From contig CATLPG010000006.1 of assembly GCA_950054195.1 (NCBI GenBank), positions 1 through 64,000 on the forward strand: 64,000 bases of DNA, in the 5' to 3' direction. The DNA is from an uncultured Saccharospirillaceae bacterium (GTDB taxonomy: Bacteria; Bacteroidota; Bacteroidia; Flavobacteriales_D; CAJJDF01). Under the pieces are notes generated by a model. That model searched no databases, was not told the DNA's origin, and saw only the letters and a list, made by a program, of their open reading frames with translations. Positions 1 to 64,000 of this stretch are shown here, piece after piece. The position numbers and the translations under genes are program-made. Each line of letters begins with the position of its first letter. The stretch's first letter is position 1.

Positions 1-3000
1 CATTGGTCCACTAACTGGAAAATTTCTATTCTCATCATCGTTAGAGAATGGCATTAATCTCCAGGGAGCAATAGAACCACCAAATATAGCTTCAAATTGC
101 TGCTCATTATCTAAGCCTCTCCAGTCGTTGTATGGAGTCTCAAAAGGAGCATCCTCACTAGCTAATTGAGTTCCACTACGAATCCAGTTGTTTCTATTTA
201 AACCTTCTCCATCAAAGAATCCAGATAGCCACTCTGGTCCCCCATTAGGATATTGTAAATCCCAATTAATTAATTCGGTTGATACCCTGTTTGGCCCCGG
301 TAGGTTTTGAGTAATATTTGTTACTACTGTAGCAGAATCGTTAATAAATTGCTTAATTGATACAGAGAAACCGAAATCAGGGAAATATTGCTCTCCTCCA
401 ATTGATAGATCATTGTTAGATTGGAAAACTTCGCCAGTACTTAATCTTGTCAATTCCCAAGAAGCAGTATCTATATCACCAGTTGCATTTCCTGATAAAA
501 ATCTAATTTCAAACTCGTCAGATATCACATTTAAAGGATCAACTATTTTAATATCAATAGGCCCCTTTCCTGCTTTGTAAGTTATTTCTGCTGATCTGTA
601 ATCAGTAACGATTTTAGCTAATGAAGCTTCCGTTAGGTCTAACTCATTACCTCCGTTACCAGTTCCTTCGATTCTAGTTATTTCAACACCATCTCCATAT
701 TGAGCGTTTAAAACAGTACCTCCATTTTCAACAGTTGGTATATGGGGTATAGCCGGAACAGATTTAATCTCTGTACCATCAAAACTTGTTCTACTTGGTA
801 TATAAGGCATTTTTTGACCATCTAATTGGTTTGGATCTGAAGGATCAAAAGTTTTAAAGTTATTATAACCATAAGCAATTGCTATATAATAGTATTTTTT
901 ATGGTTAATTAATCGATCATCACCTTGTGCAAATAGGTCTCTAGTTACTCTAAATGTGTGTCTTAAACCTTCATCATTTCCATTAACCATTTCTCTTGGA
1001 ACCTCAGCGTTAATAGAATTATCCAACTCCCAGTTAATAAGCTGTGTAACATCATTATCTAAATCTACTTGAGCTACTAAACGTGCTTTATCGATATCAC
1101 CTATATCAGAAACAGAAGCATCTTCATTTAGCATCTGGAAAATTTGATATCCTTCAAAGCGGTATAAATCATCTGCTCCTGCTGGTGCATCTGCTGGAAT
1201 TACAATATTAGGATCTCTTCTTACGTAAGCCTCTATATCATTACCAGCAGCATATGGATCAATCGTTAAAATTAACTCTTTATCCAATTCTTGAATTGTT
1301 AATTGTGGTGCATCTGGACCTTCTAATATTTGAAAACAGTTATCGAATAAACGCTGAGCTTTATCATCTGCAAAACGTAACCTATCAATTGAAGATAGAT
1401 TTCCACTAGATCCTCTAGCGTATACAACACCTACAGTAATATTGTTTAGTGCACCTGGTAAAAGTGTAAATGGCCCTGCTGACTGAACAAAACGTCTATC
1501 CCCTGTTGGGTTATTTTCACTTACTTCACTCCATGCAGGTAATCCTAAAACACCTCCTGTACCCCAACCTTCAGGATCTGTAGTTCCCCCAGCAACAGGA
1601 TCTGAAGGGAAACAGAAATCAGTTTCTACCGTTGTAGACCCACTGCTTCCTGGCACACCCGTACCTCCATAAACGAAAGGTTGTCCATCTTTCCAACGAC
1701 CACTCAAATAATTATAATATTCTAAGAAATTATCAGGATCTCCAAAGGTTTGATTGTTTGCATTGTTATAATAAACAAACTTTCTCATTCCAAAACGTTC
1801 GTTGTCTACAATGTTATCCCCGTAACCAATACCATTTCCAGGTACAGCTTGCGTAACTGGATCTCCTCCGTTTACATAAAATTCATCTGCAATGTTATTA
1901 TTATCTTGATAAGGACCTTCGAAGAAGTCAACTCCTATAGCTGGCGGGTTCGCTCCATAAGGAAAAGAACCTGCACTACAGTTATCATCTATTTCATCTC
2001 CATTGTAAGCATAACCTAACCCTCTAGAAACATCACAACCAACATAATCATCTTGTGCACAACCTAAATCAGCATCTACGTATTGAGCAAAGTATGTTTC
2101 GAATAGTGTATTACTGGATCTGTTAACAAGCTCGTAATTGTAAAAAGTCATGTTATTTACCTCATCGTTAGTTGCAAAAGCAAAGGCCTGAGCTCTAATT
2201 TCCATACCAATTTCATCACCTTGCGTTTCTGTATGAATATTACCAACATCATTAAAAATCCACCAAATTGTATAATCTCCGAATAACGTTACTTGACGGC
2301 TAGTTCTACAGTCAACTTCTTCTTTGATATCATACCAAGGGTAATCTCCTTGTGTATAATCATAAAAACCATCATTATCTACATCCTTAAAAGGTGCTAA
2401 ATATTGATCTTGTTGAAGTGTAACGTTACCATTGGCAATTTCTCCCCATTCTTTGATAATATCAGGCACTTGGTAATTTGGGAATTGAACTGATTGATCA
2501 CATAGTGGATCTTGACCACACTCAAACCAAGCAACAAATTGCTCAACATCAGCTCTTCTTATCTCATAAAAATTATCCCATTTAGCACAAGTAGCTTGAT
2601 CGGTTGTTGCCCCACCGTATGGTCTAATTCCTTGACCATCGCCTGGGTTTACTAAACCTCCTAATGGTCCTGGCCAGAAATCATCACCATTATCTCTAAA
2701 ACGCTGTGCTGCTAACTTAATTTGATCGTTTACATCTTTTCCTCCCATCCACAATGCACCAGCAAATATTGGAGAGGCATCCCCAGTTTTTGGAACCTTG
2801 TAAGCAGGAGCACCCGCAGAACGATCTAACCATAGTAGACCACTATTTTCAATTAATGCTTCTACGTTATTAAACTCTAGTTTTGTTGAGCTTGTAGCAG
2901 GAGCACAATCTGCAGCTCTTGTTCCTAATGAACTTGTATTAACAGACGTGTTGTTATTATTTCCTCCTATCCACTCTCTACCATAAGCACTAGCTGAAAG

Positions 3001-3051
3001 GAAAACTCCCAGTCCTATTGCTACTGATTTTATATTCATTAACCTTTTCAT
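1..3051 (-). CDS. Large exported protein downstream of a TonB receptor (3' end cut off)
   Basis: An open frame runs from an ATG at 3051 to the window edge without a stop, giving at least 1017 residues. The N-terminus (MKRLMNIKSVAIGLGVFLSA) is a signal peptide, so the protein is exported. Residues about 55-130 contain LWMGG (100-104) and DFWPGPL (124-130), motifs I recall from long Bacteroidota exported proteins that often end in a T9SS sorting domain. The rest is rich in Asp, Asn, Gly and aromatic residues, as expected of beta-rich surface proteins, with no catalytic motif that I recognise. It starts 11 bases after the receptor gene stop, so the two are almost certainly co-transcribed. It is far too long and too different to be a SusD lipoprotein: there is no lipobox cysteine. 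The function is unknown; a surface partner of the receptor is an inference. The T9SS domain, if present, lies outside the window. Confidence 0.85.
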   Translation of the reverse strand, partial: MKRLMNIKSVAIGLGVFLSASAYGREWIGGNNNNTSVNTSSLGTRAADCAPATSSTKLEFNNVEALIENSGLLWLDRSAGAPAYKVPKTGDASPIFAGALWMGGKDVNDQIKLAAQRFRDNGDDFWPGPLGGLVNPGDGQGIRPYGGATTDQATCAKWDNFYEIRRADVEQFVAWFECGQDPLCDQSVQFPNYQVPDIIKEWGEIANGNVTLQQDQYLAPFKDVDNDGFYDYTQGDYPWYDIKEEVDCRTSRQVTLFGDYTIWWIFNDVGNIHTETQGDEIGMEIRAQAFAFATNDEVNNMTFYNYELVNRSSNTLFETYFAQYVDADLGCAQDDYVGCDVSRGLGYAYNGDEIDDNCSAGSFPYGANPPAIGVDFFEGPYQDNNNIADEFYVNGGDPVTQAVPGNGIGYGDNIVDNERFGMRKFVYYNNANNQTFGDPDNFLEYYNYLSGRWKDGQPFVYGGTGVPGSSGSTTVETDFCFPSDPVAGGTTDPEGWGTGGVLGLPAWSEVSENNPTGDRRFVQSAGPFTLLPGALNNITVGVVYARGSSGNLSSIDRLRFADDKAQRLFDNCFQILEGPDAPQLTIQELDKELILTIDPYAAGNDIEAYVRRDPNIVIPADAPAGADDLYRFEGYQIFQMLNEDASVSDIGDIDKARLVAQVDLDNDVTQLINWELDNSINAEVPREMVNGNDEGLRHTFRVTRDLFAQGDDRLINHKKYYYIAIAYGYNNFKTFDPSDPNQLDGQKMPYIPSRTSFDGTEIKSVPAIPHIPTVENGGTVLNAQYGDGVEITRIEGTGNGGNELDLTEASLAKIVTDYRSAEITYKAGKGPIDIKIVDPLNVISDEFEIRFLSGNATGDIDTASWELTRLSTGEVFQSNNDLSIGGEQYFPDFGFSVSIKQFINDSATVVTNITQNLPGPNRVSTELINWDLQYPNGGPEWLSGFFDGEGLNRNNWIRSGTQLASEDAPFETPYNDWRGLDNEQQFEAIFGGSIAPWRLMPFSNDDENRNFPVSGPM

Positions 3052-3062
3052 CTGATATAATT

Positions 3063-6000
3063 TTAAAAGTCTAGTTTTATTCCTAATCTAATTGTTCTTG
3101 GTAACGCATAGTTAAACGGGTTATTAACCGCTAATGCATAATAATATCTAAATGCATCTTCATTTAATTGTGCATCAATTTCTGTTTGATATTGTGCTGC
3201 ACTTAAGTAACCATCGTCATCAGCGTTTCCTGTTGCTCTATAAACACCAGTAATGTTCCTTGTGTTAAGTAGGTTTTGAAACCATACGTAAACATTTAAG
3301 TTTGCTGCTTTTTTCTTGTCTTTTCCATACTTTAATGGGAAGTTTCTATCTAACTGCATGTTTATAAAGAATCTTCCTGGACGTCTAGAACCAAAAGGTG
3401 TTCCTTCTAATACTGGCTGACCAGAATTAATTTGTGTTGAGTAAACAACTGAAGAAGCTGAATAAGGCTCTCCTGAAGCAAAGTTTGCTACTAAGTTAGC
3501 TCCTGTGTTTTTAAACACTTTTTTACCAAACCAAACAGGACCATTGTAATCAATTCCATCTCCATAACGGTAATCTAATACTGCTTGAACCGCATGTCTT
3601 TGATCATAAGCATATGGGAATATTGTTCTTAATGTTGGTTGACCACTTCTTAATAAAGAAGCATTTGAAGTAGCTGATGAACCAGTACCTTCAGCAAACT
3701 GAAGGGTATAAGAAACTTTCATCCAAAGATTGTTTGTTTGTCTTTTATCATAGGTAATTGTTGCTCCTTTAACTGTTCCAAAGTCTCTATTTCCTAATGT
3801 TAAATATGTTTTAGGGTAAGCTCCATCGTAAGCGATTGTTGTAATCATATCTCTTTGTTCACGATAGAAAGCTGCAATTTTTAAAGATGACGCTCTTGTT
3901 AATACTTGTTGGAAACCAACCTCATAATCAATCGTTCTTGATGGTCTTAAATTTGGGTTGTTTAAAATGTTACTCCCTGTTACGTTATCAATATATAAGT
4001 ACTGCATTGGATCTAACCTTAATCCTTGTGCTGGTCTTTGCGATAACACATCATAGTGAGCAAAGAAAACAGCCTCATCAGAAATTGGGAATGAGAATGA
4101 AATCCTAGGCATGAAGATTAAAGAAGGCTTATAGTCTTCAAACGCACCAGAGTTAATTTGATCCGCATCGGTTACACCATCAGCTAAGTAAGGTGCAATA
4201 CCACTTGCAGTTTCGATAGTTGTTGGTCCACTAACCTCAATACCATCTGCATTATACCAAGTATCTCCATCACGGTAACCGTTAATTGCTGTAGGATTAT
4301 CGATATTATCTACATAAACCACATAATCATCTCCAATGTTACCTGGGTGAGAACCAAACTCACTAACCTCTCCAGCTGTTTTAGCTTCTTTTAATAAATA
4401 TGGATCTTTTAATACTGGCTGGTTAGCATCGAAACGGTCCACACGTAAACCAACGTTAAAAATGATATCGTTAAATGCAAACTTATCCATAATGAATCCA
4501 GCAAAGTAAATTGGTTCAAAAGCTCCTATTGGTCTAGTGAAGTTTCCAAACTCATCTGTTTGTGTAAAGAAATCATCAAAACTTGGGTTTCCAGAAAGCT
4601 TTCTTCCTGTGTGGTCGTAACCGTAATAGTTAACGAAACTTCTATTAAATCCTCCATTGATTAACTCATCTGCACTAAAGAAATCTACACTAAATGTTGA
4701 TGGATCTAATGCGTCTACATCGATATAGTCTGTTCCGTTAGGATCCAACCCTAATTTGTTTCTTAGGTTATAATCAAACCAAGATTGGTTATCTGTTCTT
4801 AAGCGGTCGTATGTTCTGTAAACAAATGTTCCTCTATACTCATCAGTATAGCTACTTAAATCCCTTTCTAAAATATGGCTATTTGCTAACTGACGCATTC
4901 TTGTCCATAAACCGATTGGAGCGATAGAGTAAAATCTATCAACACGTTGCTCATATTCAAAACCTACAGTAATTGAGTGATCTTTTACATCGGCAGAACC
5001 AGAAGCTGTAATCCTAATTTGATTAGCTACAGACTTAGCGAATGTTCCTGCTTGCGTACCTAGTTGTGTAAATAAACCATAAACACTTGGTGGAGTATCT
5101 CCGTTTCTTAATGCTCTACCGTTAAGAATAACATCTTGACTTTCTACGTTACCTCCATTTAAATCAAAAAACTGTGAAGTGATAGCTGCTAAATCATTGT
5201 TTTTATCTGAAGCAGTAAACTTCACCCCGTTTTCATCGTTTTTATCGGTATTGATGTACATGTTTTGAGCTGCATCAAACTCATACGAATCCTCGATAGT
5301 TGTTTCGAATGTTCCTACGTGACCATAATCAAACAAGTTATCTCCGTGACGTGTATTTGTTGTTCTACCAATGTTTTGTGAGTAATCCACCATTACTTGG
5401 TAGTATGCATTTTTTATTAAGCCGTCTTCTTCGCCATCTTCTTTTGCGTTTTTAAATCGCTGAGTGAATTTTCCATACACTCTCCAATCGAAACCTAATG
5501 ATCTTGAGTTATTATCACTATTAAATAATGAGTTAGCAAAGCTGTAGTTATTTCCTGCACTGTAGTTTGCGTTACCACCAAAAGTTAAGTTTGCGAACTG
5601 ACCTACGTTAACATCAATTTTACCTGCTAATGAAGCTCCTTGGCTAGCTACGTTTTGGTTAAATCTAATTCTTTCGAAATCGTCTTCTCCTAAAAATTCT
5701 GCATTATAGTTAACTCCAAATCCAGAGATTGCTGGACGTGTTGGGCTTGCCAATAATGATTGGTAAACATCGTCCTTTACTTGGTAAATTGGAATAGCGA
5801 AAGGTCTTGGATCAACAATGTGCTGTAAGTTTGCAGAAAGGAAAAACCCTAAAAACGGCTCTTTTTCACCATCCTCGTTTTTCTTTTGTAATAATGGTCC
5901 TGAAATAACACCTTCTAATAAGTTGTACCCATAATTATCTAAACCGTATGTTTTATCTCCAAATTTATATCCTGAAGTGATATATTCAATCCCTCCAAAA

Positions 6001-6692
6001 TAAAAGCTTGATGCCCCTCTAGTAGAGATGGAAATAATACCACCTGTTGCATCTCCATAGTTAGCAGGTAACCCCCCAGTAATTACGGATACCTCTTGAA
6101 TTGCTGACTTTGGAAGGTTTGTAGACCCTCTAACTTTGATACCATCAATGAAGTAATATGTATCTTCTGAACGAGACCCCCTTACAGATTGGATACCTCC
6201 ATTTGCATTTGTACCTACACCTCCTACTGTTGCTGCCATTGAGTTAGCAGAACGACCTGGCATTTTTGCAATTTCATCTCTAGTTACTGTACCCCCTGAT
6301 GCTCCTCCATCTTTATCGATTAGTGGTACTTCATATTCTACTACTACGAACTCATCTAGTTTAACATCTCCGCTCTCTAACAGAACATCAACAAAGGTAA
6401 TTTTGTTACTATTAACTACTACTCCGTTTAATTGATAAGGCTTGTAACCTACAAAAGTTACTTTTATTGTGTACTCACCTGGAGCAACTGAATTAAGGCT
6501 ATATTTCCCATCAAAATCTGTTGATGCACCTCCTTGTTGTGTACCATTTAACTCCAACAACACATTTACAAAAGGTAAAGGTTCTCCTGTTGTTTTATCT
6601 TTGATAACCCCTTTAATTGATCCGGTTCCAGTTTGCGCGAAAGACAATTGAAACCCTAAAACTGCTAATACAAACGTAATTTTTTTCAGCAT
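3063..6692 (-). CDS. TonB-dependent outer-membrane receptor (first of two)
   Basis: The 1209-residue protein has a signal peptide (MLKKITFVLAVLGFQLSFAQ), a carboxypeptidase-like beta-sandwich domain at about residues 22-105 (GVIKDKTTGEPLPFVNV, FDGKYSL), a plug domain at about 130-235 (VRGSRSEDTYYFIDGIKVRG, GLPANYGDATGGIISI) and a long beta-barrel ending in IRLGIKLDF, an aromatic C-terminus typical of the outer membrane. The frame stays open upstream to 6806, but the extra 38 residues are Lys-rich and would bury the signal peptide, so the ATG at 6692 is chosen. These receptors import bulky or scarce substrates using energy passed on by TonB and ExbBD. The substrate cannot be deduced. No SusD gene is adjacent; instead a giant exported protein follows after 11 bases. 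A promoter-like pair and an inverted repeat lie in the 100 bases upstream. Confidence 0.93.
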   Translation of the reverse strand: MLKKITFVLAVLGFQLSFAQTGTGSIKGVIKDKTTGEPLPFVNVLLELNGTQQGGASTDFDGKYSLNSVAPGEYTIKVTFVGYKPYQLNGVVVNSNKITFVDVLLESGDVKLDEFVVVEYEVPLIDKDGGASGGTVTRDEIAKMPGRSANSMAATVGGVGTNANGGIQSVRGSRSEDTYYFIDGIKVRGSTNLPKSAIQEVSVITGGLPANYGDATGGIISISTRGASSFYFGGIEYITSGYKFGDKTYGLDNYGYNLLEGVISGPLLQKKNEDGEKEPFLGFFLSANLQHIVDPRPFAIPIYQVKDDVYQSLLASPTRPAISGFGVNYNAEFLGEDDFERIRFNQNVASQGASLAGKIDVNVGQFANLTFGGNANYSAGNNYSFANSLFNSDNNSRSLGFDWRVYGKFTQRFKNAKEDGEEDGLIKNAYYQVMVDYSQNIGRTTNTRHGDNLFDYGHVGTFETTIEDSYEFDAAQNMYINTDKNDENGVKFTASDKNNDLAAITSQFFDLNGGNVESQDVILNGRALRNGDTPPSVYGLFTQLGTQAGTFAKSVANQIRITASGSADVKDHSITVGFEYEQRVDRFYSIAPIGLWTRMRQLANSHILERDLSSYTDEYRGTFVYRTYDRLRTDNQSWFDYNLRNKLGLDPNGTDYIDVDALDPSTFSVDFFSADELINGGFNRSFVNYYGYDHTGRKLSGNPSFDDFFTQTDEFGNFTRPIGAFEPIYFAGFIMDKFAFNDIIFNVGLRVDRFDANQPVLKDPYLLKEAKTAGEVSEFGSHPGNIGDDYVVYVDNIDNPTAINGYRDGDTWYNADGIEVSGPTTIETASGIAPYLADGVTDADQINSGAFEDYKPSLIFMPRISFSFPISDEAVFFAHYDVLSQRPAQGLRLDPMQYLYIDNVTGSNILNNPNLRPSRTIDYEVGFQQVLTRASSLKIAAFYREQRDMITTIAYDGAYPKTYLTLGNRDFGTVKGATITYDKRQTNNLWMKVSYTLQFAEGTGSSATSNASLLRSGQPTLRTIFPYAYDQRHAVQAVLDYRYGDGIDYNGPVWFGKKVFKNTGANLVANFASGEPYSASSVVYSTQINSGQPVLEGTPFGSRRPGRFFINMQLDRNFPLKYGKDKKKAANLNVYVWFQNLLNTRNITGVYRATGNADDDGYLSAAQYQTEIDAQLNEDAFRYYYALAVNNPFNYALPRTIRLGIKLDF

Positions 6693-6716
6693 AATTTGTT
6701 CTTTAAAATATGAGTT

Positions 6717-6734
6717 ATAACCACATTGGGTTAT
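6717..6734. promoter_or_regulatory. Inverted repeat ATAACC-N6-GGTTAT in the receptor leader
   Basis: Perfect 6-base arms separated by six bases lie 25-42 bases before the receptor start codon, downstream of the proposed -7 box. The core TAACC-N6-GGTTA is identical to the repeat at 18757-18772 in front of the other TonB-receptor operon. It may be an operator or an RNA hairpin; the role is inferred. Confidence 0.35.
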
Positions 6735-6757
6735 GAATTTTATCCCATTTAATCGCG

Positions 6758-6791
6758 TAAAGATATAATTTTTCTTAAGAATTTTTAACAA
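6758..6791 (-). promoter_or_regulatory. Putative Bacteroidota-type promoter for the receptor operon
   Basis: On the minus strand, TTG (6789-6791) is followed after 23 bases by TATCTTTA (6758-6765), close to the TTTG / TAnnTTTG pattern of the Bacteroidota primary sigma factor. It would give a leader of roughly 60 bases. The spacing is at the long end and the last base of the -7 box is off consensus, so this is a moderate call. Confidence 0.35.
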
Positions 6792-6957
6792 TTTTTTAAT
6801 ACTCAAAAAAAGAGAGCTGAGTTGCTCTTTTAATCTTTTTACAATTTCGATAAGCTTAAATATATGTAGTTAATTTTTAAAAACGTGTAAGCCAATGGCT
6901 TCTAATTATTGAGCGGTATTGATTTTATTGATAAACGGGGTGTGAATTATTTAACGG

Positions 6958-7224
6958 CTAGTGATTTTTACGCTTTCTATCTCTTCTACGGTTTTTTCTC
7001 ATTCTTTTACGAACTTCTTTACTTTGCATTTTTCGGTGTCTACGTTTGTATTGTCTGCGTGCTTTTTTTTCTTGTCGTCTTTTTTTCTTAGCAGCTTTTC
7101 GCTCCATGCGTTCTCGTTTTTTTATCGAGATTCTTTTTTCTACTGGTTTTCCTTGAGAAAAAGTTGTTGATGGGGTATATCCGATGATACCTAGAATTAA
7201 TAAAACCTTTAAGATAAATTTCAT
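6958..7224 (-). CDS. Small polycationic exported protein
   Basis: The 88-residue product starts with a clear signal peptide (MKFILKVLLILGIIGYTPST, cleavage near TFSQ-GKPV), followed by 64 residues of which I count 36 Lys or Arg. I prefer the ATG at 7224 over the ATG two codons upstream at 7230, because MKF is the usual start of such signal peptides. There are no cysteines and no membrane segment in the mature part, which is probably helical or disordered. The predicted product would be periplasmic or secreted and could bind LPS, teichoic-like polymers, nucleic acid or an anionic protein. No family is recognised. The coherent signal peptide argues for a real gene despite the low-complexity tail. 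It is divergent from the barrel gene at 7306. Confidence 0.6.
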   Translation of the reverse strand: MKFILKVLLILGIIGYTPSTTFSQGKPVEKRISIKKRERMERKAAKKKRRQEKKARRQYKRRHRKMQSKEVRKRMRKNRRRDRKRKNH

Positions 7225-7236
7225 AACCATTAGATA

Positions 7237-7272
7237 AGTTTGCGTTTAATTATAACGATATACGTGCAAACT
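7237..7272. promoter_or_regulatory. Dyad in the divergent intergenic region
   Basis: AGTTTGC (7237-7243) and GCAAACT (7266-7272) form 7-base inverted arms around a 22-base centre, between the divergent starts at 7224 and 7306. The symmetry suits a regulator binding site controlling both genes, but no known consensus is matched. Confidence 0.25.
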
Positions 7273-7276
7273 TCAG

Positions 7277-7284
7277 TATTTTTG
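7277..7284 (+). promoter_or_regulatory. -7 box TATTTTTG for the outer-membrane barrel gene
   Basis: TATTTTTG fits TAnnTTTG exactly and lies 22 bases before the TTG start at 7306, a usual distance for a short leader. No clear -33 TTTG is found at the usual spacing. Confidence 0.35.
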
Positions 7285-7305
7285 ATTGAAAAGTAAAGTA
7301 TTGAT

Positions 7306-8079
7306 TTGAGTAAGTTGTTTAAATATTTTTGTGTAACCCCTTTATTTTTAATAGCTATAAATTGTTCGTTAATTAGCCAAAGTAGTATTTCTGACTCTAC
7401 AATTGGTATGCATCAAGTTAGGCTTGGTGTTGATTTTCAAATTCCTTTTGCAGATATGGCTGATCGTTTTGGAAATAATTTTTCGGTTGGTGCGGGTTAT
7501 GCTTATAAGTTTAAAAATAATATTGATGTTGGACTTTCGTATCGATTTATGTTTAGTAATGATGTAAAAGATACAGGAATGTTAAGTGAGCTTAGAACCT
7601 CTTTAGGCATTATAAATAGCCAGGGAGAGTTTGGAACCTATGGTGTTGTACAAAGAGGGCATCATTTACAAATTAAGTCCAGTTATACTTTGCCTGTTTT
7701 TTCACCAAATAAAAACTCTGGGTTTTATGGTGGCTTAGGGATTGGTTTTATTGTACACCGTGTACATTTTATAAATACAAATAGTGATATTCCACAATTT
7801 AATGTAAATGATAGGGCTTATGTTCCAGGGTATGATAGATACACCTCTGGTATTACTATAAGCGAGGAGATTGGTTATCGGTATTTCTCTAACAAATCAC
7901 TTATTAACTTTTTTGTTGGTATAGAATTCATTCAAGGTTTCAATAAAATAAGAAGAGATTACCAAGTAGATTACGAACCAAATTTTGAGAAGAAGTTAAG
8001 GAAAGATAATCTATTAAGTTTTAAGTTTGGCTGGGTGCTTCCAATATATAAAAAGCCTTCGAAGGATTATTATTATTGA
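7306..8079 (+). CDS. Outer-membrane beta-barrel protein of unknown function
   Basis: The 257-residue product has a signal peptide (KYFCVTPLFLIAINCSLISQ) and alternating amphipathic strands (VRLGVDFQIPFADMA, GAGYAYKFKNN, VGLSYRFMFS, GGLGIGFIVHRV, SFKFGWVLPIY) typical of 8-10-stranded barrels. The start codon is TTG: an in-frame stop sits at 7294-7296 and there is no ATG before the signal peptide, so TTG at 7306 is the only reasonable start. The C-terminus ends in aromatic residues. It ends one base before the stop of the convergent TonB-domain gene, with no terminator between them. It may be an envelope structural or transport protein; no specific family is recognised. Confidence 0.75.
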   Translation: MSKLFKYFCVTPLFLIAINCSLISQSSISDSTIGMHQVRLGVDFQIPFADMADRFGNNFSVGAGYAYKFKNNIDVGLSYRFMFSNDVKDTGMLSELRTSLGIINSQGEFGTYGVVQRGHHLQIKSSYTLPVFSPNKNSGFYGGLGIGFIVHRVHFINTNSDIPQFNVNDRAYVPGYDRYTSGITISEEIGYRYFSNKSLINFFVGIEFIQGFNKIRRDYQVDYEPNFEKKLRKDNLLSFKFGWVLPIYKKPSKDYYY

Positions 8080-8080
8080 T

Positions 8081-8479
8081 TTACCTTGAACAAAAGGTTA
8101 TGTTTATCATAAGTTCTACTCTAACAGGTCTGCCGTTTTGTTCGCCTGGAATCCAATTAGGCATATTCCCTATTGTAGTTATAGTATTCTTTGTAATTTC
8201 ACTGTTTAACTCCAAAGCTTCAATTAATTTAACATTACTTACTTTACCATCTTTTTCAATTACAAATTGACAAGCTACTGTTTCGCAGTTAATCAATTCC
8301 CTAGGTGATTTTAGCTTTTTTCCTAAATACTCATATAGTTTATCCATACCTCCACGATAGTGAGGCATTTTATCAACTTTAGAGTAAACACTATCATTTT
8401 TTTTAACAGTTATTGTTCCTTGTTTTTGACTAAATAAAAGTGTTGGGAAAAGTATCAAAAAGTATATAATCTTTGGCAT
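8081..8479 (-). CDS. Exported stand-alone TonB C-terminal-domain protein
   Basis: The 132-residue protein has a signal peptide (MPKIIYFLILFPTLLFSQ) directly followed by KQGTITVKK and a TonB_C-like fold at about residues 35-130 (CQFVIEKDGKVSNVKLIEAL, MPNWIPGEQNGRPVRVELMI). Classical TonB has an uncleaved N-terminal anchor and a long Pro/Lys linker; both are missing, so this protein should be free in the periplasm or outside the cell. It is the last of three tandem paralogs and its start codon directly abuts the stop of the preceding one. It keeps a cysteine pair (NCETVAC) that its neighbours lack in this form. It could compete with or modulate TonB, bind peptidoglycan, or be a degenerate copy. 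Confidence 0.8.
   Translation of the reverse strand: MPKIIYFLILFPTLLFSQKQGTITVKKNDSVYSKVDKMPHYRGGMDKLYEYLGKKLKSPRELINCETVACQFVIEKDGKVSNVKLIEALELNSEITKNTITTIGNMPNWIPGEQNGRPVRVELMINITFCSR
8398..8435. repeat. 38-base direct repeat, copy 1
   Basis: This stretch is identical to 8854-8891. It covers the end of the signal peptide and the KQGTITVKK segment of the downstream TonB-domain gene. Flanking DNA has diverged, so the identity points to gene conversion or strong conservation of this junction. Confidence 0.75.
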
Positions 8480-8938
8480 CTAATTAATTTTAAAAAGGAC
8501 TGGCAAAGTATATTTAACCCTAACAGGTTTTCCATACTGAACCCCAGGTTTCCATTTGGGCATGTTATCAATTGTTTTAATCCAGCTTTCTTTGGTAGCT
8601 GGATCTATATTGGCGGCTCTCAATACCTCGATATTTGTCAGTTTACCATTTTTCTCTACTACAAAACAGATATATATTCTTGATATGTTAAGATGGGAGT
8701 GTGGAGCTTTTAAATTATTAATCAGACACCTATACATTTTCTCTTGTCCTCCTACAAACTCAGGCATAGTTTCTACTATTGTATAAACCTCATCATCTTC
8801 TATTTGCATGATTGAATCTGATGAAATTTCATCAATTACTATTTCTTGGTTGCTTTTTTTAACAGTTATTGTTCCTTGTTTTTGACTAAATGAAAAGGTT
8901 GGCACCGCTAGTGCCAACCATACTAAAAACCTAAACAT
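8480..8938 (-). CDS. Exported TonB C-terminal-domain protein (middle paralog)
   Basis: The 152-residue product has a signal peptide (MFRFLVWLALAVPTFSFSQ), the same KQGTITVKK segment as its downstream neighbour, a short acidic stretch (about 30-50) and a TonB_C-like domain at about 55-150 (MPEFVGGQEKMYRCLINNL, ICFVVEKNGKLTNIEVLRAA, MPKWKPGVQYGKPVRVKYTL). There is no membrane anchor and no linker. Its stop directly abuts the next start, and its own start abuts the stop of the anchored TonB gene upstream, so the three genes are translationally coupled or nearly so. Role unknown, probably accessory to the anchored TonB. Confidence 0.82.
   Translation of the reverse strand: MFRFLVWLALAVPTFSFSQKQGTITVKKSNQEIVIDEISSDSIMQIEDDEVYTIVETMPEFVGGQEKMYRCLINNLKAPHSHLNISRIYICFVVEKNGKLTNIEVLRAANIDPATKESWIKTIDNMPKWKPGVQYGKPVRVKYTLPVLFKIN
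8854..8891. repeat. 38-base direct repeat, copy 2
   Basis: Identical to 8398-8435; it encodes the end of the signal peptide and the following KQGTITVKK segment of the middle TonB-domain gene. Confidence 0.75.
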
Positions 8939-9649
8939 TTACTTGATTTTAAACTTTATAGGAAGCGTGTAACGAACTCTTACCGTTTTACCCCCTTGTT
9001 TTCCTGGTCTCCAATTAGGCATGCCCGACACTACTTTTTTAGCCATAGCATCCATTCCGCAACCTAGCTCTCGAGGTATTTCTATGGACGATATACTCCC
9101 ATCCTTTTCAACCACAAATTGAACATACATGGTTTGACTAACACCCATTTCTCTAAAACATTGAGTTGTTTTTAATTGATTACCTAAGTATTTGTACATT
9201 TTATCCATTCCTCCTATAAACTCTGGCATTACTTCGGCAAATATGATGGCTTCATCCAAAGGCTCTACATATTTATCACCCTCACCATCATCTATAATGT
9301 CAATTACTACATCTTTTGCTTTTTTATCCACCTTGGCTTCCGTTTGTTTCACCTTTTTTTCATCAAAGTCATCTACTATCTCTACATTTTGATCTTTTTC
9401 AGGGTTAAATTCTTTTTGTTTTACAGTTGGTTGAGTTTTTTTCGGTTTCTCAATCTCAACTTTAACTTCAACGAGGTGTTCTAGGTCAAGAACTTCGGCT
9501 GATAAATTATCTTGTTTACTTACATAAACATCATAGGAAATCCACTCGAAAGCCATTAAGGTAAAGCTTAGTGCTCCTGCTAATGCAACAAAAAACAATC
9601 CTTTGGTTTTTTTTTGCATTTCTCGTTTAAACGATTCTTTGTTTTTCAT
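8939..9649 (-). CDS. tonB: TonB energy transducer
   Basis: The 236-residue protein has the full TonB plan: a short basic cytoplasmic tail, one membrane helix at about 17-39 (GLFFVALAGALSFTLMAFEW), a charged Lys/Glu/Asp linker at about 55-130, and a TonB_C domain at about 145-236 (MPEFIGGMDKMYKYLGNQL, QFVVEKDGSISSIEIP, MPNWRPGKQGGKTVRVRYTL). It transmits proton-motive force from ExbB-ExbD to outer-membrane receptors. No exbB or exbD gene is present in the window. The motif AFEW after the helix is common in Bacteroidota TonB proteins. It heads a run of three abutting TonB-domain genes, likely arisen by duplication of the C-terminal domain. The two receptors in this window are possible clients. 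Confidence 0.88.
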   Translation of the reverse strand: MKNKESFKREMQKKTKGLFFVALAGALSFTLMAFEWISYDVYVSKQDNLSAEVLDLEHLVEVKVEIEKPKKTQPTVKQKEFNPEKDQNVEIVDDFDEKKVKQTEAKVDKKAKDVVIDIIDDGEGDKYVEPLDEAIIFAEVMPEFIGGMDKMYKYLGNQLKTTQCFREMGVSQTMYVQFVVEKDGSISSIEIPRELGCGMDAMAKKVVSGMPNWRPGKQGGKTVRVRYTLPIKFKIK

Positions 9650-9763
9650 AGTTCATTTGTTTTTATGATTTATACTATGAAAACTACTTCAAGAACCATT
9701 CCGTTCATTAACAATCGCTTAACACTTTATTTTAAGGGTGTTTAATTGTTGTTATCGGTATGC

Positions 9764-11905
9764 TTAAACGATAAGTAGCCCCATTGATCTTAATATTTCC
9801 ATTTGATTAGAAAACCAAAACAGTTGAAAATTACCTAGGTTTTGGTTTTCAAATGCTGCTTGGAAGGATTTAAATTGAATAGGTTTTTCTTTCGCTAAAA
9901 GAAGTTGACTGGATAAAAAACTAACATTATTCTCATCCATGTTTATGGTTTCTTGCTGTGCGTTGTAAACAACTACTAAACTGTGTTTTTCTTTACTCAC
10001 ATGCATATTTCCTAGCCAAATTAGTTTATGGTTGGGTTTAGGAAATGAGCTTGTAGGAATACTTAAACAGTCATCTATGTGGTAAGGTGAGATAGTTGTT
10101 TTTGGCACTTTAAAATCAAACCATTCTTTAAGGTTTAAATCGAAACCTATTCCGTGCATGTAATTGTACAGCGACTTTTTTAGACCGTAACTAAATTTAG
10201 CATGGTTTACTCCTGTTTTATCTTTAAAGTTAATATCGTTTTTAGCAAAAGTAACTGCTGTATTTTGAGGAATTAAACCATACGTTGAAGGCTCTTTTCC
10301 TATAGGGCTATGGGCTGTCATTGCAAATTGGTGCCAAAATGCTGATTGTAGAATTCCTAGTTCAAATAATTGGCGAACCATTTCTAAACTATCAATGGTT
10401 TCTTGTTCGCTTTGAGTTGGGTATCCATACATTAAATATGCATGAACCATAATGTTTGCTTCTGTAAAATTTTGAAGCACTCTTGCCACTTGCTCAATGG
10501 TTATGCCTTTATCTATAAGTTTTAATAATCGATCAGATGCTACTTCTATTCCGCCAGTTACAGCAATACAGCCTGAGGCTTTTAAGAGCTCGCACAAATC
10601 CTTTGTAAAGCTTTTCTCAAACCGAATGTTTGTCCACCATGAAACAATTAGTTTCCTTTTAATAATTTCGATAGCAACTTCCTTCATTAAGCTTGGTGGT
10701 GCTGCTTCATCTACAAAATGAAACCCTCTTTCTCCTGTTGACTCTATCAAGATTTCCATTTTGTCTACTATTACCTTTGCTGCTAGTGGCTCATAAACCG
10801 AAATATAATCTAAAGAGATGTCGCAAAAGGTACATTTTCCCCAGTAACAACCGTGAGCCATTGTAAGTTTATTCCACCTTCCATTACTCCATAGGCTGTG
10901 CATGGGATTAACCATTTCAATTACTGAAATATACTTATCTAAAGGTAAATCAGAGTAATCTGGTGTTCCTGTTTGAGAAAACTTATAATCTGATTTAGTA
11001 CTATTATTTACATAATTAACCTGATCCACTTTTAGAAGAAAAGTTCTTTTAAACTCTGATGCACCAGTATTAATATGATCTATTATGTGCTCGATAGGTA
11101 GTTCACCATCATCAAGTGTTATAAAATCGAAAAACTCAAAAACTCTTTTATCCTTTAACTCCCTGAGTTCAGTATTCGGATAACCTCCACCCATAGCAAT
11201 TTTTACATCAGGATAAAGGATTTTTAGTTGTTGGGCGCATCTAAAGGCACTATAAAGGTTGCCTGGAAATGGTACCGAGAAACAGATCAATTTTGGGGTA
11301 TGACCAACTAGTTTTGCTTTTAAAACTTCAAATGAAAGTTGATCGATAAAAGTTGGTTCGTCTTTTAAAGCCAAATATAAATCATCAAATGAGTTGGCAG
11401 ACATTCCTAATCGTTCGGCATACCTGCTAAAGCCAAAATTAGGATCTATGGTTTCTTTAATAAAATCGGCTAGGTCGTCTAAAAAAAGTGTTGCTAAGTA
11501 CTTTGCTTTATCGTGATTCCCTATTTCACCGAATGACCAATCTAAATCAACCACTTCATCAAATCTAGAGCCTTTGGGTAAAAAGTCATTAGAAGAAATT
11601 AGAGGTATTAATGTATTGTTTTTGCCTTGTAAAAACTCAATAACAACATCTATTTTGTTAAGGTATTCTTCTTTTTGATTAATTATTAGCTGACTATTAT
11701 CTGATAATGTTTTTGACTGTTCAGCTATAGTGAAACAATTGGTTAGTTCTTTTTTGGAAAAGAGTTTATTAATTACCTCTATTCCTAAATCTATTTGAAG
11801 GCTAGAGATATTTTTAGTGTTAAGAAAACCCTTTAGGTAGCAAGTTGCTGGATAGGGTGTGTTTAACTGGGTAAAAGGTGGCGTTATTAAAATTATTTCT
11901 TCCAA
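9764..11905 (-). CDS. B12-binding-type radical SAM protein with C-x4-C-x2-C motif
   Basis: The 713-residue protein has an N-terminal segment resembling a cobalamin-binding domain (IILITPPFTQ; ICFSVPFPGN, IAMGGGYPN, DFITLDDGE up to about 275), then a radical SAM core. The cluster cysteines are C353, C358 and C361 (HGCYWGKCTFCD): a C-x4-C-x2-C spacing instead of the usual C-x3-C-x2-C. Later motifs include HFVDEAAPP, GCIAVTGGIEVASDRLL and YLMYGYPTQSEQE, which fit this superfamily. It should bind a 4Fe-4S cluster and SAM and carry out a radical methylation or rearrangement on an unknown substrate. The start is TTG at 11905: an in-frame stop lies two codons upstream and the PPF motif must be included. 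A terminator hairpin for the upstream gene ends about 12 bases before this start. No precursor peptide or obvious pathway genes are adjacent. Confidence 0.85.
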   Translation of the reverse strand: MEEIILITPPFTQLNTPYPATCYLKGFLNTKNISSLQIDLGIEVINKLFSKKELTNCFTIAEQSKTLSDNSQLIINQKEEYLNKIDVVIEFLQGKNNTLIPLISSNDFLPKGSRFDEVVDLDWSFGEIGNHDKAKYLATLFLDDLADFIKETIDPNFGFSRYAERLGMSANSFDDLYLALKDEPTFIDQLSFEVLKAKLVGHTPKLICFSVPFPGNLYSAFRCAQQLKILYPDVKIAMGGGYPNTELRELKDKRVFEFFDFITLDDGELPIEHIIDHINTGASEFKRTFLLKVDQVNYVNNSTKSDYKFSQTGTPDYSDLPLDKYISVIEMVNPMHSLWSNGRWNKLTMAHGCYWGKCTFCDISLDYISVYEPLAAKVIVDKMEILIESTGERGFHFVDEAAPPSLMKEVAIEIIKRKLIVSWWTNIRFEKSFTKDLCELLKASGCIAVTGGIEVASDRLLKLIDKGITIEQVARVLQNFTEANIMVHAYLMYGYPTQSEQETIDSLEMVRQLFELGILQSAFWHQFAMTAHSPIGKEPSTYGLIPQNTAVTFAKNDINFKDKTGVNHAKFSYGLKKSLYNYMHGIGFDLNLKEWFDFKVPKTTISPYHIDDCLSIPTSSFPKPNHKLIWLGNMHVSKEKHSLVVVYNAQQETINMDENNVSFLSSQLLLAKEKPIQFKSFQAAFENQNLGNFQLFWFSNQMEILRSMGLLIV

Positions 11906-11916
11906 AAATTATAGTA

Positions 11917-11949
11917 TAAAAAAACCTGCAATAGTAACTATTGCAGGTT
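11917..11949 (-). terminator. Intrinsic terminator after the lipoprotein gene
   Basis: AACCTGCAATAG (11923-11934) and CTATTGCAGGTT (11938-11949) form a perfect 12-base stem with a 3-base loop, followed on the minus strand by a run of T. It ends transcription of the gene at 11976-12692 and lies just before the radical SAM start. Confidence 0.85.
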
Positions 11950-11975
11950 AAAGATAAGTTTATAACGGATAATTC

Positions 11976-12692
11976 TTATTGCTTTGTATAGGTTGCTGTT
12001 CCTCCACTAGGTTGTGATAAACATCCAGAGCAATTAGTAATAATGTAATTTATAGTTATTTCATCACCACTGTTGTTAATTGATCCTGTTCCTTCAAGTG
12101 TATAAGTTGAACTAACATTAACAGTGATATCGTTAGGCCCCATAGTTATGTTTTGCCCAGAAGCCGTACCCTCAGTTATTTTGTTTCCTCCTGTACCATG
12201 ATCGAACGTATAGAAACCTCCGAAGCCATTAACATTACAAGGGCTTTTTAATAAATCTGTTGGAAATATTCCTCCTGTAGTTACATCATGAACAACATCC
12301 CAGTCTCCTTCCCAGTTTTCTTCTGCTATCGCAACATTAACTGTTCTAGAAGCAGTAGCTTCATTGCCTGCTGCATCCGTAGCACTAAACTCAACCTGAT
12401 AAGATCCTGCTGTAGCAGTATTTACATTAGAAGTATTTGTAACTACTGTTATAGTGTCTCCATTGTCATCTATTGCTATTGCACCAGCATCAGCATAGGT
12501 AGCTCCAACAGCTACATTAACTGGGTTTAATCCCAACACATTAATGGTTGGCGCTGTAACATCAGTTGGTGTTTGATTCCCCTGATTGTTATTAGTACTA
12601 TTACCACTGTCAACTGGATCTTCTTTCTTTTTACAAGATGCAATTGTTAACGCTCCTAAAAGGAACAAGCTTGATAATTTAATGACTTTCAT
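11976..12692 (-). CDS. Lipoprotein with a bacterial Ig-like (DUF5011-type) domain
   Basis: The 238-residue product has a lipoprotein signal (SLFLLGALTIASC, lipid-anchored Cys at 20) followed by a Lys/Glu and an Asn/Gln/Ser-rich spacer to about residue 42. Residues about 45-125 are an Ig-like repeat (VTAPTINVLGLNPVNVAVGA, FSATDAAGNEATASRTVNV) of the kind seen in surface proteins that bind polymers or other domains. Residues 128-238 look like a small beta-barrel/lipocalin-like domain with cysteine pairs (SPCNVNG, TNCSGCL). It is probably outer-membrane anchored, perhaps surface exposed. A strong terminator follows. The function is unknown. Confidence 0.8.
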   Translation of the reverse strand: MKVIKLSSLFLLGALTIASCKKKEDPVDSGNSTNNNQGNQTPTDVTAPTINVLGLNPVNVAVGATYADAGAIAIDDNGDTITVVTNTSNVNTATAGSYQVEFSATDAAGNEATASRTVNVAIAEENWEGDWDVVHDVTTGGIFPTDLLKSPCNVNGFGGFYTFDHGTGGNKITEGTASGQNITMGPNDITVNVSSTYTLEGTGSINNSGDEITINYIITNCSGCLSQPSGGTATYTKQ

Positions 12693-12759
12693 ATAAATAC
12701 TGGTTTTATTTAGTTCAATATACGATATTTTTGATACATAGTTTCAAAAACAAGGTGTT

Positions 12760-15000
12760 TTATAGCTTATTGAACTTTCTGATAATGTTGGTTTTATCTC
12801 CTCTAATTATTAGTTGGTATGTTCCGCTTTGTAAATTATTAATAGAAATTGTTTTTGAAGCATCTTGTGTTTCTCCTATTTGAATCGTATTAATAACTTG
12901 CCCCACTGAATTAACAATACTTACAGTTGTAGCCTCTGATTCATTTAAAGAATAACTAACATTAATATTATCTAACGCTGGGTTGGGGTATAAATCTACT
13001 TTTACAGCATTTACATTTTCTTCAATTGATGTTGGAGTTGTAACACAAGGAGCTGTAGTTTCAACTCTAGTCATTGTAGTAAAGTCTATATAACAAGCGT
13101 AGTGCATGCTATCAATAAATGGATTTCTATTCCCTTGTAAAGACTCGATATAATCATTTCTTGATCTTTCATAATCAGAAACAGGATCCATCCAGTGCCA
13201 AGACTTAAGGACATCTTGGTCTTGTCCATAAGGTGTAAATAAATCAATAGGGTTAGGAAAACTCCAGTTATTACCGCTTATGCTATTGTATGTAACAGCT
13301 TGGTAAAACATCGCTCTAGCTGCATCACCTTTATGGTCATCTCTTGGCTCGTAAACATTGTTTCCATTTACATCTAAGCCATATTTACCATCTTTAAACT
13401 GACTTGTAACCGTAACAACTACACCTAATGGATTATTACTTCTAACTCCATTAGCATTATTTTGGTTTACTGGAAACAAGTTGTGATAATCGGCATATTC
13501 TGGTGTATTCTCAAAAGCACTCGTACTTAACTGTGCCCAAGTAGGCATCCAACTTTGTGGATAACTATGCTCTCTCGTTATGTAATTAAACGCAAATGGC
13601 TCATCATAAATATGTTCATCACTTGTATACCTACAAGTAACTACTTTTTGACCATTAGTTGTGTCTCTAGAAGCGAACTCATCAATATACGTATCATCAA
13701 AATCTCCATAAAAAACTCTTGTATGAGGATTAATTAAAGCGTGTAAGTCGTCAATAAATGAAGCACTGCTTGTTTGAATTGAACTGTAATAATTTGGTGC
13801 TTGCATTGAGTTTGGCATTGTTACTGATTGTGAACCTGCCACCGAATATTTTGTATATTGACCAACCCCACTATAAGCATATACGGCTAAATGGTGTGTT
13901 TGATTAGCTCTGGTTTCTTTTGATAAGTAAGTTAAATCAGTTCCAGCGTAGGCAACCTTAGCATCTCCTACCATATCACCAGGTGTGTATCTTACACCGT
14001 CAGTTGGGTTTGAGCTAGGCGCGCTTCCTTTTTTGAAAAGAACCAAATAGCCTTCGTCATTTAAAGGTGTTGTTGGTGTAATAGTTGCTGTATACCTGTA
14101 TGTAGTAACATTAGATATTGCTATAGATGGAGCTGATGGTTGAGTTGCAAAACCATCTCCATAACCAACTAAATTAAGCGTGTAAGGATTTTCGTTAGCA
14201 TCATTATTAGTAATTGTTAATATACTCGTTCTAGTACCAGCTGAAGCTGGTGTAAAATCAATATTAATATTACCTGTTCCGTTTGCTATTACACTACTAT
14301 CAATTGATGTTACTGTAAACTCTGTTGAGTTAGAGCTAACAACACTAGATAAATCTAATGTACTATCTGTACCATGATTTTCAATTACTATTTGAAAGCT
14401 ATTTGTATTCCCTACGTTTTCTGCAACATATATATTACCATCACTAAAAACTGTATCTCCTAAAAACACAGCATTTATTTCTGCTTCTGGCTTAGGTAAT
14501 GGTCCTGAAATATTTATTTCATCCAGCGAAGTATTGTATCCTGATACTTTATCAGTATAGTAAAATCTAACAAAACGAGTTGTTGCTAATAGTGTATCTG
14601 CATACATTACGTTTCCACTTATGCTTAGTTCCCCATTTGTAAAAGACCTTAAATTAGTCCATGTAGTTCCATTATTCGAAATTTGAACATCAAAAGCCCC
14701 CTCCCATGGAGCTGTAGGTGTAGATGGAGGGTTTGTTCCTCTCATATGGTATGTTAACCTACCTGCTTCTGCTGCTAGTTCAATTTCTAAATATTGATCA
14801 TCACCATTTAACTTTAATGATGATCCGTTATTAATTCCTAACTGAGAATAATTTGTAGGAGGAAAACTTACGGGACCGATTGAGTAACCAACTGGTAAAT
14901 TGCCCGCATCTGTACAATCCCAGTACGTTGGAACTGGTGCCTGAGCGTATGATTGAGCTGTTATTGCCCCTATAGTTAATAATTGAATAATTCTTTTCAT
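12760..15000 (-). CDS. T9SS-secreted endonuclease I family nuclease
   Basis: The 746-residue protein has a signal peptide, an N-terminal beta-sandwich region (to about 170), an ASH/HYDIN-like domain at about 185-280 (NIDFTPASAGTRTSILTIT), a linker, an endonuclease I domain at about 400-640, and a C-terminal T9SS sorting domain (VDLYPNPALDNINVSY to IIRKFNKL). The nuclease motifs are EHSYPQSWMP, with H478 matching the catalytic His, and DYHNLFPVNQNNANG (H506), as in the EndA/NucM/Vvn family that cuts DNA and sometimes RNA without sequence preference. It should be anchored on the cell surface or released. It is the last gene of a three-gene operon, starting 10 bases after the TonB receptor. That context suggests extracellular nucleic acid degradation coupled to uptake. 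Nuclease identity is strong; the substrate in vivo is inferred. Confidence 0.9.
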   Translation of the reverse strand: MKRIIQLLTIGAITAQSYAQAPVPTYWDCTDAGNLPVGYSIGPVSFPPTNYSQLGINNGSSLKLNGDDQYLEIELAAEAGRLTYHMRGTNPPSTPTAPWEGAFDVQISNNGTTWTNLRSFTNGELSISGNVMYADTLLATTRFVRFYYTDKVSGYNTSLDEINISGPLPKPEAEINAVFLGDTVFSDGNIYVAENVGNTNSFQIVIENHGTDSTLDLSSVVSSNSTEFTVTSIDSSVIANGTGNINIDFTPASAGTRTSILTITNNDANENPYTLNLVGYGDGFATQPSAPSIAISNVTTYRYTATITPTTPLNDEGYLVLFKKGSAPSSNPTDGVRYTPGDMVGDAKVAYAGTDLTYLSKETRANQTHHLAVYAYSGVGQYTKYSVAGSQSVTMPNSMQAPNYYSSIQTSSASFIDDLHALINPHTRVFYGDFDDTYIDEFASRDTTNGQKVVTCRYTSDEHIYDEPFAFNYITREHSYPQSWMPTWAQLSTSAFENTPEYADYHNLFPVNQNNANGVRSNNPLGVVVTVTSQFKDGKYGLDVNGNNVYEPRDDHKGDAARAMFYQAVTYNSISGNNWSFPNPIDLFTPYGQDQDVLKSWHWMDPVSDYERSRNDYIESLQGNRNPFIDSMHYACYIDFTTMTRVETTAPCVTTPTSIEENVNAVKVDLYPNPALDNINVSYSLNESEATTVSIVNSVGQVINTIQIGETQDASKTISINNLQSGTYQLIIRGDKTNIIRKFNKL

Positions 15001-15010
15001 TGGTTGTTTT

Positions 15011-17749
15011 TTAAAATATTATTTGTAATGAAAGGTTGAACCTTCTTCCTTGTCCGAAAAATACAGATGCTGATGCAGCATCAAAGTTACTTGTTGGACT
15101 AGTAAAAGGGTCGTTATTTTGTGCATCAGAAATGTACTCCGTGTTTAATGCATTTAATATACTAAATCTTATACTAACAGGTACTTTTTCTACTTTAATT
15201 GTTGTTCCTGCATGGATATCCATTAACCCATAAGTTGGTATTTGCCATGATTCCCTACCAGCATTTTCACCATTAAGATTGCTTGGTTCAAAATCGGCAT
15301 AGTAACGATCAAACCAAGTGTATTGGGCTTTAATGTATGATCTTTTTGTTAAGTTCCATCTTATTTTACCTCCTAATTGAGTTTGAGCAGCATCTCCAAC
15401 ATGAACTCCTGTTGCATCAAAAGATGCTGTTAAGTCATTTCCGAAGTCATCTTGTATTGCATTACCTGCGTTATCAAAAAACTTAATACTATCTCTTCCT
15501 GATTGCCAAGTCCAATCTCCTAAAGAAGCCATACCTTCTACAGTAACAGTTGGCAAAACATTATAAGCTACTTCAACCTCAACACCTGTATGTAAAGCAT
15601 CCATTGTAATGTTTGAGGTGAAATTTTCATTATCTGCTCCCACTAAACTTATAGAGTATGGTCTGTCAACCCACTCTGTATAGTATGTATTAACATTAAC
15701 GGCTAGCTTATTTTTTTTGTACGCATAACCCAATTCAACAGCTCTTACTTTTTCATTTTTAACATCTTTAACAAAATCATTTCTTTGGTCGATAACATTG
15801 TTAAACTTTGGAGCATTATTTAAGTAGCCAAGGTTAGCATATACATTAGATGACTCGTTAATTATATAATTGGCTCCTGTTTTAATAGTAAAACCTGGAA
15901 TTGTTTTCCATCCTGTTTCATATGTTTTTAAACCCTCAGAGTCTCTTGTGTAAGTTTGTCCGTTGTATGATACAGTATCAGTATAACCAACAGCTAGCGT
16001 AGTATCACCTACTTCTATTACTTTTTCTCTAAAGTAATCAACCCCGTTGTATTGAGAAGCAGATCCTGAAAAGCTAATAAATGCTGACCATAAATCCTTT
16101 TTATACTCTGCTTGAGCAAACAACCCTCCCCATCTTACTTGACCTTCATCATAATATTCAATTCTATCACCTATTCTTTTTACACCTGCTGTTTCGTTTT
16201 GATTTCCGTTTCCAACCATATAGTCTGCTCCAACTAAATCGTAAACCTCTCTGTAATGAATACCTCTGTATGATCTTAAGTCAATTCCTCCTGATATAGT
16301 TAAATTATCACTTTTTACATATGTGGCTGTTGATAATAAACCATACCAACGATGGTTATTTATACTACTAAACTTATAAGAGCTTGCTTTTAAATCTGTA
16401 GGGTGATAATTTGGATCTACAGGAGGTCCAAAATCTCCACTGGTATTACTGTTATAGATAAATTGAGCGTCTAATTGTCCATTTGAGTCTAAACCAGGAT
16501 TATTTTTAATTCCTGTTCCGCCTCCATTCCCAATTGACATGTATGCAATATTGGATACATAAAACTTATCATTTACTTGCCAAAAGTCCTTTAGTGTAAA
16601 TTGCGGTTTATTGTAATAGTTTTCTCTTTCATATAATGTTACTACCTCTCCATTAGCTTTTGTATAGTTCCCCCAGAACTCGTTGTGTCTAAACCCTCTA
16701 TTTGATCCAAAAGCTTGATCATAAAATGCAATTTCTTCAGAGGTTACTCCAAGCTTTTTTGCTTTGGTACTATCAAAAAATGAAATTGGTTTTTTAAATG
16801 AACGTTGTCCATGACTTTGTGGTGCGGCAAATGCAGAAAAGCTTAATAAGTGGCTTTTAATTCTTTTTTCTACTTTTCCATAAAAGAACATACCATCAGT
16901 ATAATTTTTTTCTACCCATCCTTGACCAACTTTTCTTGAAAATGCACCTGAAAAACCCCAACCACCTTTTAGTTTTCCTGTATTCATTCCTACTGATTGC
17001 CTAAAAAACCCATTGTTACCAAACTCAAGCTTCACTTTAGTTTCTGGCTTAGCATCAATTCCTTTGGTAAAAATGTTCATTGTACCACCAACAGATGGAA
17101 CTGCCAACTTAGATATCCCTAGCCCTCTTTGTACTTGAATTTTACTAGTAACCATATCTAAACCAAACCAGTTAGACCAATACACCCAACCGTTTTCCAT
17201 GTCGTTTACAGGTACACCATCTATCATTACCGCTAGGTTTCTTTGGCTAAAACCTCTAATGGTTATTCTTGCATCTCCATCTCCACCTCCTTGCTGAGTA
17301 GCATATACACTAGGCGTACTTTGTAATACCATAGGTAAGTCTTGTGATGCTAGTTCTTCATCCAGTTTAGCTGGAGTAATGTTTGTAAAAGCAACAGGTG
17401 TTTCTCTTTCCTTTGCAATATCAGCAACAACTTGAACTTCACGCATTACTTTTGAAGACATTTTAACATCTACTACAGCTGTTTTAGAAGAAACTGTAAC
17501 CTTTTTTGTAACTGTGTTTAGTCCAACAAAAGAATAAGATATTGTGTAATCACCATAGGGTAATGACAACTCATATTTACCATCAAAGTCAGATGTTACA
17601 CCTTTTCCTGGAGCATACACTACATTTGCTCCAAATAAAGGTTCTCCTGTAACCTCATCGGTAATTGTTCCAATAACCTTACCATTTTGCGAAAAAAATC
17701 CTATTCCTGCAAGCAAGAATAGGATTAAGTTAAAGCTTTTTAGAGTCAT
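15011..17749 (-). CDS. TonB-dependent outer-membrane receptor of the nuclease operon
   Basis: The 912-residue protein has a signal peptide (SFNLILFLLAGIGFFSQ), a carboxypeptidase-like domain at about 23-105 (GTITDEVTGEPLFGANVVYA, SDFDGKYELSLPYG), a plug at about 120-225 (ITIRGFSQRNLAVMIDGVPV, GWVYWSNWFGLD, SVGGTMNIFTKG) and a barrel ending RRFNLSLQIIF. It is shorter than the other receptor of the window. It lies between the genes for a lamin-tail-domain protein (10 bases upstream) and endonuclease I (10 bases downstream), so it is probably the importer for what these two secreted proteins capture or release, such as DNA fragments, nucleotides or a bound metal. No SusD gene is present. The substrate is inferred from context alone. 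Confidence 0.93.
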   Translation of the reverse strand: MTLKSFNLILFLLAGIGFFSQNGKVIGTITDEVTGEPLFGANVVYAPGKGVTSDFDGKYELSLPYGDYTISYSFVGLNTVTKKVTVSSKTAVVDVKMSSKVMREVQVVADIAKERETPVAFTNITPAKLDEELASQDLPMVLQSTPSVYATQQGGGDGDARITIRGFSQRNLAVMIDGVPVNDMENGWVYWSNWFGLDMVTSKIQVQRGLGISKLAVPSVGGTMNIFTKGIDAKPETKVKLEFGNNGFFRQSVGMNTGKLKGGWGFSGAFSRKVGQGWVEKNYTDGMFFYGKVEKRIKSHLLSFSAFAAPQSHGQRSFKKPISFFDSTKAKKLGVTSEEIAFYDQAFGSNRGFRHNEFWGNYTKANGEVVTLYERENYYNKPQFTLKDFWQVNDKFYVSNIAYMSIGNGGGTGIKNNPGLDSNGQLDAQFIYNSNTSGDFGPPVDPNYHPTDLKASSYKFSSINNHRWYGLLSTATYVKSDNLTISGGIDLRSYRGIHYREVYDLVGADYMVGNGNQNETAGVKRIGDRIEYYDEGQVRWGGLFAQAEYKKDLWSAFISFSGSASQYNGVDYFREKVIEVGDTTLAVGYTDTVSYNGQTYTRDSEGLKTYETGWKTIPGFTIKTGANYIINESSNVYANLGYLNNAPKFNNVIDQRNDFVKDVKNEKVRAVELGYAYKKNKLAVNVNTYYTEWVDRPYSISLVGADNENFTSNITMDALHTGVEVEVAYNVLPTVTVEGMASLGDWTWQSGRDSIKFFDNAGNAIQDDFGNDLTASFDATGVHVGDAAQTQLGGKIRWNLTKRSYIKAQYTWFDRYYADFEPSNLNGENAGRESWQIPTYGLMDIHAGTTIKVEKVPVSIRFSILNALNTEYISDAQNNDPFTSPTSNFDAASASVFFGQGRRFNLSLQIIF

Positions 17750-17759
17750 TTCTGTTTGT

Positions 17760-18695
17760 TTATTTTACAGATAATTTTTTTGTTCCTATTGAACCATTTT
17801 CAAATTGTACTGAAATCAAGTAAACTCCTTTATCCCAAGAGTTAGTTAGCAACCTGTAAACATTACTTCCACCTACTTTTTCTGAATATATCTCATTACC
17901 AATTAGACTAAATACTTTTACAGAAGCTATGTTGTTTTTTCCAATAACTGTGGCTCCATCAGCATTAGTTGGATTAGGAAACAAATTAAAGTTCGCCTCA
18001 GTGTTCTCGTTAATACTTGCTGGATTACAATTACAGTTATGAAAACCTAGTTGATCAAATGTATTAGCAGGTAAAGAATCCCATTCTGTAGCAGGAACAA
18101 AAGAAGTGCCATCTCCTGCTGGTGCAGGTAAAGTGGTTAAACTACCAGATGTAACTGAAGATTTCCTAACTAAGGTGTGATCTTTTGTCCAAGCAATATT
18201 AGCTCCAATCGGCCATCCAAATTTAGGATCACTAGATCCAGTAGCATTGTTTAAAACCTCAGGGTCTTCACCAGGAGTACCTACTGCATCAATTGGTGCT
18301 GAGCCTTTAAAAAGAACCACAGCATCATTTCCATTCCAGAAGAAAGTTCTATTAATATTGTAATCTGGCCCTAAGTATGCATCTGCTTTAACATATAAAC
18401 TATCCCATACAACGTCTCCAGCTGTACTGTCTTTAACAAACACATATACATCTTTTGGCTGAACAGTTCCAGATAATGTTAATGTATAATCTGCGGATGC
18501 AGAAGTACTACCATTAGAATATCTTTTAATAGAGTATGCTGATAAATCTATTGGATTATCAGTTGGATTATAAATCTCTAACGCTCGGTTGTTAGACCAA
18601 CCATCAAGAAATTCTGATATGAACACCTCATTACATTGAGCCAAGAATGCTGTTGAAGATGTTAATGCTAAAATAGAAAGTAGTGTTTTTTTCAT
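17760..18695 (-). CDS. T9SS-secreted lamin-tail-domain protein
   Basis: The 311-residue protein has a signal peptide (MKKTLLSILALTSSTAFLAQ), a lamin tail domain at about 22-165 (EVFISEFLDGWSNNRALEIY, NPTDNPIDLSAYSIKRYSNG, NDAVVLFKG) and a T9SS sorting domain at about 232-311 (FNLFPNPTNADG to KKLSVK). Bacterial lamin tail domains are found in exported proteins, often with nuclease or phosphoesterase partners, and are thought to bind nucleic acid or protein. Here there is no catalytic domain; the nuclease is encoded two genes downstream. It heads the operon and is divergent from a Crp/Fnr regulator, with 156 bases between the starts. A plausible role is a surface adhesin for extracellular DNA; this is inference. 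Confidence 0.85.
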   Translation of the reverse strand: MKKTLLSILALTSSTAFLAQCNEVFISEFLDGWSNNRALEIYNPTDNPIDLSAYSIKRYSNGSTSASADYTLTLSGTVQPKDVYVFVKDSTAGDVVWDSLYVKADAYLGPDYNINRTFFWNGNDAVVLFKGSAPIDAVGTPGEDPEVLNNATGSSDPKFGWPIGANIAWTKDHTLVRKSSVTSGSLTTLPAPAGDGTSFVPATEWDSLPANTFDQLGFHNCNCNPASINENTEANFNLFPNPTNADGATVIGKNNIASVKVFSLIGNEIYSEKVGGSNVYRLLTNSWDKGVYLISVQFENGSIGTKKLSVK

Positions 18696-18728
18696 CGCGC
18701 TTATTTATGTTTTGCTTAAATTATGAAC

Positions 18729-18736
18729 CAAAAGTA
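18729..18736 (-). promoter_or_regulatory. -7 box TACTTTTG of the lamin-tail/receptor/nuclease operon
   Basis: On the minus strand TACTTTTG matches TAnnTTTG exactly, about 34 bases before the start at 18695. The expected -33 TTTG is missing at the right distance, which suits a promoter needing an activator. Confidence 0.45.
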
Positions 18737-18756
18737 TTACAAAAAAATTAATCATG

Positions 18757-18772
18757 TAACCCCCCTAGGTTA
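18757..18772. promoter_or_regulatory. Inverted repeat TAACC-N6-GGTTA upstream of the nuclease operon
   Basis: Perfect 5-base arms flank CCCCTA. The centre lies 32 bases upstream of the centre of the -7 box, about position -40, where class II activators of the Crp family bind. The regulator gene at 18852 is a natural candidate. The same arms and spacing recur at 6718-6733. Confidence 0.4.
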
Positions 18773-18839
18773 ATTTATTATTAATTGGTGTAGTTTTAGT
18801 GATTAACACATCCCTACAACTTAAATAAACTTTTTTTAC

Positions 18840-18847
18840 TATTTTTG
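18840..18847 (+). promoter_or_regulatory. -7-like box TATTTTTG just before the Crp/Fnr gene
   Basis: An exact TAnnTTTG match ends five bases before the ATG at 18852. If used, the transcript would begin at or very near the start codon, i.e. be nearly leaderless. No -33 element is visible, so this is a weak call. Confidence 0.25.
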
Positions 18848-18851
18848 ATAT

Positions 18852-19547
18852 ATGCAATTCTTAAAATCAAATAATTCAAGCTCACACAAATGCTTTTTTA
18901 GTGGGTTAACACGTGAACAGATAGTTTCTCTTGAGCTTGAGGAAATAGACACTACCTACTTACGGGGTGATTTGATTTTTAGAGAAGGTACTTACCCAAA
19001 ATCTCTTTTTGTTGTTTATCGCGGAGCTGTTAAAGTTCATAAATATGGCGACAACGGAAAGGAGCAAATCACTCGATTAGCTCAACCTGGTGATTTGCTT
19101 GGATATAGAGCTCTTTTAGGAAACCAACCATATAAAGCTAACGCCACGGCATTACAGGAAACGAAGGTTTTTAAAATACCGGGCAAAAGTTTTATCAATC
19201 TACTTAAAACAAATGCTGATTTTTCATTTAAGGTGATGGAATTATTATCAGATGATTTAAAGCATGCAGAGGATAAGCTATTAAATATGGCTCAAAAATC
19301 TGTTAGAGAAAAAATTGCTGAAACACTTGTTCTACTTTACGAAAAGTTTGGATTAGACGAATCTAGTGCAATAAACTCGAAGCTTACTCGAAAAGAAATC
19401 GGTGATATAGCTGGAACAACAACAGAATCGACTATTCGAACAATATCTGATTTTAATAAAGAAAATATTGTTCAAATTAATGGAAAGAAGCTCATCGTGA
19501 ATGATATAAATTTGTTAAAAAACGAATTGCATAATAAAATTGCATAG
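18852..19547 (+). CDS. Crp/Fnr-family transcription regulator
   Basis: The 231-residue protein has a cyclic-nucleotide-binding-like beta-barrel at about 25-125 (LRGDLIFREGTYPKSLFVVY, RGAVKVHKYGDNGKEQITRL, PGDLLGYRALLGN), a dimerisation helix and a C-terminal winged helix at about 155-225 (LTRKEIGDIAGTTTESTIRT). There is only one cysteine (C14), so an Fnr-type iron-sulfur cluster is unlikely. The ligand is unknown; many Bacteroidota members lack a defined effector. It is divergent from the lamin-tail/receptor/nuclease operon, and an inverted repeat lies about 40 bases upstream of the inferred start point of that operon, so local control is likely. The VWA gene follows after 39 bases. Confidence 0.9.
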   Translation: MQFLKSNNSSSHKCFFSGLTREQIVSLELEEIDTTYLRGDLIFREGTYPKSLFVVYRGAVKVHKYGDNGKEQITRLAQPGDLLGYRALLGNQPYKANATALQETKVFKIPGKSFINLLKTNADFSFKVMELLSDDLKHAEDKLLNMAQKSVREKIAETLVLLYEKFGLDESSAINSKLTRKEIGDIAGTTTESTIRTISDFNKENIVQINGKKLIVNDINLLKNELHNKIA

Positions 19548-19586
19548 TCTTTGTTCTATTAGTACTACAGATTAGAACAAAACACC

Positions 19587-20918
19587 TTGATTAGACTCCT
19601 ATCAATATCATTATTTATTTCATTTAGCACCTGCTTTGGTCAAGCTGGATTCAAATTTTTAAGCTATGACTTTGGTGAACTATATAAAGGAGACAAACGT
19701 TATGTTGATTTCTCTTATAAAAACACAACGGGCAAAAAGACATTTCTTTTAAGTGTAAAAAACGATAGACGAACAAGAATACTTACCTCCTCCAACACTG
19801 TTCTTCCAGATAGTACTATCATCATTAGAATAAAATACAATCCTCAAAAAAAAGGTAAATTTAACATTACTATTCCTGTATATTTTAGTCACCTAATGGA
19901 ACCTCATTCTTTGGTAATTAAAGGAAACGTGAAGGAGGTTGATAATTCTGATGGATTAGACTGTCCTAGTTTTGAAAACAAAGACATTGAGCAAGAGTTA
20001 AGCACACCAATGATTGTTAAGGTGCTAGATAAGGAAACCTTAGCCCCAATAGATGATGCTGAAATAAAACTGATTTCGAGAGGATTGGTTTTTGAAAAGT
20101 TAAAAACCAATAAAAAAGGGAAAGCTGAAACTAAATTGCGAATTGGCTTATATTATTTTGTTACAGATGCAAGTAATTATAACACCAATGAAGAAGATCA
20201 CATTATAACCAAAAGAAACAATGAAATAACAATTCTTCTAGAAAGAGATAAACGTATAGAAGAAATACAAACAGACACGCTTTTAGTTACTCAAGAAGAT
20301 ATAATTATTGACGACAACATAAACTCGTTAGATACACTAGCCACTAAAAAAGAAACTTATTTTGCACCAAATAACATTGTTTTTTTGCTAGATATTTCAT
20401 CATCCATGAACCAAAAAGGAAAGCTTGATTTACTAAAATCCTCCATGATTGAGTTAGCAAATGAATTGAGAGATGTTGATAAAATTACCCTTGTTGCTTA
20501 CTCTACTTTTTCAAAAGTACTACTCAAAACCACTACTGGCTCAAACAAAGAAGAAATTATAGAAACCATACAAGATTTAAAAGCAAGTGGTATGACTGCC
20601 GGTGGAGAGGGTATGAAGCTTGCCTACCGATTAGCAAAAAAGAACTTCATTAAAGATGGCAATAACCAAGTAATTATGGCGACAGATGGCGACTTTAATA
20701 GGGGAGCTACTAGCATCGATAGATTAGTGAAAAAAAACACATCAAAAGGAATAAAACTAAGTGTACTGGGTATTAAAAATAAAGAGATACATGCGCTAGA
20801 CATGAAAGAAATATCTGCTCTTGGAAATGGTAATTACGTATACATTGATAGCTACAATATTTCTAAAACAGCACTAATTAACGAAATTAGAGAGCAATCA
20901 TTAAGAGAAAAACATTAA
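19587..20918 (+). CDS. Exported VWA-domain protein with DUF1573-like N-terminus
   Basis: The 443-residue protein has a signal peptide (SISLFISFSTCFGQ), a DUF1573/ASH-like beta domain at about 20-110 (KFLSYDFGELYKGDKRYVDF), a short carboxypeptidase-regulatory-like domain at about 135-210 (VKVLDKETLAPIDDAEIKLI) and a von Willebrand A domain at about 262-440. The metal-ion site motif DxSxS is D269-S271-S273 (LLDISSSMNQKG), followed by GMTAGGEG and MATDGDFNRG. The start is TTG at 19587; no ATG precedes the signal peptide. VWA domains bind proteins through a chelated divalent cation, so this is probably a periplasmic or surface adhesion or assembly factor. Its partner is unknown. Confidence 0.82.
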   Translation: MIRLLSISLFISFSTCFGQAGFKFLSYDFGELYKGDKRYVDFSYKNTTGKKTFLLSVKNDRRTRILTSSNTVLPDSTIIIRIKYNPQKKGKFNITIPVYFSHLMEPHSLVIKGNVKEVDNSDGLDCPSFENKDIEQELSTPMIVKVLDKETLAPIDDAEIKLISRGLVFEKLKTNKKGKAETKLRIGLYYFVTDASNYNTNEEDHIITKRNNEITILLERDKRIEEIQTDTLLVTQEDIIIDDNINSLDTLATKKETYFAPNNIVFLLDISSSMNQKGKLDLLKSSMIELANELRDVDKITLVAYSTFSKVLLKTTTGSNKEEIIETIQDLKASGMTAGGEGMKLAYRLAKKNFIKDGNNQVIMATDGDFNRGATSIDRLVKKNTSKGIKLSVLGIKNKEIHALDMKEISALGNGNYVYIDSYNISKTALINEIREQSLREKH

Positions 20919-20940
20919 ATTTGTTGTAAACAAATATTGT

Positions 20941-21402
20941 ATGACGGTTAAATCATTTAAAGAAGAAATAAAAACAAGCTTAAAAGATGATAAAAAACTT
21001 CTGTTTCTTAATATTTTATACACATCCGCTTGGCTAGATCAAATTTACAACCCCATTTTTAAATCAAATGGTTTAACCAACTCTCAATACAATATTCTAC
21101 GTATTCTAAAAGGAAGTTACCCAGAACCTCTTTCAGTCGGAGAAATCAAGGATCGTATCATGTTTAAACAAACTGATATTACAAGAATGATAGATCGTTT
21201 GGTTGAAAAAGAACTTGTAAGCAGAAAATTATGCGAAAACAATAGGCGAAAAATGGATGTTTTAATAACTAGTTCTGGTATTAAGTTGTTAGAAAAAGTT
21301 AACCCTGAAATCGAAAATGCCGAAAAAGAATATCTAACTGATAAAATATCAGAAAAGGAAGCTAAGGAAGTTGGCAAAATACTTGATATAATTAGAAGTT
21401 AA
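20941..21402 (+). CDS. MarR-family transcription regulator
   Basis: The 153-residue protein fits the MarR winged-helix fold: helices at 20-60, recognition region at about 65-95 (LSVGEIKDRIMFKQTDITRM, IDRLVEKELVSRKLCENNRR) and a wing with KMDVLITSSG. Such repressors usually answer to small phenolic compounds or redox signals. It starts 22 bases after the VWA gene and ends three bases before the DUF4271 gene, so it is probably co-transcribed with the hemD block. The target is unknown; MarR genes near heme or envelope genes are often self-regulated. Confidence 0.88.
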   Translation: MTVKSFKEEIKTSLKDDKKLLFLNILYTSAWLDQIYNPIFKSNGLTNSQYNILRILKGSYPEPLSVGEIKDRIMFKQTDITRMIDRLVEKELVSRKLCENNRRKMDVLITSSGIKLLEKVNPEIENAEKEYLTDKISEKEAKEVGKILDIIRS

Positions 21403-21405
21403 TTC

Positions 21406-22008
21406 ATGGGAAAATTTCATTTTTTACCCTCAGGGGACATCCTCACTTCTTTAATATTAGGCTTTAGTGTGTTAGTTCTTGCTACAATAAGATACACCAA
21501 CACATCCTTTTTTTTCGATACAGTTAATCACTTATACCCAATTCTAAAGGTTAAAAAAACAATACAAAAAACTAATAATAAAAGCTATACCTTTTTCTCT
21601 TTACTATTCTTTCTACTTTTTTTTGGAATATTAAACCAAATCAGCAACTCTGGAGTACTAATAAACCTCACCACAGCTATTGTAACAGGGTTTTATTTAT
21701 TAGGTTCTTGGATTGTAGTTAATCAATTTATTCTTAAGTCATCCGATTTAGGACTTTTTTTTAATAAAAAGATAAAAACGCTACACTTTATTACACTACT
21801 GTTATTCATTATACTAACAATCCATGAATACTTGTTTAACAATAGTTTATTAATTATATTATCCATAATTCTTTTTTCACTTGTTTCAATTTATAAAAGT
21901 GTTGATTTGTTGATTAATAGGCTTTCTATATTTCATATAATTTTGTACATTTGCACTCTTGAAATTATTCCACTTCTACTTATAGTAAAGTGGTATTCTA
22001 AACTCTAG
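21406..22008 (+). CDS. DUF4271 integral membrane protein
   Basis: The 200-residue protein is very hydrophobic with about five or six membrane helices (SLILGFSVLVLATIRY, FFSLLFFLLFFGILNQI, LITAIVTGFYLLGSWIV-like region, FITLLLFIILTIHEYLF, LLIILSIILFSLVSIY, ILYICTLEIIPLLLIV). Its length, topology and position directly upstream of hemD match the DUF4271 family of Bacteroidota, whose function is unknown. The gene pair is conserved in Flavobacteriia, which hints at a link to heme or envelope biogenesis. It ends six bases before hemD. Confidence 0.8.
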   Translation: MGKFHFLPSGDILTSLILGFSVLVLATIRYTNTSFFFDTVNHLYPILKVKKTIQKTNNKSYTFFSLLFFLLFFGILNQISNSGVLINLTTAIVTGFYLLGSWIVVNQFILKSSDLGLFFNKKIKTLHFITLLLFIILTIHEYLFNNSLLIILSIILFSLVSIYKSVDLLINRLSIFHIILYICTLEIIPLLLIVKWYSKL

Positions 22009-22014
22009 AGGAAG

Positions 22015-22755
22015 ATGAAAATAAAGAGCATTCTAATTTCCCAGCCTAAGCCAGAAAGTGGCAAATCACCTTATTATGATTTAGCTGAAAAATTAAAACT
22101 ACAGGTAGATTTTAGGCATTTCATTCATGTTGAAGGTATAGATGCTCAGGATTTTCGTCAAGAAAGAATAGAGTTAAGTGACCATACAGCAGTTATTATA
22201 ACTAGTAAAAGCTCTATTGATCATTTTTTTAGAATGGCTAAAGAAATGCGGTTTGAAGTTCCCGATTCAATGAAATACTTCTGCATCAATGAGTCTGTTG
22301 CAAGATACCTTCAGAAATACATTGTGTATAGAAAAAGAAAAATCTTTTTTGGTCAAAAAACAATAGAAGATTTAATGCCTTCTATATTAAAAAATAAAGA
22401 CGAAAAGTTTTTACTTCCAATATCAGCAACTGGAAAAGATCATTATTCGCCAGTACTGGAAGCTAACAAAATTAATTTTACAGTAGCTAAAATATTTAAA
22501 ACAGTTGTTAGTGACTTATCTGATTTGGCTGATGTAAATTATGATATGCTCGTGTTTTTTAGTCCTTCGGGGATTGATTCTCTTCTAGAAAACTTCCCTG
22601 ATTTTAAACAAAATAACACAAAAATAGCTGTATGGGGCACAAAAACAGCAGAAAGAGTTGAAAACGCTGGACTTGAAATAAATGTTCAAGCTCCTATGCC
22701 TAACCTGCCATCAATGGCAATGGCTATCGAAAATTACATTAAAGAAACCAAATAA
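22015..22755 (+). CDS. hemD: Uroporphyrinogen-III synthase
   Basis: The 246-residue protein matches the HEM4 fold: two similar alpha/beta domains joined by a linker (ILISQPKPESGKSPYYDLAE; TAVIITSKSSIDHFF; LPISATGKDHYSPVLEA; MLVFFSPSGIDSLLENF; KIAVWGTKTAERVENAGLEI). It closes linear hydroxymethylbilane to uroporphyrinogen III in heme synthesis, in the cytosol. The family is poorly conserved, but the paired SxxxI-D motifs and the neighbourhood support the call. A purine-rich AGAGGA (22007-22012) overlaps the stop of DUF4271 and sits just before the ATG, one of the few Shine-Dalgarno-like sites in the window. Confidence 0.85.
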   Translation: MKIKSILISQPKPESGKSPYYDLAEKLKLQVDFRHFIHVEGIDAQDFRQERIELSDHTAVIITSKSSIDHFFRMAKEMRFEVPDSMKYFCINESVARYLQKYIVYRKRKIFFGQKTIEDLMPSILKNKDEKFLLPISATGKDHYSPVLEANKINFTVAKIFKTVVSDLSDLADVNYDMLVFFSPSGIDSLLENFPDFKQNNTKIAVWGTKTAERVENAGLEINVQAPMPNLPSMAMAIENYIKETK

Positions 22756-22759
22756 ATAG

Positions 22760-23173
22760 GTGACTGGCACCAAAAATTTCACCTTAAAAAAAGGGGAGCG
22801 ATTACATAGCAAAAAACTTATTGATTTACTTTTTCAAAAAAAAGACCAAGTCAAATTTGTTAGCCATCCTATCATATTAATTGCTAAAAAAATTGATAAG
22901 AATGATAGCTCTAAATTTCCTGTACAAGTTTTATTTTCAGTAAGTAAAAAAAAGATTAAGCGAGCTGTTGACAGAAACCTAATCAAAAGAAGACTGAGAG
23001 AGGGTTATAGGAAAAATAAAAATAACCTATACTCTTTATTAGAGTCAAAAAATCAACAATTTATTATTTCAATCATTTATATTGGCGCAGAACCTGAATC
23101 AACCAAGCATTTAGAAGAAAAAATAATTGTACTTTTAAATCGTTTAATTAATGAAATTGAAAAATCCTCTTAG
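22760..23173 (+). CDS. rnpA: Ribonuclease P protein component
   Basis: The 137-residue basic protein carries the RNase P signature ([18 protein letters not shown] at about 70-88) and the N-terminal [16 protein letters not shown] segment. It helps the RNase P RNA cut the 5' leader from tRNA precursors. The start is GTG at 22760, four bases after hemD. The end overlaps yidD by 23 bases, the usual rnpA-yidD arrangement. The classical rpmH neighbour is not upstream; hemD is there instead, as in other Flavobacteriia. Confidence 0.93.
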
Positions 23174-23378
23174 TTACATATTCATTTTTTTAATTAAGGT
23201 ATATCAACGGGTTATATCCCCTATTATACCAAGTTCATGCAGGTACACGCCTACATGTTCTCAATACGGGGTTGAAGCTTTTAAAAAGCATGGTTTTTTT
23301 AGAGGATTTTGGTTAACTGGAAAACGGGTTTTATCTTGTCACCCATGGGGTGGTAGTGGTTATGACCCGGTTCCATAA
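23151..23378 (+). CDS. yidD: Membrane protein insertion efficiency factor YidD
   Basis: The 75-residue protein shows the whole family signature: an amphipathic N-terminal helix ([19 protein letters not shown]), [19 protein letters not shown] and [17 protein letters not shown]. YidD is a peripheral inner-membrane protein that helps YidC insert membrane proteins. The start overlaps the end of rnpA by 23 bases in another frame. The yidC gene itself is not in the window. Confidence 0.95.
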
Positions 23379-23394
23379 AACAATTAAATAATAA

Positions 23395-25038
23395 ATGAAA
23401 AAACAACTTATATTTCTTCTGTTATTAACTATTTCGTTCAACGTTAAGTCACAAAACAACGATCAAGAGTATTTCGAAATAGCTAAAAACCTCACTATTT
23501 TTAATGAGGTTTATAAAAATGTTAACATCTATTTTGTAGATGAAACAAACCCCGGAGAATTAATGAAAACAGGTATAGATGCTATGCTAACATCTCTTGA
23601 TCCTTACACCAATTACATCCCAGAGTCAAGAATTGAAGACCAAAGAATTATTCAAACAGGACAATACGGGGGAATAGGTGCACTTATAAAAAAACAAGGT
23701 GACTACATCGTTATATCCGAACCTTATGATAATTTCCCAGCACAAAAAGCAGGGCTAAAAGCTGGAGATAAAATCATAGAAATTGATGGACAATCACTAA
23801 AAGATAAATCTTCATCAGAAGTAAGTGAACTACTTAAAGGAACTGCTGGAACTGACATTAATATTTTAGTAGAACGCTACAACCAAAACCAAAGATTAGA
23901 AAAAAAAGTTACTAGAGAAGTAATAAAAATACCAAGTGTTCCTCATTACGATATGTTAAATGAGTCTACAGGGTATATTAAACTTACCTCTTTCACAAGT
24001 ACTGCCTCTCAAGAAGTAGGAGAAGCGTTTGAAAAGCTTAAAGACAGTAATAATTTGAAAAGCCTGGTGCTTGACCTTAGAGGAAACGGAGGTGGATTAC
24101 TTAATGAAGCTGTTGAAATTGTAAACTTTTTTGTTGAAAAGGGAGTTACTGTAGTTGAAATGAAGGGTAGACTAAAAGAAAATAATCAAGTATATCGAAC
24201 TAAATCTTCTCCAAAAGATACGGATATACCTCTAGTCGTTTTAATTGATGGTGGCTCAGCTTCTGCATCAGAAATTGTATCTGGTGGCTTGCAAGACTTA
24301 GATAGAGCTGTAATTATTGGTCAGCAGTCGTTTGGTAAAGGATTAGTTCAGCAATACAAAAAGATGGACTACAACACCCAAATTAAAGTTACAATTGCAA
24401 AATATTACACACCAAGTGGCAGATGTATCCAACGATTAGATTATTCTGATAGAAATATAAGTGGGGAGGGAAATAGTATCTCCGATTCCTTAATCTCATA
24501 CTTTAAAACAAAAAATGGTAGAAAAGTTAGGGACGGTAGAGGAATTGATCCAGATATTGAAATAGAAGAAAAAAAATACAGTGCTTTAGCTCAGGAGCTT
24601 GTAATTGAAGATTTTATTTTTGATTTTGCTACACAGTTCTATTATGAAAATGATACCATAGATTTACCACAAAACTATGTGTTGAGCGATAAAACATATA
24701 ATGACTTTAAGCAGTTTGTGCTAGATAAAGATTTTGAGTACAAAACATACTCATCAGAAACTATTAACGGTTTAATTGAAACAACTAAAGAGGAAGGCTT
24801 TTATGATGATTTCCAAAAAGAAATAGACCTTTTAAAAGAAAAGTTAGCACCTAATAAGGAAAGAGATTTAAACAAGTTTAAAGAACAAATTAAAGAGTTA
24901 CTAACCAACGAAATTGTTTCTAGGTACTATTATCAAAAAGGAAGAGTAAAGGTTACGCTTAAAAATGATCCTTTCATTCAAGAAAGCTTAAAAATACTCG
25001 GAGATCAGTCTGCTTACGATAAAGAATTAATGCCTTAG
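23395..25038 (+). CDS. S41-family C-terminal processing peptidase
   Basis: The 547-residue protein has a signal peptide, an N-terminal helical segment, a PDZ domain at about 80-170 (GQYGGIGALIKKQGDYIVIS, AGLKAGDKIIEIDGQS) and the S41 protease core. The catalytic dyad is S290 in GGSASASEIVSGG and K315 in SFGKGLVQ, 25 residues apart as in plant D1 protease. A helical C-terminal extension (about 400-547) is rich in charged residues. It cleaves periplasmic proteins near their C-termini, in tail-specific proteolysis and envelope quality control. The position after yidD is typical of Flavobacteriia. It is followed after six bases by the O-antigen-ligase-like gene. Confidence 0.93.
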   Translation: MKKQLIFLLLLTISFNVKSQNNDQEYFEIAKNLTIFNEVYKNVNIYFVDETNPGELMKTGIDAMLTSLDPYTNYIPESRIEDQRIIQTGQYGGIGALIKKQGDYIVISEPYDNFPAQKAGLKAGDKIIEIDGQSLKDKSSSEVSELLKGTAGTDINILVERYNQNQRLEKKVTREVIKIPSVPHYDMLNESTGYIKLTSFTSTASQEVGEAFEKLKDSNNLKSLVLDLRGNGGGLLNEAVEIVNFFVEKGVTVVEMKGRLKENNQVYRTKSSPKDTDIPLVVLIDGGSASASEIVSGGLQDLDRAVIIGQQSFGKGLVQQYKKMDYNTQIKVTIAKYYTPSGRCIQRLDYSDRNISGEGNSISDSLISYFKTKNGRKVRDGRGIDPDIEIEEKKYSALAQELVIEDFIFDFATQFYYENDTIDLPQNYVLSDKTYNDFKQFVLDKDFEYKTYSSETINGLIETTKEEGFYDDFQKEIDLLKEKLAPNKERDLNKFKEQIKELLTNEIVSRYYYQKGRVKVTLKNDPFIQESLKILGDQSAYDKELMP

Positions 25039-25044
25039 TTAACA

Positions 25045-26595
25045 TTGAGCTCAATTAAAAGGATATATTTTTTTCTTTTTAGCTACGAAGTATACCTTTT
25101 TCTTCTACTTTGTATAGCTGCGTTTTTACCGCTAGCCAAAATTGTAATTAGTGTTGGAGCCATAGCGGTAAGTGCTCACTGGCTATTTGCCCCCAACCTT
25201 AAGGATCGTGTACAAATTTATTTTGCAAACAAAATAGCACTTGTTGCCACAGTAACATTTATACTATTTGCCATCGGTTTACTCTACTCTTCTGATTTAG
25301 CATATGGCTTAAAAGATATTCGCCTTAAATTACCTTTACTATGTTTTCCAATAGTTTTGTCCTCACATTACAGAATAAGAAAGAAACATTTCAATTGGAT
25401 GCTTTTACTTTTTATCACTGGGACTCTATTTAGTACTTTATATAGCTATCTTGTTTATAATGGATTAGCCCCTGCAAAAAAGGAGATAAATGAAATTAGA
25501 GATATTTCACAGTTTTTATCACATATTCGATTAAGCTTAATGATTGTGTTATGTCTTTTTATTATTCCAATTTTATCTAGAAAAACAATAGCTAAAAAAA
25601 TACTTGGATTAATTACCTTTTTGTGGCTTTCCTATTTCCTTTCAATTATAGAGTCGGGTACTGGCTTGATAATAGGTATATCAACACTCTTTTTTATCGT
25701 TTTATACTTACTTTTCAATAAACGCAAGCTCTTTGCTTTATTGCCACTAATAGTGCTTATTGCTTTTATTTCAATTATTTCCTACAAGTTAGCATCTACC
25801 TATCAAAATGTTAAGTACAAACCTCAAGAAGAAAACCAGCTAACAAGCTTAGGTAACACCTATGATTCCACTGCTGTATTCAAGTTTTTTGATAACGGCA
25901 ATTTTAGTAACCAATACTTTTGCGAAGAAGAACTAAAAAAAGGCTGGGAAGAATTATCAGATAAGCCATATATTGCTCCATACTCAGTTGTTTTAATTAG
26001 ATACCTAACCTCTAAAGGATATAAAAAAGATTATCAAGGGATAAATAAATTATCTAGAAAAGACATACAGAATATAGAAAATGGCATCCCTAATTATTTA
26101 CAAGCAGAAAACAGCTTAATATCTCGCCTCTATGAGTTGATGTTTGAAATAGATGGTTTTTTATCAGGCGCATCCCCCGAAGGAAACTCACTATCTCAAA
26201 GACTTGTTTACTGGAAAGTTGGTAAGGAAATTGGTCAAGAAAAAATTTGGTTTGGCTACGGTACTGGAGATGTACAAAAAGCCTTTCAAAAACACTATGC
26301 AGAAAATGATATTATATCAAAAAAATATCAGCTAAGATCTCATAATCAATACTTATCAACGTTTATTTCTCTAGGAATTGTAGGCGTATTTTTCTTTTTA
26401 TTATCTCTTACCATACCCGTGCAATATTCTATTAAAAAAAGAAATTATTTTCATATAGTATTTTCTAGTATCGCTTTACTTTCATTCATCTCCGAAGACA
26501 CATTAGAAAACCAAACGGGAGTATTCTTTTTTGCCTTTTTTAATGCACTATTTTTATTTCAAACACCTAAGGCTTTTTTAAACAAACATGTATAG
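25045..26595 (+). CDS. O-antigen-ligase-like membrane protein (long-loop form)
   Basis: The 516-residue protein has about 11-12 membrane helices and a large soluble loop at about 255-385, between FISIISYKLAS and SQRLVYWKVG. The Wzy_C/WaaL-like region contains QRLVYW, FGYGTGDVQ and RSHNQYLSTF with H433, the residue type implicated in ligation of lipid-linked glycans. The start is TTG at 25045. Such enzymes ligate O-antigen to lipid A-core or glycosylate proteins in the periplasm. A paralog at 53297-54478 shares the same C-terminal motifs but has a shorter loop. It lies far from the polysaccharide locus, at the end of the hemD-S41 operon, so it may serve a different acceptor. Confidence 0.85.
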   Translation: MSSIKRIYFFLFSYEVYLFLLLCIAAFLPLAKIVISVGAIAVSAHWLFAPNLKDRVQIYFANKIALVATVTFILFAIGLLYSSDLAYGLKDIRLKLPLLCFPIVLSSHYRIRKKHFNWMLLLFITGTLFSTLYSYLVYNGLAPAKKEINEIRDISQFLSHIRLSLMIVLCLFIIPILSRKTIAKKILGLITFLWLSYFLSIIESGTGLIIGISTLFFIVLYLLFNKRKLFALLPLIVLIAFISIISYKLASTYQNVKYKPQEENQLTSLGNTYDSTAVFKFFDNGNFSNQYFCEEELKKGWEELSDKPYIAPYSVVLIRYLTSKGYKKDYQGINKLSRKDIQNIENGIPNYLQAENSLISRLYELMFEIDGFLSGASPEGNSLSQRLVYWKVGKEIGQEKIWFGYGTGDVQKAFQKHYAENDIISKKYQLRSHNQYLSTFISLGIVGVFFFLLSLTIPVQYSIKKRNYFHIVFSSIALLSFISEDTLENQTGVFFFAFFNALFLFQTPKAFLNKHV

Positions 26596-27049
26596 TAAAG
26601 AAGAAACTAAAAAACTAAAACGTGATTTTTGGACAAGCTTTGGTGTATACATGAAAAAACACAACGTTCGGCTTGGAAAAAAAATAAACTGGGTTAATTA
26701 TAACACAAAAATTAAAGACATTTATTTCAGGTTAAATGTTACCAATAAAAAAGCAACCTTTTATATTGAAATTCAACATAAAGATTTAGATATACGGGAA
26801 ATTTATTACGAGCAATTTACAGAGCTTAAAAAAGTATTAGAAAGTAACTTTGAAACCCCCTTAACATGGGAAAGCCTAACTACTAACGATTTTGATTTAA
26901 TTGTAAGTAGAATAGGACTTGAAAAACATCAAGTAAACATATTTGATAAAAACACCTGGAAAGAAGCATTTTTATTTTTAGAAAATAGCATAGTAGCGGC
27001 TCATAATTTTTGGGAAGACTTTATAGATATATTTAAACAACTAGAATAG
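26588..27049 (+). CDS. DUF4268 protein
   Basis: The 153-residue soluble protein fits DUF4268: it starts KKLKRDFWTSFGVYM and contains ATFYIEIQHKDLDIREIYYE, with the Trp and Phe spacing seen in the family. Some DUF4268 domains have a nuclease-like fold associated with restriction genes, but this stand-alone form is a housekeeping gene of Flavobacteriia with unknown role. It overlaps the ligase-like gene by eight bases, implying coupled translation. Confidence 0.8.
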   Translation: MYSKEETKKLKRDFWTSFGVYMKKHNVRLGKKINWVNYNTKIKDIYFRLNVTNKKATFYIEIQHKDLDIREIYYEQFTELKKVLESNFETPLTWESLTTNDFDLIVSRIGLEKHQVNIFDKNTWKEAFLFLENSIVAAHNFWEDFIDIFKQLE

Positions 27050-27068
27050 AACTTATATCATTAAAAAC

Positions 27069-27087
27069 GTTATATTTAAGTTATAAC
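27069..27087. promoter_or_regulatory. Dyad GTTATA-N7-TATAAC upstream of T9SS cargo gene
   Basis: Perfect 6-base arms end 17 bases before the ATG at 27105. The right half includes a TTTAAG that could be part of a promoter. AT-rich symmetry arises easily by chance here, so confidence is low. Confidence 0.2.
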
Positions 27088-27104
27088 ACTAAAAACCGAA
27101 TGAT

Positions 27105-27809
27105 ATGTTTAAAAAAGTACTTCTTTCATCTTTATTTCTAACCATTGTTTCAGCTGGACTTAGTCAGCAGGGAACATGTGCATCCCCTATCGTTTTAACA
27201 TGTGGACAAACAACTACGGGTAATACTGCTAGTTATCAAAACTCAATTGAAAGCTATGGTTTTGCTTGTTCATTCTCTGGAAAAGAGGGTGCAGAAATTG
27301 TGTACCAAATTACACCTCCAAACAACTGTAATTTAACGGCAGCTGTATCTAATGTTGTAGGAGATGACCTAAAAGTTGTTTTTCTTAACACTTGTAATCC
27401 TGTAGACTGTATCGCTATGTCTGATGATGATCCATTTTCTCAAAACGAATCAGAAACAATTCCAGCTACTGGAGGAACAACTTATTACATAGTTGTTGAT
27501 GGTAACGACTCTGGAGATGTTGCCTCTTTTGATTTAGAAATTACTTGTGACCAAACTACGGATGTTGTTGAAACATTAGAAGAGCAAATTAGTTTATATC
27601 CAAATCCTTCAAAAAACATTATTAATGTTAAAGGAGTGAACTTCAATAATGCTGAAGTTCATATCATTGATGCTACCGGTAGAGACGTTACAAACCAAAC
27701 TGTTTTAAACCAAACGACAATTGATGTTTCAAAGCTAACTAACGGATCATATATGCTATCCATCAATAGAAACGGAAAAAAAGCAAACAAACGATTTTCT
27801 GTTCAATAA
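27105..27809 (+). CDS. T9SS-exported protein with PPC-like domain
   Basis: The 234-residue product has a signal peptide (MFKKVLLSSLFLTIVSAGLS), a beta-sandwich at about 22-145 with cysteines in likely disulfides (TCASPIVLTCG, NNCNLTA, NTCNPVDCIA) and GGTTYYIVVDGNDSGDVASF, typical of bacterial pre-peptidase C-terminal-like domains. It ends in a T9SS sorting domain (ISLYPNPSKNIINVKG to KKANKRFSVQ). It is exported across the outer membrane and probably surface-attached. There is no catalytic domain; a binding or structural role is likely. A terminator follows directly. Confidence 0.85.
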   Translation: MFKKVLLSSLFLTIVSAGLSQQGTCASPIVLTCGQTTTGNTASYQNSIESYGFACSFSGKEGAEIVYQITPPNNCNLTAAVSNVVGDDLKVVFLNTCNPVDCIAMSDDDPFSQNESETIPATGGTTYYIVVDGNDSGDVASFDLEITCDQTTDVVETLEEQISLYPNPSKNIINVKGVNFNNAEVHIIDATGRDVTNQTVLNQTTIDVSKLTNGSYMLSINRNGKKANKRFSVQ

Positions 27810-27829
27810 TAAATATTAACTAATTTTAT

Positions 27830-27856
27830 AGCCTCCACTTGTTGGGGGCTTTTTTT
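27830..27856 (+). terminator. Intrinsic terminator whose T-run ends at the next ATG
   Basis: AGCCTCC (27830-27836) pairs with GGGGGCT (27844-27850), one G-U pair included, followed by seven T. It terminates the T9SS cargo gene. The final T is directly followed by the ATG of the next gene at 27857, which is unusual. Confidence 0.75.
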
Positions 27857-28585
27857 ATGGAAATTATTCTTGTCATATTATTATCTATAATCACTTTACT
27901 CTTGGTGGTTGGAGTTGTAGTGTTAGTAAAGTACATTAAAGTATCGAACCAATCTAACAACACTATAAACGAACGCCAACTAGAAGTTATTAATAAACTC
28001 AACAATAAAATTGATGTCATAAACCAAACATCCATTCATGTTCAAAATGAGAGCAAATACAACGAGTTAATGCCTCTCATATATCAACAGATTAACAAAA
28101 TGGACAACTACATAAACGACTTCCATTTTGAAAATCAAAAAGGATATCATGCAATTAACCTTGTGCTTTCAAAAATTCAACTTCACCAAAAGGAATTATT
28201 TAATAAAATAAAATTTTTGACTGAGGAAGAATTTAAAGCCAACCAAATCATAGAAACAAAAAAGATCATTACACAAAAACCAGTTATTCTTCTTTTAAAT
28301 TACACCATCCAATCCATCCAATCAGCAACTGAACTTATAAATTCATCGCAAATTTCTGCTGACAAAAAAGCTTTTATCAATCGTATCTATTTTTTAAACT
28401 TTAATGAAAGTTTTTATAGCTTTTTAAAGAAAATTGGTGAGGTTTCTAGAAAAAAAACGAAGCCTGTTTCTGAGAATCAAATAAATGCATCAAACATCCT
28501 CGATCATCAAATAAAAGCTGAGAAAATATCTCAAAAAACAACCCACATTCTCGATTTAAAGAATAATTCATTAACAAAAGAATAA
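27857..28585 (+). CDS. Membrane-anchored coiled-coil-like protein of unknown function
   Basis: The 242-residue protein begins with a membrane helix (MEIILVILLSIITLLLVVGV), then a basic stretch and a long hydrophilic, Asn/Gln/Lys/Ile-rich helical region with coiled-coil character (about 35-200) and a charged C-terminus. The frame opens further upstream at a TTG (27839), but that codon lies inside the terminator stem; the ATG at 27857 gives a normal anchor. The start codon directly follows the T-run of a terminator, so its mRNA must come from read-through or from a promoter within the preceding gene. No family is recognised. Confidence 0.7.
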   Translation: MEIILVILLSIITLLLVVGVVVLVKYIKVSNQSNNTINERQLEVINKLNNKIDVINQTSIHVQNESKYNELMPLIYQQINKMDNYINDFHFENQKGYHAINLVLSKIQLHQKELFNKIKFLTEEEFKANQIIETKKIITQKPVILLLNYTIQSIQSATELINSSQISADKKAFINRIYFLNFNESFYSFLKKIGEVSRKKTKPVSENQINASNILDHQIKAEKISQKTTHILDLKNNSLTKE

Positions 28586-28596
28586 CTTTTTTCAAT

Positions 28597-28612
28597 TAAA
28601 CCATTCGGTTTA
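28597..28612. promoter_or_regulatory. Palindrome TAAACC-ATTC-GGTTTA
   Basis: A perfect 6-base inverted repeat with a 4-base centre lies 39-54 bases upstream of the Spy/CpxP-like gene. It resembles the TAACC/GGTTA repeats before the receptor operons, but with a four-base spacer. Possible operator. Confidence 0.3.
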
Positions 28613-28626
28613 TAAGTAGTCAATAA

Positions 28627-28650
28627 GGTGTATTAAAAAAAACATACACC
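28627..28650 (+). promoter_or_regulatory. Hairpin GGTGTAT-N10-ATACACC abutting the start codon
   Basis: Seven-base perfect arms end exactly at the base before the ATG at 28651. In the mRNA the stem would cover the ribosome landing site, so it could act as a translational switch; alternatively it is an operator in DNA. Confidence 0.3.
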
Positions 28651-29355
28651 ATGAAAACACAAATAAAAACATTAGGATTTAGCTTACTATTTGGAGCTAG
28701 CCTTTTTGCACAACAAGGAAAACATTTATCCCAAGAAGAAAAAGTAAACAAACATGTTGATCGACTAGAGAAACAATTAGAGCTCGATGCTGATCAAAAA
28801 GAAAAAATCAAGGCAGAGACTATTTCCCTACACAAACAACTTCAAGAGCTTCGACCTTCAAAAGAAGACCGAATGGCTCATAAAATAGAAAGGAAAAAAC
28901 ACCACGAAGAATTAAAAGCTCAAATTGCACCTGTTTTAACCGATGATCAAAAACAAAAATTAGCTAAACTAGAAGCTCAACGAAAAGAAAAAAGAGAAGC
29001 TAGAAAAGGTGATAAAAAAGGAAAGGTTCATAAAAAGCATCCTCACAAAAAAAAACAACTAACTGCTAATGAAAAAGCAGAAAGAAAAACACAAAAAATA
29101 GATAAAGCTGTAGGTTTAAGCGAAGATCAAAAACAAAAAATCACAGCAATTCATTTAGAGAACATAAAGAAGCAACAAGAAAAAAGAGAAGCCTTTAAAG
29201 CTCAACGACAAGCTAGCAAAGAAAAAAAACAACAACTAATTAAAGCTCACCAAGCTAAAGTTAAAGGAATACTAACACCTGATCAAGTAAAAAAATATGA
29301 TCAAATCATTGAAAGAAAACAAGCTAAAAGGAAATCCAAAAGAGAGGATAAATAA
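28651..29355 (+). CDS. Spy/CpxP-like basic periplasmic protein, internally duplicated
   Basis: The 234-residue product has a signal peptide (LGFSLLFGASLFAQ) and is then almost wholly helical and rich in Lys, Glu, Gln and Arg. Two copies of one unit are seen: about 35-105 (LELDADQKEKIKAETISLHK ... IAPVLTDDQKQKLAKL) and about 145-225 (VGLSEDQKQKITAIHLENIK ... VKGILTPDQVKKYDQI). The pattern of a helix start with L(S/D)xDQ and an LTxxQ-like segment recalls Spy/CpxP chaperones, here in tandem. It probably shields proteins or senses metals in the periplasm. A terminator follows, so the gene is likely monocistronic and independently controlled through the dyads upstream. Confidence 0.8.
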   Translation: MKTQIKTLGFSLLFGASLFAQQGKHLSQEEKVNKHVDRLEKQLELDADQKEKIKAETISLHKQLQELRPSKEDRMAHKIERKKHHEELKAQIAPVLTDDQKQKLAKLEAQRKEKREARKGDKKGKVHKKHPHKKKQLTANEKAERKTQKIDKAVGLSEDQKQKITAIHLENIKKQQEKREAFKAQRQASKEKKQQLIKAHQAKVKGILTPDQVKKYDQIIERKQAKRKSKREDK

Positions 29356-29375
29356 AATCCTCATTACCTAAAACC

Positions 29376-29408
29376 AACAAAAGAGGCAAAAAGCCTCTTT
29401 TGTTTTTT
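29376..29408 (+). terminator. Intrinsic terminator after the Spy/CpxP-like gene
   Basis: AACAAAAGAGGC (29376-29387) and GCCTCTTTTGTT (29393-29404) form a perfect 12-base stem with an AAAAA loop, followed by further T. Confidence 0.9.
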
Positions 29409-29415
29409 CTATTCC

Positions 29416-29423
29416 TATCTTTG
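29416..29423 (+). promoter_or_regulatory. -7 box TATCTTTG for the M28 peptidase operon
   Basis: An exact TAnnTTTG match 23 bases before the ATG at 29447. The likely -33 TTTG lies in the distal arm of the preceding terminator, at a somewhat short spacing. Confidence 0.45.
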
Positions 29424-29446
29424 TTTGTAATAAATATATTTCAAAC

Positions 29447-30679
29447 ATGAAACTTTTCTATTTTATACTCCCTCTAAGTTTTCTAACGCTTAATTCGTGT
29501 AAAGAAAATAAACCAACCAATCCTCTAGATCAATTAAAAAAAGATGTTTACTACCTTGCTAATGATTCGCTAGAAGGGAGAGAAATAGGCACAAAAGGTG
29601 AAAAAATAGCAGCCGATTATATCGCTAAAAGATATGAGACAATTGGCTTATCAAGTTATAACAACTCATACCTACATCAAATTGAAAGAAAAGGAAACAA
29701 CCCTCACGACTCTTCTACCTATGAAAAACTAATAAAAGGAAACAATGTTATTGGCTTTATTGATAACAAAAGTAAAAGTAACATCATCATTGGTGCACAT
29801 TATGATCATTTAGGGTGGGGAGAAGAAGGTTCTTTACACCTATCCGAAAACAATATAAAAGCCATACATAACGGAGCCGATGACAATGCAAGTGGAGTTT
29901 CAGCTTTATTTTATATCGCTAATAAATTAAAAGACAAAAAACTAAACCATAACATCTATTTTATAGCTTTTACTGGTGAAGAAAAAGGACTTTGGGGATC
30001 AAAATACCTTACCATAAACGACTCATCTCTTATAAGCAAAACAGATGCAATGATAAACATGGATATGGTCGGACGGTTAGATTCTAATAATCGTTTAGCT
30101 ATTTATGGCGTAGGAACATCTCCAAGTTTTATCCCAACGCTCGAAAAATTAAATGAAAAACCCAAGTTTAGCTTTAAATATGATTCTTCAGGAATAGGGC
30201 CAAGTGATCATACATCCTTCTATTTAGAAAATATTCCTGTACTTCATTTTTTTACCGGACAACACGAGGATTATCACAAACCAACCGATGATGCCGAAAA
30301 AATTAATTTTTCAGGACTAGAGAAAGTATCCTCTTTTATTACTGATCTAGTTCTTGATCTAGATAAAAAAGAAAAAATCGTTTTTACAAAAACAAAAGAG
30401 AAAAAGACAAAATCAAGAAGCTTTAACGTAACACTTGGTTTAATTCCCGATTATCTATACGATGGAAAAGGAATGAAAGTTGACGGACTAAAAGATGATC
30501 GTCCAGCCAAAAATGCAGGACTAGAAAAAGGAGATGTTGTAGTAAAGATGGATACAATTACTATTAACTCTATGAACGATTACATGGATGCATTAGGTGT
30601 TTTTGAACCAGAGCAAACAATAGAAATCACCGTTATTAGAAACAACAAAGAACGCACGCAACAACTCACTTTTGATTAA
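29447..30679 (+). CDS. M28-family zinc metallopeptidase lipoprotein with PDZ domain
   Basis: The 410-residue protein has a lipoprotein signal (FILPLSFLTLNSC, Cys18) and an M28 aminopeptidase core at about 35-305. The two-zinc site is visible: H118 and D120 in GAHYDHLG, D145 in GADDNASG, general base E178 and ligand E179 in TGEEKGLWG, D206 in NMDMVGR and H277 in YHKPTD. A PDZ-like domain follows at about 325-410 (GLEKGDVVVKMDTITINSMN). It should remove N-terminal residues from peptides, anchored to the outer membrane and facing the periplasm or outside. It overlaps the pentapeptide gene by one base. Confidence 0.92.
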   Translation: MKLFYFILPLSFLTLNSCKENKPTNPLDQLKKDVYYLANDSLEGREIGTKGEKIAADYIAKRYETIGLSSYNNSYLHQIERKGNNPHDSSTYEKLIKGNNVIGFIDNKSKSNIIIGAHYDHLGWGEEGSLHLSENNIKAIHNGADDNASGVSALFYIANKLKDKKLNHNIYFIAFTGEEKGLWGSKYLTINDSSLISKTDAMINMDMVGRLDSNNRLAIYGVGTSPSFIPTLEKLNEKPKFSFKYDSSGIGPSDHTSFYLENIPVLHFFTGQHEDYHKPTDDAEKINFSGLEKVSSFITDLVLDLDKKEKIVFTKTKEKKTKSRSFNVTLGLIPDYLYDGKGMKVDGLKDDRPAKNAGLEKGDVVVKMDTITINSMNDYMDALGVFEPEQTIEITVIRNNKERTQQLTFD

Positions 30680-31242
30680 TGGCTAGCCTTTTTGAAGACA
30701 AAACATTTAATGCTGTAAAAGAACCTTTAGCTAAAGGAAATTACGAGTATTGTACGTTTACAAATTGTGATTTAAACAAAACAGATCTATCTCTTATTAA
30801 TTTCGTTGAGTGTGAATTTACGTCTTGCAACTTAAGTAATTGTTCTGTTGGAAACACCTCATTTAAATCCGTAGTTTTTAATGATTGTAAACTATTAGGA
30901 ATAGATTTTTTCAACTGTAACCAGTTCCTACTTCAAATACAAGTTAATAGTTCAACACTTGATTTTTCCTCTTTCTACCAAATGGATTTAAGAAAGTGTT
31001 CTTTCGAAAATAGCTCATTAAACTCAGTAGATTTATCAAACGCTAATTTGGAAAAGTGTACACTAACAGAAAATAATTTTAGCCATGCTATTTTTAACCA
31101 AACAAACCTACCTCAAGCCAACTTTTCCAAATCATACAACTTTGTTATTAATCCTGCTTTAAATAATATTAACCAAGCTACTTTTGATAAAGAAAGTATT
31201 TTAGGTTTATTAAGCAAGTACCAATTAAATATCAATGACTAA
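30679..31242 (+). CDS. Pentapeptide-repeat protein
   Basis: The 187-residue protein is made of irregular pentapeptide repeats, A(D/N)Lxx-like, folding into a right-handed square beta-helix (YCTFTNCDLNKTDLSLINFV, CSFENSSLNSVDLSNANLEK). There is no signal peptide, so it is cytosolic. Some members mimic DNA and protect gyrase from quinolones; most have no known role. The start ATG shares its first base with the stop of the M28 gene, and its end overlaps the next gene by eight bases. Confidence 0.87.
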   Translation: MASLFEDKTFNAVKEPLAKGNYEYCTFTNCDLNKTDLSLINFVECEFTSCNLSNCSVGNTSFKSVVFNDCKLLGIDFFNCNQFLLQIQVNSSTLDFSSFYQMDLRKCSFENSSLNSVDLSNANLEKCTLTENNFSHAIFNQTNLPQANFSKSYNFVINPALNNINQATFDKESILGLLSKYQLNIND

Positions 31243-31756
31243 ACAAGAAATTATTTCTGCTCTAGTTGAGAAACATAAAACATTTGCTGCATTTTTCGAT
31301 ACGCTTGATAAAGACCAATTCGAAAACAGCGTTTCAAACAAATGGTCTCCAGGAGAACAACTTGAACATATTTTATTAAGCGTAAAACCATTAGAAAAAG
31401 GATTATCATCTGCACCAAAGCTTGTATTAAAACTATCTTTTGGAACCTCAAAAAATGGTTCTAGATCATACCAAGAAGTTATAGATTTATATCATGATAA
31501 ACTATCAAAAGGAGCAAAGGCAACAAAAAAATTTATTCCAAAAACAATCGTGGAAAGCGAAAAGAAAAAACTTCAATCAGAACTTAATAATACGGTTGAA
31601 TCTTTAGCTAATACGCTACAAAAATTTAACAATAACGAGTTAGACTCATTAAGGCTTCCTCATCCACTGCTTGGTAAGTTAACTATTAGAGAAATGCTTT
31701 ACTTTACCATGTATCATGTGGGTCATCATTTAGCTAAAACGAAAGAAAACTTATAA
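31235..31756 (+). CDS. DinB-like protein
   Basis: The 173-residue protein shows the DinB_2 four-helix pattern: KWSPGEQLEHILLSV near the N-terminus and MLYFTMYHVGHHLAKTKENL at the C-terminus, with His residues placed to bind a metal. Members are often thiol-dependent transferases (bacillithiol or similar) or of unknown function. It overlaps the pentapeptide gene by eight bases and precedes the DUF4442 gene by two. Confidence 0.85.
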   Translation: MTKQEIISALVEKHKTFAAFFDTLDKDQFENSVSNKWSPGEQLEHILLSVKPLEKGLSSAPKLVLKLSFGTSKNGSRSYQEVIDLYHDKLSKGAKATKKFIPKTIVESEKKKLQSELNNTVESLANTLQKFNNNELDSLRLPHPLLGKLTIREMLYFTMYHVGHHLAKTKENL

Positions 31757-31758
31757 CT

Positions 31759-32268
31759 GTGTATCAAAAACTATTTTCACTTTTCGAAAAAATCTTTCGT
31801 AAAGATCAGGTATTTAAATTTGGTTTTAACTGGTCTCCCATGTACCGCAGAACAGTTGCTAGGATAACCGAAGTTTCGAGAGATTTACATACCGCCAAAA
31901 TCAAAATTTCTTTAAACTACAAAAACAGAAATTATGTTGGTAGTATTTTTGGAGGAAGTTTGTTTTCTGCTACTGATCCCATTTGCATGATTCAGCTAAT
32001 TCATATTCTTGGCGATGATTATATTGTTTGGGATAAAGCAGCTACAATAAAATACAAAAAGCCTGCTCGAGAAAATGCTTATGCCATATTTCACTTCTCT
32101 AAAAATGAAATTGAAGAAATTAAAAACCAAGTAGCCGAAAACGGAAAAACCGATTGGGTAAAAAAGCTAAACATTACGGATAAAACTGAAAAAAAAGTGT
32201 TTTGCGAAGTAGAAAAGGTTATCTACATAGCTTCAAAGGAGTTCCATAAAGCTAGAAAATCTAATTAG
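31759..32268 (+). CDS. DUF4442 hotdog-fold protein, possible thioesterase
   Basis: The 169-residue protein has the DUF4442 pattern related to PaaI-like acyl-CoA thioesterases (GFNWSPMYRRTVARI, NRNYVGSIFGGSLFSATDPI, WDKAATIKYKKPARENAYA). The start is GTG, two bases after the DinB-like gene. The substrate is not known. Its last eight bases overlap the end of the convergent bestrophin gene, so the two transcripts must have complementary 3' ends. Confidence 0.85.
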   Translation: MYQKLFSLFEKIFRKDQVFKFGFNWSPMYRRTVARITEVSRDLHTAKIKISLNYKNRNYVGSIFGGSLFSATDPICMIQLIHILGDDYIVWDKAATIKYKKPARENAYAIFHFSKNEIEEIKNQVAENGKTDWVKKLNITDKTEKKVFCEVEKVIYIASKEFHKARKSN

Positions 32269-33130
32269 TTAATATCTCCTGAACATTAGCCTTTATTTTA
32301 CTGCAAAGTTCATCTGTGGGTAAATCATTATCATCCTTTCCAAAAGGATCTTCTATTTCTTCAGCTAAAACTTCCATACTCACAAGCACATAAAAAACAA
32401 AAGTTGTAATTAATACACTCCAGTAACCAAAAACAGATATAAAAGCCAAAGGCATTGTTGTTACATATATAAAAATGAATTTCTTAAGAAAAATACTATA
32501 CGAATATGGTATCGGAGTATTCTTTATACGCTCACAGGCTCCGGTAATATCTGAGAAGGTTTTTAAGTTTACATCTAATGATAAATACTCAATATCGGTA
32601 ATTTCATCCTTTTGTCTTAACAGCTGCAATTCGCTGTATAACTGCTTAGCAATATAACTTGTTTTATGATTCACAGCCATAATTTCTTTTTTCTCTTGCT
32701 CTGTTAAATCCAATTCCTCAATCAATACTCCTTGTCTCAAATGCTCTTTCATTGCGTACGCATAATTAGGTATCATTCGAGCAAAAAACTTCTTTATTTC
32801 TGGATCTACAGTAGTAGAGGATACTTTTATAGCCAAGTTTCTTGTGTTATTAACTAATTCCCCCCATTTTTTTCTTCCTTCCCACCACCTATCATAGCCC
32901 GTGTTTGTTCTAAAAACCAATAAAAGAGAAAGCACAAAACCTATAAGTGAATAAACAGCCATTAACTCTTTTAAGGTAACAGCATCTGGAAAGTATTTTA
33001 ACTCCAAATAAGTAATTCCTCCTGTTAATAAAGCAATCAAAATGATTTCTTTCCAAAGAATTCGAGCAGTATCACTTTTAGGAATAGATAAAATATGCGA
33101 AAACCACGTTTTAGGGTTATACTTAATCAT
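32261..33130 (-). CDS. Bestrophin-family channel
   Basis: The 289-residue protein has about four membrane helices (ILIALLTGGITYLEL, LMAVYSLIGFVLSLLLVF, FIFIYVTTMPLAFISVFGYW, LITTFVFYVLVSMEVLAEEI) and the signatures FRTNTGYDRWWEGRKKWG and EIEDPFGKDDNDLPTD. Bacterial bestrophins form pentameric ion channels in the inner membrane and can pass cations or anions. It is a single gene, convergent with the M28-DUF4442 operon with an overlap of eight bases. Confidence 0.92.
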   Translation of the reverse strand: MIKYNPKTWFSHILSIPKSDTARILWKEIILIALLTGGITYLELKYFPDAVTLKELMAVYSLIGFVLSLLLVFRTNTGYDRWWEGRKKWGELVNNTRNLAIKVSSTTVDPEIKKFFARMIPNYAYAMKEHLRQGVLIEELDLTEQEKKEIMAVNHKTSYIAKQLYSELQLLRQKDEITDIEYLSLDVNLKTFSDITGACERIKNTPIPYSYSIFLKKFIFIYVTTMPLAFISVFGYWSVLITTFVFYVLVSMEVLAEEIEDPFGKDDNDLPTDELCSKIKANVQEILTN

Positions 33131-33235
33131 TAAGGTTATTTTTTTCGAATATAGGCATTAAGATCATTACACTCCTAAAACATCATTTCACAATATTTCC
33201 ATTTTTATTAACTTTATTGGCACTAAAAAAGTACT

Positions 33236-33943
33236 ATGGGAAGAGCATTTGAATTTAGAAAAGAGCGTAAAATGAAGCGTTGGGCAGCAATGAGTAAAAC
33301 ATTTACTCGTATTGGTAAAGAAATTACCATGGCTGCTAAAGAAGGGGGTCCTAATCCTGAAAATAACATTAGGCTTCGTATGGCTATTCAAAATGCCAAG
33401 TCAGCCAATATGCCTAAAGACAATGTAGAGCGAGCAATTAAAAAAGCAACTGATAAAGATACTTCAGAATACAAAGAAATTGTATACGAAGGATACGGAC
33501 CACATGGTATAGCTATATTAGTTGAAACTGCTACCGATAACAATACACGAACAGTTGCTAATGTTAGAAGCTACTTTAATAAATGCGATGGAAGTCTAGG
33601 AACTTCTGGTTCTGTAGAGTTTTTATTTGAAAGAAAATGCAACTTCAAAATCGAAAAGAAAGAATTTGATATCGAAGAACTCGAACTTGAACTTATCGAC
33701 TATGGTGTGGAAGAACTTTTTGAAGAAGATGAGTACATTATGATTTATGGAGACTTTGCCGAATTTGGAAATATTCAACGAGGATTAGACGAAAAAAACA
33801 TTGAAATTATAGAAAGCAACTACGAAAGAATCCCCTTGAATACCAAAGAGCTAAACGAAGAAGAACAGCAAGATATAGAGAAGCTTCTAGAAAAGCTGGA
33901 AGAAGATGACGATGTGCAAAACGTATACCACACAATGGCATAA
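33236..33943 (+). CDS. YebC/PmpR-family protein (TACO1-like)
   Basis: The 235-residue protein is a standard YebC: MGRAFEFRKERKMKRWAAMS at the start, AKEGGPNPENNIRLRMAIQN, MPKDNVERAIKKATDK, EGYGPHGIAILVETATDNN and RSYFNKCDGSLGTSGSVEFL. The family was called transcription regulators; recent work supports a role in translation through proline-rich stretches. It has no signal peptide. A possible -7 box TAACTTTA lies at 33209-33216. Confidence 0.95.
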   Translation: MGRAFEFRKERKMKRWAAMSKTFTRIGKEITMAAKEGGPNPENNIRLRMAIQNAKSANMPKDNVERAIKKATDKDTSEYKEIVYEGYGPHGIAILVETATDNNTRTVANVRSYFNKCDGSLGTSGSVEFLFERKCNFKIEKKEFDIEELELELIDYGVEELFEEDEYIMIYGDFAEFGNIQRGLDEKNIEIIESNYERIPLNTKELNEEEQQDIEKLLEKLEEDDDVQNVYHTMA

Positions 33944-34011
33944 TAGAGCAATATGGCTTTTTAATTAATTTATTGTATTTTTAATCATTATAAACATCAA
34001 AAAATAAAAAC

Positions 34012-34836
34012 ATGAGAAAAATTTTACTTTCTATTTCTAGTTTATTAATTGCTGGAGCTGCTTTTAATCAAGTAAACTTTGGTTTTGATACTTGGAGTGG
34101 TGGTGCACCAACTGGTTGGATTACCTCAGAAACTTACGATCCATCTTCTAACACTGTTGAGCAAATTACTGGTAACATGGGGTCTGGTAGTGCTATTAAA
34201 TTAACAACTAACCCTGTACAATTACAAAGCGGAACCTCTAGTTTTGCTTTCGCTGGACAAATTGTACCGAGTGCTGTCCAAGTAACAGATATTGAGTTTG
34301 ATTTTCAAACATCAAATACAGCTGGAGATACTCTGGGTGCTGTTATTGGTTTTTGGGACAATTCAACTATTGGTTATGGCTTAACACTAACTTTGCCTGA
34401 TGCAGCTAGCTGGAGTGGTATTAATGCTTATCCATTAGCTGATCTTTATGATTCTGCTGTTGCTAATAATGTTGATACTGACTCTATTTACATTGAGTTC
34501 AACTCTAACCTTGGTTCTGCAGGAACTAATGGAACTGAACTATGGATTGACAATGTAAACTTAGGTGGTTCTGCAGGAGTATACGAATTATTCTCTAACG
34601 TTAGCGTTAATGCTTATCCTAACCCAACAAGTGATATCGTTACTTTCGAAATCGAAGGAACTGAAACAGCTACAATTGAACTATACAATGCTGCTGGTGC
34701 AGTAGTTAAAAATGTAAATACTACTAGTACTTTAACTAACATTTCTTTAGGAAACGTTAAAGCAGGAAATTACTTCTACACTGTTAAAAATACAGAAGGA
34801 AAAATTGTTCGTTCTGGTCAAGTGATTAAGAACTAA
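34012..34836 (+). CDS. T9SS-exported protein, short beta-sandwich
   Basis: The 274-residue product has a signal peptide (ILLSISSLLIAGAAFNQ), a carbohydrate-binding-module-like beta-sandwich at about 20-185 (FGFDTWSGGAPTGWITSETY, GTELWIDNVNLGGSAGVYEL) and a C-terminal T9SS domain (VNAYPNPTSDIVTFEI to RSGQVIKN). It is probably secreted or surface-bound with a binding role. Codon use is strongly biased to preferred codons, which suggests high expression. A strong terminator follows. Confidence 0.85.
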   Translation: MRKILLSISSLLIAGAAFNQVNFGFDTWSGGAPTGWITSETYDPSSNTVEQITGNMGSGSAIKLTTNPVQLQSGTSSFAFAGQIVPSAVQVTDIEFDFQTSNTAGDTLGAVIGFWDNSTIGYGLTLTLPDAASWSGINAYPLADLYDSAVANNVDTDSIYIEFNSNLGSAGTNGTELWIDNVNLGGSAGVYELFSNVSVNAYPNPTSDIVTFEIEGTETATIELYNAAGAVVKNVNTTSTLTNISLGNVKAGNYFYTVKNTEGKIVRSGQVIKN

Positions 34837-34863
34837 TACTGTTAGATTTTAATTCTTAAATGT

Positions 34864-34903
34864 AAAGTCGGCTTGAAATTAGTTTCAAGCCGACTTTCTT
34901 TTT
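34864..34903 (+). terminator. Strong intrinsic terminator, 15-base perfect stem
   Basis: AAAGTCGGCTTGAAA (34864-34878) and TTTCAAGCCGACTTT (34883-34897) close a TTAG loop, followed by CTTTTT. This is the longest perfect stem I noticed in the window. Confidence 0.93.
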
Positions 34904-34998
34904 ACATCATTTTCATATCAACAACTACTTTCTATATTTTTCCAAACTATTACAATTAAAGGTTTATTTTTACGTAATCATTGTTAACCATTTCTTCA

Positions 34999-37701
34999 AT
35001 GAATACCGAAACTAGCAACCATATTACCCCCCCTAAAAAACCATTTATCAAACGAATTAAAAAGTGGTTATTAATAACAAGTACGCTAGTTTTTGTTCTT
35101 TTATTAACGGGTGTTATATTGGGCTATATCTATGAAGACGACATAAAAAAATATGCACTATCCTCCATCAATGCTGAACTAAAAAATGATATTGTTATCG
35201 ATGAGAAAGATATCAACTTTTCCTTTATAAGGAACTTTCCTAAAGCTAGCTTAACGTTGAAAAACGTAATAATACCTTCTAGTTTTAAAAACGATACCTT
35301 ATTACAAGCCAATAGAGTTACATTAAAATTCGGCTTGCTTAAACTATTATCTGGTGAGTACATTGTAGATAAAATTACTATTGATGATGGTAAAGCATCA
35401 GTAGGGTTTAACGAAAAAGGAGTAGGAAATTACGATATATTGAAGGAGTCTAACAATAAGGATACAACAAGCTCATCCTTTCAGTTTAATATTGATAATG
35501 TTCGATTAAACAACGTCTCTTTAACTTATTTTGACAATCAAAACAATCAATTAGCTGATGTTTTAATAAAAAAAGGACAACTAGTTGGGTCTTTTAGCGA
35601 CCAAGAAACCGCTCTTACCTTTAGATCAAGACAATTAATAAATAACTTATCCATTGACTCTAGTTCCATTTTTAAAAACAAGGAAAGCAGTCTTGATTTA
35701 GATTTTAACTATACCGACAGTTCACAAAACTTAACCTTTAACAAAGGGACATTAGCTATTGAAAAAATGCTGTTTTCAGTTACGGGGTATTATAACATAA
35801 AAAAGAACAGCTATGAGCTATCAAGCACTACTAAAAATGTAGAACTAGCGGATGTCTTTTCACTGTTGCCTAACGAAGTTTCTAACAAATTAAAAGAATA
35901 TAAATCCAATGCAGTTATTGAAAGCAACACTTCCCTTTCACGAAAAAGTAGCGATGACTTTGTAAATATCAAAAGTACTTTCTCAGTTAATAAAGGAACT
36001 CTTACCGAGCAAAACACCAAAGCATCAATCAGTAACTTAAACTTAAATGGGGAGTATAAATTAACCAGAAACACTCAATTTATAACCATTGAAAAAATAA
36101 AAGGAGAACTATCAGGAGGTAATTTCGAAGGAAGCCTAAAAGCCATTGGTAAAAATAAAATATCCATATTTTCTGATTTTAAACTAACTGCAGATTTAAC
36201 CAAATTAGCTGAGTTTTTAAATTTTGAGCGTGTTGAAAACATAGCAGGTAAACTATCTATTGACAATACCCTAAAAGGAACTTATTTCAATAATAATTTT
36301 AACTTAACACAACTATCGGGGAAAACACAACTAAAAAATGTTGCTCTTAAGCTAGTAGGCAAAAAATATAGTTTAGCCAATTTGCAGGGCGACTTCAACT
36401 TTAATCGCTTTACCTCAACAGGTACGTTTAAAGGTGAATACGGTGAGTCAGACTTTGCCATCAACACACAAGTTCAAAACCTAATAGAACATATTATAAG
36501 CAATAAACCGCTTATTATAAACAACTATATCCAATCAGAAAGATTAAATCTAAATGAAATACTATCACTAGCCGAAGAAGATAATAACAAAGAAGTTGAT
36601 ACTAATTTTTATTTACCAAAAAACATTTCAACCACAACAACAGCTAATGTTGGCACATTACTTTATCAAAAGCATGAACTAACACAATTATCAGGGAAAT
36701 TACTTATTTCGCCTTGGCAGGTAGATGCTAGTAATTTATCCTTTAAAGCAAATGGTGGTATCTACTCCATGAGTGCCAACTTAAAACCACATCAAGAGGA
36801 TAGGTATCTATTAAAAGCAAATACAGTTGCGGGCAATATTGATGTTCCAGATTTTTTTAATCGTTTCGATAATTTTGGACAAGATGTACTAGAGGCAAGA
36901 CATGTTAAAGGAAGAGCTGATGCTATAATAAATTTGAGTGCTGAGCTAACAAAAGGACTAACAATTTTAACCCCAACATTAGATGTTCAAACAGATTTTA
37001 CCATCTCAAAAGGAGAACTTAAAGATTTTGAGTTATTCGAAGAAATGGCAGATTACATTAAATCTAACACTATTGCTAAAAAAGTTGTTCAAGTAGATCA
37101 ATTATCTCAAAAGCTTAAACATATTTATTTTGATGAATTACAAAACACACTTACTATAAAAGATTCTAAAATAACCCTCCCAAACATGTACATTACCTCA
37201 TCAGCTATGGATGTTGGGATTTATGGTGAGCAAGATTTTGATTTTAATATCAAATACGGAATAAACTTTAGGTTAAGAGATGTATTAATAAAAGATAAAA
37301 GTTCTGATTTTGGCTACATCGTAGATGATGGAGAAGGAAGAAGAATGTACCTTTCGCTGGTTGGTACAATTGATGAGCCCGAATTTAAGTTAGATGCTGA
37401 AGCTCGTAAAGATGCTCGTAAAGAGAAAATTGCTGATGAAAAAAATAAAATAAAGTCTATTCTAAACCAAGAGTTTGGTCTCTTTAAAAACTCAACCGAA
37501 AACGCTGATAATTCACAAAAAAATGACCCAGCTCCAGCTAAAGTAGAGGTTGATTGGGACAATACAGATGAATCAACCAAAGACAAAGGCGAAGAAGAAA
37601 AAAAGAAAAAGAAGAAAATCCCAAAGTGGATTCAAAAACTTACCGGAGATGATGGCTCAGGAACAAAACATACCAAATCTAAAGTTGAAGTTGAGGAGTA
37701 A
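34999..37701 (+). CDS. AsmA-family envelope protein
   Basis: The 900-residue protein has one N-terminal membrane helix at about 25-48 (WLLITSTLVFVLLLTGVILG) and a very long beta-rich body typical of AsmA/TamB-like bridge proteins: early DINFSFIRNFPKASLTLKNV, late FTISKGELKDFELFEEMADY and VDDGEGRRMYLSLVGTIDEP. The tail is highly charged. The frame opens at a TTG 18 bases upstream, but the ATG at 34999 is the better start. Such proteins are thought to carry phospholipids or assist outer-membrane assembly from the inner-membrane side. It converges on the YgjP-like gene with only four bases between the stops. Confidence 0.88.
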   Translation: MNTETSNHITPPKKPFIKRIKKWLLITSTLVFVLLLTGVILGYIYEDDIKKYALSSINAELKNDIVIDEKDINFSFIRNFPKASLTLKNVIIPSSFKNDTLLQANRVTLKFGLLKLLSGEYIVDKITIDDGKASVGFNEKGVGNYDILKESNNKDTTSSSFQFNIDNVRLNNVSLTYFDNQNNQLADVLIKKGQLVGSFSDQETALTFRSRQLINNLSIDSSSIFKNKESSLDLDFNYTDSSQNLTFNKGTLAIEKMLFSVTGYYNIKKNSYELSSTTKNVELADVFSLLPNEVSNKLKEYKSNAVIESNTSLSRKSSDDFVNIKSTFSVNKGTLTEQNTKASISNLNLNGEYKLTRNTQFITIEKIKGELSGGNFEGSLKAIGKNKISIFSDFKLTADLTKLAEFLNFERVENIAGKLSIDNTLKGTYFNNNFNLTQLSGKTQLKNVALKLVGKKYSLANLQGDFNFNRFTSTGTFKGEYGESDFAINTQVQNLIEHIISNKPLIINNYIQSERLNLNEILSLAEEDNNKEVDTNFYLPKNISTTTTANVGTLLYQKHELTQLSGKLLISPWQVDASNLSFKANGGIYSMSANLKPHQEDRYLLKANTVAGNIDVPDFFNRFDNFGQDVLEARHVKGRADAIINLSAELTKGLTILTPTLDVQTDFTISKGELKDFELFEEMADYIKSNTIAKKVVQVDQLSQKLKHIYFDELQNTLTIKDSKITLPNMYITSSAMDVGIYGEQDFDFNIKYGINFRLRDVLIKDKSSDFGYIVDDGEGRRMYLSLVGTIDEPEFKLDAEARKDARKEKIADEKNKIKSILNQEFGLFKNSTENADNSQKNDPAPAKVEVDWDNTDESTKDKGEEEKKKKKKIPKWIQKLTGDDGSGTKHTKSKVEVEE

Positions 37702-37705
37702 GTAA

Positions 37706-38428
37706 TTACCAAATTCTAGTTGAATAGCTTTTAATTTCTTTATCCAAAGCTTTAGCCTGTCCGTTTGTAACCCTATTCATCAAGTTCCAAAAAGAGGCTT
37801 GGTGATTCTTTTCTACTGTATGGCAAAGCTCATGTAAAAGCACATAATCTTGTAAATGTTTTGGCACCCTCATTAAATGAAGAGATAACACAATTTTATT
37901 ATCATAAGAACAACTTCCCCATTTACTCCTAACATTTTTAACCTTAACATCTGTATAGTTAAACCCACAGTAGTTGGCCCAATACTCAAGTTTAGGAATT
38001 AAGTATTTTTCAGCTTCTAATTTATATGCTTTTTCTATTAATTTTCTAATCTTGTTTTGAACATCTAACTCTGTTAAGCTAACTGTTAAAGGATAATAAA
38101 AACGAATACAATCATCACTAATCACACCTTTAAAGGTTTTATTTTCCCATTTAATTATCTCCAGTGAACGATCAGTCGTTTTAAAGTTAGTTTCAGCAGT
38201 AAAAACTGTTTGTTTACCTTCTGTCACTTTTATTTTATTTAAGCTAGCATTAATCCATGATTTTTTTTCTTGAATAAAAGATATAGCCTGGCGGTTAGTA
38301 ATATACCAAGGCACATTAACAATAACTCCATCAAAAGGTTTTACAGATATACTTAAACGCTTTAGCCTTTTACTTCTTTTAAAAGTAACGTAACCAATGT
38401 TGGCTATCTCTATTTTTTCTGTAGGCAT
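37706..38428 (-). CDS. YgjP-like metallopeptidase (DUF45)
   Basis: The 240-residue protein has an N-terminal beta domain and the C-terminal zincin motif: H199-E200-x2-H203 (LLHELCHTVEKN) with a third ligand H209, as in NHQASFW. VRSKWGSCSYDNKIVLSLHL is the hallmark of the family. It lacks a signal peptide and acts in the cytosol. Substrates are unknown in general; relatives sit next to restriction genes, but none is near here. It converges on the AsmA-like gene and diverges from the nucleotidyltransferase gene. Confidence 0.9.
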   Translation of the reverse strand: MPTEKIEIANIGYVTFKRSKRLKRLSISVKPFDGVIVNVPWYITNRQAISFIQEKKSWINASLNKIKVTEGKQTVFTAETNFKTTDRSLEIIKWENKTFKGVISDDCIRFYYPLTVSLTELDVQNKIRKLIEKAYKLEAEKYLIPKLEYWANYCGFNYTDVKVKNVRSKWGSCSYDNKIVLSLHLMRVPKHLQDYVLLHELCHTVEKNHQASFWNLMNRVTNGQAKALDKEIKSYSTRIW

Positions 38429-38495
38429 ACTATAAATCTAAGAAATACTCATTTAATAACATGCACTGATTTTATTAGGTTTTCGCTTAAACTTG

Positions 38496-38503
38496 TATCT
38501 TTA
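38496..38503 (+). promoter_or_regulatory. Possible -7 box TATCTTTA for the nucleotidyltransferase operon
   Basis: One base from the TAnnTTTG consensus and 23 bases before the ATG at 38527. No clear -33 element. Confidence 0.3.
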
Positions 38504-38526
38504 AGAAATAAGACAAAAAAAGCTGC

Positions 38527-39528
38527 ATGAAAATAATTGTTCCAATGGCAGGAAGAGGCTCAAGATTAAGACCTCACACATTAACAGTTCCAAAACCATT
38601 AATGCCTGTAGCAGGAAAACCAATTGTACAACGTCTCGTTGAAGATATTGCTAAAGTATCTGATGAAGGAATAGAAGAAATTGCCTTTATTATTGGTGAT
38701 TTTGGAAAAGAAGTTGAACAAGAACTAACTGAAATAGCAAATAACCTAGGTGCTAAAGCATCTATTTACTTTCAAGATGAAGCATTAGGAACAGCACATG
38801 CCATTTTATGTGCCAAGGAATCCTTAAGTGGCAATATTGTTGTTGCATTTGCCGATACCCTTTTTAGAGCAGAATTTACATTAGATAATGAGTCTGACGG
38901 AATCATATGGGTAAAACAAATTGAAGATCCATCTGCTTTTGGAGTGGTTAAGCTTGATAATAGCGGACACATTACTGATTTTGTAGAAAAGCCTCAAGAA
39001 TATGTTTCTGATTTAGCAATTATTGGAATTTATTACTTTAAAGACGGAGAACGCTTAAAAAATGAACTTCAATATTTAATTGATAATAATATCAAAGAAA
39101 AAGGCGAGTACCAACTAACAAATGCTCTGGAAAACCTAAAGCAAAAAGGAGCAAAGTTTAAAACCGGTCAGGTAAACGAATGGATGGACTGTGGAAACAA
39201 ACAAGTTACGGTAGAAACCAACCAAAAAGTACTATCCTTCCAAAAGGAAAATGTACTTGGAACAAACTTAGTAAAGGAAAACAGTATAATTATACCTCCT
39301 TGCTTTATAGGGGATAACGTTACTTTAGTAAATAGTGTTGTTGGTCCTTATGCTTCTATTGGTAGTAATTCAACTATAAAAAAATCTATCATAGAAAATA
39401 GTATTGTACAAAAAGAAGTTATTATAGAAAACACAAACTTAAATAATAGTATGGTGGGTAATAAATCGCAATACATCGCTTCACCGAAAGATTTAAGCAT
39501 AGGAGATTATACACAAATCTCTAACTAG
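38527..39528 (+). CDS. Sugar-phosphate nucleotidyltransferase with left-handed beta-helix
   Basis: The 333-residue protein starts with the activating motif MAGRGSRLRPHTLTVPKPLM, then AGKPIV, and has the GT-A-like nucleotide-binding fold (IYFQDEALGTAHAI, VVAFADTLFRAE, GVVKLDNSGHITDFVEKP, NEWMDCGNKQ). The last 80 residues are hexapeptide repeats of a left-handed beta-helix (FIGDNVTLVNSVVGPYASIG). It resembles glucose-1-phosphate thymidylyl- or mannose-1-phosphate guanylyl-type enzymes that make NDP-sugars for the envelope; the exact sugar cannot be named. It heads a run of five plus-strand genes and is a conserved neighbour of the TPR-DUF4292-EnvC genes in Flavobacteriia. Confidence 0.88.
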   Translation: MKIIVPMAGRGSRLRPHTLTVPKPLMPVAGKPIVQRLVEDIAKVSDEGIEEIAFIIGDFGKEVEQELTEIANNLGAKASIYFQDEALGTAHAILCAKESLSGNIVVAFADTLFRAEFTLDNESDGIIWVKQIEDPSAFGVVKLDNSGHITDFVEKPQEYVSDLAIIGIYYFKDGERLKNELQYLIDNNIKEKGEYQLTNALENLKQKGAKFKTGQVNEWMDCGNKQVTVETNQKVLSFQKENVLGTNLVKENSIIIPPCFIGDNVTLVNSVVGPYASIGSNSTIKKSIIENSIVQKEVIIENTNLNNSMVGNKSQYIASPKDLSIGDYTQISN

Positions 39529-39531
39529 TAA

Positions 39532-41277
39532 ATGAAAAATAGCTTCTACATACTCCTATTATTACTTTCCATTTCTTGTGGGAGCAAAAAAAAGTTAGCT
39601 ACAAATAGTTCATCAGCTTCAAATAAAAACGTTGAGGAAAAAGTACTCTCTGAGTCTAAACAAAGAGAGTTTAAGCAGTACTTTTTTGAAGGAATGCAAC
39701 AAAAGTCTCTTAACAATACTGATGAAGCAATAGAGCTATTCAAAAAAGCATTAGCAATAAATAATAAAAGTGGTGCATCACTACATGAAATTTCGCAACT
39801 ATACGCATATGATAGAAACTATGTAGATGCACTAAAGTATGCTGAAAAAGCAGCTGCAGTTAATGATGAAAACAAGTGGTATATTTTGCAGTTGGGACTT
39901 ATGCAAAAACGAATGCTTCAATATGATAATGCTACAAAATCATACGAAAAATTAGTTCTAATTGACCCAAAAAACATCGACTTTTTAGAAGAACTAATGG
40001 ACATGTACATTCGTACTGGAAAATCGGAAAAAGCCGCTGAGCTTATCGATCAAGTAATTGATGTTTTAGGTCCAATGGATGAGTTGTTATTGCAAAAACA
40101 AAGCTTATATATAGAAGCAGGCGAAATTGATAAAGCCATTGATGAAGCCAAATTAATGGTTAATAAAAACCCAGATGATCCTAGGTATTTAAGTATGCTT
40201 GCTCAACTTTATGAGCAAAACAACGAAAAAGAAAAAGCATTAGATGTTTATAAAAAGGTACTCGAACTAAACCCTAGTGATGGAGTTGCCAGTCTATCAA
40301 TTGCTCGGTTTTATAAAAACAAAGAGCAAAACGACAAGGTACACCCTTACATGAAAACCGTATTTAAAGATGACAAATTAAGCCCTAGCTTAAAACTTAC
40401 TATATTAGTGGATTATATTGAGGAGTCTTTAAAAGATGAAGAAATTAAAAACCACACCATTGAGCTAATAGAAATTATGCAAGCTACACACCCAAAAAGT
40501 GTACAGTCTTTTGTAGCTGCTGGTGATTTTTATATTCAACATGAAAAACTAGAAGAATCAAGAAATGCCTACAGAAAAGCTGCTGCTTTAGATGCTAACT
40601 CATATCCTATTTGGGTTCAACTGTTAACCATTGATTTAGATTTAAGAAACTATAATTACCTAGCGATAGATAGTAAAGAAGCCATGGAAACTTTTCCATC
40701 ACAACCAGTATTTTACCTGTATAATGGAATGGCCAATCATTACTTAAAAAAATATCACGAAGCGGTTGATGTTTTAACTATGGGAAAAGACTTGGTAATT
40801 GATAACAAAGAGCTGATGCTAGATTTTCACAAATCTCTTGGTGAAGCCTATCACGAACTAAAACAATATCCTCAAGCCGATAAAAACTTTGAAAAAGCGT
40901 TAGAAATAAACCCAAATCAACCCTACCTTTTAAATAATTATAGCTACTATCTATCCCTTCGAAAGGCTAAATTAGCTAGAGCTGCAGAAATGGCTAAAAA
41001 AGCCAATGAGCTTATTGAAAATGAAACTTCTTTTGAAGACACCTATGGATGGGTTCTGTTTCAGCAAGAAAACTATAAAGAAGCAAAAGAATGGATTGAA
41101 AATGCACTATCGCATGGTGGAGACCAGAGTGCTGTAATACTTGAGCATTATGGTGATGTTTTGTTTAAACTAGGTGAAACAGAAAAAGCATTAACATATT
41201 GGAAAAAGGCAAAACAAAAAGAAGGTTATAGCGATAAACTCGATCAAAAAATAAAAGAAGGTAAATATGTGGAGTAG
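39532..41277 (+). CDS. TPR-repeat lipoprotein
   Basis: The 581-residue protein has a lipoprotein signal (SFYILLLLLSISC, Cys16) and about a dozen tetratricopeptide repeats over residues 50-575 (AIELFKKALAINNKSGASLH, EKALDVYKKVLELNPSDGVA, PQADKNFEKALEINPNQPYL). It probably stands in the outer or inner membrane facing the periplasm and scaffolds an envelope complex. It begins three bases after the nucleotidyltransferase gene and overlaps DUF4292 by 11 bases, so these two products are likely made together. Confidence 0.88.
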   Translation: MKNSFYILLLLLSISCGSKKKLATNSSSASNKNVEEKVLSESKQREFKQYFFEGMQQKSLNNTDEAIELFKKALAINNKSGASLHEISQLYAYDRNYVDALKYAEKAAAVNDENKWYILQLGLMQKRMLQYDNATKSYEKLVLIDPKNIDFLEELMDMYIRTGKSEKAAELIDQVIDVLGPMDELLLQKQSLYIEAGEIDKAIDEAKLMVNKNPDDPRYLSMLAQLYEQNNEKEKALDVYKKVLELNPSDGVASLSIARFYKNKEQNDKVHPYMKTVFKDDKLSPSLKLTILVDYIEESLKDEEIKNHTIELIEIMQATHPKSVQSFVAAGDFYIQHEKLEESRNAYRKAAALDANSYPIWVQLLTIDLDLRNYNYLAIDSKEAMETFPSQPVFYLYNGMANHYLKKYHEAVDVLTMGKDLVIDNKELMLDFHKSLGEAYHELKQYPQADKNFEKALEINPNQPYLLNNYSYYLSLRKAKLARAAEMAKKANELIENETSFEDTYGWVLFQQENYKEAKEWIENALSHGGDQSAVILEHYGDVLFKLGETEKALTYWKKAKQKEGYSDKLDQKIKEGKYVE

Positions 41278-42088
41278 ATATGTTCACATACTGCTAATTT
41301 TACTTTTGCTAGTATCCTGTAAAAACAAAAAAAAGATTTTAAAGGATATTGAAGCTGCCGACTTAAAAGCAAAGATGGAGGCTAGTGATGTAATCACTGA
41401 AATGAAAAAAAACGAATTCAACTTTACAACACTCAAGGCAATCATTAAAACAAAGTTTAAAACTAGTTCAGGCGAAAATCAATCGTTCAAAACCTTGTTG
41501 CTAATTAAAAAGGATAGTGCAATTGAAGCTAATGTAACGTATTTAAACATTCCTATTTTATCTACATTAATTACACGAGACTCTATTAAGTTCGTTAATA
41601 GGCGAGAAAAAAAGTACTTTGTTGGTTCAATAGCTTCTGTAAGTGAATATTTTAAAGTACCAGTGGATTATCATAACATCGAAAACCTGTTAGTTGGTAA
41701 CGCTATTTCTATTGATTCTACTAAAGATCACTACCTTATTGATTTTGAAGAAGAAGTATATTTAAGCTCCATCAAAAAATCAGAACTAAAGGATATTATT
41801 GATAATAAAAAGACCTTAGATGGTTGGATGTACCGTTACTGGATAAATGAATACTTTAGACCAGGGAAAACGATATTAAACAACCCTAAAAAAGAAAGTA
41901 GCTTGGAAATTATCCAGAAAGATTATATCCAGATAGAAGGACAAGAAATTCCCAATCACACAACAGCAGTATTTTCGAATCCCTACGATACAATTGATAT
42001 AAAACTCAATTACAATAAGCTGAAGCTTGATAAACCCATCGAGTTTAAATTTGATATAACCGATAAATACGAGCCATACGAAGAATAA
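41267..42088 (+). CDS. DUF4292 lipoprotein
   Basis: The 273-residue protein has a lipoprotein signal (VHILLILLLLVSC, Cys18) and a half-barrel-like beta-rich body (ATLKAIIKTKFKTSSGE-like start at about 50, LLLIKKDSAIEANVTYLNIP, KKYFVGSIASVSEYFKVPVD) that fits DUF4292. By fold expectation the family resembles LolA/LolB lipoprotein carriers, which is a hint only. It overlaps the TPR gene by 11 bases and shares one base with the EnvC gene. Confidence 0.83.
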   Translation: MWSRYVHILLILLLLVSCKNKKKILKDIEAADLKAKMEASDVITEMKKNEFNFTTLKAIIKTKFKTSSGENQSFKTLLLIKKDSAIEANVTYLNIPILSTLITRDSIKFVNRREKKYFVGSIASVSEYFKVPVDYHNIENLLVGNAISIDSTKDHYLIDFEEEVYLSSIKKSELKDIIDNKKTLDGWMYRYWINEYFRPGKTILNNPKKESSLEIIQKDYIQIEGQEIPNHTTAVFSNPYDTIDIKLNYNKLKLDKPIEFKFDITDKYEPYEE

Positions 42089-43323
42089 TGAGTCGCTATC
42101 TTTTACATATATCGCTTTTATTTGTTTTTGTAGTATCACAAAACCAATTCGTTTTAGGACAAAGCAAGCGTACACTTCAAAAAAAAGAGGCTCGGTTAAA
42201 AAAGCAAATTTCCGAAACAAAATCACTCATTGAAAAAACAAAGCAAAACAAAGAAACTACATTAAGTCAGCTAGCAATTATTGATCAACAAATAGCCTTA
42301 CGTAGCCAACTTATCAATAATCTCAACAATCAAATCAAAGAAATTGAGGAAAACATTCTTAAAAATGGAGATGAAATAACGGCTTTAAACGAGGATTTAG
42401 AAAAGCTAAAGAAAGAATTCAAGGAAATGCTTCGGTATGCTTACAAAAATAGAAATAAGGACTATGGTATGATGTATTTACTTTCAGCAAATGACATCAA
42501 CATTGCTTACCGCAGGATTAAATACATGAATCAATACAGCGAAAGCCGTAAAACGCATGTAAAAGAAATTAAAGAAACTCAAAGCAGATTAGAACAACAA
42601 AATCAAGAGCTTTTACAAAACAAAGCAGATAAGGTAATTCTTGTGGAAGATTCAAAAAAGGAGTTTACCTCTTTTGAACAAGACAAAACGTATAAAAATG
42701 AGCTGCTAGCTAAAATACAATCAGACCAAGCGAGCCTTCAAAGTAAACTTAAAAAGCAAGAAGAGGAAAAACTAAAGATTGCTAGAGCGATTCAAAAAGC
42801 TATTGAAGAAGAAATAAAAAAGAAAAAGGCAAAAAAGAACACAACAAAAGGAACCAGCAGTGGCTTTGCTTTAACTCCAGAAGAAAAATTATTAGGAAAA
42901 CGCTTTGTGGACAACAAAGGTAAACTCCCTTGGCCAGTTGAAAAAGGAACTGTTACAGGTAAATTTGGTAAGCAACAGCACAGCATACTATCAACCGTTC
43001 AAATAGAAAACAACGGAATATTTATTAGTACTTCTAAAAATGCTAAGGTTAGGGCCGTTTACGATGGTGAGGTTACATATGTTGGCACACTGGAAGGTGC
43101 TGGTGTTATGATTATGATTAGCCATGGAAATTATCGTACGGTTTATGCTAATCTGCAAAACGCTTATGTTAAAGTAGGACAAAAGGTAGCTACAAAGCAA
43201 AATATTGGGGAGTTGATTACTAAAAATGGAGAGAATATTAGTGAATCAAATTTTTCTATATGGAAAATAACCGGAACAAGTTCTCAGCCTGTAAATCCAG
43301 CCCTATGGCTTTCTCGTAGATAA
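42088..43323 (+). CDS. EnvC-like murein hydrolase activator with degenerate LytM domain
   Basis: The 411-residue protein has a signal peptide, a long coiled coil at about 25-240 (LKKQISETKSLIEKTKQN onward) and a C-terminal M23/LytM domain at about 290-410. Catalytic M23 enzymes keep an H-x3-D and an H-x-H zinc site. Here the first motif reads NNGIFIST and the last SNFSIWK, while the structural SHGNYRTVYANL is kept; the zinc ligands are therefore lost. E. coli EnvC is also zinc-free and activates the amidases AmiA and AmiB in cell division, so a similar role is likely. It shares one base with DUF4292. Confidence 0.88.
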   Translation: MSRYLLHISLLFVFVVSQNQFVLGQSKRTLQKKEARLKKQISETKSLIEKTKQNKETTLSQLAIIDQQIALRSQLINNLNNQIKEIEENILKNGDEITALNEDLEKLKKEFKEMLRYAYKNRNKDYGMMYLLSANDINIAYRRIKYMNQYSESRKTHVKEIKETQSRLEQQNQELLQNKADKVILVEDSKKEFTSFEQDKTYKNELLAKIQSDQASLQSKLKKQEEEKLKIARAIQKAIEEEIKKKKAKKNTTKGTSSGFALTPEEKLLGKRFVDNKGKLPWPVEKGTVTGKFGKQQHSILSTVQIENNGIFISTSKNAKVRAVYDGEVTYVGTLEGAGVMIMISHGNYRTVYANLQNAYVKVGQKVATKQNIGELITKNGENISESNFSIWKITGTSSQPVNPALWLSRR

Positions 43324-43329
43324 GATAAA

Positions 43330-45549
43330 TTGTTATTTGCAGTAAAACATAAATGGTATTTTTTAAGCGCGTTTTTGCTTATTACTATCTTCTTGGGTAT
43401 TCAAATAAAACACCTAAGGTTTGAGCATAACCTAGAAGATTTTTTCAATAAAAATTATAACTTTTACCAGTTTAACCAATCTTTTTTTAAGCAATTTAAT
43501 CGCTCACAAGGGAAATCTAATGGAGAAAAGAAAATAGCCATTATCCTATCTAACGATAAAGAGGTTAGCTATGATTTTTTATCTAAACTCAATAACTTTT
43601 CACAAGATTTAAAACAAATTGATAGCATTAAATCGCAAGATCATGTGCTAAAAATCCCTCTTTTTATATTTACACCTTTAGGTCGTTATCCCTATAAAAT
43701 TTTTCATCTAGATGAACCCTCTCGCTTTGCTAGTGATTTACAAAACATAAAAAACAATAAAGATTTAGCTATAAAGTATCTCTCAAACGATTACAAATCA
43801 ACACTTGTTTACATAACCCTAAAAAAGAACCAAACAATTGATGATATACTAGCTATTAAACAAGAAATTGAAAAAAAAGCTGAGCCTTACGAGTTTGAAT
43901 CGATACACTTTTACAACAACGAACTTACAAACTATTATGTAGTAAATAAGCTTAAAGAAAAATCTGCTTTGCTTACCATTATAGCCGTTATTCTTATAAT
44001 CCTTATTCTATCGTTTTTTACACGGTCGTTTTTAGGTGTAATATTGCCACTTGTAATTGTTCTCATTACCGTTATTTGGATTATTGGAACAATTTGTTTG
44101 CTCGATATCCCTTTAAATGTTTTAACTATTGCAATTCCAGTAATTGTTGGTGTTATATCTTTAAGTGATGTAATCCATCTTGTTTCACGATTTAATGAAG
44201 AAAAAACACATGATAAAAACCTAAAAATTAAGCTTACCGAAAAAGATATGCTTCGGGCAATTATTTTAACATCAGTAACAACTTCACTAGGTTTTATATC
44301 GCTTATTCCTTCCAATATTCAAGTATTCATTGAATTTGGATTTTTCTCTACTTTAGGGGTTCTTTATGCATTTGTATTAGCTTACTGGCTACTTCCTATT
44401 CTTCTCTATTACGCAAAGCCTGTTAAGGTTAAAAATTACTTAAAGTATATTACACCTCAACGGATCTATATAAAACCAACATTAATTGTATCAAGCATTA
44501 TTATTGTTTTGGCTATAATTGGTGTATCCTTAGTTAAAAATCAATCATTTATTTATGATGATTTAAACGCTCAAGATGAAGCAAGTAAAACGGTTAAATT
44601 AATGGCAGAAGATTTCTATGGAATTAGGGACTTGTCATTAGCCATAGAATTTAAAAACGGGCAAACAACAGACTTTGAAAATATAGTACTAATTGATAGT
44701 ATCGAAAAAAAAGTAAATAGACTATACGGACAAAGTAATTACCTAGGATTAACGTTTTTCATTAAACAAATGAACCGTGCTCTGCATGGTGGTAACTTCG
44801 AGTATTACAGAGTTCCAACTAATGAGAAAGATTTTAAAAGAGTAATGAGAAAGCTCAATAAAAACAAAAAACTTGTTTCATTAGATGGTTTTATCTCCAA
44901 AGACAAAAAATCTACGTTTTTATATGGTCAAATTCACGATCCTGGTAGTTATGATATTGACTTAAAAAACAAAGAACTTGTACATTGGGTTAATACAAAT
45001 TTTAGCGATCAAGTTACACTAACCCCTACAGGAGGATCTAATATTATCGACCAAACAAACTTTACTGTAACCAAAACCATGATGCTTAGTTTAACTTTCA
45101 TTATGCTCGTAATAATGGTGCTTATTATGGTTCTTTTTAAATCAGTTTCACTAGGTTTTATCTCGTTAATTCCAAACATGCTGCCTTTAATCATTATTAT
45201 GGGAGTAGTTGGCTGGTTTAACATGGGGCTAAGCGTAACCATATCCATTGTGTTTACAATTGTTTTTGGAATTGCCGTAGATGATACTATTCATTTTTTA
45301 AGCAGGTACCGAATAGAAAAAGCAAAAGGCATATCGAATCTTGATGTAGTAGAAAATTGCATAAAAACAACTGGAAGTGCTATTTCTTTAACTACTATTA
45401 TATTAATTGCCGGTTTTGGAACTCTTCTCTTTTCTGATTTTAGAGCAAACTTTACTACGGGGTTATTAGTATCTATTGGTTTGCTTGTTGCTGTACTTTG
45501 CGATTTATTTCTTTTTCCAGTTTTGCTCTATATAATGAAAAAGAAGTAG
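43330..45549 (+). CDS. MMPL/RND-family membrane transporter
   Basis: The 739-residue protein has two matching halves, each with one helix, a periplasmic domain and five helices, for a total of 12. Each half has the family motif after helix 4: GVISLSDVIHLVSRF (about 275) and GIAVDDTIHFLSRY (about 645). It is closer to the lipid exporters of the MmpL/hopanoid type than to the 1000-residue AcrB pumps, and no membrane-fusion or TolC-like gene is adjacent. It starts at TTG six bases after EnvC. It may move lipids or other hydrophobic compounds out of the inner membrane. Confidence 0.9.
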   Translation: MLFAVKHKWYFLSAFLLITIFLGIQIKHLRFEHNLEDFFNKNYNFYQFNQSFFKQFNRSQGKSNGEKKIAIILSNDKEVSYDFLSKLNNFSQDLKQIDSIKSQDHVLKIPLFIFTPLGRYPYKIFHLDEPSRFASDLQNIKNNKDLAIKYLSNDYKSTLVYITLKKNQTIDDILAIKQEIEKKAEPYEFESIHFYNNELTNYYVVNKLKEKSALLTIIAVILIILILSFFTRSFLGVILPLVIVLITVIWIIGTICLLDIPLNVLTIAIPVIVGVISLSDVIHLVSRFNEEKTHDKNLKIKLTEKDMLRAIILTSVTTSLGFISLIPSNIQVFIEFGFFSTLGVLYAFVLAYWLLPILLYYAKPVKVKNYLKYITPQRIYIKPTLIVSSIIIVLAIIGVSLVKNQSFIYDDLNAQDEASKTVKLMAEDFYGIRDLSLAIEFKNGQTTDFENIVLIDSIEKKVNRLYGQSNYLGLTFFIKQMNRALHGGNFEYYRVPTNEKDFKRVMRKLNKNKKLVSLDGFISKDKKSTFLYGQIHDPGSYDIDLKNKELVHWVNTNFSDQVTLTPTGGSNIIDQTNFTVTKTMMLSLTFIMLVIMVLIMVLFKSVSLGFISLIPNMLPLIIIMGVVGWFNMGLSVTISIVFTIVFGIAVDDTIHFLSRYRIEKAKGISNLDVVENCIKTTGSAISLTTIILIAGFGTLLFSDFRANFTTGLLVSIGLLVAVLCDLFLFPVLLYIMKKK

Positions 45550-45559
45550 CCGTACTCTG

Positions 45560-46516
45560 TCAAAACAAACCTCGCTGTCTAGTTTTTAGAATATATTCCA
45601 ATAAAATAGGAGCTTTAGCAATGGTATGGTAATTAACAATTTCTCCACCAAAACCTCTAAAAAATGTTTCAATAGCAGGTAACATGGATCCATCAAAATC
45701 GAAATGCTCTATACCTTTAGATTTAGCTAATTTAATGCTTTCCCACATGAGCAACGCTCCTGCTCCTTCGTGTTTAAATTCGCTACTGTATCCTCCGAAT
45801 TTATATGTAGTCTTATTATCATCAAATACGCAAAAGTTTGCTGCTACTGGATGCTTATTATGGTCAAAAGCTATATGCATATAGGATGAATCCTCTGTCA
45901 TGTTTTTAAGGATGTTTTCTATAATAGTGTAGTCAACGGTTTTATTATTTCTATCGTAAGTGCTTTTAATAAGATCAACTGCAATAGAGTTTGTATTCTT
46001 TACTTTCTCAAATGTAACACCATCCTTTATTGCTTTCTTAATGTTCTTCCTCCTCTCTGAAGACATGTTACTAAATAACTCTTCTTCTGACTGTAGTAAA
46101 TCCAACTGATAAGTGATTCTTGTAGACACTTTAAAGTTTTTATGAATAAAAGGTGTTATGTTTTTTACCGATGACGGAAAATCAACAATCATTATCTCTC
46201 TTCTCGTCCCTAAGTAATCAGCAATTGCAATTAAAACTTCTTTATCAAACTTTTGCTTGTTAGCATTATTTGTTGCGAGGTTTTTATAGGTAAGCTCACA
46301 TGTGGGCATAAACGGTGGTGCCGATAATTGCTTAAAAAACTTTAATCTTTTATAGTTGTATAAAAAAAATGACCCTATAAGTTCATTGTTATTATTAAAT
46401 ATACCTATAGGTGTTAGCTTATCATGATCATAGCTTTTTAGCCAATTTATATTTAAAAAAGCTGATGAAACAGAGAGTTCTTTTATATCACTTATATGTA
46501 TTTTGGATAAGTACAC
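45560..46516 (-). CDS. FemAB/GNAT-like acyl- or aminoacyltransferase
   Basis: The 318-residue protein has two tandem GNAT-like halves as in FemAB-type enzymes: SAPPFMPTCELTYKNL, RITYQLDLLQSEEELFSNMS, RRKNIKKAIKDGVTFEKV and YKFGGYSSEFKHEGAGALLM, HFDFDGSMLPAIETFFRGFG. It is cytosolic and lacks a signal peptide. In polysaccharide loci such proteins add an amino-acid or acyl group to a sugar precursor; this is inferred. Its stop lies ten bases from the convergent MMPL stop, and its start four bases from the stop of the glycosyltransferase upstream. Confidence 0.83.
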   Translation of the reverse strand: MYLSKIHISDIKELSVSSAFLNINWLKSYDHDKLTPIGIFNNNNELIGSFFLYNYKRLKFFKQLSAPPFMPTCELTYKNLATNNANKQKFDKEVLIAIADYLGTRREIMIVDFPSSVKNITPFIHKNFKVSTRITYQLDLLQSEEELFSNMSSERRKNIKKAIKDGVTFEKVKNTNSIAVDLIKSTYDRNNKTVDYTIIENILKNMTEDSSYMHIAFDHNKHPVAANFCVFDDNKTTYKFGGYSSEFKHEGAGALLMWESIKLAKSKGIEHFDFDGSMLPAIETFFRGFGGEIVNYHTIAKAPILLEYILKTRQRGLF

Positions 46517-46520
46517 GTGC

Positions 46521-47654
46521 TTAGACTAATTCTTTGTAAAGTTGTATAAGTTTTTTTGACTCACTTTCCCAACTATATTTTTCTTTAATTTCTTGATAAG
46601 CGATATCACCCATTTTTTTATAATCGTTCATGTTATGAAAGAACAATTCAATCGCTTCTTTTATTTTTTTTGGATCATTGGGATCTACAAAAAAGGCATA
46701 GTTACCATAGTAATTTTTCCAATAAGGAAAATCAGAAACAATAATAGGTATACCGCAGGTCATGTACTCAAATATTTTATTTGGTAAACAGTTTAAATGA
46801 TTTTTTTCGGGTAAAAATGTGGCTACTCCTATATGTGCTTTTTTCATGTTGTAGTATACTTCTTCCAGCGGAATTTTGCCTAAATAATGAATTTTATATC
46901 TATCTAGTTCTAAACACTCTTTCTTATAGGCCTCAGTTTCCCAAGCTCCATATAATATTAACTGAATTGGTAAGTTAACTAATGAAACTGCTTTACAAAC
47001 TTCAAAAATTCCTCTAATTTTAGTTAATCCACCTGCATATATAATTGTTGGTGTTTCAAACTTTTCACTTTGCTTAATATTTTCTATCATTGATATGATG
47101 GGGTAGTTACTTATTAGTACCCCTTTTTTTGGGGATAGAAACTGAACAATTTCTGGAGTTACACTTATAACACTATTAAAGCTCCAAATACCAATTTTCT
47201 CTATTAATCGATATGAAAAAGCAACAGTTTTCCTTAAAAAAAGTGGTCCTAACCACGCTTTATTTTCAATTTGATGAGATACATTTTCATGCGAATCAAA
47301 AATTACTTTTTTTCCTAAAAGACGAAGAAAAATGCCCAACGGTATTAATTCTGGGTCATGAAAATGATATATTTTAGCCTTTGTTTTAAGGGCTTTCTGC
47401 AAAGCAGAAAAGGGTTTAATTAAAATTCTTTGTAATCTGTTTTTTGTTGGTTTAAGAGGAATTATTTTAACCCCTTCAAGTATCTGCTCTTTTTCTGCAT
47501 TAATAATTAATGATACATCAAAGCCTGCTTTAGCTAAGGAAATACATTCTTTGTAAAATATACGAATATCATATAATGAATGTACGGTTGATATATGGCA
47601 AACTTTTGTGTTGATTTTTTTAATTTTTAGGTTACTCGCTTTTAGTTTTTCCAT
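46521..47654 (-). CDS. GT4-family glycosyltransferase
   Basis: The 377-residue protein has the GT-B fold of family 4: N-terminal VCHISTVHSLYDIRIFYKEC, KIYHFHDPELIPLGIFLRLL, VIFDSHENV, then TIIYAGGLTKIRGIFEVCKA and the nucleotide-sugar site LPNKIFEYMTCGIPIIVSDF. The ATG at 47654 is preferred over the ATG two codons upstream. It should add a sugar from an NDP-donor to a lipid-linked glycan at the inner face of the membrane. Linkage and sugar are unknown. It lies in the minus-strand half of the polysaccharide locus. Confidence 0.88.
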   Translation of the reverse strand: MEKLKASNLKIKKINTKVCHISTVHSLYDIRIFYKECISLAKAGFDVSLIINAEKEQILEGVKIIPLKPTKNRLQRILIKPFSALQKALKTKAKIYHFHDPELIPLGIFLRLLGKKVIFDSHENVSHQIENKAWLGPLFLRKTVAFSYRLIEKIGIWSFNSVISVTPEIVQFLSPKKGVLISNYPIISMIENIKQSEKFETPTIIYAGGLTKIRGIFEVCKAVSLVNLPIQLILYGAWETEAYKKECLELDRYKIHYLGKIPLEEVYYNMKKAHIGVATFLPEKNHLNCLPNKIFEYMTCGIPIIVSDFPYWKNYYGNYAFFVDPNDPKKIKEAIELFFHNMNDYKKMGDIAYQEIKEKYSWESESKKLIQLYKELV

Positions 47655-47670
47655 TAACAAGATAATGCCT

Positions 47671-49119
47671 TTATTGAATATTTAACAACTTTAATAAATC
47701 ATCAAACATTTGTTTAGGTGTTTTGTTTTGTTTCTTGTCTAGAAGATTTGTTTTTTCAGACTTATTAATAAGCTCATCAAAGTTATTTCCATCTGAATAG
47801 TATGCCATATTAGAATCTATTAATTCTTTAAAATATTCATTTGCCATTGGGTGTATAAAAATAGTTTTTATACCATACTCTGCTGCTTCAATTGCTGTTC
47901 CAGAATAATTAGTAATATGTAAAAAGCTTTGGGCTAATTCAACGGGAAGAGGAGGTTGGTCTTTACCACTTAATAAAACGTATTTAGCAAGATCATTGGC
48001 AATTAAAAAAGATTCGATTTCATTGATTCGATTAAAATCTGTTGGGTGAACTCTTAAAACCCATTTATGAGTTCCTGTTTTAATACTTTCAACTAAATAT
48101 TTTGGAAATAAAATATCATTTGAAAAAGGCTGAAGCGAGTATAAAATGATGTTTCCCTTAATCAATTCTGATTTATTATTAAAATAACTTAACCAAGGGT
48201 TTCCATTAACAATAAATGAATGCATCTCATTACTTTGTATCCAAGGTTTGATGGTTTTATTAGATTCTTCATCCCATTGCCAAAAAATAGAGGGAAATAA
48301 ACTATATGATTTATTTTCAATTATACCCCAATTACCGTAAGCCATGTGAAGAGGTGGCTGAGGACCGTGTTGAAACTCAACAGAGGGTATATTTAATGAT
48401 TTTGAAGCTAAATTTAATGCCATACTATTCATTGAATAATAACAAACTTCGAATACTATTTTTGGCTTTATTTTTTTAAGTATTTTTTTATACGTTTTTA
48501 CCATTAAAAAAAGTCGCTCAAATTGTTTTATTATATTCTTTAGTTCATAATTTTCAAGTCTATTATTAAGTAAGTTGTCATTTTTTAACTGCTTATAAAA
48601 ATGAGCATATTGCGGTAAGTTTACATCTTTAATTATAGGTATAAGCTTTTTTATTTTAGAAGAAATTACATCTGTTGAATAATGAAAGTCTTCAAAAAAG
48701 AATAACTGTTTATAATTATTTACCTCCTCTTTTTTTGAGTAATATCCTTTGGTATTATGCTCAACAATGCTGTAAGAAGAAATTGTGGCATCCTCAACTA
48801 ACGGGTCGTAAAACTTATTCCAGTATTTATTATTATACTTTGCTCGATGTGCATAAGTTGAAGTGAAAAAATAATCTTTTTGCTTTAAACGATTATATGA
48901 AAAAACTGACTTAAAGAGTTTTTTTAGCTTATTATTATCTGTTGTTTTAAATGATTGGCTTTTTCGAACAAAGGTTTTATTATTTGCAAAATTCAAATCA
49001 GTAAAAAGCTTAATTCTAATAAAAGGCCAAATAATTTCATTATTTATTACCCATTCATTAACTGGATAGTTATTCTCAATGTTTAAAATGTATTGGCTTA
49101 TTTCTTTTGTTTTTATCAT
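47671..49119 (-). CDS. Putative polysaccharide glycosyltransferase of unassigned family
   Basis: The 482-residue soluble protein has no family I can name with certainty. The C-terminal half looks GT-B-like: SLNIPSVEFQHGPQPPLHMA contains a QHG motif as in Kdo and capsule transferases, followed by HKWVLRVHPTDF, HITNYSGTAIEAAEYGIKTI and FIHPMANEYF, in the way CDP-glycerol- and capsule-type enzymes bind the donor. The N-terminal half has only a WPFIRIKLFTDL segment, also seen in capsule-related proteins. It abuts the Wzt-like ABC gene directly, so it may make the linker or terminus of the exported glycan. Confidence 0.7.
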   Translation of the reverse strand: MIKTKEISQYILNIENNYPVNEWVINNEIIWPFIRIKLFTDLNFANNKTFVRKSQSFKTTDNNKLKKLFKSVFSYNRLKQKDYFFTSTYAHRAKYNNKYWNKFYDPLVEDATISSYSIVEHNTKGYYSKKEEVNNYKQLFFFEDFHYSTDVISSKIKKLIPIIKDVNLPQYAHFYKQLKNDNLLNNRLENYELKNIIKQFERLFLMVKTYKKILKKIKPKIVFEVCYYSMNSMALNLASKSLNIPSVEFQHGPQPPLHMAYGNWGIIENKSYSLFPSIFWQWDEESNKTIKPWIQSNEMHSFIVNGNPWLSYFNNKSELIKGNIILYSLQPFSNDILFPKYLVESIKTGTHKWVLRVHPTDFNRINEIESFLIANDLAKYVLLSGKDQPPLPVELAQSFLHITNYSGTAIEAAEYGIKTIFIHPMANEYFKELIDSNMAYYSDGNNFDELINKSEKTNLLDKKQNKTPKQMFDDLLKLLNIQ

Positions 49120-49848
49120 TTATGAAGCTAAATACATCTCTAGTACTTCATCTGTTTCTCCAAATGCCCTTTGAACACCACCATCAATCCAAAGGCATTT
49201 ATTGGTATATTCCTTTATCGTTTCAGAATCATGACTAACTAAAATAATGGTTGTAGTATCGTCTTTAATTAGCTCGATCATTTTATCTTGGCTCTTTTTT
49301 TGAAACTTGAAATCTCCTACCCCTAAAATTTCATCTATCATCATGATATCTCTTCTAAGTGTAATAGCAATTGAAAAACCTAGTCTGGATTTCATTCCTG
49401 ACGAGTAGTTTTTAACTGGTTGGTATATAAAGTCGCCTAGCTCTGAAAAATCAATGATTTCTTGCAGTTTACTTTTAATAAATTTTTCCTTAAACCCTAT
49501 TAAAACACCTGTTAAAAAAATATTTTCAAGTCCGCTTAATTCATTTTTAAATCCAGTATTTAATGATAATAGAGAAGATAAAGATCCTTTGGTTTTTAAT
49601 GTTCCTCCATCTGGTAAATAAACGCCTGCAATTGTTCTTAAAAGGGTACTTTTTCCAGAACCATTTTTTCCAACTACACCTAAAATATCTCCTTTATTGA
49701 TTGAAAACGATATTTTATCCAGCGCTGTTAACTCTTTTTTATCTTGCTTCCTCGTTCTGTTTAGGAGCAAATTGCGTATAGAACTTCTCCTGTACTTACT
49801 AAGTTTAAATTTAATTGATATGTCTTTTGCTTCAATGATTGGACTCAT
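49120..49848 (-). CDS. Polysaccharide ABC exporter ATPase (Wzt/TagH type)
   Basis: The 242-residue ATPase has Walker A GKNGSGKST (60-68), signature YSSGMKSRL (148-156) and Walker B IMMIDE (about 168-173), and the FKNELSGLENIFLTG segment specific to O-antigen and teichoic acid exporters. It ends soon after the ATPase core, without the C-terminal carbohydrate-binding domain found in Wzt proteins that recognise a capped O-antigen. It powers flipping of the undecaprenyl-linked polymer with the permease encoded three bases upstream. Confidence 0.93.
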   Translation of the reverse strand: MSPIIEAKDISIKFKLSKYRRSSIRNLLLNRTRKQDKKELTALDKISFSINKGDILGVVGKNGSGKSTLLRTIAGVYLPDGGTLKTKGSLSSLLSLNTGFKNELSGLENIFLTGVLIGFKEKFIKSKLQEIIDFSELGDFIYQPVKNYSSGMKSRLGFSIAITLRRDIMMIDEILGVGDFKFQKKSQDKMIELIKDDTTTIILVSHDSETIKEYTNKCLWIDGGVQRAFGETDEVLEMYLAS

Positions 49849-49851
49849 ACA

Positions 49852-50634
49852 TTAAACATCTTTAGAAAATTTATTGTCATATCTATTAAAAATCCACATA
49901 CCTATCAATAAAAAAACTAAGCTGTATAATACAAAAATGCCAAATGAATAATCAATGCTTTTACCTTTTACCAAGATGTTTTTATAGTTTTCGAATAACG
50001 AAGCTAATGGATTTAACCATAAATATATTTTTTGGTACTTCTCTGGAATTCTACTTAAATCATAGAGTACTGGAGATAAATACAAAATTAATCGAGTAAC
50101 AAACATTAAAATGTTTTGAATATCTCTAAAATAAACACCTATTGCACTAAATATTAGGCCTAAACCTAAAACAAAAACATACTGTACTGCTATTATTAAG
50201 GGTAGAAATAGCATATTATATGAAAAATCTGCCTTAAAAATAAACAGCATAGGAACTAAAACAATTAATCCCATAAAGTAGTTAACCAACCCTATATTTA
50301 CTTCATTAATGACCAAAATAGAAAAGGGAAATTTAACCGATTTTATAATATTGGCATTACTCAAAATTATTTTACTGGAGTTAATTAGCGAAAAACTAAA
50401 CCACCTGTAAGGTAATAAGCCTGCAAATAGTAATACGGGATATTGATCACCTCCTCTTTTAAATATTACTGAAATAAGTAACACATAAATGAGCATCATA
50501 AAAAAGGGGTCTAAAATAGCCCAGATGAAACCCAGTGACATGTTTTTATAGCGAATTTTTAAGTCACTTTTCAACAGGTAAGAAACGAGTTCCTTTCTAT
50601 CTATAACTTCTTTTATGTTTTTTATTAGGCTCAT
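49852..50634 (-). CDS. Polysaccharide ABC exporter permease (Wzm/TagG type)
   Basis: The 260-residue protein has six membrane helices and the ABC-2 exporter signature: LRYKNMSLGFIWAILDPFFM-like start at about 28-46, FAGLLPYRWFSFSLINSSKI, and FRDIQNILMFVTRLILYLSP with VLYDLSRIPEKYQ. It forms the channel for the ATPase encoded just downstream. Together they export a finished lipid-linked polysaccharide, as in the Wzm-Wzt pathway for O-antigens or the TagGH pathway. Confidence 0.92.
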   Translation of the reverse strand: MSLIKNIKEVIDRKELVSYLLKSDLKIRYKNMSLGFIWAILDPFFMMLIYVLLISVIFKRGGDQYPVLLFAGLLPYRWFSFSLINSSKIILSNANIIKSVKFPFSILVINEVNIGLVNYFMGLIVLVPMLFIFKADFSYNMLFLPLIIAVQYVFVLGLGLIFSAIGVYFRDIQNILMFVTRLILYLSPVLYDLSRIPEKYQKIYLWLNPLASLFENYKNILVKGKSIDYSFGIFVLYSLVFLLIGMWIFNRYDNKFSKDV

Positions 50635-50656
50635 TTATCCTTTTAACAAAACAAAC

Positions 50657-51979
50657 TTAATTCTTTTCTAAGTTACCGTATAACTCAAGAAGCTTTTTTT
50701 CTTCGTTTTCCCAGTGATACTTGTCTTTACAGTTAGCTAAGTTTGCTTTTGCTTTATTATACGCTTCGGTATCCTCTAAAAAACTAGTAATTGCTTGTGC
50801 GATGCTCTCTGGGCTTTTAGGATCGAAGGTTGCTCCTATATTTTCTTTTTCTATTAACTTTTGTAGTTCTGGAAAGTTACTTACAGCCAAAGGTACTTCT
50901 GCTTGAATATATTCAAACACTTTATTAGGTAATGAATAGTAATTGTTTAATGAAACATTTTGAATAGGTGAAATACAAAGATCTGCAGAAGATAAATACG
51001 ATGGTACTTCATTACTAGGTACTGGACCATACATGTAAAATCGATCCTGTACATTTTCTTGTTGAGCAATTTTAGTTAGTTTATTTACAAAATCTTCTTT
51101 ACCAAAACCCAAAAAGACCAAACGATAATTTTTTGGTAATAGTTTTAGGCTAACTACCAAATATTCGAGCCCTCTGCCTATAGTAAAACCTCCAGAATAC
51201 ATCACTACTTTTTCGGTAGTAAAGCCTAGTTTTTCTTTAATAGATACCCGATTAGCTTGATCTATTTTAATTGGTGTGTTTAGTATAATTATAGGCTTTT
51301 TGATTGAATACCTTATGGCTAATTCATCAGCAATAGATTCACTTACCGTTATTACTGCACTAGCTTTTCTTATTCTTTTTCTTTCAAATTTCTTTTGTAA
51401 TTTTTTATACCAGTTAGGTGTAAAGTATGGCTTGTCTCTTTCAATAAAAAGCTCATGCGAGTCGTAAATTAATTTGGCTTTGTACTTTTTAGCTAGTTTT
51501 GCTCCTATGTGCAATGTACTCATATCATGAGAGTGAACATAATCTACTTTTTTATATTCATTTTTAACTTCTTTATACACTTCACCATAAAAACTTTTAT
51601 AGCTAAGGAGTTTATTAATTGTGCTAATAAAGAACTTGTAATTAGACATTTTTTTTCGCGAGGTTTCGTATGAAACTGATTTATTCTTTAAAACATTTTG
51701 TTGCTCCGAATTAAGCGTTTTTGTTTTATTAGAGCCATAAAGGCTTCGTTTTAATCCACTGAAGCCTTTTTCTCCTAAAATCTGCTTATGAATGGGTTTA
51801 ATTTTCACTCTTTTTAAAGTGAACCCGTTTATTTCCTCCGTTTTAGGTAGTTCTTTTTTCCATAAAGCATATAGTGTTAAATCATATCCGTTGTTTACAA
51901 TACTAGTTGCTTCTTTTAGTACCCTAGAGTCGTTTATAAAATGATTGTAAACAATCATCACTACCTGCTTTTTAACCAT
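50657..51979 (-). CDS. GT4-family glycosyltransferase
   Basis: The 440-residue protein has a GT-B fold: QVVMIVYNHFINDSRVLKEA, VDYVHSHDMSTLHIGAKLAK, LIYDSHELFIERDKP, then KVVMYSGGFTIGRGLEYLVV, FMYGPVPSNEVPSYLSSAD and the donor site SLPNKVFEYIQAEVPLAVSN. A basic insertion of about 45 residues occurs at 85-130. It leads the minus-strand half of the locus, 22 bases before the permease gene, and is divergent from the WbuB-like gene with about 100 bases between starts. Confidence 0.9.
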   Translation of the reverse strand: MVKKQVVMIVYNHFINDSRVLKEATSIVNNGYDLTLYALWKKELPKTEEINGFTLKRVKIKPIHKQILGEKGFSGLKRSLYGSNKTKTLNSEQQNVLKNKSVSYETSRKKMSNYKFFISTINKLLSYKSFYGEVYKEVKNEYKKVDYVHSHDMSTLHIGAKLAKKYKAKLIYDSHELFIERDKPYFTPNWYKKLQKKFERKRIRKASAVITVSESIADELAIRYSIKKPIIILNTPIKIDQANRVSIKEKLGFTTEKVVMYSGGFTIGRGLEYLVVSLKLLPKNYRLVFLGFGKEDFVNKLTKIAQQENVQDRFYMYGPVPSNEVPSYLSSADLCISPIQNVSLNNYYSLPNKVFEYIQAEVPLAVSNFPELQKLIEKENIGATFDPKSPESIAQAITSFLEDTEAYNKAKANLANCKDKYHWENEEKKLLELYGNLEKN

Positions 51980-52080
51980 GCCTAAAATTACTATATATAA
52001 GTCGAAAAATAAATAGATATAAAATAGCCTCTAAAATAATTTTTATAATCATTAATAAAGAATATTTTTAGTTACTTACT

Positions 52081-53304
52081 ATGAAAATTCTTTTTTTAAC
52101 CCAATATTACCCACCAGAAACTGGAGCTCCTCAAAACAGACTTCATGATTTGGCTGTAAGATTAAAAGAGAAAGATGTAACAGTAGATGTGTTAACTGCA
52201 ATGCCTAACTACCCTCAAATGGAAATTCATGAGGGCTACAAGGGGAAGTTTTTTTTAAAAGAACAAATCGATGACATTCAAGTTTATCGATCTTGGATTT
52301 ATACTACAACATCTAAAGGAGTACTTAAGCGATTACTAAACTATTTTTCGTTTGTTTTCTCTTCCTTTTGGGTTGGTTGGTTTAAAACAAAAAAATACGA
52401 TTATATTTTATGTGAGAGTCCGCCTTTGTTTTTAGGTATCACAGCCTATTTACTTTGTAAAATAAAACGATCAAAACTTATTTTTAATGTTTCTGATTTA
52501 TGGCCAGAAAGTGCTGAAAAACTTGGTATAGTTGAAAATAAGTTTTTTCTAAACTTAGCCTATAAATTGGAGAAGTTTCTGTATAAAAAATCTATTGTTA
52601 TCACAGGGCAAACACAAGGAATTGTTCAAAATATTAAACAGCGTTTTCCAACTAAAAATCCTTATTGGTTACCTAATGGTGTAGACTTAAACTATTTTGA
52701 CCCTGAAAAAACACAAAGTAATTGGAAAAAAAATAACGGCTTTAAAGACGATGACATTCTATTTCTATACGCTGGAATTTTAGGACATGCACAAGGCTTA
52801 GAGGTAATTTTACAAGCTGCTAATATAATTAGAAATGACCAAGCAAAGTTCATTTTTGTTGGAGCTGGTCCAGAAAAAGAAAAACTACTGAATTTAAAAG
52901 AACAGTTAGCACTAAAAAACGTTTTCTTTTTTGATGCTGTTCCTAAAACAGAAATTATAAAAATTATTAAATCGATAGATGTTACAATAGTTCCGTTAAA
53001 AAAGTTAGATCTTTTCAAGGGTGCAATTCCATCTAAAATATTTGAAAATTTAGCAATGAAAAAAGCACTAATATTAGGTGTGGATGGTGAGGCTAAAAAA
53101 CTATTTATTGATGATGGAAAATGTGGACTATACTTTGAACCAGAAAACAGCGATGATTTAGCTGATAAAATTAATTCCTTGTTAGAGGATAAAAGCTTAA
53201 TTGATACTTTTGGAAACAACGGTAGAAGGTATGTTTCTAACTATTTCAATAGATCAGTAATTGCAGAAAATTTCATTAAATACTTAAGCAATATTAATGA
53301 GTAA
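52081..53304 (+). CDS. WbuB-like GT4 glycosyltransferase
   Basis: The 407-residue protein matches the WbuB subgroup: MKILFLTQYYPPETGAPQNR, DVLTAMPNYPQMEIHEGYKG, YDYILCESPPLFLGITAYLL, NVSDLWPESAEKLGI, then LFLYAGILGHAQGLEVILQA, VTIVPLKKLDLFKGAIPSKI and FENLAMKKALILGVDGEAKK. Relatives often add fucosamine-like or other amino sugars in O-antigen synthesis. A -7-like TATTTTTA lies at 52063-52070, just before the start. It overlaps the ligase-like gene by eight bases. Confidence 0.9.
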   Translation: MKILFLTQYYPPETGAPQNRLHDLAVRLKEKDVTVDVLTAMPNYPQMEIHEGYKGKFFLKEQIDDIQVYRSWIYTTTSKGVLKRLLNYFSFVFSSFWVGWFKTKKYDYILCESPPLFLGITAYLLCKIKRSKLIFNVSDLWPESAEKLGIVENKFFLNLAYKLEKFLYKKSIVITGQTQGIVQNIKQRFPTKNPYWLPNGVDLNYFDPEKTQSNWKKNNGFKDDDILFLYAGILGHAQGLEVILQAANIIRNDQAKFIFVGAGPEKEKLLNLKEQLALKNVFFFDAVPKTEIIKIIKSIDVTIVPLKKLDLFKGAIPSKIFENLAMKKALILGVDGEAKKLFIDDGKCGLYFEPENSDDLADKINSLLEDKSLIDTFGNNGRRYVSNYFNRSVIAENFIKYLSNINE

Positions 53305-54478
53305 AATATCTAACATATTACTTATCAGAAACTTATTTTTCTATGCTTTTTTTTTGCTATTATTTGTATTTCCATTTGCATCTCCTCATGCTTTAATTAT
53401 GAGTTTACTTTTATCCTTCTTTACTAAGGATCTAAAGATTAAAATTCAACCGATAGATATACTGCTCATGCTATTCTTCTGTTCTTATCTAGTTAGTGGG
53501 TTTTATTCACAAAATCTAGTTGCTTGGTCTGCATCAATTGAGCTAAAAGCGTCTTTTTTAATTTTTCCTTTCGTTTTTCCCGCAGCACTTCGTGCTAAAA
53601 AAGTATCTATTGAAAAGATTACCCTAGCACTTACTATGGGTGCTATTATTTTATTTTTAATCTGCTCTGTTAGAGCGTTAGTTCTTTTTAATATTGATTC
53701 TTCTATCAAACATTTTTTTAGTTCAGCTTTTACCTATTATATACACCCAACTTACCTAGCTGTGATGTTAAATCTTCTGCTTTTTATGGTTGTTCGGTAT
53801 ATAGAAAACTCCAAGCTTAAAGCTATTTCATTTGGTATATTTATACTGTTTATATTACTTGCCTCTTCTAAAATTGGTTTAATTCTTTTAGTAATTAATA
53901 TTGTGTTTCTTAGCTATCAGTTTTTCCTTACCAGAAAAAAAACACTTCTATTTTCTTTAATCATTTTATTTATTGGGTGTTCGTCCTTTCTATCTTATCA
54001 ATTTGTGCCTATAATAAACAGTAAGTTTAACTATGCAGTTGAAGAAACCTTTAATAAAAATTATGAAGATAAAAGCATTAAATTATCAAGTACAGGGCAG
54101 CGTATTGTTGCATGGAAAGCTTCTAAAAATATCATAAAAAATAATTTTTGGATAGGTGTAGGTTCGGGAGATATTAAAGATGAGCTAAATAAAGAATATA
54201 ATAGGATGGCATACGAACATATGAAACCTAATTTAGACTCTCATCAACAGTTTCTTCAAACATTTGCTTCAACAGGGGTTTTTGGTTTTTTTATTTTGAT
54301 AATGATATTTATTCTTCTTTTTATAAAATCACTTAAAAAGAAGAGTTTTTTGCTTCTTGTTTTTTCAGTTAACCTACTTTTATTTAGTTTAACAGAATCG
54401 ATGCTCGAAACACAGGCAGGTGTTTTTACGTTTTTAGTTTTTTTATACGTTTTTGATTTAAAGAAAAATGAAGCTTAG
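53297..54478 (+). CDS. O-antigen-ligase-like membrane protein (short-loop form)
   Basis: The 393-residue protein has about 10-12 membrane helices and a soluble loop of about 60-70 residues before the last helices. The Wzy_C/WaaL-like motifs are GQRIVAWKASKNI, IGVGSGDIKDELN and DSHQQFLQTFASTGVFG, with H316 matching H433 of the paralog at 25045-26595. It ends LETQAGVFTFLVFLYVF, also shared. Lying within the polysaccharide locus, it may polymerise or ligate the product made by the neighbouring transferases. It overlaps the sensor kinase gene by 11 bases. Confidence 0.87.
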   Translation: MSKISNILLIRNLFFYAFFLLLFVFPFASPHALIMSLLLSFFTKDLKIKIQPIDILLMLFFCSYLVSGFYSQNLVAWSASIELKASFLIFPFVFPAALRAKKVSIEKITLALTMGAIILFLICSVRALVLFNIDSSIKHFFSSAFTYYIHPTYLAVMLNLLLFMVVRYIENSKLKAISFGIFILFILLASSKIGLILLVINIVFLSYQFFLTRKKTLLFSLIILFIGCSSFLSYQFVPIINSKFNYAVEETFNKNYEDKSIKLSSTGQRIVAWKASKNIIKNNFWIGVGSGDIKDELNKEYNRMAYEHMKPNLDSHQQFLQTFASTGVFGFFILIMIFILLFIKSLKKKSFLLLVFSVNLLLFSLTESMLETQAGVFTFLVFLYVFDLKKNEA

Positions 54479-57389
54479 AGTTTTCATATTAATACCACTG
54501 TTTGTAATTGCAGTAACAAGTATATTTTCACAAAAATATACGTTTAAAAGTTATTCCCTTGGTGAAGGTTTGCCACAAAGTCAAGTATATGCGTTAGCCC
54601 AGGATAGTAATTATTTTATGTGGGTTGGTACACTTAACGGACTAAGTAAATTTGATGGAGAAAAGTTTACTAATTACTTTGTTGAAGATGGGCTTTTTTC
54701 TAATAAAATCAACCATATTTTATGTGATAAAAATACCGTTTGGATAGCCACAGAAAATGGATTAAACTATATCAAAAACGATAAAGTTTTTAAAGTAAAT
54801 AATAACAAGCTCACTAACAGCACCATTACTTTTTTATCAAGAAACGAAGATCAGCTATTGGTTGTTTTTGATGATTATAACATTCTTCAAATTGATACCT
54901 TAGGAAATGAGACATTTTATTATTCTATTGATAAAGCAGATTATAAAGAACGAATTATTAAAGGAGTAATTAATTACCATGATCAACTAATTATTGCAAC
55001 TAAAGATGGTGTATATAAGTTAGACAAAGCTAATAAACTAGTCTCGGTTGATTTATTTAAATCAACATTGAATATCAACAAAATGAAACTTATTAATGGT
55101 GATTTATACCTATCTACACGATCATCAGGGTTATTTCAACTAGGTTTTTCAAATAAGGATGGGTTATATATTAAAAACAACCCTCAAATTTATCCAACCA
55201 TTAGAGGTTTTACTGTTGATAATAACCAAAATACTTGGTTAGTAGTAAAAATGGGAATTATAAAAATCTCAAAAAATGATACATCTATTTTCTTTGAGAA
55301 ATCTGGCGTAAACTTTATACCAGAAGATATTTTCCAAGACATTGAAGGGAACATTTGGATTAATAGTGAAGGTAAAGGTATTGTTAAGCTGGTTAGCGAG
55401 CATATATCATACCTTAACAAAGGGCAAGGCTTAAACAGTGATCTTATACTATCATTTGCTGAAGATGATAAAGGGATGTGGTTTTTTTCTTATGGAGAGG
55501 GCATTACCAGATGGAAAAACAACTCATTTATTAAGTACGATAAACTAAACAGTAATATCATTAATAACACTATTTGGTGCAGTTTAAAAACAACAGATGG
55601 TGCCATATGGTTTGGATCATCTCAAGGTGTATCTAAATACCAAAATAATCAGTTTAAAAATTACCCTCTTTCGAGTTTGCTTAACGGTGGAGAGGTTGTT
55701 GTACAATCCTTATTTGAAGATCAAAAAAACACCTTATGGATTGGTACCAAAAAGGGACTTTTTCGTTATAAAAATAATGTAATTGATATAGCTAATAATA
55801 GTATTCGAAAAATACGAAGCATTAAATCTTTCGGAAAAAACACGCTCCTTTTAGGAACTAGTAAAGGGTGCTTGGTATATAACACAGTTACCAATAATTT
55901 TATTCCACTTTCTGACGAATTAAATAGCACAACTATATTTAGTATAGGCGTTCTTGATGATATTATATACTTAGCTACCGAACAGGGGTTGTATCGGTTT
56001 GAAAAAGGGTTTTTAAGGAGGATCCAGATCGCTAAAACTTTAAAGGAAGATGAAACAATCAATTTTGTTTTTATTGATACTAGAAAAACCATTTGGGTTG
56101 GTACTACAAGTGCAGGAATCTATAAAAAAGCATATAACGATTCATTATATACCCATTACACCGTTAATGAAGGGCTTATTGGTATGGAAACTAACCTTAA
56201 TGCCATTTTTGAAGACAAACGTGGTAAGGTATGGATAGGAACTAGCGAAGGTGTAAATATTTTTGATCCCTCTAAAGAGAAACAAATAAACCAAATAACT
56301 CCAAAAATAAAACTTACTGGTGTTAACTTATTTTATGATAAAACAAATCTGTTAGATTCGAATCTATCTGCTTTTAGATACAATAAAAACAATCTTACTT
56401 TTCATTACATTACTCCTTTTTTTAGCAATAATAACCAGGTAAGTTATTCTTACTTTCTCGAAGGTAACGATGAGTATTGGTCTCCACCAGATGAAACAGA
56501 TTTTGTTAGATACTCTAACTTACCCCATGGAGAGTATACTTTTAAGGTTAAAAGCACAACCAATGGTATTAAGTGGAGCAATATTGCTTCATATTCATTT
56601 ACTATAAACCCTCCCTTTTGGCTCACTTGGTGGTTTAGAATTGGATTTCTTGTTATACTTTTCCTGATTGTTTATTACTTTTTTAATAGACAAAAAACCA
56701 GACAAAGAGAAAAAAGACAACGTGATTTACTCGAGTACCAAAACAAACTTATAAAACTCGAACAACAATCGCTTAATGCTAGTATGAACAGGCATTTTAT
56801 TTTTAATGCTTTAAACTCTATCCAATTTTATATAAATAAAGAGGATAAATTATCGGCAAATAAATACCTATCTAGCTTTGCTAAGCTAATCAGAAAAAAT
56901 CTTGATAGTTCCTCACAAGAGGACAGTCTTATTTCATTAAAAGAAGAATTAGAAAGGCTTGAGCTTTATTTATCGCTAGAAAAAATGCGTTTTAAAGACC
57001 AGTTTAACTATGCTATTAAAATTGGTAATAAAATAAATCTTGAGGATACAAGAGTACCTGCAATGTTTCTACAACCGTTTGTAGAAAATAGTATATGGCA
57101 TGGTATTTTACCCACCAAATCAGAAGGATTAATAGAAATTATTATTGAAAGGCTAAACGTTAATGGATTAAAATTTACTATTCAAGACAATGGTATTGGT
57201 ATAGATATTAGTAAAGCAAGTAAAAAGAATGAGCTTACTAGCCATAACTCAAAAGGAGTTTTAATTACCAACAGCCGTATTGTACTCTTAGAAAAAATAA
57301 CTGGTAAAGAAATTACCATTACTGGACCGTATCAAATAAATGAAGACGATAGTGTTAATGGTACTCGCGTAGAAATTATATTCCAATAA
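54468..57389 (+). CDS. Propeller-type sensor histidine kinase of the LytS family
   Basis: The 973-residue protein has a signal peptide (LIPLFVIAVTSIFSQ), two seven-bladed propellers of Reg_prop repeats over about 25-600 (MWVGTLNGLSKFDG, IWFGSSQGVSKYQNN, VWIGTSEGVNIFDPS), a Y_Y_Y beta domain at about 620-710 (YSYFLEGNDEYWSPPDETDF), one membrane helix at about 717-742, a coiled coil and a LytS-type kinase. The phospho-acceptor is H776 in MNRHFIFNALNSI, and the ATP site includes QPFVENSIWHGI and IQDNGIGID. It would sense an envelope or glycan cue. LytS kinases act through LytTR regulators, but none lies beside it. It overlaps the ligase-like gene by 11 bases. Confidence 0.93.
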   Translation: MKLRVFILIPLFVIAVTSIFSQKYTFKSYSLGEGLPQSQVYALAQDSNYFMWVGTLNGLSKFDGEKFTNYFVEDGLFSNKINHILCDKNTVWIATENGLNYIKNDKVFKVNNNKLTNSTITFLSRNEDQLLVVFDDYNILQIDTLGNETFYYSIDKADYKERIIKGVINYHDQLIIATKDGVYKLDKANKLVSVDLFKSTLNINKMKLINGDLYLSTRSSGLFQLGFSNKDGLYIKNNPQIYPTIRGFTVDNNQNTWLVVKMGIIKISKNDTSIFFEKSGVNFIPEDIFQDIEGNIWINSEGKGIVKLVSEHISYLNKGQGLNSDLILSFAEDDKGMWFFSYGEGITRWKNNSFIKYDKLNSNIINNTIWCSLKTTDGAIWFGSSQGVSKYQNNQFKNYPLSSLLNGGEVVVQSLFEDQKNTLWIGTKKGLFRYKNNVIDIANNSIRKIRSIKSFGKNTLLLGTSKGCLVYNTVTNNFIPLSDELNSTTIFSIGVLDDIIYLATEQGLYRFEKGFLRRIQIAKTLKEDETINFVFIDTRKTIWVGTTSAGIYKKAYNDSLYTHYTVNEGLIGMETNLNAIFEDKRGKVWIGTSEGVNIFDPSKEKQINQITPKIKLTGVNLFYDKTNLLDSNLSAFRYNKNNLTFHYITPFFSNNNQVSYSYFLEGNDEYWSPPDETDFVRYSNLPHGEYTFKVKSTTNGIKWSNIASYSFTINPPFWLTWWFRIGFLVILFLIVYYFFNRQKTRQREKRQRDLLEYQNKLIKLEQQSLNASMNRHFIFNALNSIQFYINKEDKLSANKYLSSFAKLIRKNLDSSSQEDSLISLKEELERLELYLSLEKMRFKDQFNYAIKIGNKINLEDTRVPAMFLQPFVENSIWHGILPTKSEGLIEIIIERLNVNGLKFTIQDNGIGIDISKASKKNELTSHNSKGVLITNSRIVLLEKITGKEITITGPYQINEDDSVNGTRVEIIFQ

Positions 57390-57418
57390 AAAACGCCTCA
57401 ATGCTATTGAGGCGTTTT
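57390..57418. terminator. Bidirectional terminator between the kinase and atpG
   Basis: AAAACGCCTCAAT (57390-57402) and ATTGAGGCGTTTT (57406-57418) form a 13-base perfect stem with a GCT loop. Runs of A and T on both sides let it stop transcripts from both convergent genes. The stem begins directly after the kinase stop codon. Confidence 0.9.
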
Positions 57419-57440
57419 AATTTATACAATAAGATTTTTT

Positions 57441-58319
57441 TTATGCTTCAAGTGCAGCTGCACCACCAACAATTTCTAATATTTCATTAGTAATTGCCGC
57501 TTGTCTTGCTTTGTTATATGTTAGCTTAAGATCAAATAATAAATCGTTTGCATTATCTGTTGCTTTATGCATAGCTGTCATACGTGCACCATGTTCAGCA
57601 GCATAAGAATCTAACACTGCTTTGTACAATTGTATTTTAAGCGATTTAGGTATAATATCTTCTATTATTTCCTTTTTAGAAGGCTCGAAAATATACTCAA
57701 CGCTACTAGTGTTCTCAGCTGTTTGTTCTGGTGGTAGAATAGGTAAAAACTGCTCTGCTTGAACAATTTGTGTAGCTGCATTTTTAAATTGATTATAAAC
57801 AATAACTACTTTATCATATACACCATTAGCAAACCATTTCATTGCCATTTCAGCAACTTCCGATACATTTGAAAAATTCAAATCATCAAATATCTTCTCA
57901 AGATCATTTGGTATTGCACTATTATTATCCGGAACAAATGTTTTGTTGCTAAACTCTTGCAATTTTTTACCAATTGATAATAAATCAACATTTGCTTGGC
58001 TGTATTCTTCTTTTAAGGTTTTTACGCGCTTAATAATGTTATTATTAAAACCACCACACAAACCTTTATTAGAGGAAACTCCAATAAGTAGTACGTTTTT
58101 AACTTCTCTTTCTTGAGAATAAACTCCTTCAGAACTATCTAGGCTAGAGCTTAAATTACCTAATAACTCCTGTAGCTTTTCAGCATAAGGTCTCATTTGA
58201 GTAATTGCATCTTGCGCTCTCTTTAATTTCGCTGCAGATACCATTTTCATTGCTGAAGTGATCTGAACAGTGGAATTAATAGAGGTAATTCTGTTTTTTA
58301 TTTCTTTTAAGTTAGCCAT
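57441..58319 (-). CDS. atpG: ATP synthase gamma subunit
   Basis: The 292-residue protein has the coiled-coil ends of the rotor shaft: N-terminal NLKEIKNRITSINSTVQITS, AMKMVSAAKLKRAQDAI, and C-terminal RMTAMHKATDNANDLLFDLK, LTYNKARQAAITNEILEIVG. It turns within the alpha3beta3 head. It is the last gene of the operon. The usual next genes atpD (beta) and atpC (epsilon) are absent: a terminator and a convergent kinase gene follow. Confidence 0.97.
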   Translation of the reverse strand: MANLKEIKNRITSINSTVQITSAMKMVSAAKLKRAQDAITQMRPYAEKLQELLGNLSSSLDSSEGVYSQEREVKNVLLIGVSSNKGLCGGFNNNIIKRVKTLKEEYSQANVDLLSIGKKLQEFSNKTFVPDNNSAIPNDLEKIFDDLNFSNVSEVAEMAMKWFANGVYDKVVIVYNQFKNAATQIVQAEQFLPILPPEQTAENTSSVEYIFEPSKKEIIEDIIPKSLKIQLYKAVLDSYAAEHGARMTAMHKATDNANDLLFDLKLTYNKARQAAITNEILEIVGGAAALEA

Positions 58320-58343
58320 AGGCCAATTCTTAATTAACTTATA

Positions 58344-59918
58344 TTAATACTTAGATACTAGTTCCTTACAAGCAGCTCTTAACGTGTCAGTTACTTCATC
58401 AGTTAATTTACCTGCTTTTAACGTATCTAAAACATCTCTATGCTTTCTATTTAAATATGCAATATACTCTTCTTCGAAAGCTTTTACTTTATTTAAAGGA
58501 ACTTGACCAATTAATCCTTTTGTTCCAACATAAAGAACTGCAATTTGCTCTTCAACTGGAAGTGGAGATCCTTCGTTTTGCTTTAAAAGCTCCACGTTTC
58601 TAGCTCCTTTATCAAGTACTGATTTAGTTGCTGCATCAAGATCTGATCCAAACTTAGAGAATGCTTCTAGCTCTCTATATTGTGCTTGGTCTAATTTTAA
58701 TGTACCTGCTACTTTCTTCATTGACTTAATTTGAGCAGAACCTCCCACACGTGATACCGAAATACCTACGTTAATTGCTGGACGAACACCTGAGTTAAAT
58801 AAATCAGACTCTAAGAAAATTTGACCATCAGTAATCGAAATTACGTTTGTAGGAATATAAGCTGATACATCACCTGCTTGTGTTTCGATAATTGGAAGAG
58901 CAGTAATAGAACCTCCTCCTTTTACCTTACCTTTTAATGAAGGTGGTAAATCATTCATATCTGCAGCGATATCGTCAATAGCGATTAATTTCGCTGATCT
59001 TTCTAATAATCTTGAGTGCAAGTAGAATACATCTCCTGGGTAAGCCTCACGTCCTGGAGGTCTTTTTAATAAAAGTGATACCTCACGGTAAGCTACCGCT
59101 TGCTTTGATAAATCATCATAAACAATTAATGCTGGTCTACCAGTATCTCTAAAATATTCTGCTACCGCAGCTCCTGTAAATGGAGCATAAAACTGCATTG
59201 GTGCAGGGTCAGAAGCATTTGCCGCTACAACAGTTGTATAAGCCATTGCCCCAGCGTCTTCTAATTTTTTAACAATTCCAGCTACAGTAGATCCTTTTTG
59301 ACCAATTGCTACATAAACACAGTAAACAGGCTCTCCAGCATCATAAAACTCCTTTTGATTGATAATAGTATCAATTGCTACAGTTGTTTTACCTGTTTGA
59401 CGGTCACCAATAATAAGCTCCCTTTGTCCTCTACCAATTGGAATCATCGCATCAATTGCTTTGATACCAGTTTGTAATGGCTCATTAACTGGCTGACGGT
59501 AAATTACACCTGGTGCTTTACGCTCGATAGGCATTTCAAAAAGCTCTCCTTCGATTGCTCCTTTACCATCAATTGGCTGACCTAATGTATTTACAACTCT
59601 ACCTACAATTCCTTCACCAGCTTGGATAGAAGCAATTTTACCTGTTCTTTTTACAGTATCACCTTCTTTAATATCGTTAGAACGTCCTAAAATTACCGCC
59701 CCAACATTATCTTCTTCAAGGTTTAGTACAATTGCCTGTAAACCGTTATCAAATTCGATAAGCTCACCCGATTGTACAGTTGATAAGCCGTAGATACGTG
59801 CAATACCATCTCCCACTTGAAGAACTGTTCCTACTTCTTCTAATTGTGCTTCCGTTTTAAATCCTGAAAGCTGTTCTTTTAAAATTGCAGATACTTCTGC
59901 TGGTTTTACTTCTGCCAT
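58344..59918 (-). CDS. atpA: ATP synthase alpha subunit
   Basis: The 524-residue protein has Walker A GDRQTGKT (171-178), [13 protein letters not shown], the alpha/beta signature [20 protein letters not shown] and a C-terminal helical domain. It is the non-catalytic nucleotide-binding subunit of F1. Length and motifs are normal. It lies 24 bases before atpG and 21 after atpH. Confidence 0.98.
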
Positions 59919-59939
59919 TTGTGTTTATTTAATGATCAG

Positions 59940-60473
59940 TTAGTTTAATATAATTTCTTTTCTTAAGTCTGTAAACTTCTTTGCTATGCTTGCATCAATT
60001 TGCTTATCGCCCATACGAACAATAAAACCTCCAATTAATGATGGATCCGTTTTTTCTATTAAATTAATTTCACCATCGTGTTTTACTAAAGACAACACTT
60101 TATTTTTTTGAGCCTCATCTAATTTAATTGCTGAAGTTACCTCAACAGTTAAAATGTTTTTATGATTTTCGTAGGCTTTAATAAACTGCTCTGCTATTGT
60201 TGGTAAAAGTGCCTCTCTATTTTTACTAACTAATAAATTAATGTAGTTAATAGATAGTTCATCGAAAGAAGAACCAAATACTGCTGTTAGTGCTTGTTTT
60301 TTTTGATCCTCTTTAACGACAGGACTATTTAGCAAATTAACTAGCTCTCTACTCCCTTTGCAAGTCTCCTTTAATGTAATAATATCTTGATATACTTTTT
60401 CTAATTGATTTTTCTCAATGGATAAATCAAGCAGTGCTTTTGCATATCGTGTTGAAGCTTTAATATTCTTCAT
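59940..60473 (-). CDS. atpH: ATP synthase delta subunit
   Basis: The 177-residue protein matches F1 delta (OSCP): ASTRYAKALLDLSIEKNQL at the start, LLNSPVVKEDQKKQAL, and the C-terminal VEVTSAIKLDEAQKNKVLSL and DPSLIGGFIVRMGDKQIDAS. It joins the head to the peripheral stalk. It sits between atpF and atpA with gaps of about 20 bases. Confidence 0.96.
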   Translation of the reverse strand: MKNIKASTRYAKALLDLSIEKNQLEKVYQDIITLKETCKGSRELVNLLNSPVVKEDQKKQALTAVFGSSFDELSINYINLLVSKNREALLPTIAEQFIKAYENHKNILTVEVTSAIKLDEAQKNKVLSLVKHDGEINLIEKTDPSLIGGFIVRMGDKQIDASIAKKFTDLRKEIILN

Positions 60474-60491
60474 AATTGCTTGTTGAATGAT

Positions 60492-60992
60492 TTAGTTTAG
60501 GCTTACTTCCTCAACCAATCCGTTAACCAACTCTTTTTGTTTATCATCAGTAGAAAGTTTTTGCTTTACAACTTTCTCTGCAATATCAATTGATAATGAA
60601 GCTACTTGGTTTTTAAGTTCGTTTAAAGCCGCTTTTTTCTCATTTTTGATAACTTCTTTTGCCGCTGCTACCATCTTATCAGCCTCAACTTTTGCTTGAC
60701 CTTTAGCTTCATCAATAATTTGAGCTTTAATCTCTCTTGCTTCTTTAAGCATAGCATCTCTTTCTTCTCTTGCCTCAATCAATAGTTTTTCATTGCTCGA
60801 CTTAAGGTTTTCCATTTCCTTTTTAGCCTCCTCAGCACTATTAAGTGCATTAGCAATATTTTCTTCTCTATCATTAACCGCTTTTAAAATTGGTTTCCAA
60901 GCGAATTTTCTTAATAAAAAGATTAATGCTACAAAAATGATTGTTTGCCATAAAAACAATCCAATTGAAAAATCATTTAATAACTTCTCCAT
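60492..60992 (-). CDS. atpF: ATP synthase b subunit
   Basis: The 166-residue protein has an N-terminal membrane helix (IGLFLWQTIIFVALIFLLRK), the conserved FAWKPILKAVNDREENI and a long charged helix that forms the peripheral stalk dimer (AREERDAMLKEAREIKAQII). There is a single b gene and no b' copy. A gap of 81 bases with a hairpin separates it from atpE, wider than other gaps after atpB. Confidence 0.96.
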   Translation of the reverse strand: MEKLLNDFSIGLFLWQTIIFVALIFLLRKFAWKPILKAVNDREENIANALNSAEEAKKEMENLKSSNEKLLIEAREERDAMLKEAREIKAQIIDEAKGQAKVEADKMVAAAKEVIKNEKKAALNELKNQVASLSIDIAEKVVKQKLSTDDKQKELVNGLVEEVSLN

Positions 60993-61024
60993 AATTTATA
61001 ATTTTTTAAACCCTTTTTATGAAC

Positions 61025-61049
61025 TAGCTGCAACCAACCGTTGCAGCTA
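61025..61049. other. Hairpin between atpE and atpF
   Basis: TAGCTGCAAC (61025-61034) and GTTGCAGCTA (61040-61049) form a perfect 10-base stem with a 5-base loop, starting 25 bases after the atpE stop. No T-run follows directly, so it is not a classical terminator; it may mark an RNA end that protects the atpE message. Confidence 0.5.
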
Positions 61050-61073
61050 TATTCATGTTTTTGATTTGTTTGA

Positions 61074-61280
61074 TTAAGCAGCAAATAATGCAGCGAAACC
61101 TAAACCTTCAATTAGTGCCGCAGCAATAATCATAGCCGTTTGGATTTTTCCAGAAGCTTCTGGTTGTCTAGCCATTGCGTCCATAGCTGAACCACCGATT
61201 TTACCGATACCTAAACCAGCTCCTAAAACGATTAATCCTGCTCCTACGATGTTTGGAATGTATTGTACCATTTCTTCCAT
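61074..61280 (-). CDS. atpE: ATP synthase c subunit
   Basis: The 68-residue hairpin protein has two membrane helices around the polar loop MARQPEASG (about 36-44). The ion-binding carboxylate is E58 in AALIEGLGF. The residue after it is Gly, and the Gln, Ser and Thr of sodium-type c subunits are absent, so coupling to protons is expected. The number of c subunits per ring cannot be inferred. Confidence 0.96.
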   Translation of the reverse strand: MEEMVQYIPNIVGAGLIVLGAGLGIGKIGGSAMDAMARQPEASGKIQTAMIIAAALIEGLGFAALFAA

Positions 61281-61312
61281 CTTGTTTTTGTTTTTTGGGT
61301 TAATAATTCATT

Positions 61313-62377
61313 TTAATGATGCTCCTCTACAGCAGCTCCAAAATACAACGCTGCTAGCATTGTAAAAATATAAGCTTGTAGTGCAGCAACTAATAATTCT
61401 AATATCGATAAAACTAAGGTTAATGATGAAAATGCTCCAGCAGCAAACCAGTTTTGGAATAAAAAGATTAATCCAATTAAACTCATTACTACTACGTGAC
61501 CTGCTGTCATGTTTGCATAAAGTCGAATCATTAATGAAAATGGTTTTACAAACATTCCTAATAATTCAATTGGAGCTAACATAATTCTCATCGGCATAGG
61601 AACACCAGGCATCCAAAATATGTGCGACCAATAATTTTTATTTGCAGTAAACGTTGTGATTAAAAATACAACTAATGCTAAAGAAAAAGTAACTGCTATG
61701 TTATTAGTTACACCAATACCTAACGGAGTCATTCCCGCTAAGTTTAAAAACCACACAAAAAAGAATACGGTTAATAGAAAACTCATGTATCTTTTATACT
61801 TATGCTCTCCAATGTTTGGACGTGCAATTTCGTCTCTAATGTAAACAACAATTGGCTCTAAAAATTTAGCAGAACCTGATGGATTTTGTGATTTGCGGTA
61901 TTTTTTTGCCATTGCACCAAACAACAATACTAAAAACAAAGACATTACTAGAACTACAAAAACATTTTTAGTGATTGAAAAATCAAAAAATAAATCTTCT
62001 TCTCCAGAAAAAAGATTAGTCATTTTAGCTTTTGTTTTACCCTCAGTAGAAACTAAGTTCCCATGATGATCTACAGTATATCCAGCATGTGAATGCCCAT
62101 GCATAACTTTACTTGAAGAGAAAATCTTTAATTCACCATCCCAAATAATTACTGGTAATGAAAAACCTACACCGTGAGTAATCTCGAAGTTATAAGAGTC
62201 CTTTAAATGGTGCTCCTTTACTTGATCGATGTATGATTTTTTTTCTTCTTGTGTTTTCTCACTCCATGATTTTTCTTCCCCATGATGCTCCTCAGAATGA
62301 GCGTTTGTGGGTTCACTTGCAAAAGATAAATTTGCTACAATTAGAAGAACAAATAGAGACAATTTTTTTAATACCAT
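61313..62377 (-). CDS. atpB: ATP synthase a subunit with long N-terminal extension
   Basis: The 354-residue protein has the five-helix a-subunit core at about 135-350, with the essential Arg at 285 in SLMIRLYANMTAGHVVVMSL and the conserved NLAGMTPLG. Unlike the 270-residue E. coli protein it begins with a signal peptide (SLFVLLIVANLSFA) and a His/Glu/Lys-rich extramembrane region of about 110 residues (NAHSEEHHGEEKSW, VMHGHSHAGYTVDHHGN). Such extensions are known in Bacteroidota; the role is unclear and the many His residues could bind metal. An internal promoter lies upstream. Confidence 0.95.
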   Translation of the reverse strand: MVLKKLSLFVLLIVANLSFASEPTNAHSEEHHGEEKSWSEKTQEEKKSYIDQVKEHHLKDSYNFEITHGVGFSLPVIIWDGELKIFSSSKVMHGHSHAGYTVDHHGNLVSTEGKTKAKMTNLFSGEEDLFFDFSITKNVFVVLVMSLFLVLLFGAMAKKYRKSQNPSGSAKFLEPIVVYIRDEIARPNIGEHKYKRYMSFLLTVFFFVWFLNLAGMTPLGIGVTNNIAVTFSLALVVFLITTFTANKNYWSHIFWMPGVPMPMRIMLAPIELLGMFVKPFSLMIRLYANMTAGHVVVMSLIGLIFLFQNWFAAGAFSSLTLVLSILELLVAALQAYIFTMLAALYFGAAVEEHH

Positions 62378-62404
62378 GCCAATCGGTTATTGTAAAATAT
62401 GGTG

Positions 62405-62412
62405 CAAAAATA
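62405..62412 (-). promoter_or_regulatory. -7 box TATTTTTG upstream of atpB
   Basis: On the minus strand an exact TAnnTTTG match followed by CACC lies 28 bases before the atpB start. It would let atpBEFHAG be transcribed apart from the bactofilin and small membrane genes. Confidence 0.5.
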
Positions 62413-62415
62413 GGG

Positions 62416-62429
62416 ATTTAATATTAAAT
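62416..62429. promoter_or_regulatory. 14-base perfect palindrome at the atpB promoter
   Basis: ATTTAATATTAAAT lies four bases upstream of the -7 box, within the -10 to -33 spacer. It may be a repressor site, but AT-rich palindromes of this length are not rare here. Confidence 0.25.
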
Positions 62430-62442
62430 AGTACACCTTTCC

Positions 62443-62826
62443 TTAACGCAATTTATTTATTAAGTGTTTTGCTGTAAAAATGAGACAAATAGCATAAGGA
62501 ATAAATAGCATAAAAAACTCTTTTTTTGTTATAATGCCATCCTCCTTAATATCAGGCATAAACAAGGCTAATAAAAGGATAAACTTGACTGTCATTATGG
62601 ACATAAAATAATACCCTAACCAATTTTTTAATTTTTTAGTGAAAATAAAATATCCAGCTAAACTTAAAATATAAACGCCATAATTTACCACATAAGATAA
62701 ACTTAATAAAACATAAATTGAAGGCTTGCTAAACCCATTAAGTATAGTTAAGTGAATAAAAAATGCTATTACAATTGTAGTTAATGTAATAGCTAGGAAT
62801 AGTACATCTTTTTTTTGTAAAACCAC
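62443..62826 (-). CDS. DUF6168-like small membrane protein of the atp operon
   Basis: The 127-residue protein has four membrane helices (VLFLAITLTTIVIAFFIHLT, YVLLSLSYVVNYGVYILSL, YYFMSIMTVKFILLLALF, FFMLFIPYAICLIFTAKHLI). It fits the DUF6168 family in size, topology and position before atpB in Flavobacteriia; in other phyla this place is held by atpI. A role in assembly of the a subunit or c ring, or in magnesium supply, is inferred. The start directly abuts the AtpZ stop. Confidence 0.75.
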   Translation of the reverse strand: MVLQKKDVLFLAITLTTIVIAFFIHLTILNGFSKPSIYVLLSLSYVVNYGVYILSLAGYFIFTKKLKNWLGYYFMSIMTVKFILLLALFMPDIKEDGIITKKEFFMLFIPYAICLIFTAKHLINKLR

Positions 62827-63051
62827 CTACTTTTTATTTAGGTTTTTTAGCATTCTTAATAACACAAACATGGAGATAATGAAAGCAATAAAAACCAATG
62901 AAATAGTAAAATAAGGTTTAGGTGTTTCATAACTTACATCAAGTTTTTTTCCAAAAAAGGCTCCTAAATAAATAAGTATCCCCATTTGAATAGCAAAACC
63001 CGAAAAAACTAAATAGTTTTTTGTTGAGTTATTTATATCATTTTTCTTCAT
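62827..63051 (-). CDS. AtpZ/AtpI-family protein
   Basis: The 74-residue protein has two membrane helices (YLVFSGFAIQMGILIYLGAF, PYFTISLVFIAFIISMFVLL) with the pattern SGFAIQMG...GxxLD of AtpZ. AtpZ and AtpI have been linked to magnesium or calcium uptake for the ATP synthase and to c-ring assembly. It overlaps the preceding gene by 14 bases. Confidence 0.85.
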   Translation of the reverse strand: MKKNDINNSTKNYLVFSGFAIQMGILIYLGAFFGKKLDVSYETPKPYFTISLVFIAFIISMFVLLRMLKNLNKK

Positions 63052-63253
63052 CGGCTGGTGTATTATTAACAGATATATAAATCATTAAACCGATTAATCC
63101 AAAACATATCTTAAAAACGGGGAATGTAGCTTTAAAATAGTCATCACAAATATGACCGGCAGCAATTGCTATTAAAACAAATAATACTGCTTTAAGTTTT
63201 TTTCCTAAACCTTTAAAAAGTTTACTCGAAAATTCTCTGATAGGATTCCTCAC
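63038..63253 (-). CDS. Small membrane protein between bactofilin and AtpZ
   Basis: The 71-residue protein has a basic N-terminus (MRNPIREFSSKLFKGLGKKL) and two membrane helices (AVLFVLIAIAAGHICDDYF, FKICFGLIGLMIYISV). No family is recognised. The basic amphipathic start could bind the membrane or the bactofilin encoded two bases upstream. Its overlap with atpZ and lack of its own promoter tie it to this operon. Confidence 0.7.
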   Translation of the reverse strand: MRNPIREFSSKLFKGLGKKLKAVLFVLIAIAAGHICDDYFKATFPVFKICFGLIGLMIYISVNNTPADEEK

Positions 63254-63255
63254 CT

Positions 63256-63636
63256 TTATTGAGCAGGTGGAGTGTTAGTCATCTTACAGTTCCCTGTAAA
63301 TTCTGCTCCAGGTTCAACCGCTATTCGTTGCGTTTCTATTTCTCCTAAAATTTTAGCCGTAGATTTTAACGATAAAAACGATTCTACTTTAATTTCTCCT
63401 TTAAATACACCCTCTACCTCTGCATCTTTGCATGAAACATTTCCTTCAATATAACCTGTTGAGCCCAAAACCAACTTTCCTTTTATATTCATAGAGCCAA
63501 TTAACTTACCATCAACTCTAAAATTACTATCAGAAACTATATCTCCTTTAACTTCTGTACCCTCTACCAATTGGTTTAATTTTCCTGATATTCCAGAATC
63601 CGTTGATTTTGCCATATTTTTCTTATTCAATGCCAT
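63256..63636 (-). CDS. Bactofilin (polymer-forming cytoskeletal protein)
   Basis: The 126-residue protein is a bactofilin: flanking disordered ends and a central right-handed beta-helix (TEVKGDIVSDSNFRVDGKLI, GSMNIKGKLVLGSTGYIEGN, VSCKDAEVEGVFKGEIKVES, PGAEFTGNCKM). Bactofilins polymerise without nucleotides and position cell-wall or other machines. It heads the atp transcription unit. A short basic N-terminus (MALNKKNMAKSTDSG) may hold the membrane. Confidence 0.93.
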   Translation of the reverse strand: MALNKKNMAKSTDSGISGKLNQLVEGTEVKGDIVSDSNFRVDGKLIGSMNIKGKLVLGSTGYIEGNVSCKDAEVEGVFKGEIKVESFLSLKSTAKILGEIETQRIAVEPGAEFTGNCKMTNTPPAQ

Positions 63637-63652
63637 GTAGACTTCGTTTTTA

Positions 63653-63685
63653 CAAATATAGTTATTGAAATGAATTTAAAAACAA
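63653..63685 (-). promoter_or_regulatory. Promoter of the bactofilin-atp operon
   Basis: On the minus strand TTG (63683-63685) is followed after 22 bases by TATATTTG (63653-63660), an exact TAnnTTTG match, 16 bases before the bactofilin start. This is the best promoter pair in the window. Confidence 0.55.
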
Positions 63686-63760
63686 CTTGCATATAATCCA
63701 TTAAAGTTATTTTTGGCATGAATTTTTCTTTATCACTACTAAACCTTAAAACACATAGTC

Positions 63761-64000
63761 ATGAAAACAAAGTTTTATATACCCTTAATTATAGGCTTTC
63801 TTTTTACGAGTTGTATGCCTACTAAAACAGTTACTTTTAATGCAGAAAATACACAAGCTGATGTTGCTTTCCCCGTTGAATTTAAAAATATTAGAGTTAT
63901 TAATCGTACGATTCCAAAAGACAGAAATCTTTTGGATGTGTTAACGGACGGACAAGGTTTAGCGAAAAATCAAAAAGGTGTTCCAGAACTTTTAAGTGGG
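63761..64000 (+). CDS. Lipoprotein, 3' end cut off (possibly DUF6340)
   Basis: Eighty codons are visible, from ATG at 63761 to the window end without a stop. The lipoprotein signal is FYIPLIIGFLFTSC (Cys18). The next segment (VAFPVEFKNIRVINRTIPKD) is like the start of DUF6340 lipoproteins of Bacteroidota, in which a short strand leads into VVNR; this is a tentative match. It is divergent from the bactofilin gene. The function is unknown. Confidence 0.7.
   Translation, partial: MKTKFYIPLIIGFLFTSCMPTKTVTFNAENTQADVAFPVEFKNIRVINRTIPKDRNLLDVLTDGQGLAKNQKGVPELLSG

Follow-up and report, generated by a model that had tools for sequence, protein, structure and literature searches.

A set of three genes on the minus strand of the window, that is, the whole 64,000-nt stretch of DNA analysed here, encodes a lamin-tail-domain (LTD) protein, a TonB-dependent outer-membrane receptor (TBDR) and an exported endonuclease I (Table 1). 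The open reading frames agree exactly with the first-pass annotation, which had described three minus-strand genes separated by 10-nt gaps (gene 1/gene 2 and gene 2/gene 3). The possible fourth gene, encoding an Ig-like lipoprotein, is found in three tandem copies in L040, a locus from the same genus, is absent from other relatives and is followed in the window by a strong terminator-like hairpin (11923-11949).

Table 1. Genes and sequence features in and around the three-gene set (positions in the window).
Feature	Position	Strand	Description
Divergent CRP/FNR-type regulator	18852..19547	+	Shares a promoter region with gene 1; candidate regulator
Palindrome GTTRAYAAWTTRTYAAC, weak copy with 3 mismatches	18769..18785		Possible regulator site
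TAnnTTTG element (TACTTTTG)	18729..18736	-	Probable Bacteroidota -7 promoter element upstream of gene 1
LTD protein (gene 1)	17760..18695	-	311 aa; signal peptide, LTD 21-140, conserved 140-225 region with CxC, T9SS type A tail
Terminator-like hairpin	17697..17726	-	13-bp stem, 4-nt loop, then T run; inside receptor signal-peptide codons 8-18
TonB-dependent outer-membrane receptor (TBDR, gene 2)	15011..17749	-	912 aa; CarboxypepD_reg-like, plug and barrel; no SusD partner
Exported endonuclease I (gene 3)	12760..15000	-	746 aa; ASH/choice-of-anchor-D-like domain 195-270, Endonuclease_1 470-631, T9SS type A tail
Ig-like lipoprotein (possible fourth gene)	11976..12692	-	238 aa; 67 nt downstream of gene 3

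Pfam searches matched gene 1 to the LTD (residues 21-140; 2.9e-15) and T9SS tail (3.9e-7) models, the receptor to CarbopepD_reg_2 (1.3e-15) and Plug (8.4e-13), and gene 3 to Endonuclease_1 (residues 470-631; 7.5e-28) and the T9SS tail (8.2e-12). With a C-terminal Por_Secre_tail each, the products of genes 1 and 3 belong to the type A cargo of the T9SS, as had been claimed for both. Likewise, the description of the receptor as one lacking SusD is borne out by the scanned neighbourhood, since no SusD or glycan-enzyme domains were found by Pfam among the genes scanned between positions 8081 and 20918. The same neighbourhood contains, near the receptor operon, genes for three consecutive proteins, each with a C-terminal TonB domain (8081-9649, minus strand), and, downstream of the operon, a gene for a radical SAM protein of 713 aa that contains a weakly matching B12-binding-like region (9764-11905, minus strand).

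Gene 3 is the only endonuclease I gene in the genome. Its product scores 98.3 bits against Endonuclease_1 (PF04231; cut-off 25), which places it within this family, and shows a profile match to the Vibrio nuclease Vvn (1oup) at 1e-12. The nuclease motifs, previously read as intact, are indeed maintained among 21 homologues, with H478 being invariant and H506 nearly so; E477, R520, N522, K557 and R562 are conserved as well. The AlphaFold model of the receptor is an ordinary barrel of TonB-dependent transporters (TBDTs), resembling PqqU/YncD, Fiu and FecA in a search that does not tell substrates apart.

The three genes are a real unit, which recurs across Bacteroidota far above chance. When the receptor alone was searched in 40 related genomes and the regions around 20 matches were read, the receptor was preceded by an LTD-protein homologue in 16; the remaining four (L051, L052, L058 and L059) harbour distant receptors, about 30-35% identical. 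Receptor-only retrieval from public genomes yielded 80 loci, 75 of them with an LTD gene directly upstream; three of the five loci without one start at a contig end. LTD-only retrieval from 296 Bacteroidia genomes, in turn, produced 74 strong matches, 68 of which lie directly upstream of a receptor. Across these 296 genomes, the receptor is present in 69 of the 70 that carry the LTD gene versus 4 of the 226 that do not (Fisher p about 2e-61, to be taken as 'very strong' only, because score and coverage decided which receptor rows were counted as clade members). Roughly one in four of the Bacteroidia genomes sampled has the module. Thus, co-occurrence of the triplet, for which the first-pass annotation had called for a check across Bacteroidota, is beyond chance.

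The third gene is a nuclease in 63 of the 65 complete cases from the receptor-only retrieval, so that related receptors are accompanied by nucleases of two unrelated folds rather than by unrelated enzymes, the outcome that the first-pass annotation had named as refuting its proposal. With the window included (n = 66), Pfam assigned 35 third genes to Endonuclease_1 and 29 to PLDc_2, the two non-nuclease genes being those of L089 (DUF5689 only) and L138 (metallo-beta-lactamase fold); in L101 and L130, a PLD-type gene is located upstream of the LTD gene instead. The PLD-type third gene of one further locus (L056:9465-11500), in which the triplet is otherwise normal, carries one in-frame TAG and represents either a pseudogene or a sequencing error.

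A tree inferred for 142 receptors by quick search, without bootstrap, unites all LTD-linked receptors in one branch (103 rows, SH-aLRT 100), and receptors outside this clade lack an upstream LTD gene. Within the clade, third genes of the endonuclease I type (51 rows) and of the PLD type (38 rows) replaced one another on at least 10 occasions (shuffled mean 28.8), a count that is approximate because some forks of the tree are weak. For instance, such a switch separates the close relatives L063 and L069. Both HxKxxxxD motifs are kept in all 29 PLD-type proteins, and DUF5689, an OB-like domain, is present in 40 of the 66 third genes of the clade and absent from the nuclease of the window. Judging from these sequences, the chemistry appears to have been kept while the enzyme was replaced. 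The alternation of two unrelated nuclease folds in one slot is the best evidence for nucleic acid as the substrate, and the replacements represent a natural experiment on what stays conserved.

Sister receptors of families f3, f10, f63 and f72 were considered as members of the module and rejected, as they fall outside the clade and mostly occur in other contexts. In two of the sister loci (L232:3552-9452 and L243:4573-9656), the receptor is followed by a lipoprotein and then, as the second gene downstream, by a protein combining an Ig domain with endonuclease I, possibly a parallel receptor-nuclease set. In two others (L240:10340-13174 and L241:9719-12556), the gene directly after the sister receptor encodes a protein that combines two LTDs with a plastocyanin-like, copper-binding domain, an OB-like/DUF5689 region and a T9SS tail.

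In 24 loci of one lineage, several of them labelled Crocinitomicaceae, a split 5'-nucleotidase is encoded directly downstream, in tandem, by genes that touch or overlap by a few bases: a lipoprotein with the 5'-nucleotidase C-terminal domain is followed by a Metallophos protein with an ILHTND motif. The genome from which the window derives encodes the same pair elsewhere, on contig C74. Such a pair would complete the breakdown to nucleoside and phosphate, and its tandem position in one lineage favours nutrition as the purpose of the module.

Of the three proteins, the LTD protein is understood least. Its closest NCBIfam model describes the N-terminus of the extracellular nuclease ExeM (9.7e-19), which degrades DNA in vivo even without its LTD (PMC6085458). 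The protein is acidic (pI 4.3, net charge -12), as are the 58 homologues in the family alignment (median pI 4.2), and its AlphaFold model (pLDDT 89.7) has only lamin A/C and T9SS tails as structure matches, none of them nucleic-acid binding. A role as a scaffold or in surface retention would, on sequence and model, be as likely as the capture of DNA. The initial proposal that the operon captures DNA, cuts it and imports the products stands in part: the nuclease pairing across the clade and the nucleotidase of one lineage support it, whereas capture of DNA by the acidic LTD protein, import of DNA fragments rather than of nucleotides or of nothing, and a purpose in nutrition rather than transformation are putative. 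LTD domains are common in the genome (20 matches), and the paralogues away from the receptor, read by eye, show no obvious nuclease fusion. Contig C49 of this genome carries a second LTD pair (L275:9266-11628), consisting of an LTD+DUF5689+T9SS protein followed by an LTD+T9SS protein, beside which no receptor or nuclease was recognised.

The hairpin early in the receptor gene (-15.8 kcal/mol, z -5.9) occurs at the same receptor codons in all seven family loci, where 98.9% of its pairs are formed, compared to 41-56% when the position is slid. Covariation is modest, with one pair changed on both sides in seven sequences, and the evidence for the hairpin lies in its conservation, its energy and its repeated occurrence at this junction. 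Terminator-like hairpins were found at 31 of 85 LTD-receptor junctions, against 0.4 expected from shuffles, and are located in the intergenic gap in other lineages; only 2 of 80 receptor-nuclease junctions have one. Where the LTD-receptor gap measures 40-79 nt, a hairpin is present in 18 of 27 cases and mostly ends 14-24 nt before the receptor start, leaving no room for a separate promoter. Transcription therefore probably gets to the receptor by reading through the hairpin, with the LTD protein probably made in excess. The hairpin is thus probably an attenuator between gene 1 and genes 2 and 3, so that the three genes may differ in their level of transcription. Placed inside signal-peptide codons, it would be a compact means of setting protein ratios within an operon.

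Upstream of gene 1, a TAnnTTTG element occurs within 140 nt in 42 of 77 loci versus 6.5 in shuffles. The palindrome GTTRAYAAWTTRTYAAC, which lies some 85 nt ahead of gene 1, is exact in five family loci and degenerate in the window; confined to the family of the window, it was discarded as a general operator. The CRP/FNR-type neighbour is kept in sister-genus loci and absent in L040. Given this distribution, neither the palindrome nor the regulator forms part of the explanation proposed below.

On balance, we favour the reading that the genes form an outer-surface module for the utilisation of nucleic acids, which we consider reasonably probable. The T9SS-exported endonuclease I, replaced by a PLD-type nuclease in relatives, would cut extracellular DNA and perhaps RNA. 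The probably abundant LTD protein, also exported to the surface, would act as an accessory that holds the nuclease or the substrate near the receptor, and the latter would take up the oligonucleotides or nucleotides thus released. In the periplasm, phosphate and nucleosides would then be freed by 5'-nucleotidases, which one lineage encodes in the same operon. The hairpin early in gene 2 would set the expression of gene 1 above that of genes 2 and 3. The sequences provide the gene set, its conservation, the intact catalytic motifs, the export signals, the nuclease replacement, the nucleotidase linkage and the hairpin, from which we infer DNA cutting in vivo, import, the nutritional purpose, the role of the LTD protein and attenuation. 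Against utilisation count the modelled barrel, which is like those of small-ligand TBDTs, the acidity of the LTD protein and the confinement of the nucleotidase linkage to one lineage. More tentatively, the clade as a whole might represent a TonB importer for nucleic-acid fragments with exchangeable nucleases and an attenuator in signal-peptide codons, which might also feed transformation; if true, this would make it the first family of TonB receptors dedicated to pieces of DNA.

The main alternative, which we regard as unlikely, is that the receptor serves natural transformation as an outer-membrane DNA entry channel, with the nuclease making the entry ends, in bacteria without type IV pili. 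Transformation in Riemerella anatipestifer needs the TBDR-like RA0C_RS04915 together with RA0C_RS04920, its DUF5689/DUF5017 partner (PMC8459023), and is inhibited by tonB mutations (PMC8383284); furthermore, we found loci of matching make-up (f32), and DUF5689 recurs in the third genes of the clade. However, the f32 receptor has no homologue in this genome at E<=1e-5, so that orthology with the f32-type receptor fails, and the f32 loci are equated with the Riemerella operon by matching domains and gene order, not by named sequence. The nuclease of the window lacks DUF5689, and the 5'-nucleotidase linkage and the exported nuclease point to degradation rather than transformation. In the f32 loci (L263-L274), an Exo_endo_phos_3 nuclease gene is divergent from that of the TBDR-like protein, which is followed by a DUF5689(+DUF5017) lipoprotein; the available portion of the Riemerella paper makes no mention of a nuclease adjoining the operon (PMC8459023).

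It is rather improbable that DNA is merely degraded at the surface, for biofilm matrix turnover, destruction of competitor DNA or escape from traps, with the receptor not importing the products and instead aiding export or anchoring or importing something unrelated. The T9SS tails indicate that the partners act outside, protease secretion in Myxococcus needs the TBDT Oar (PMC6434023), and the sister receptors outside the clade occur in other contexts, mostly without nucleases. Yet the T9SS alone suffices for export, and the strict receptor-nuclease pairing across the clade, together with the 5'-nucleotidase linkage, is hard to explain without a common substrate. That this substrate is another phosphodiester, such as phospholipid head groups, an idea prompted by the fact that PLD-type enzymes, with two-HKD domains in 29 of the 66 third genes, include phospholipases, is highly improbable, because the other half are endonucleases I, which belong to a family with nucleic acids as known substrates (Vvn) and alternate with the PLD type within one receptor clade, and because the OB-like DUF5689 is so frequent among the third genes.

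Bacteroidota take a leading part in breaking down extracellular DNA in sediments and sludge; active DNA degradation and periplasmic nucleotidases are described for them (PMC8289736, PMC11495043). For the passage of the pieces across the outer membrane, the module supplies a defined candidate set of one receptor, one accessory protein and an exchangeable nuclease, making TonB-based DNA foraging or uptake directly testable. A literature search in a limited collection retrieved no paper combining TonB, LTD, endonuclease I and extracellular DNA.

Several known systems resemble the module in part. Shewanella ExeM has an N-terminal LTD region that matches the LTD protein, as well as OB-like and nuclease domains, but is a single polypeptide with an EEP nuclease and without a receptor (PMC6085458). 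The Riemerella operon shares a CarboxypepD_reg-bearing outer-membrane receptor and offers a DUF5689 surface partner, whereas its receptor belongs to a remote subfamily, its proven role is transformation and no LTD protein or endonuclease I is reported for it (PMC8459023). The DNA-degradation loci of Ca. Izemoplasmatales similarly co-locate nucleases, an LTD protein and transporters for DNA foraging, but belong to another phylum with another envelope type and lack a TonB receptor and T9SS (PMC8289736). As in SusCD-type polysaccharide utilisation loci, a surface enzyme, a TonB receptor and a surface accessory protein are combined in one operon, with a nuclease in place of glycan-active enzymes and without the SusD-like partner. 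Another such system is the phosphate-starvation response of Flavobacterium johnsoniae, also a member of Bacteroidota, which comprises Pus, orphan TBDTs and the nucleases EndA1 and EndA2 and couples TonB-dependent transporters to phosphodiesterases: phosphate starvation induces several TBDTs as well as two nucleases of the LTD+endonuclease I type (PMC8115612). Pus loci contain SusCD-type complexes or lone TBDTs. The module matches Pus in linking a TonB-dependent transporter to phosphodiesterase or phosphomonoesterase genes (a nuclease in nearly all complete loci, 5'-nucleotidase in 24) and lacks a PusC-PusD (SusCD-like) pair; because orphan TBDTs are also Pi-induced in the Pus organism, the missing SusD excludes only PusCD membership. 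The best reading of the module is therefore a PUL- or Pus-like utilisation locus for nucleic acid without SusD, with phosphate and nucleosides as the gain. In EndA1 and EndA2, the LTD and endonuclease I are joined in one secreted protein, and both are listed as orphans outside any receptor operon (PMC8115612), whereas in the module the LTD protein, the receptor and the nuclease are separate genes of one conserved set.
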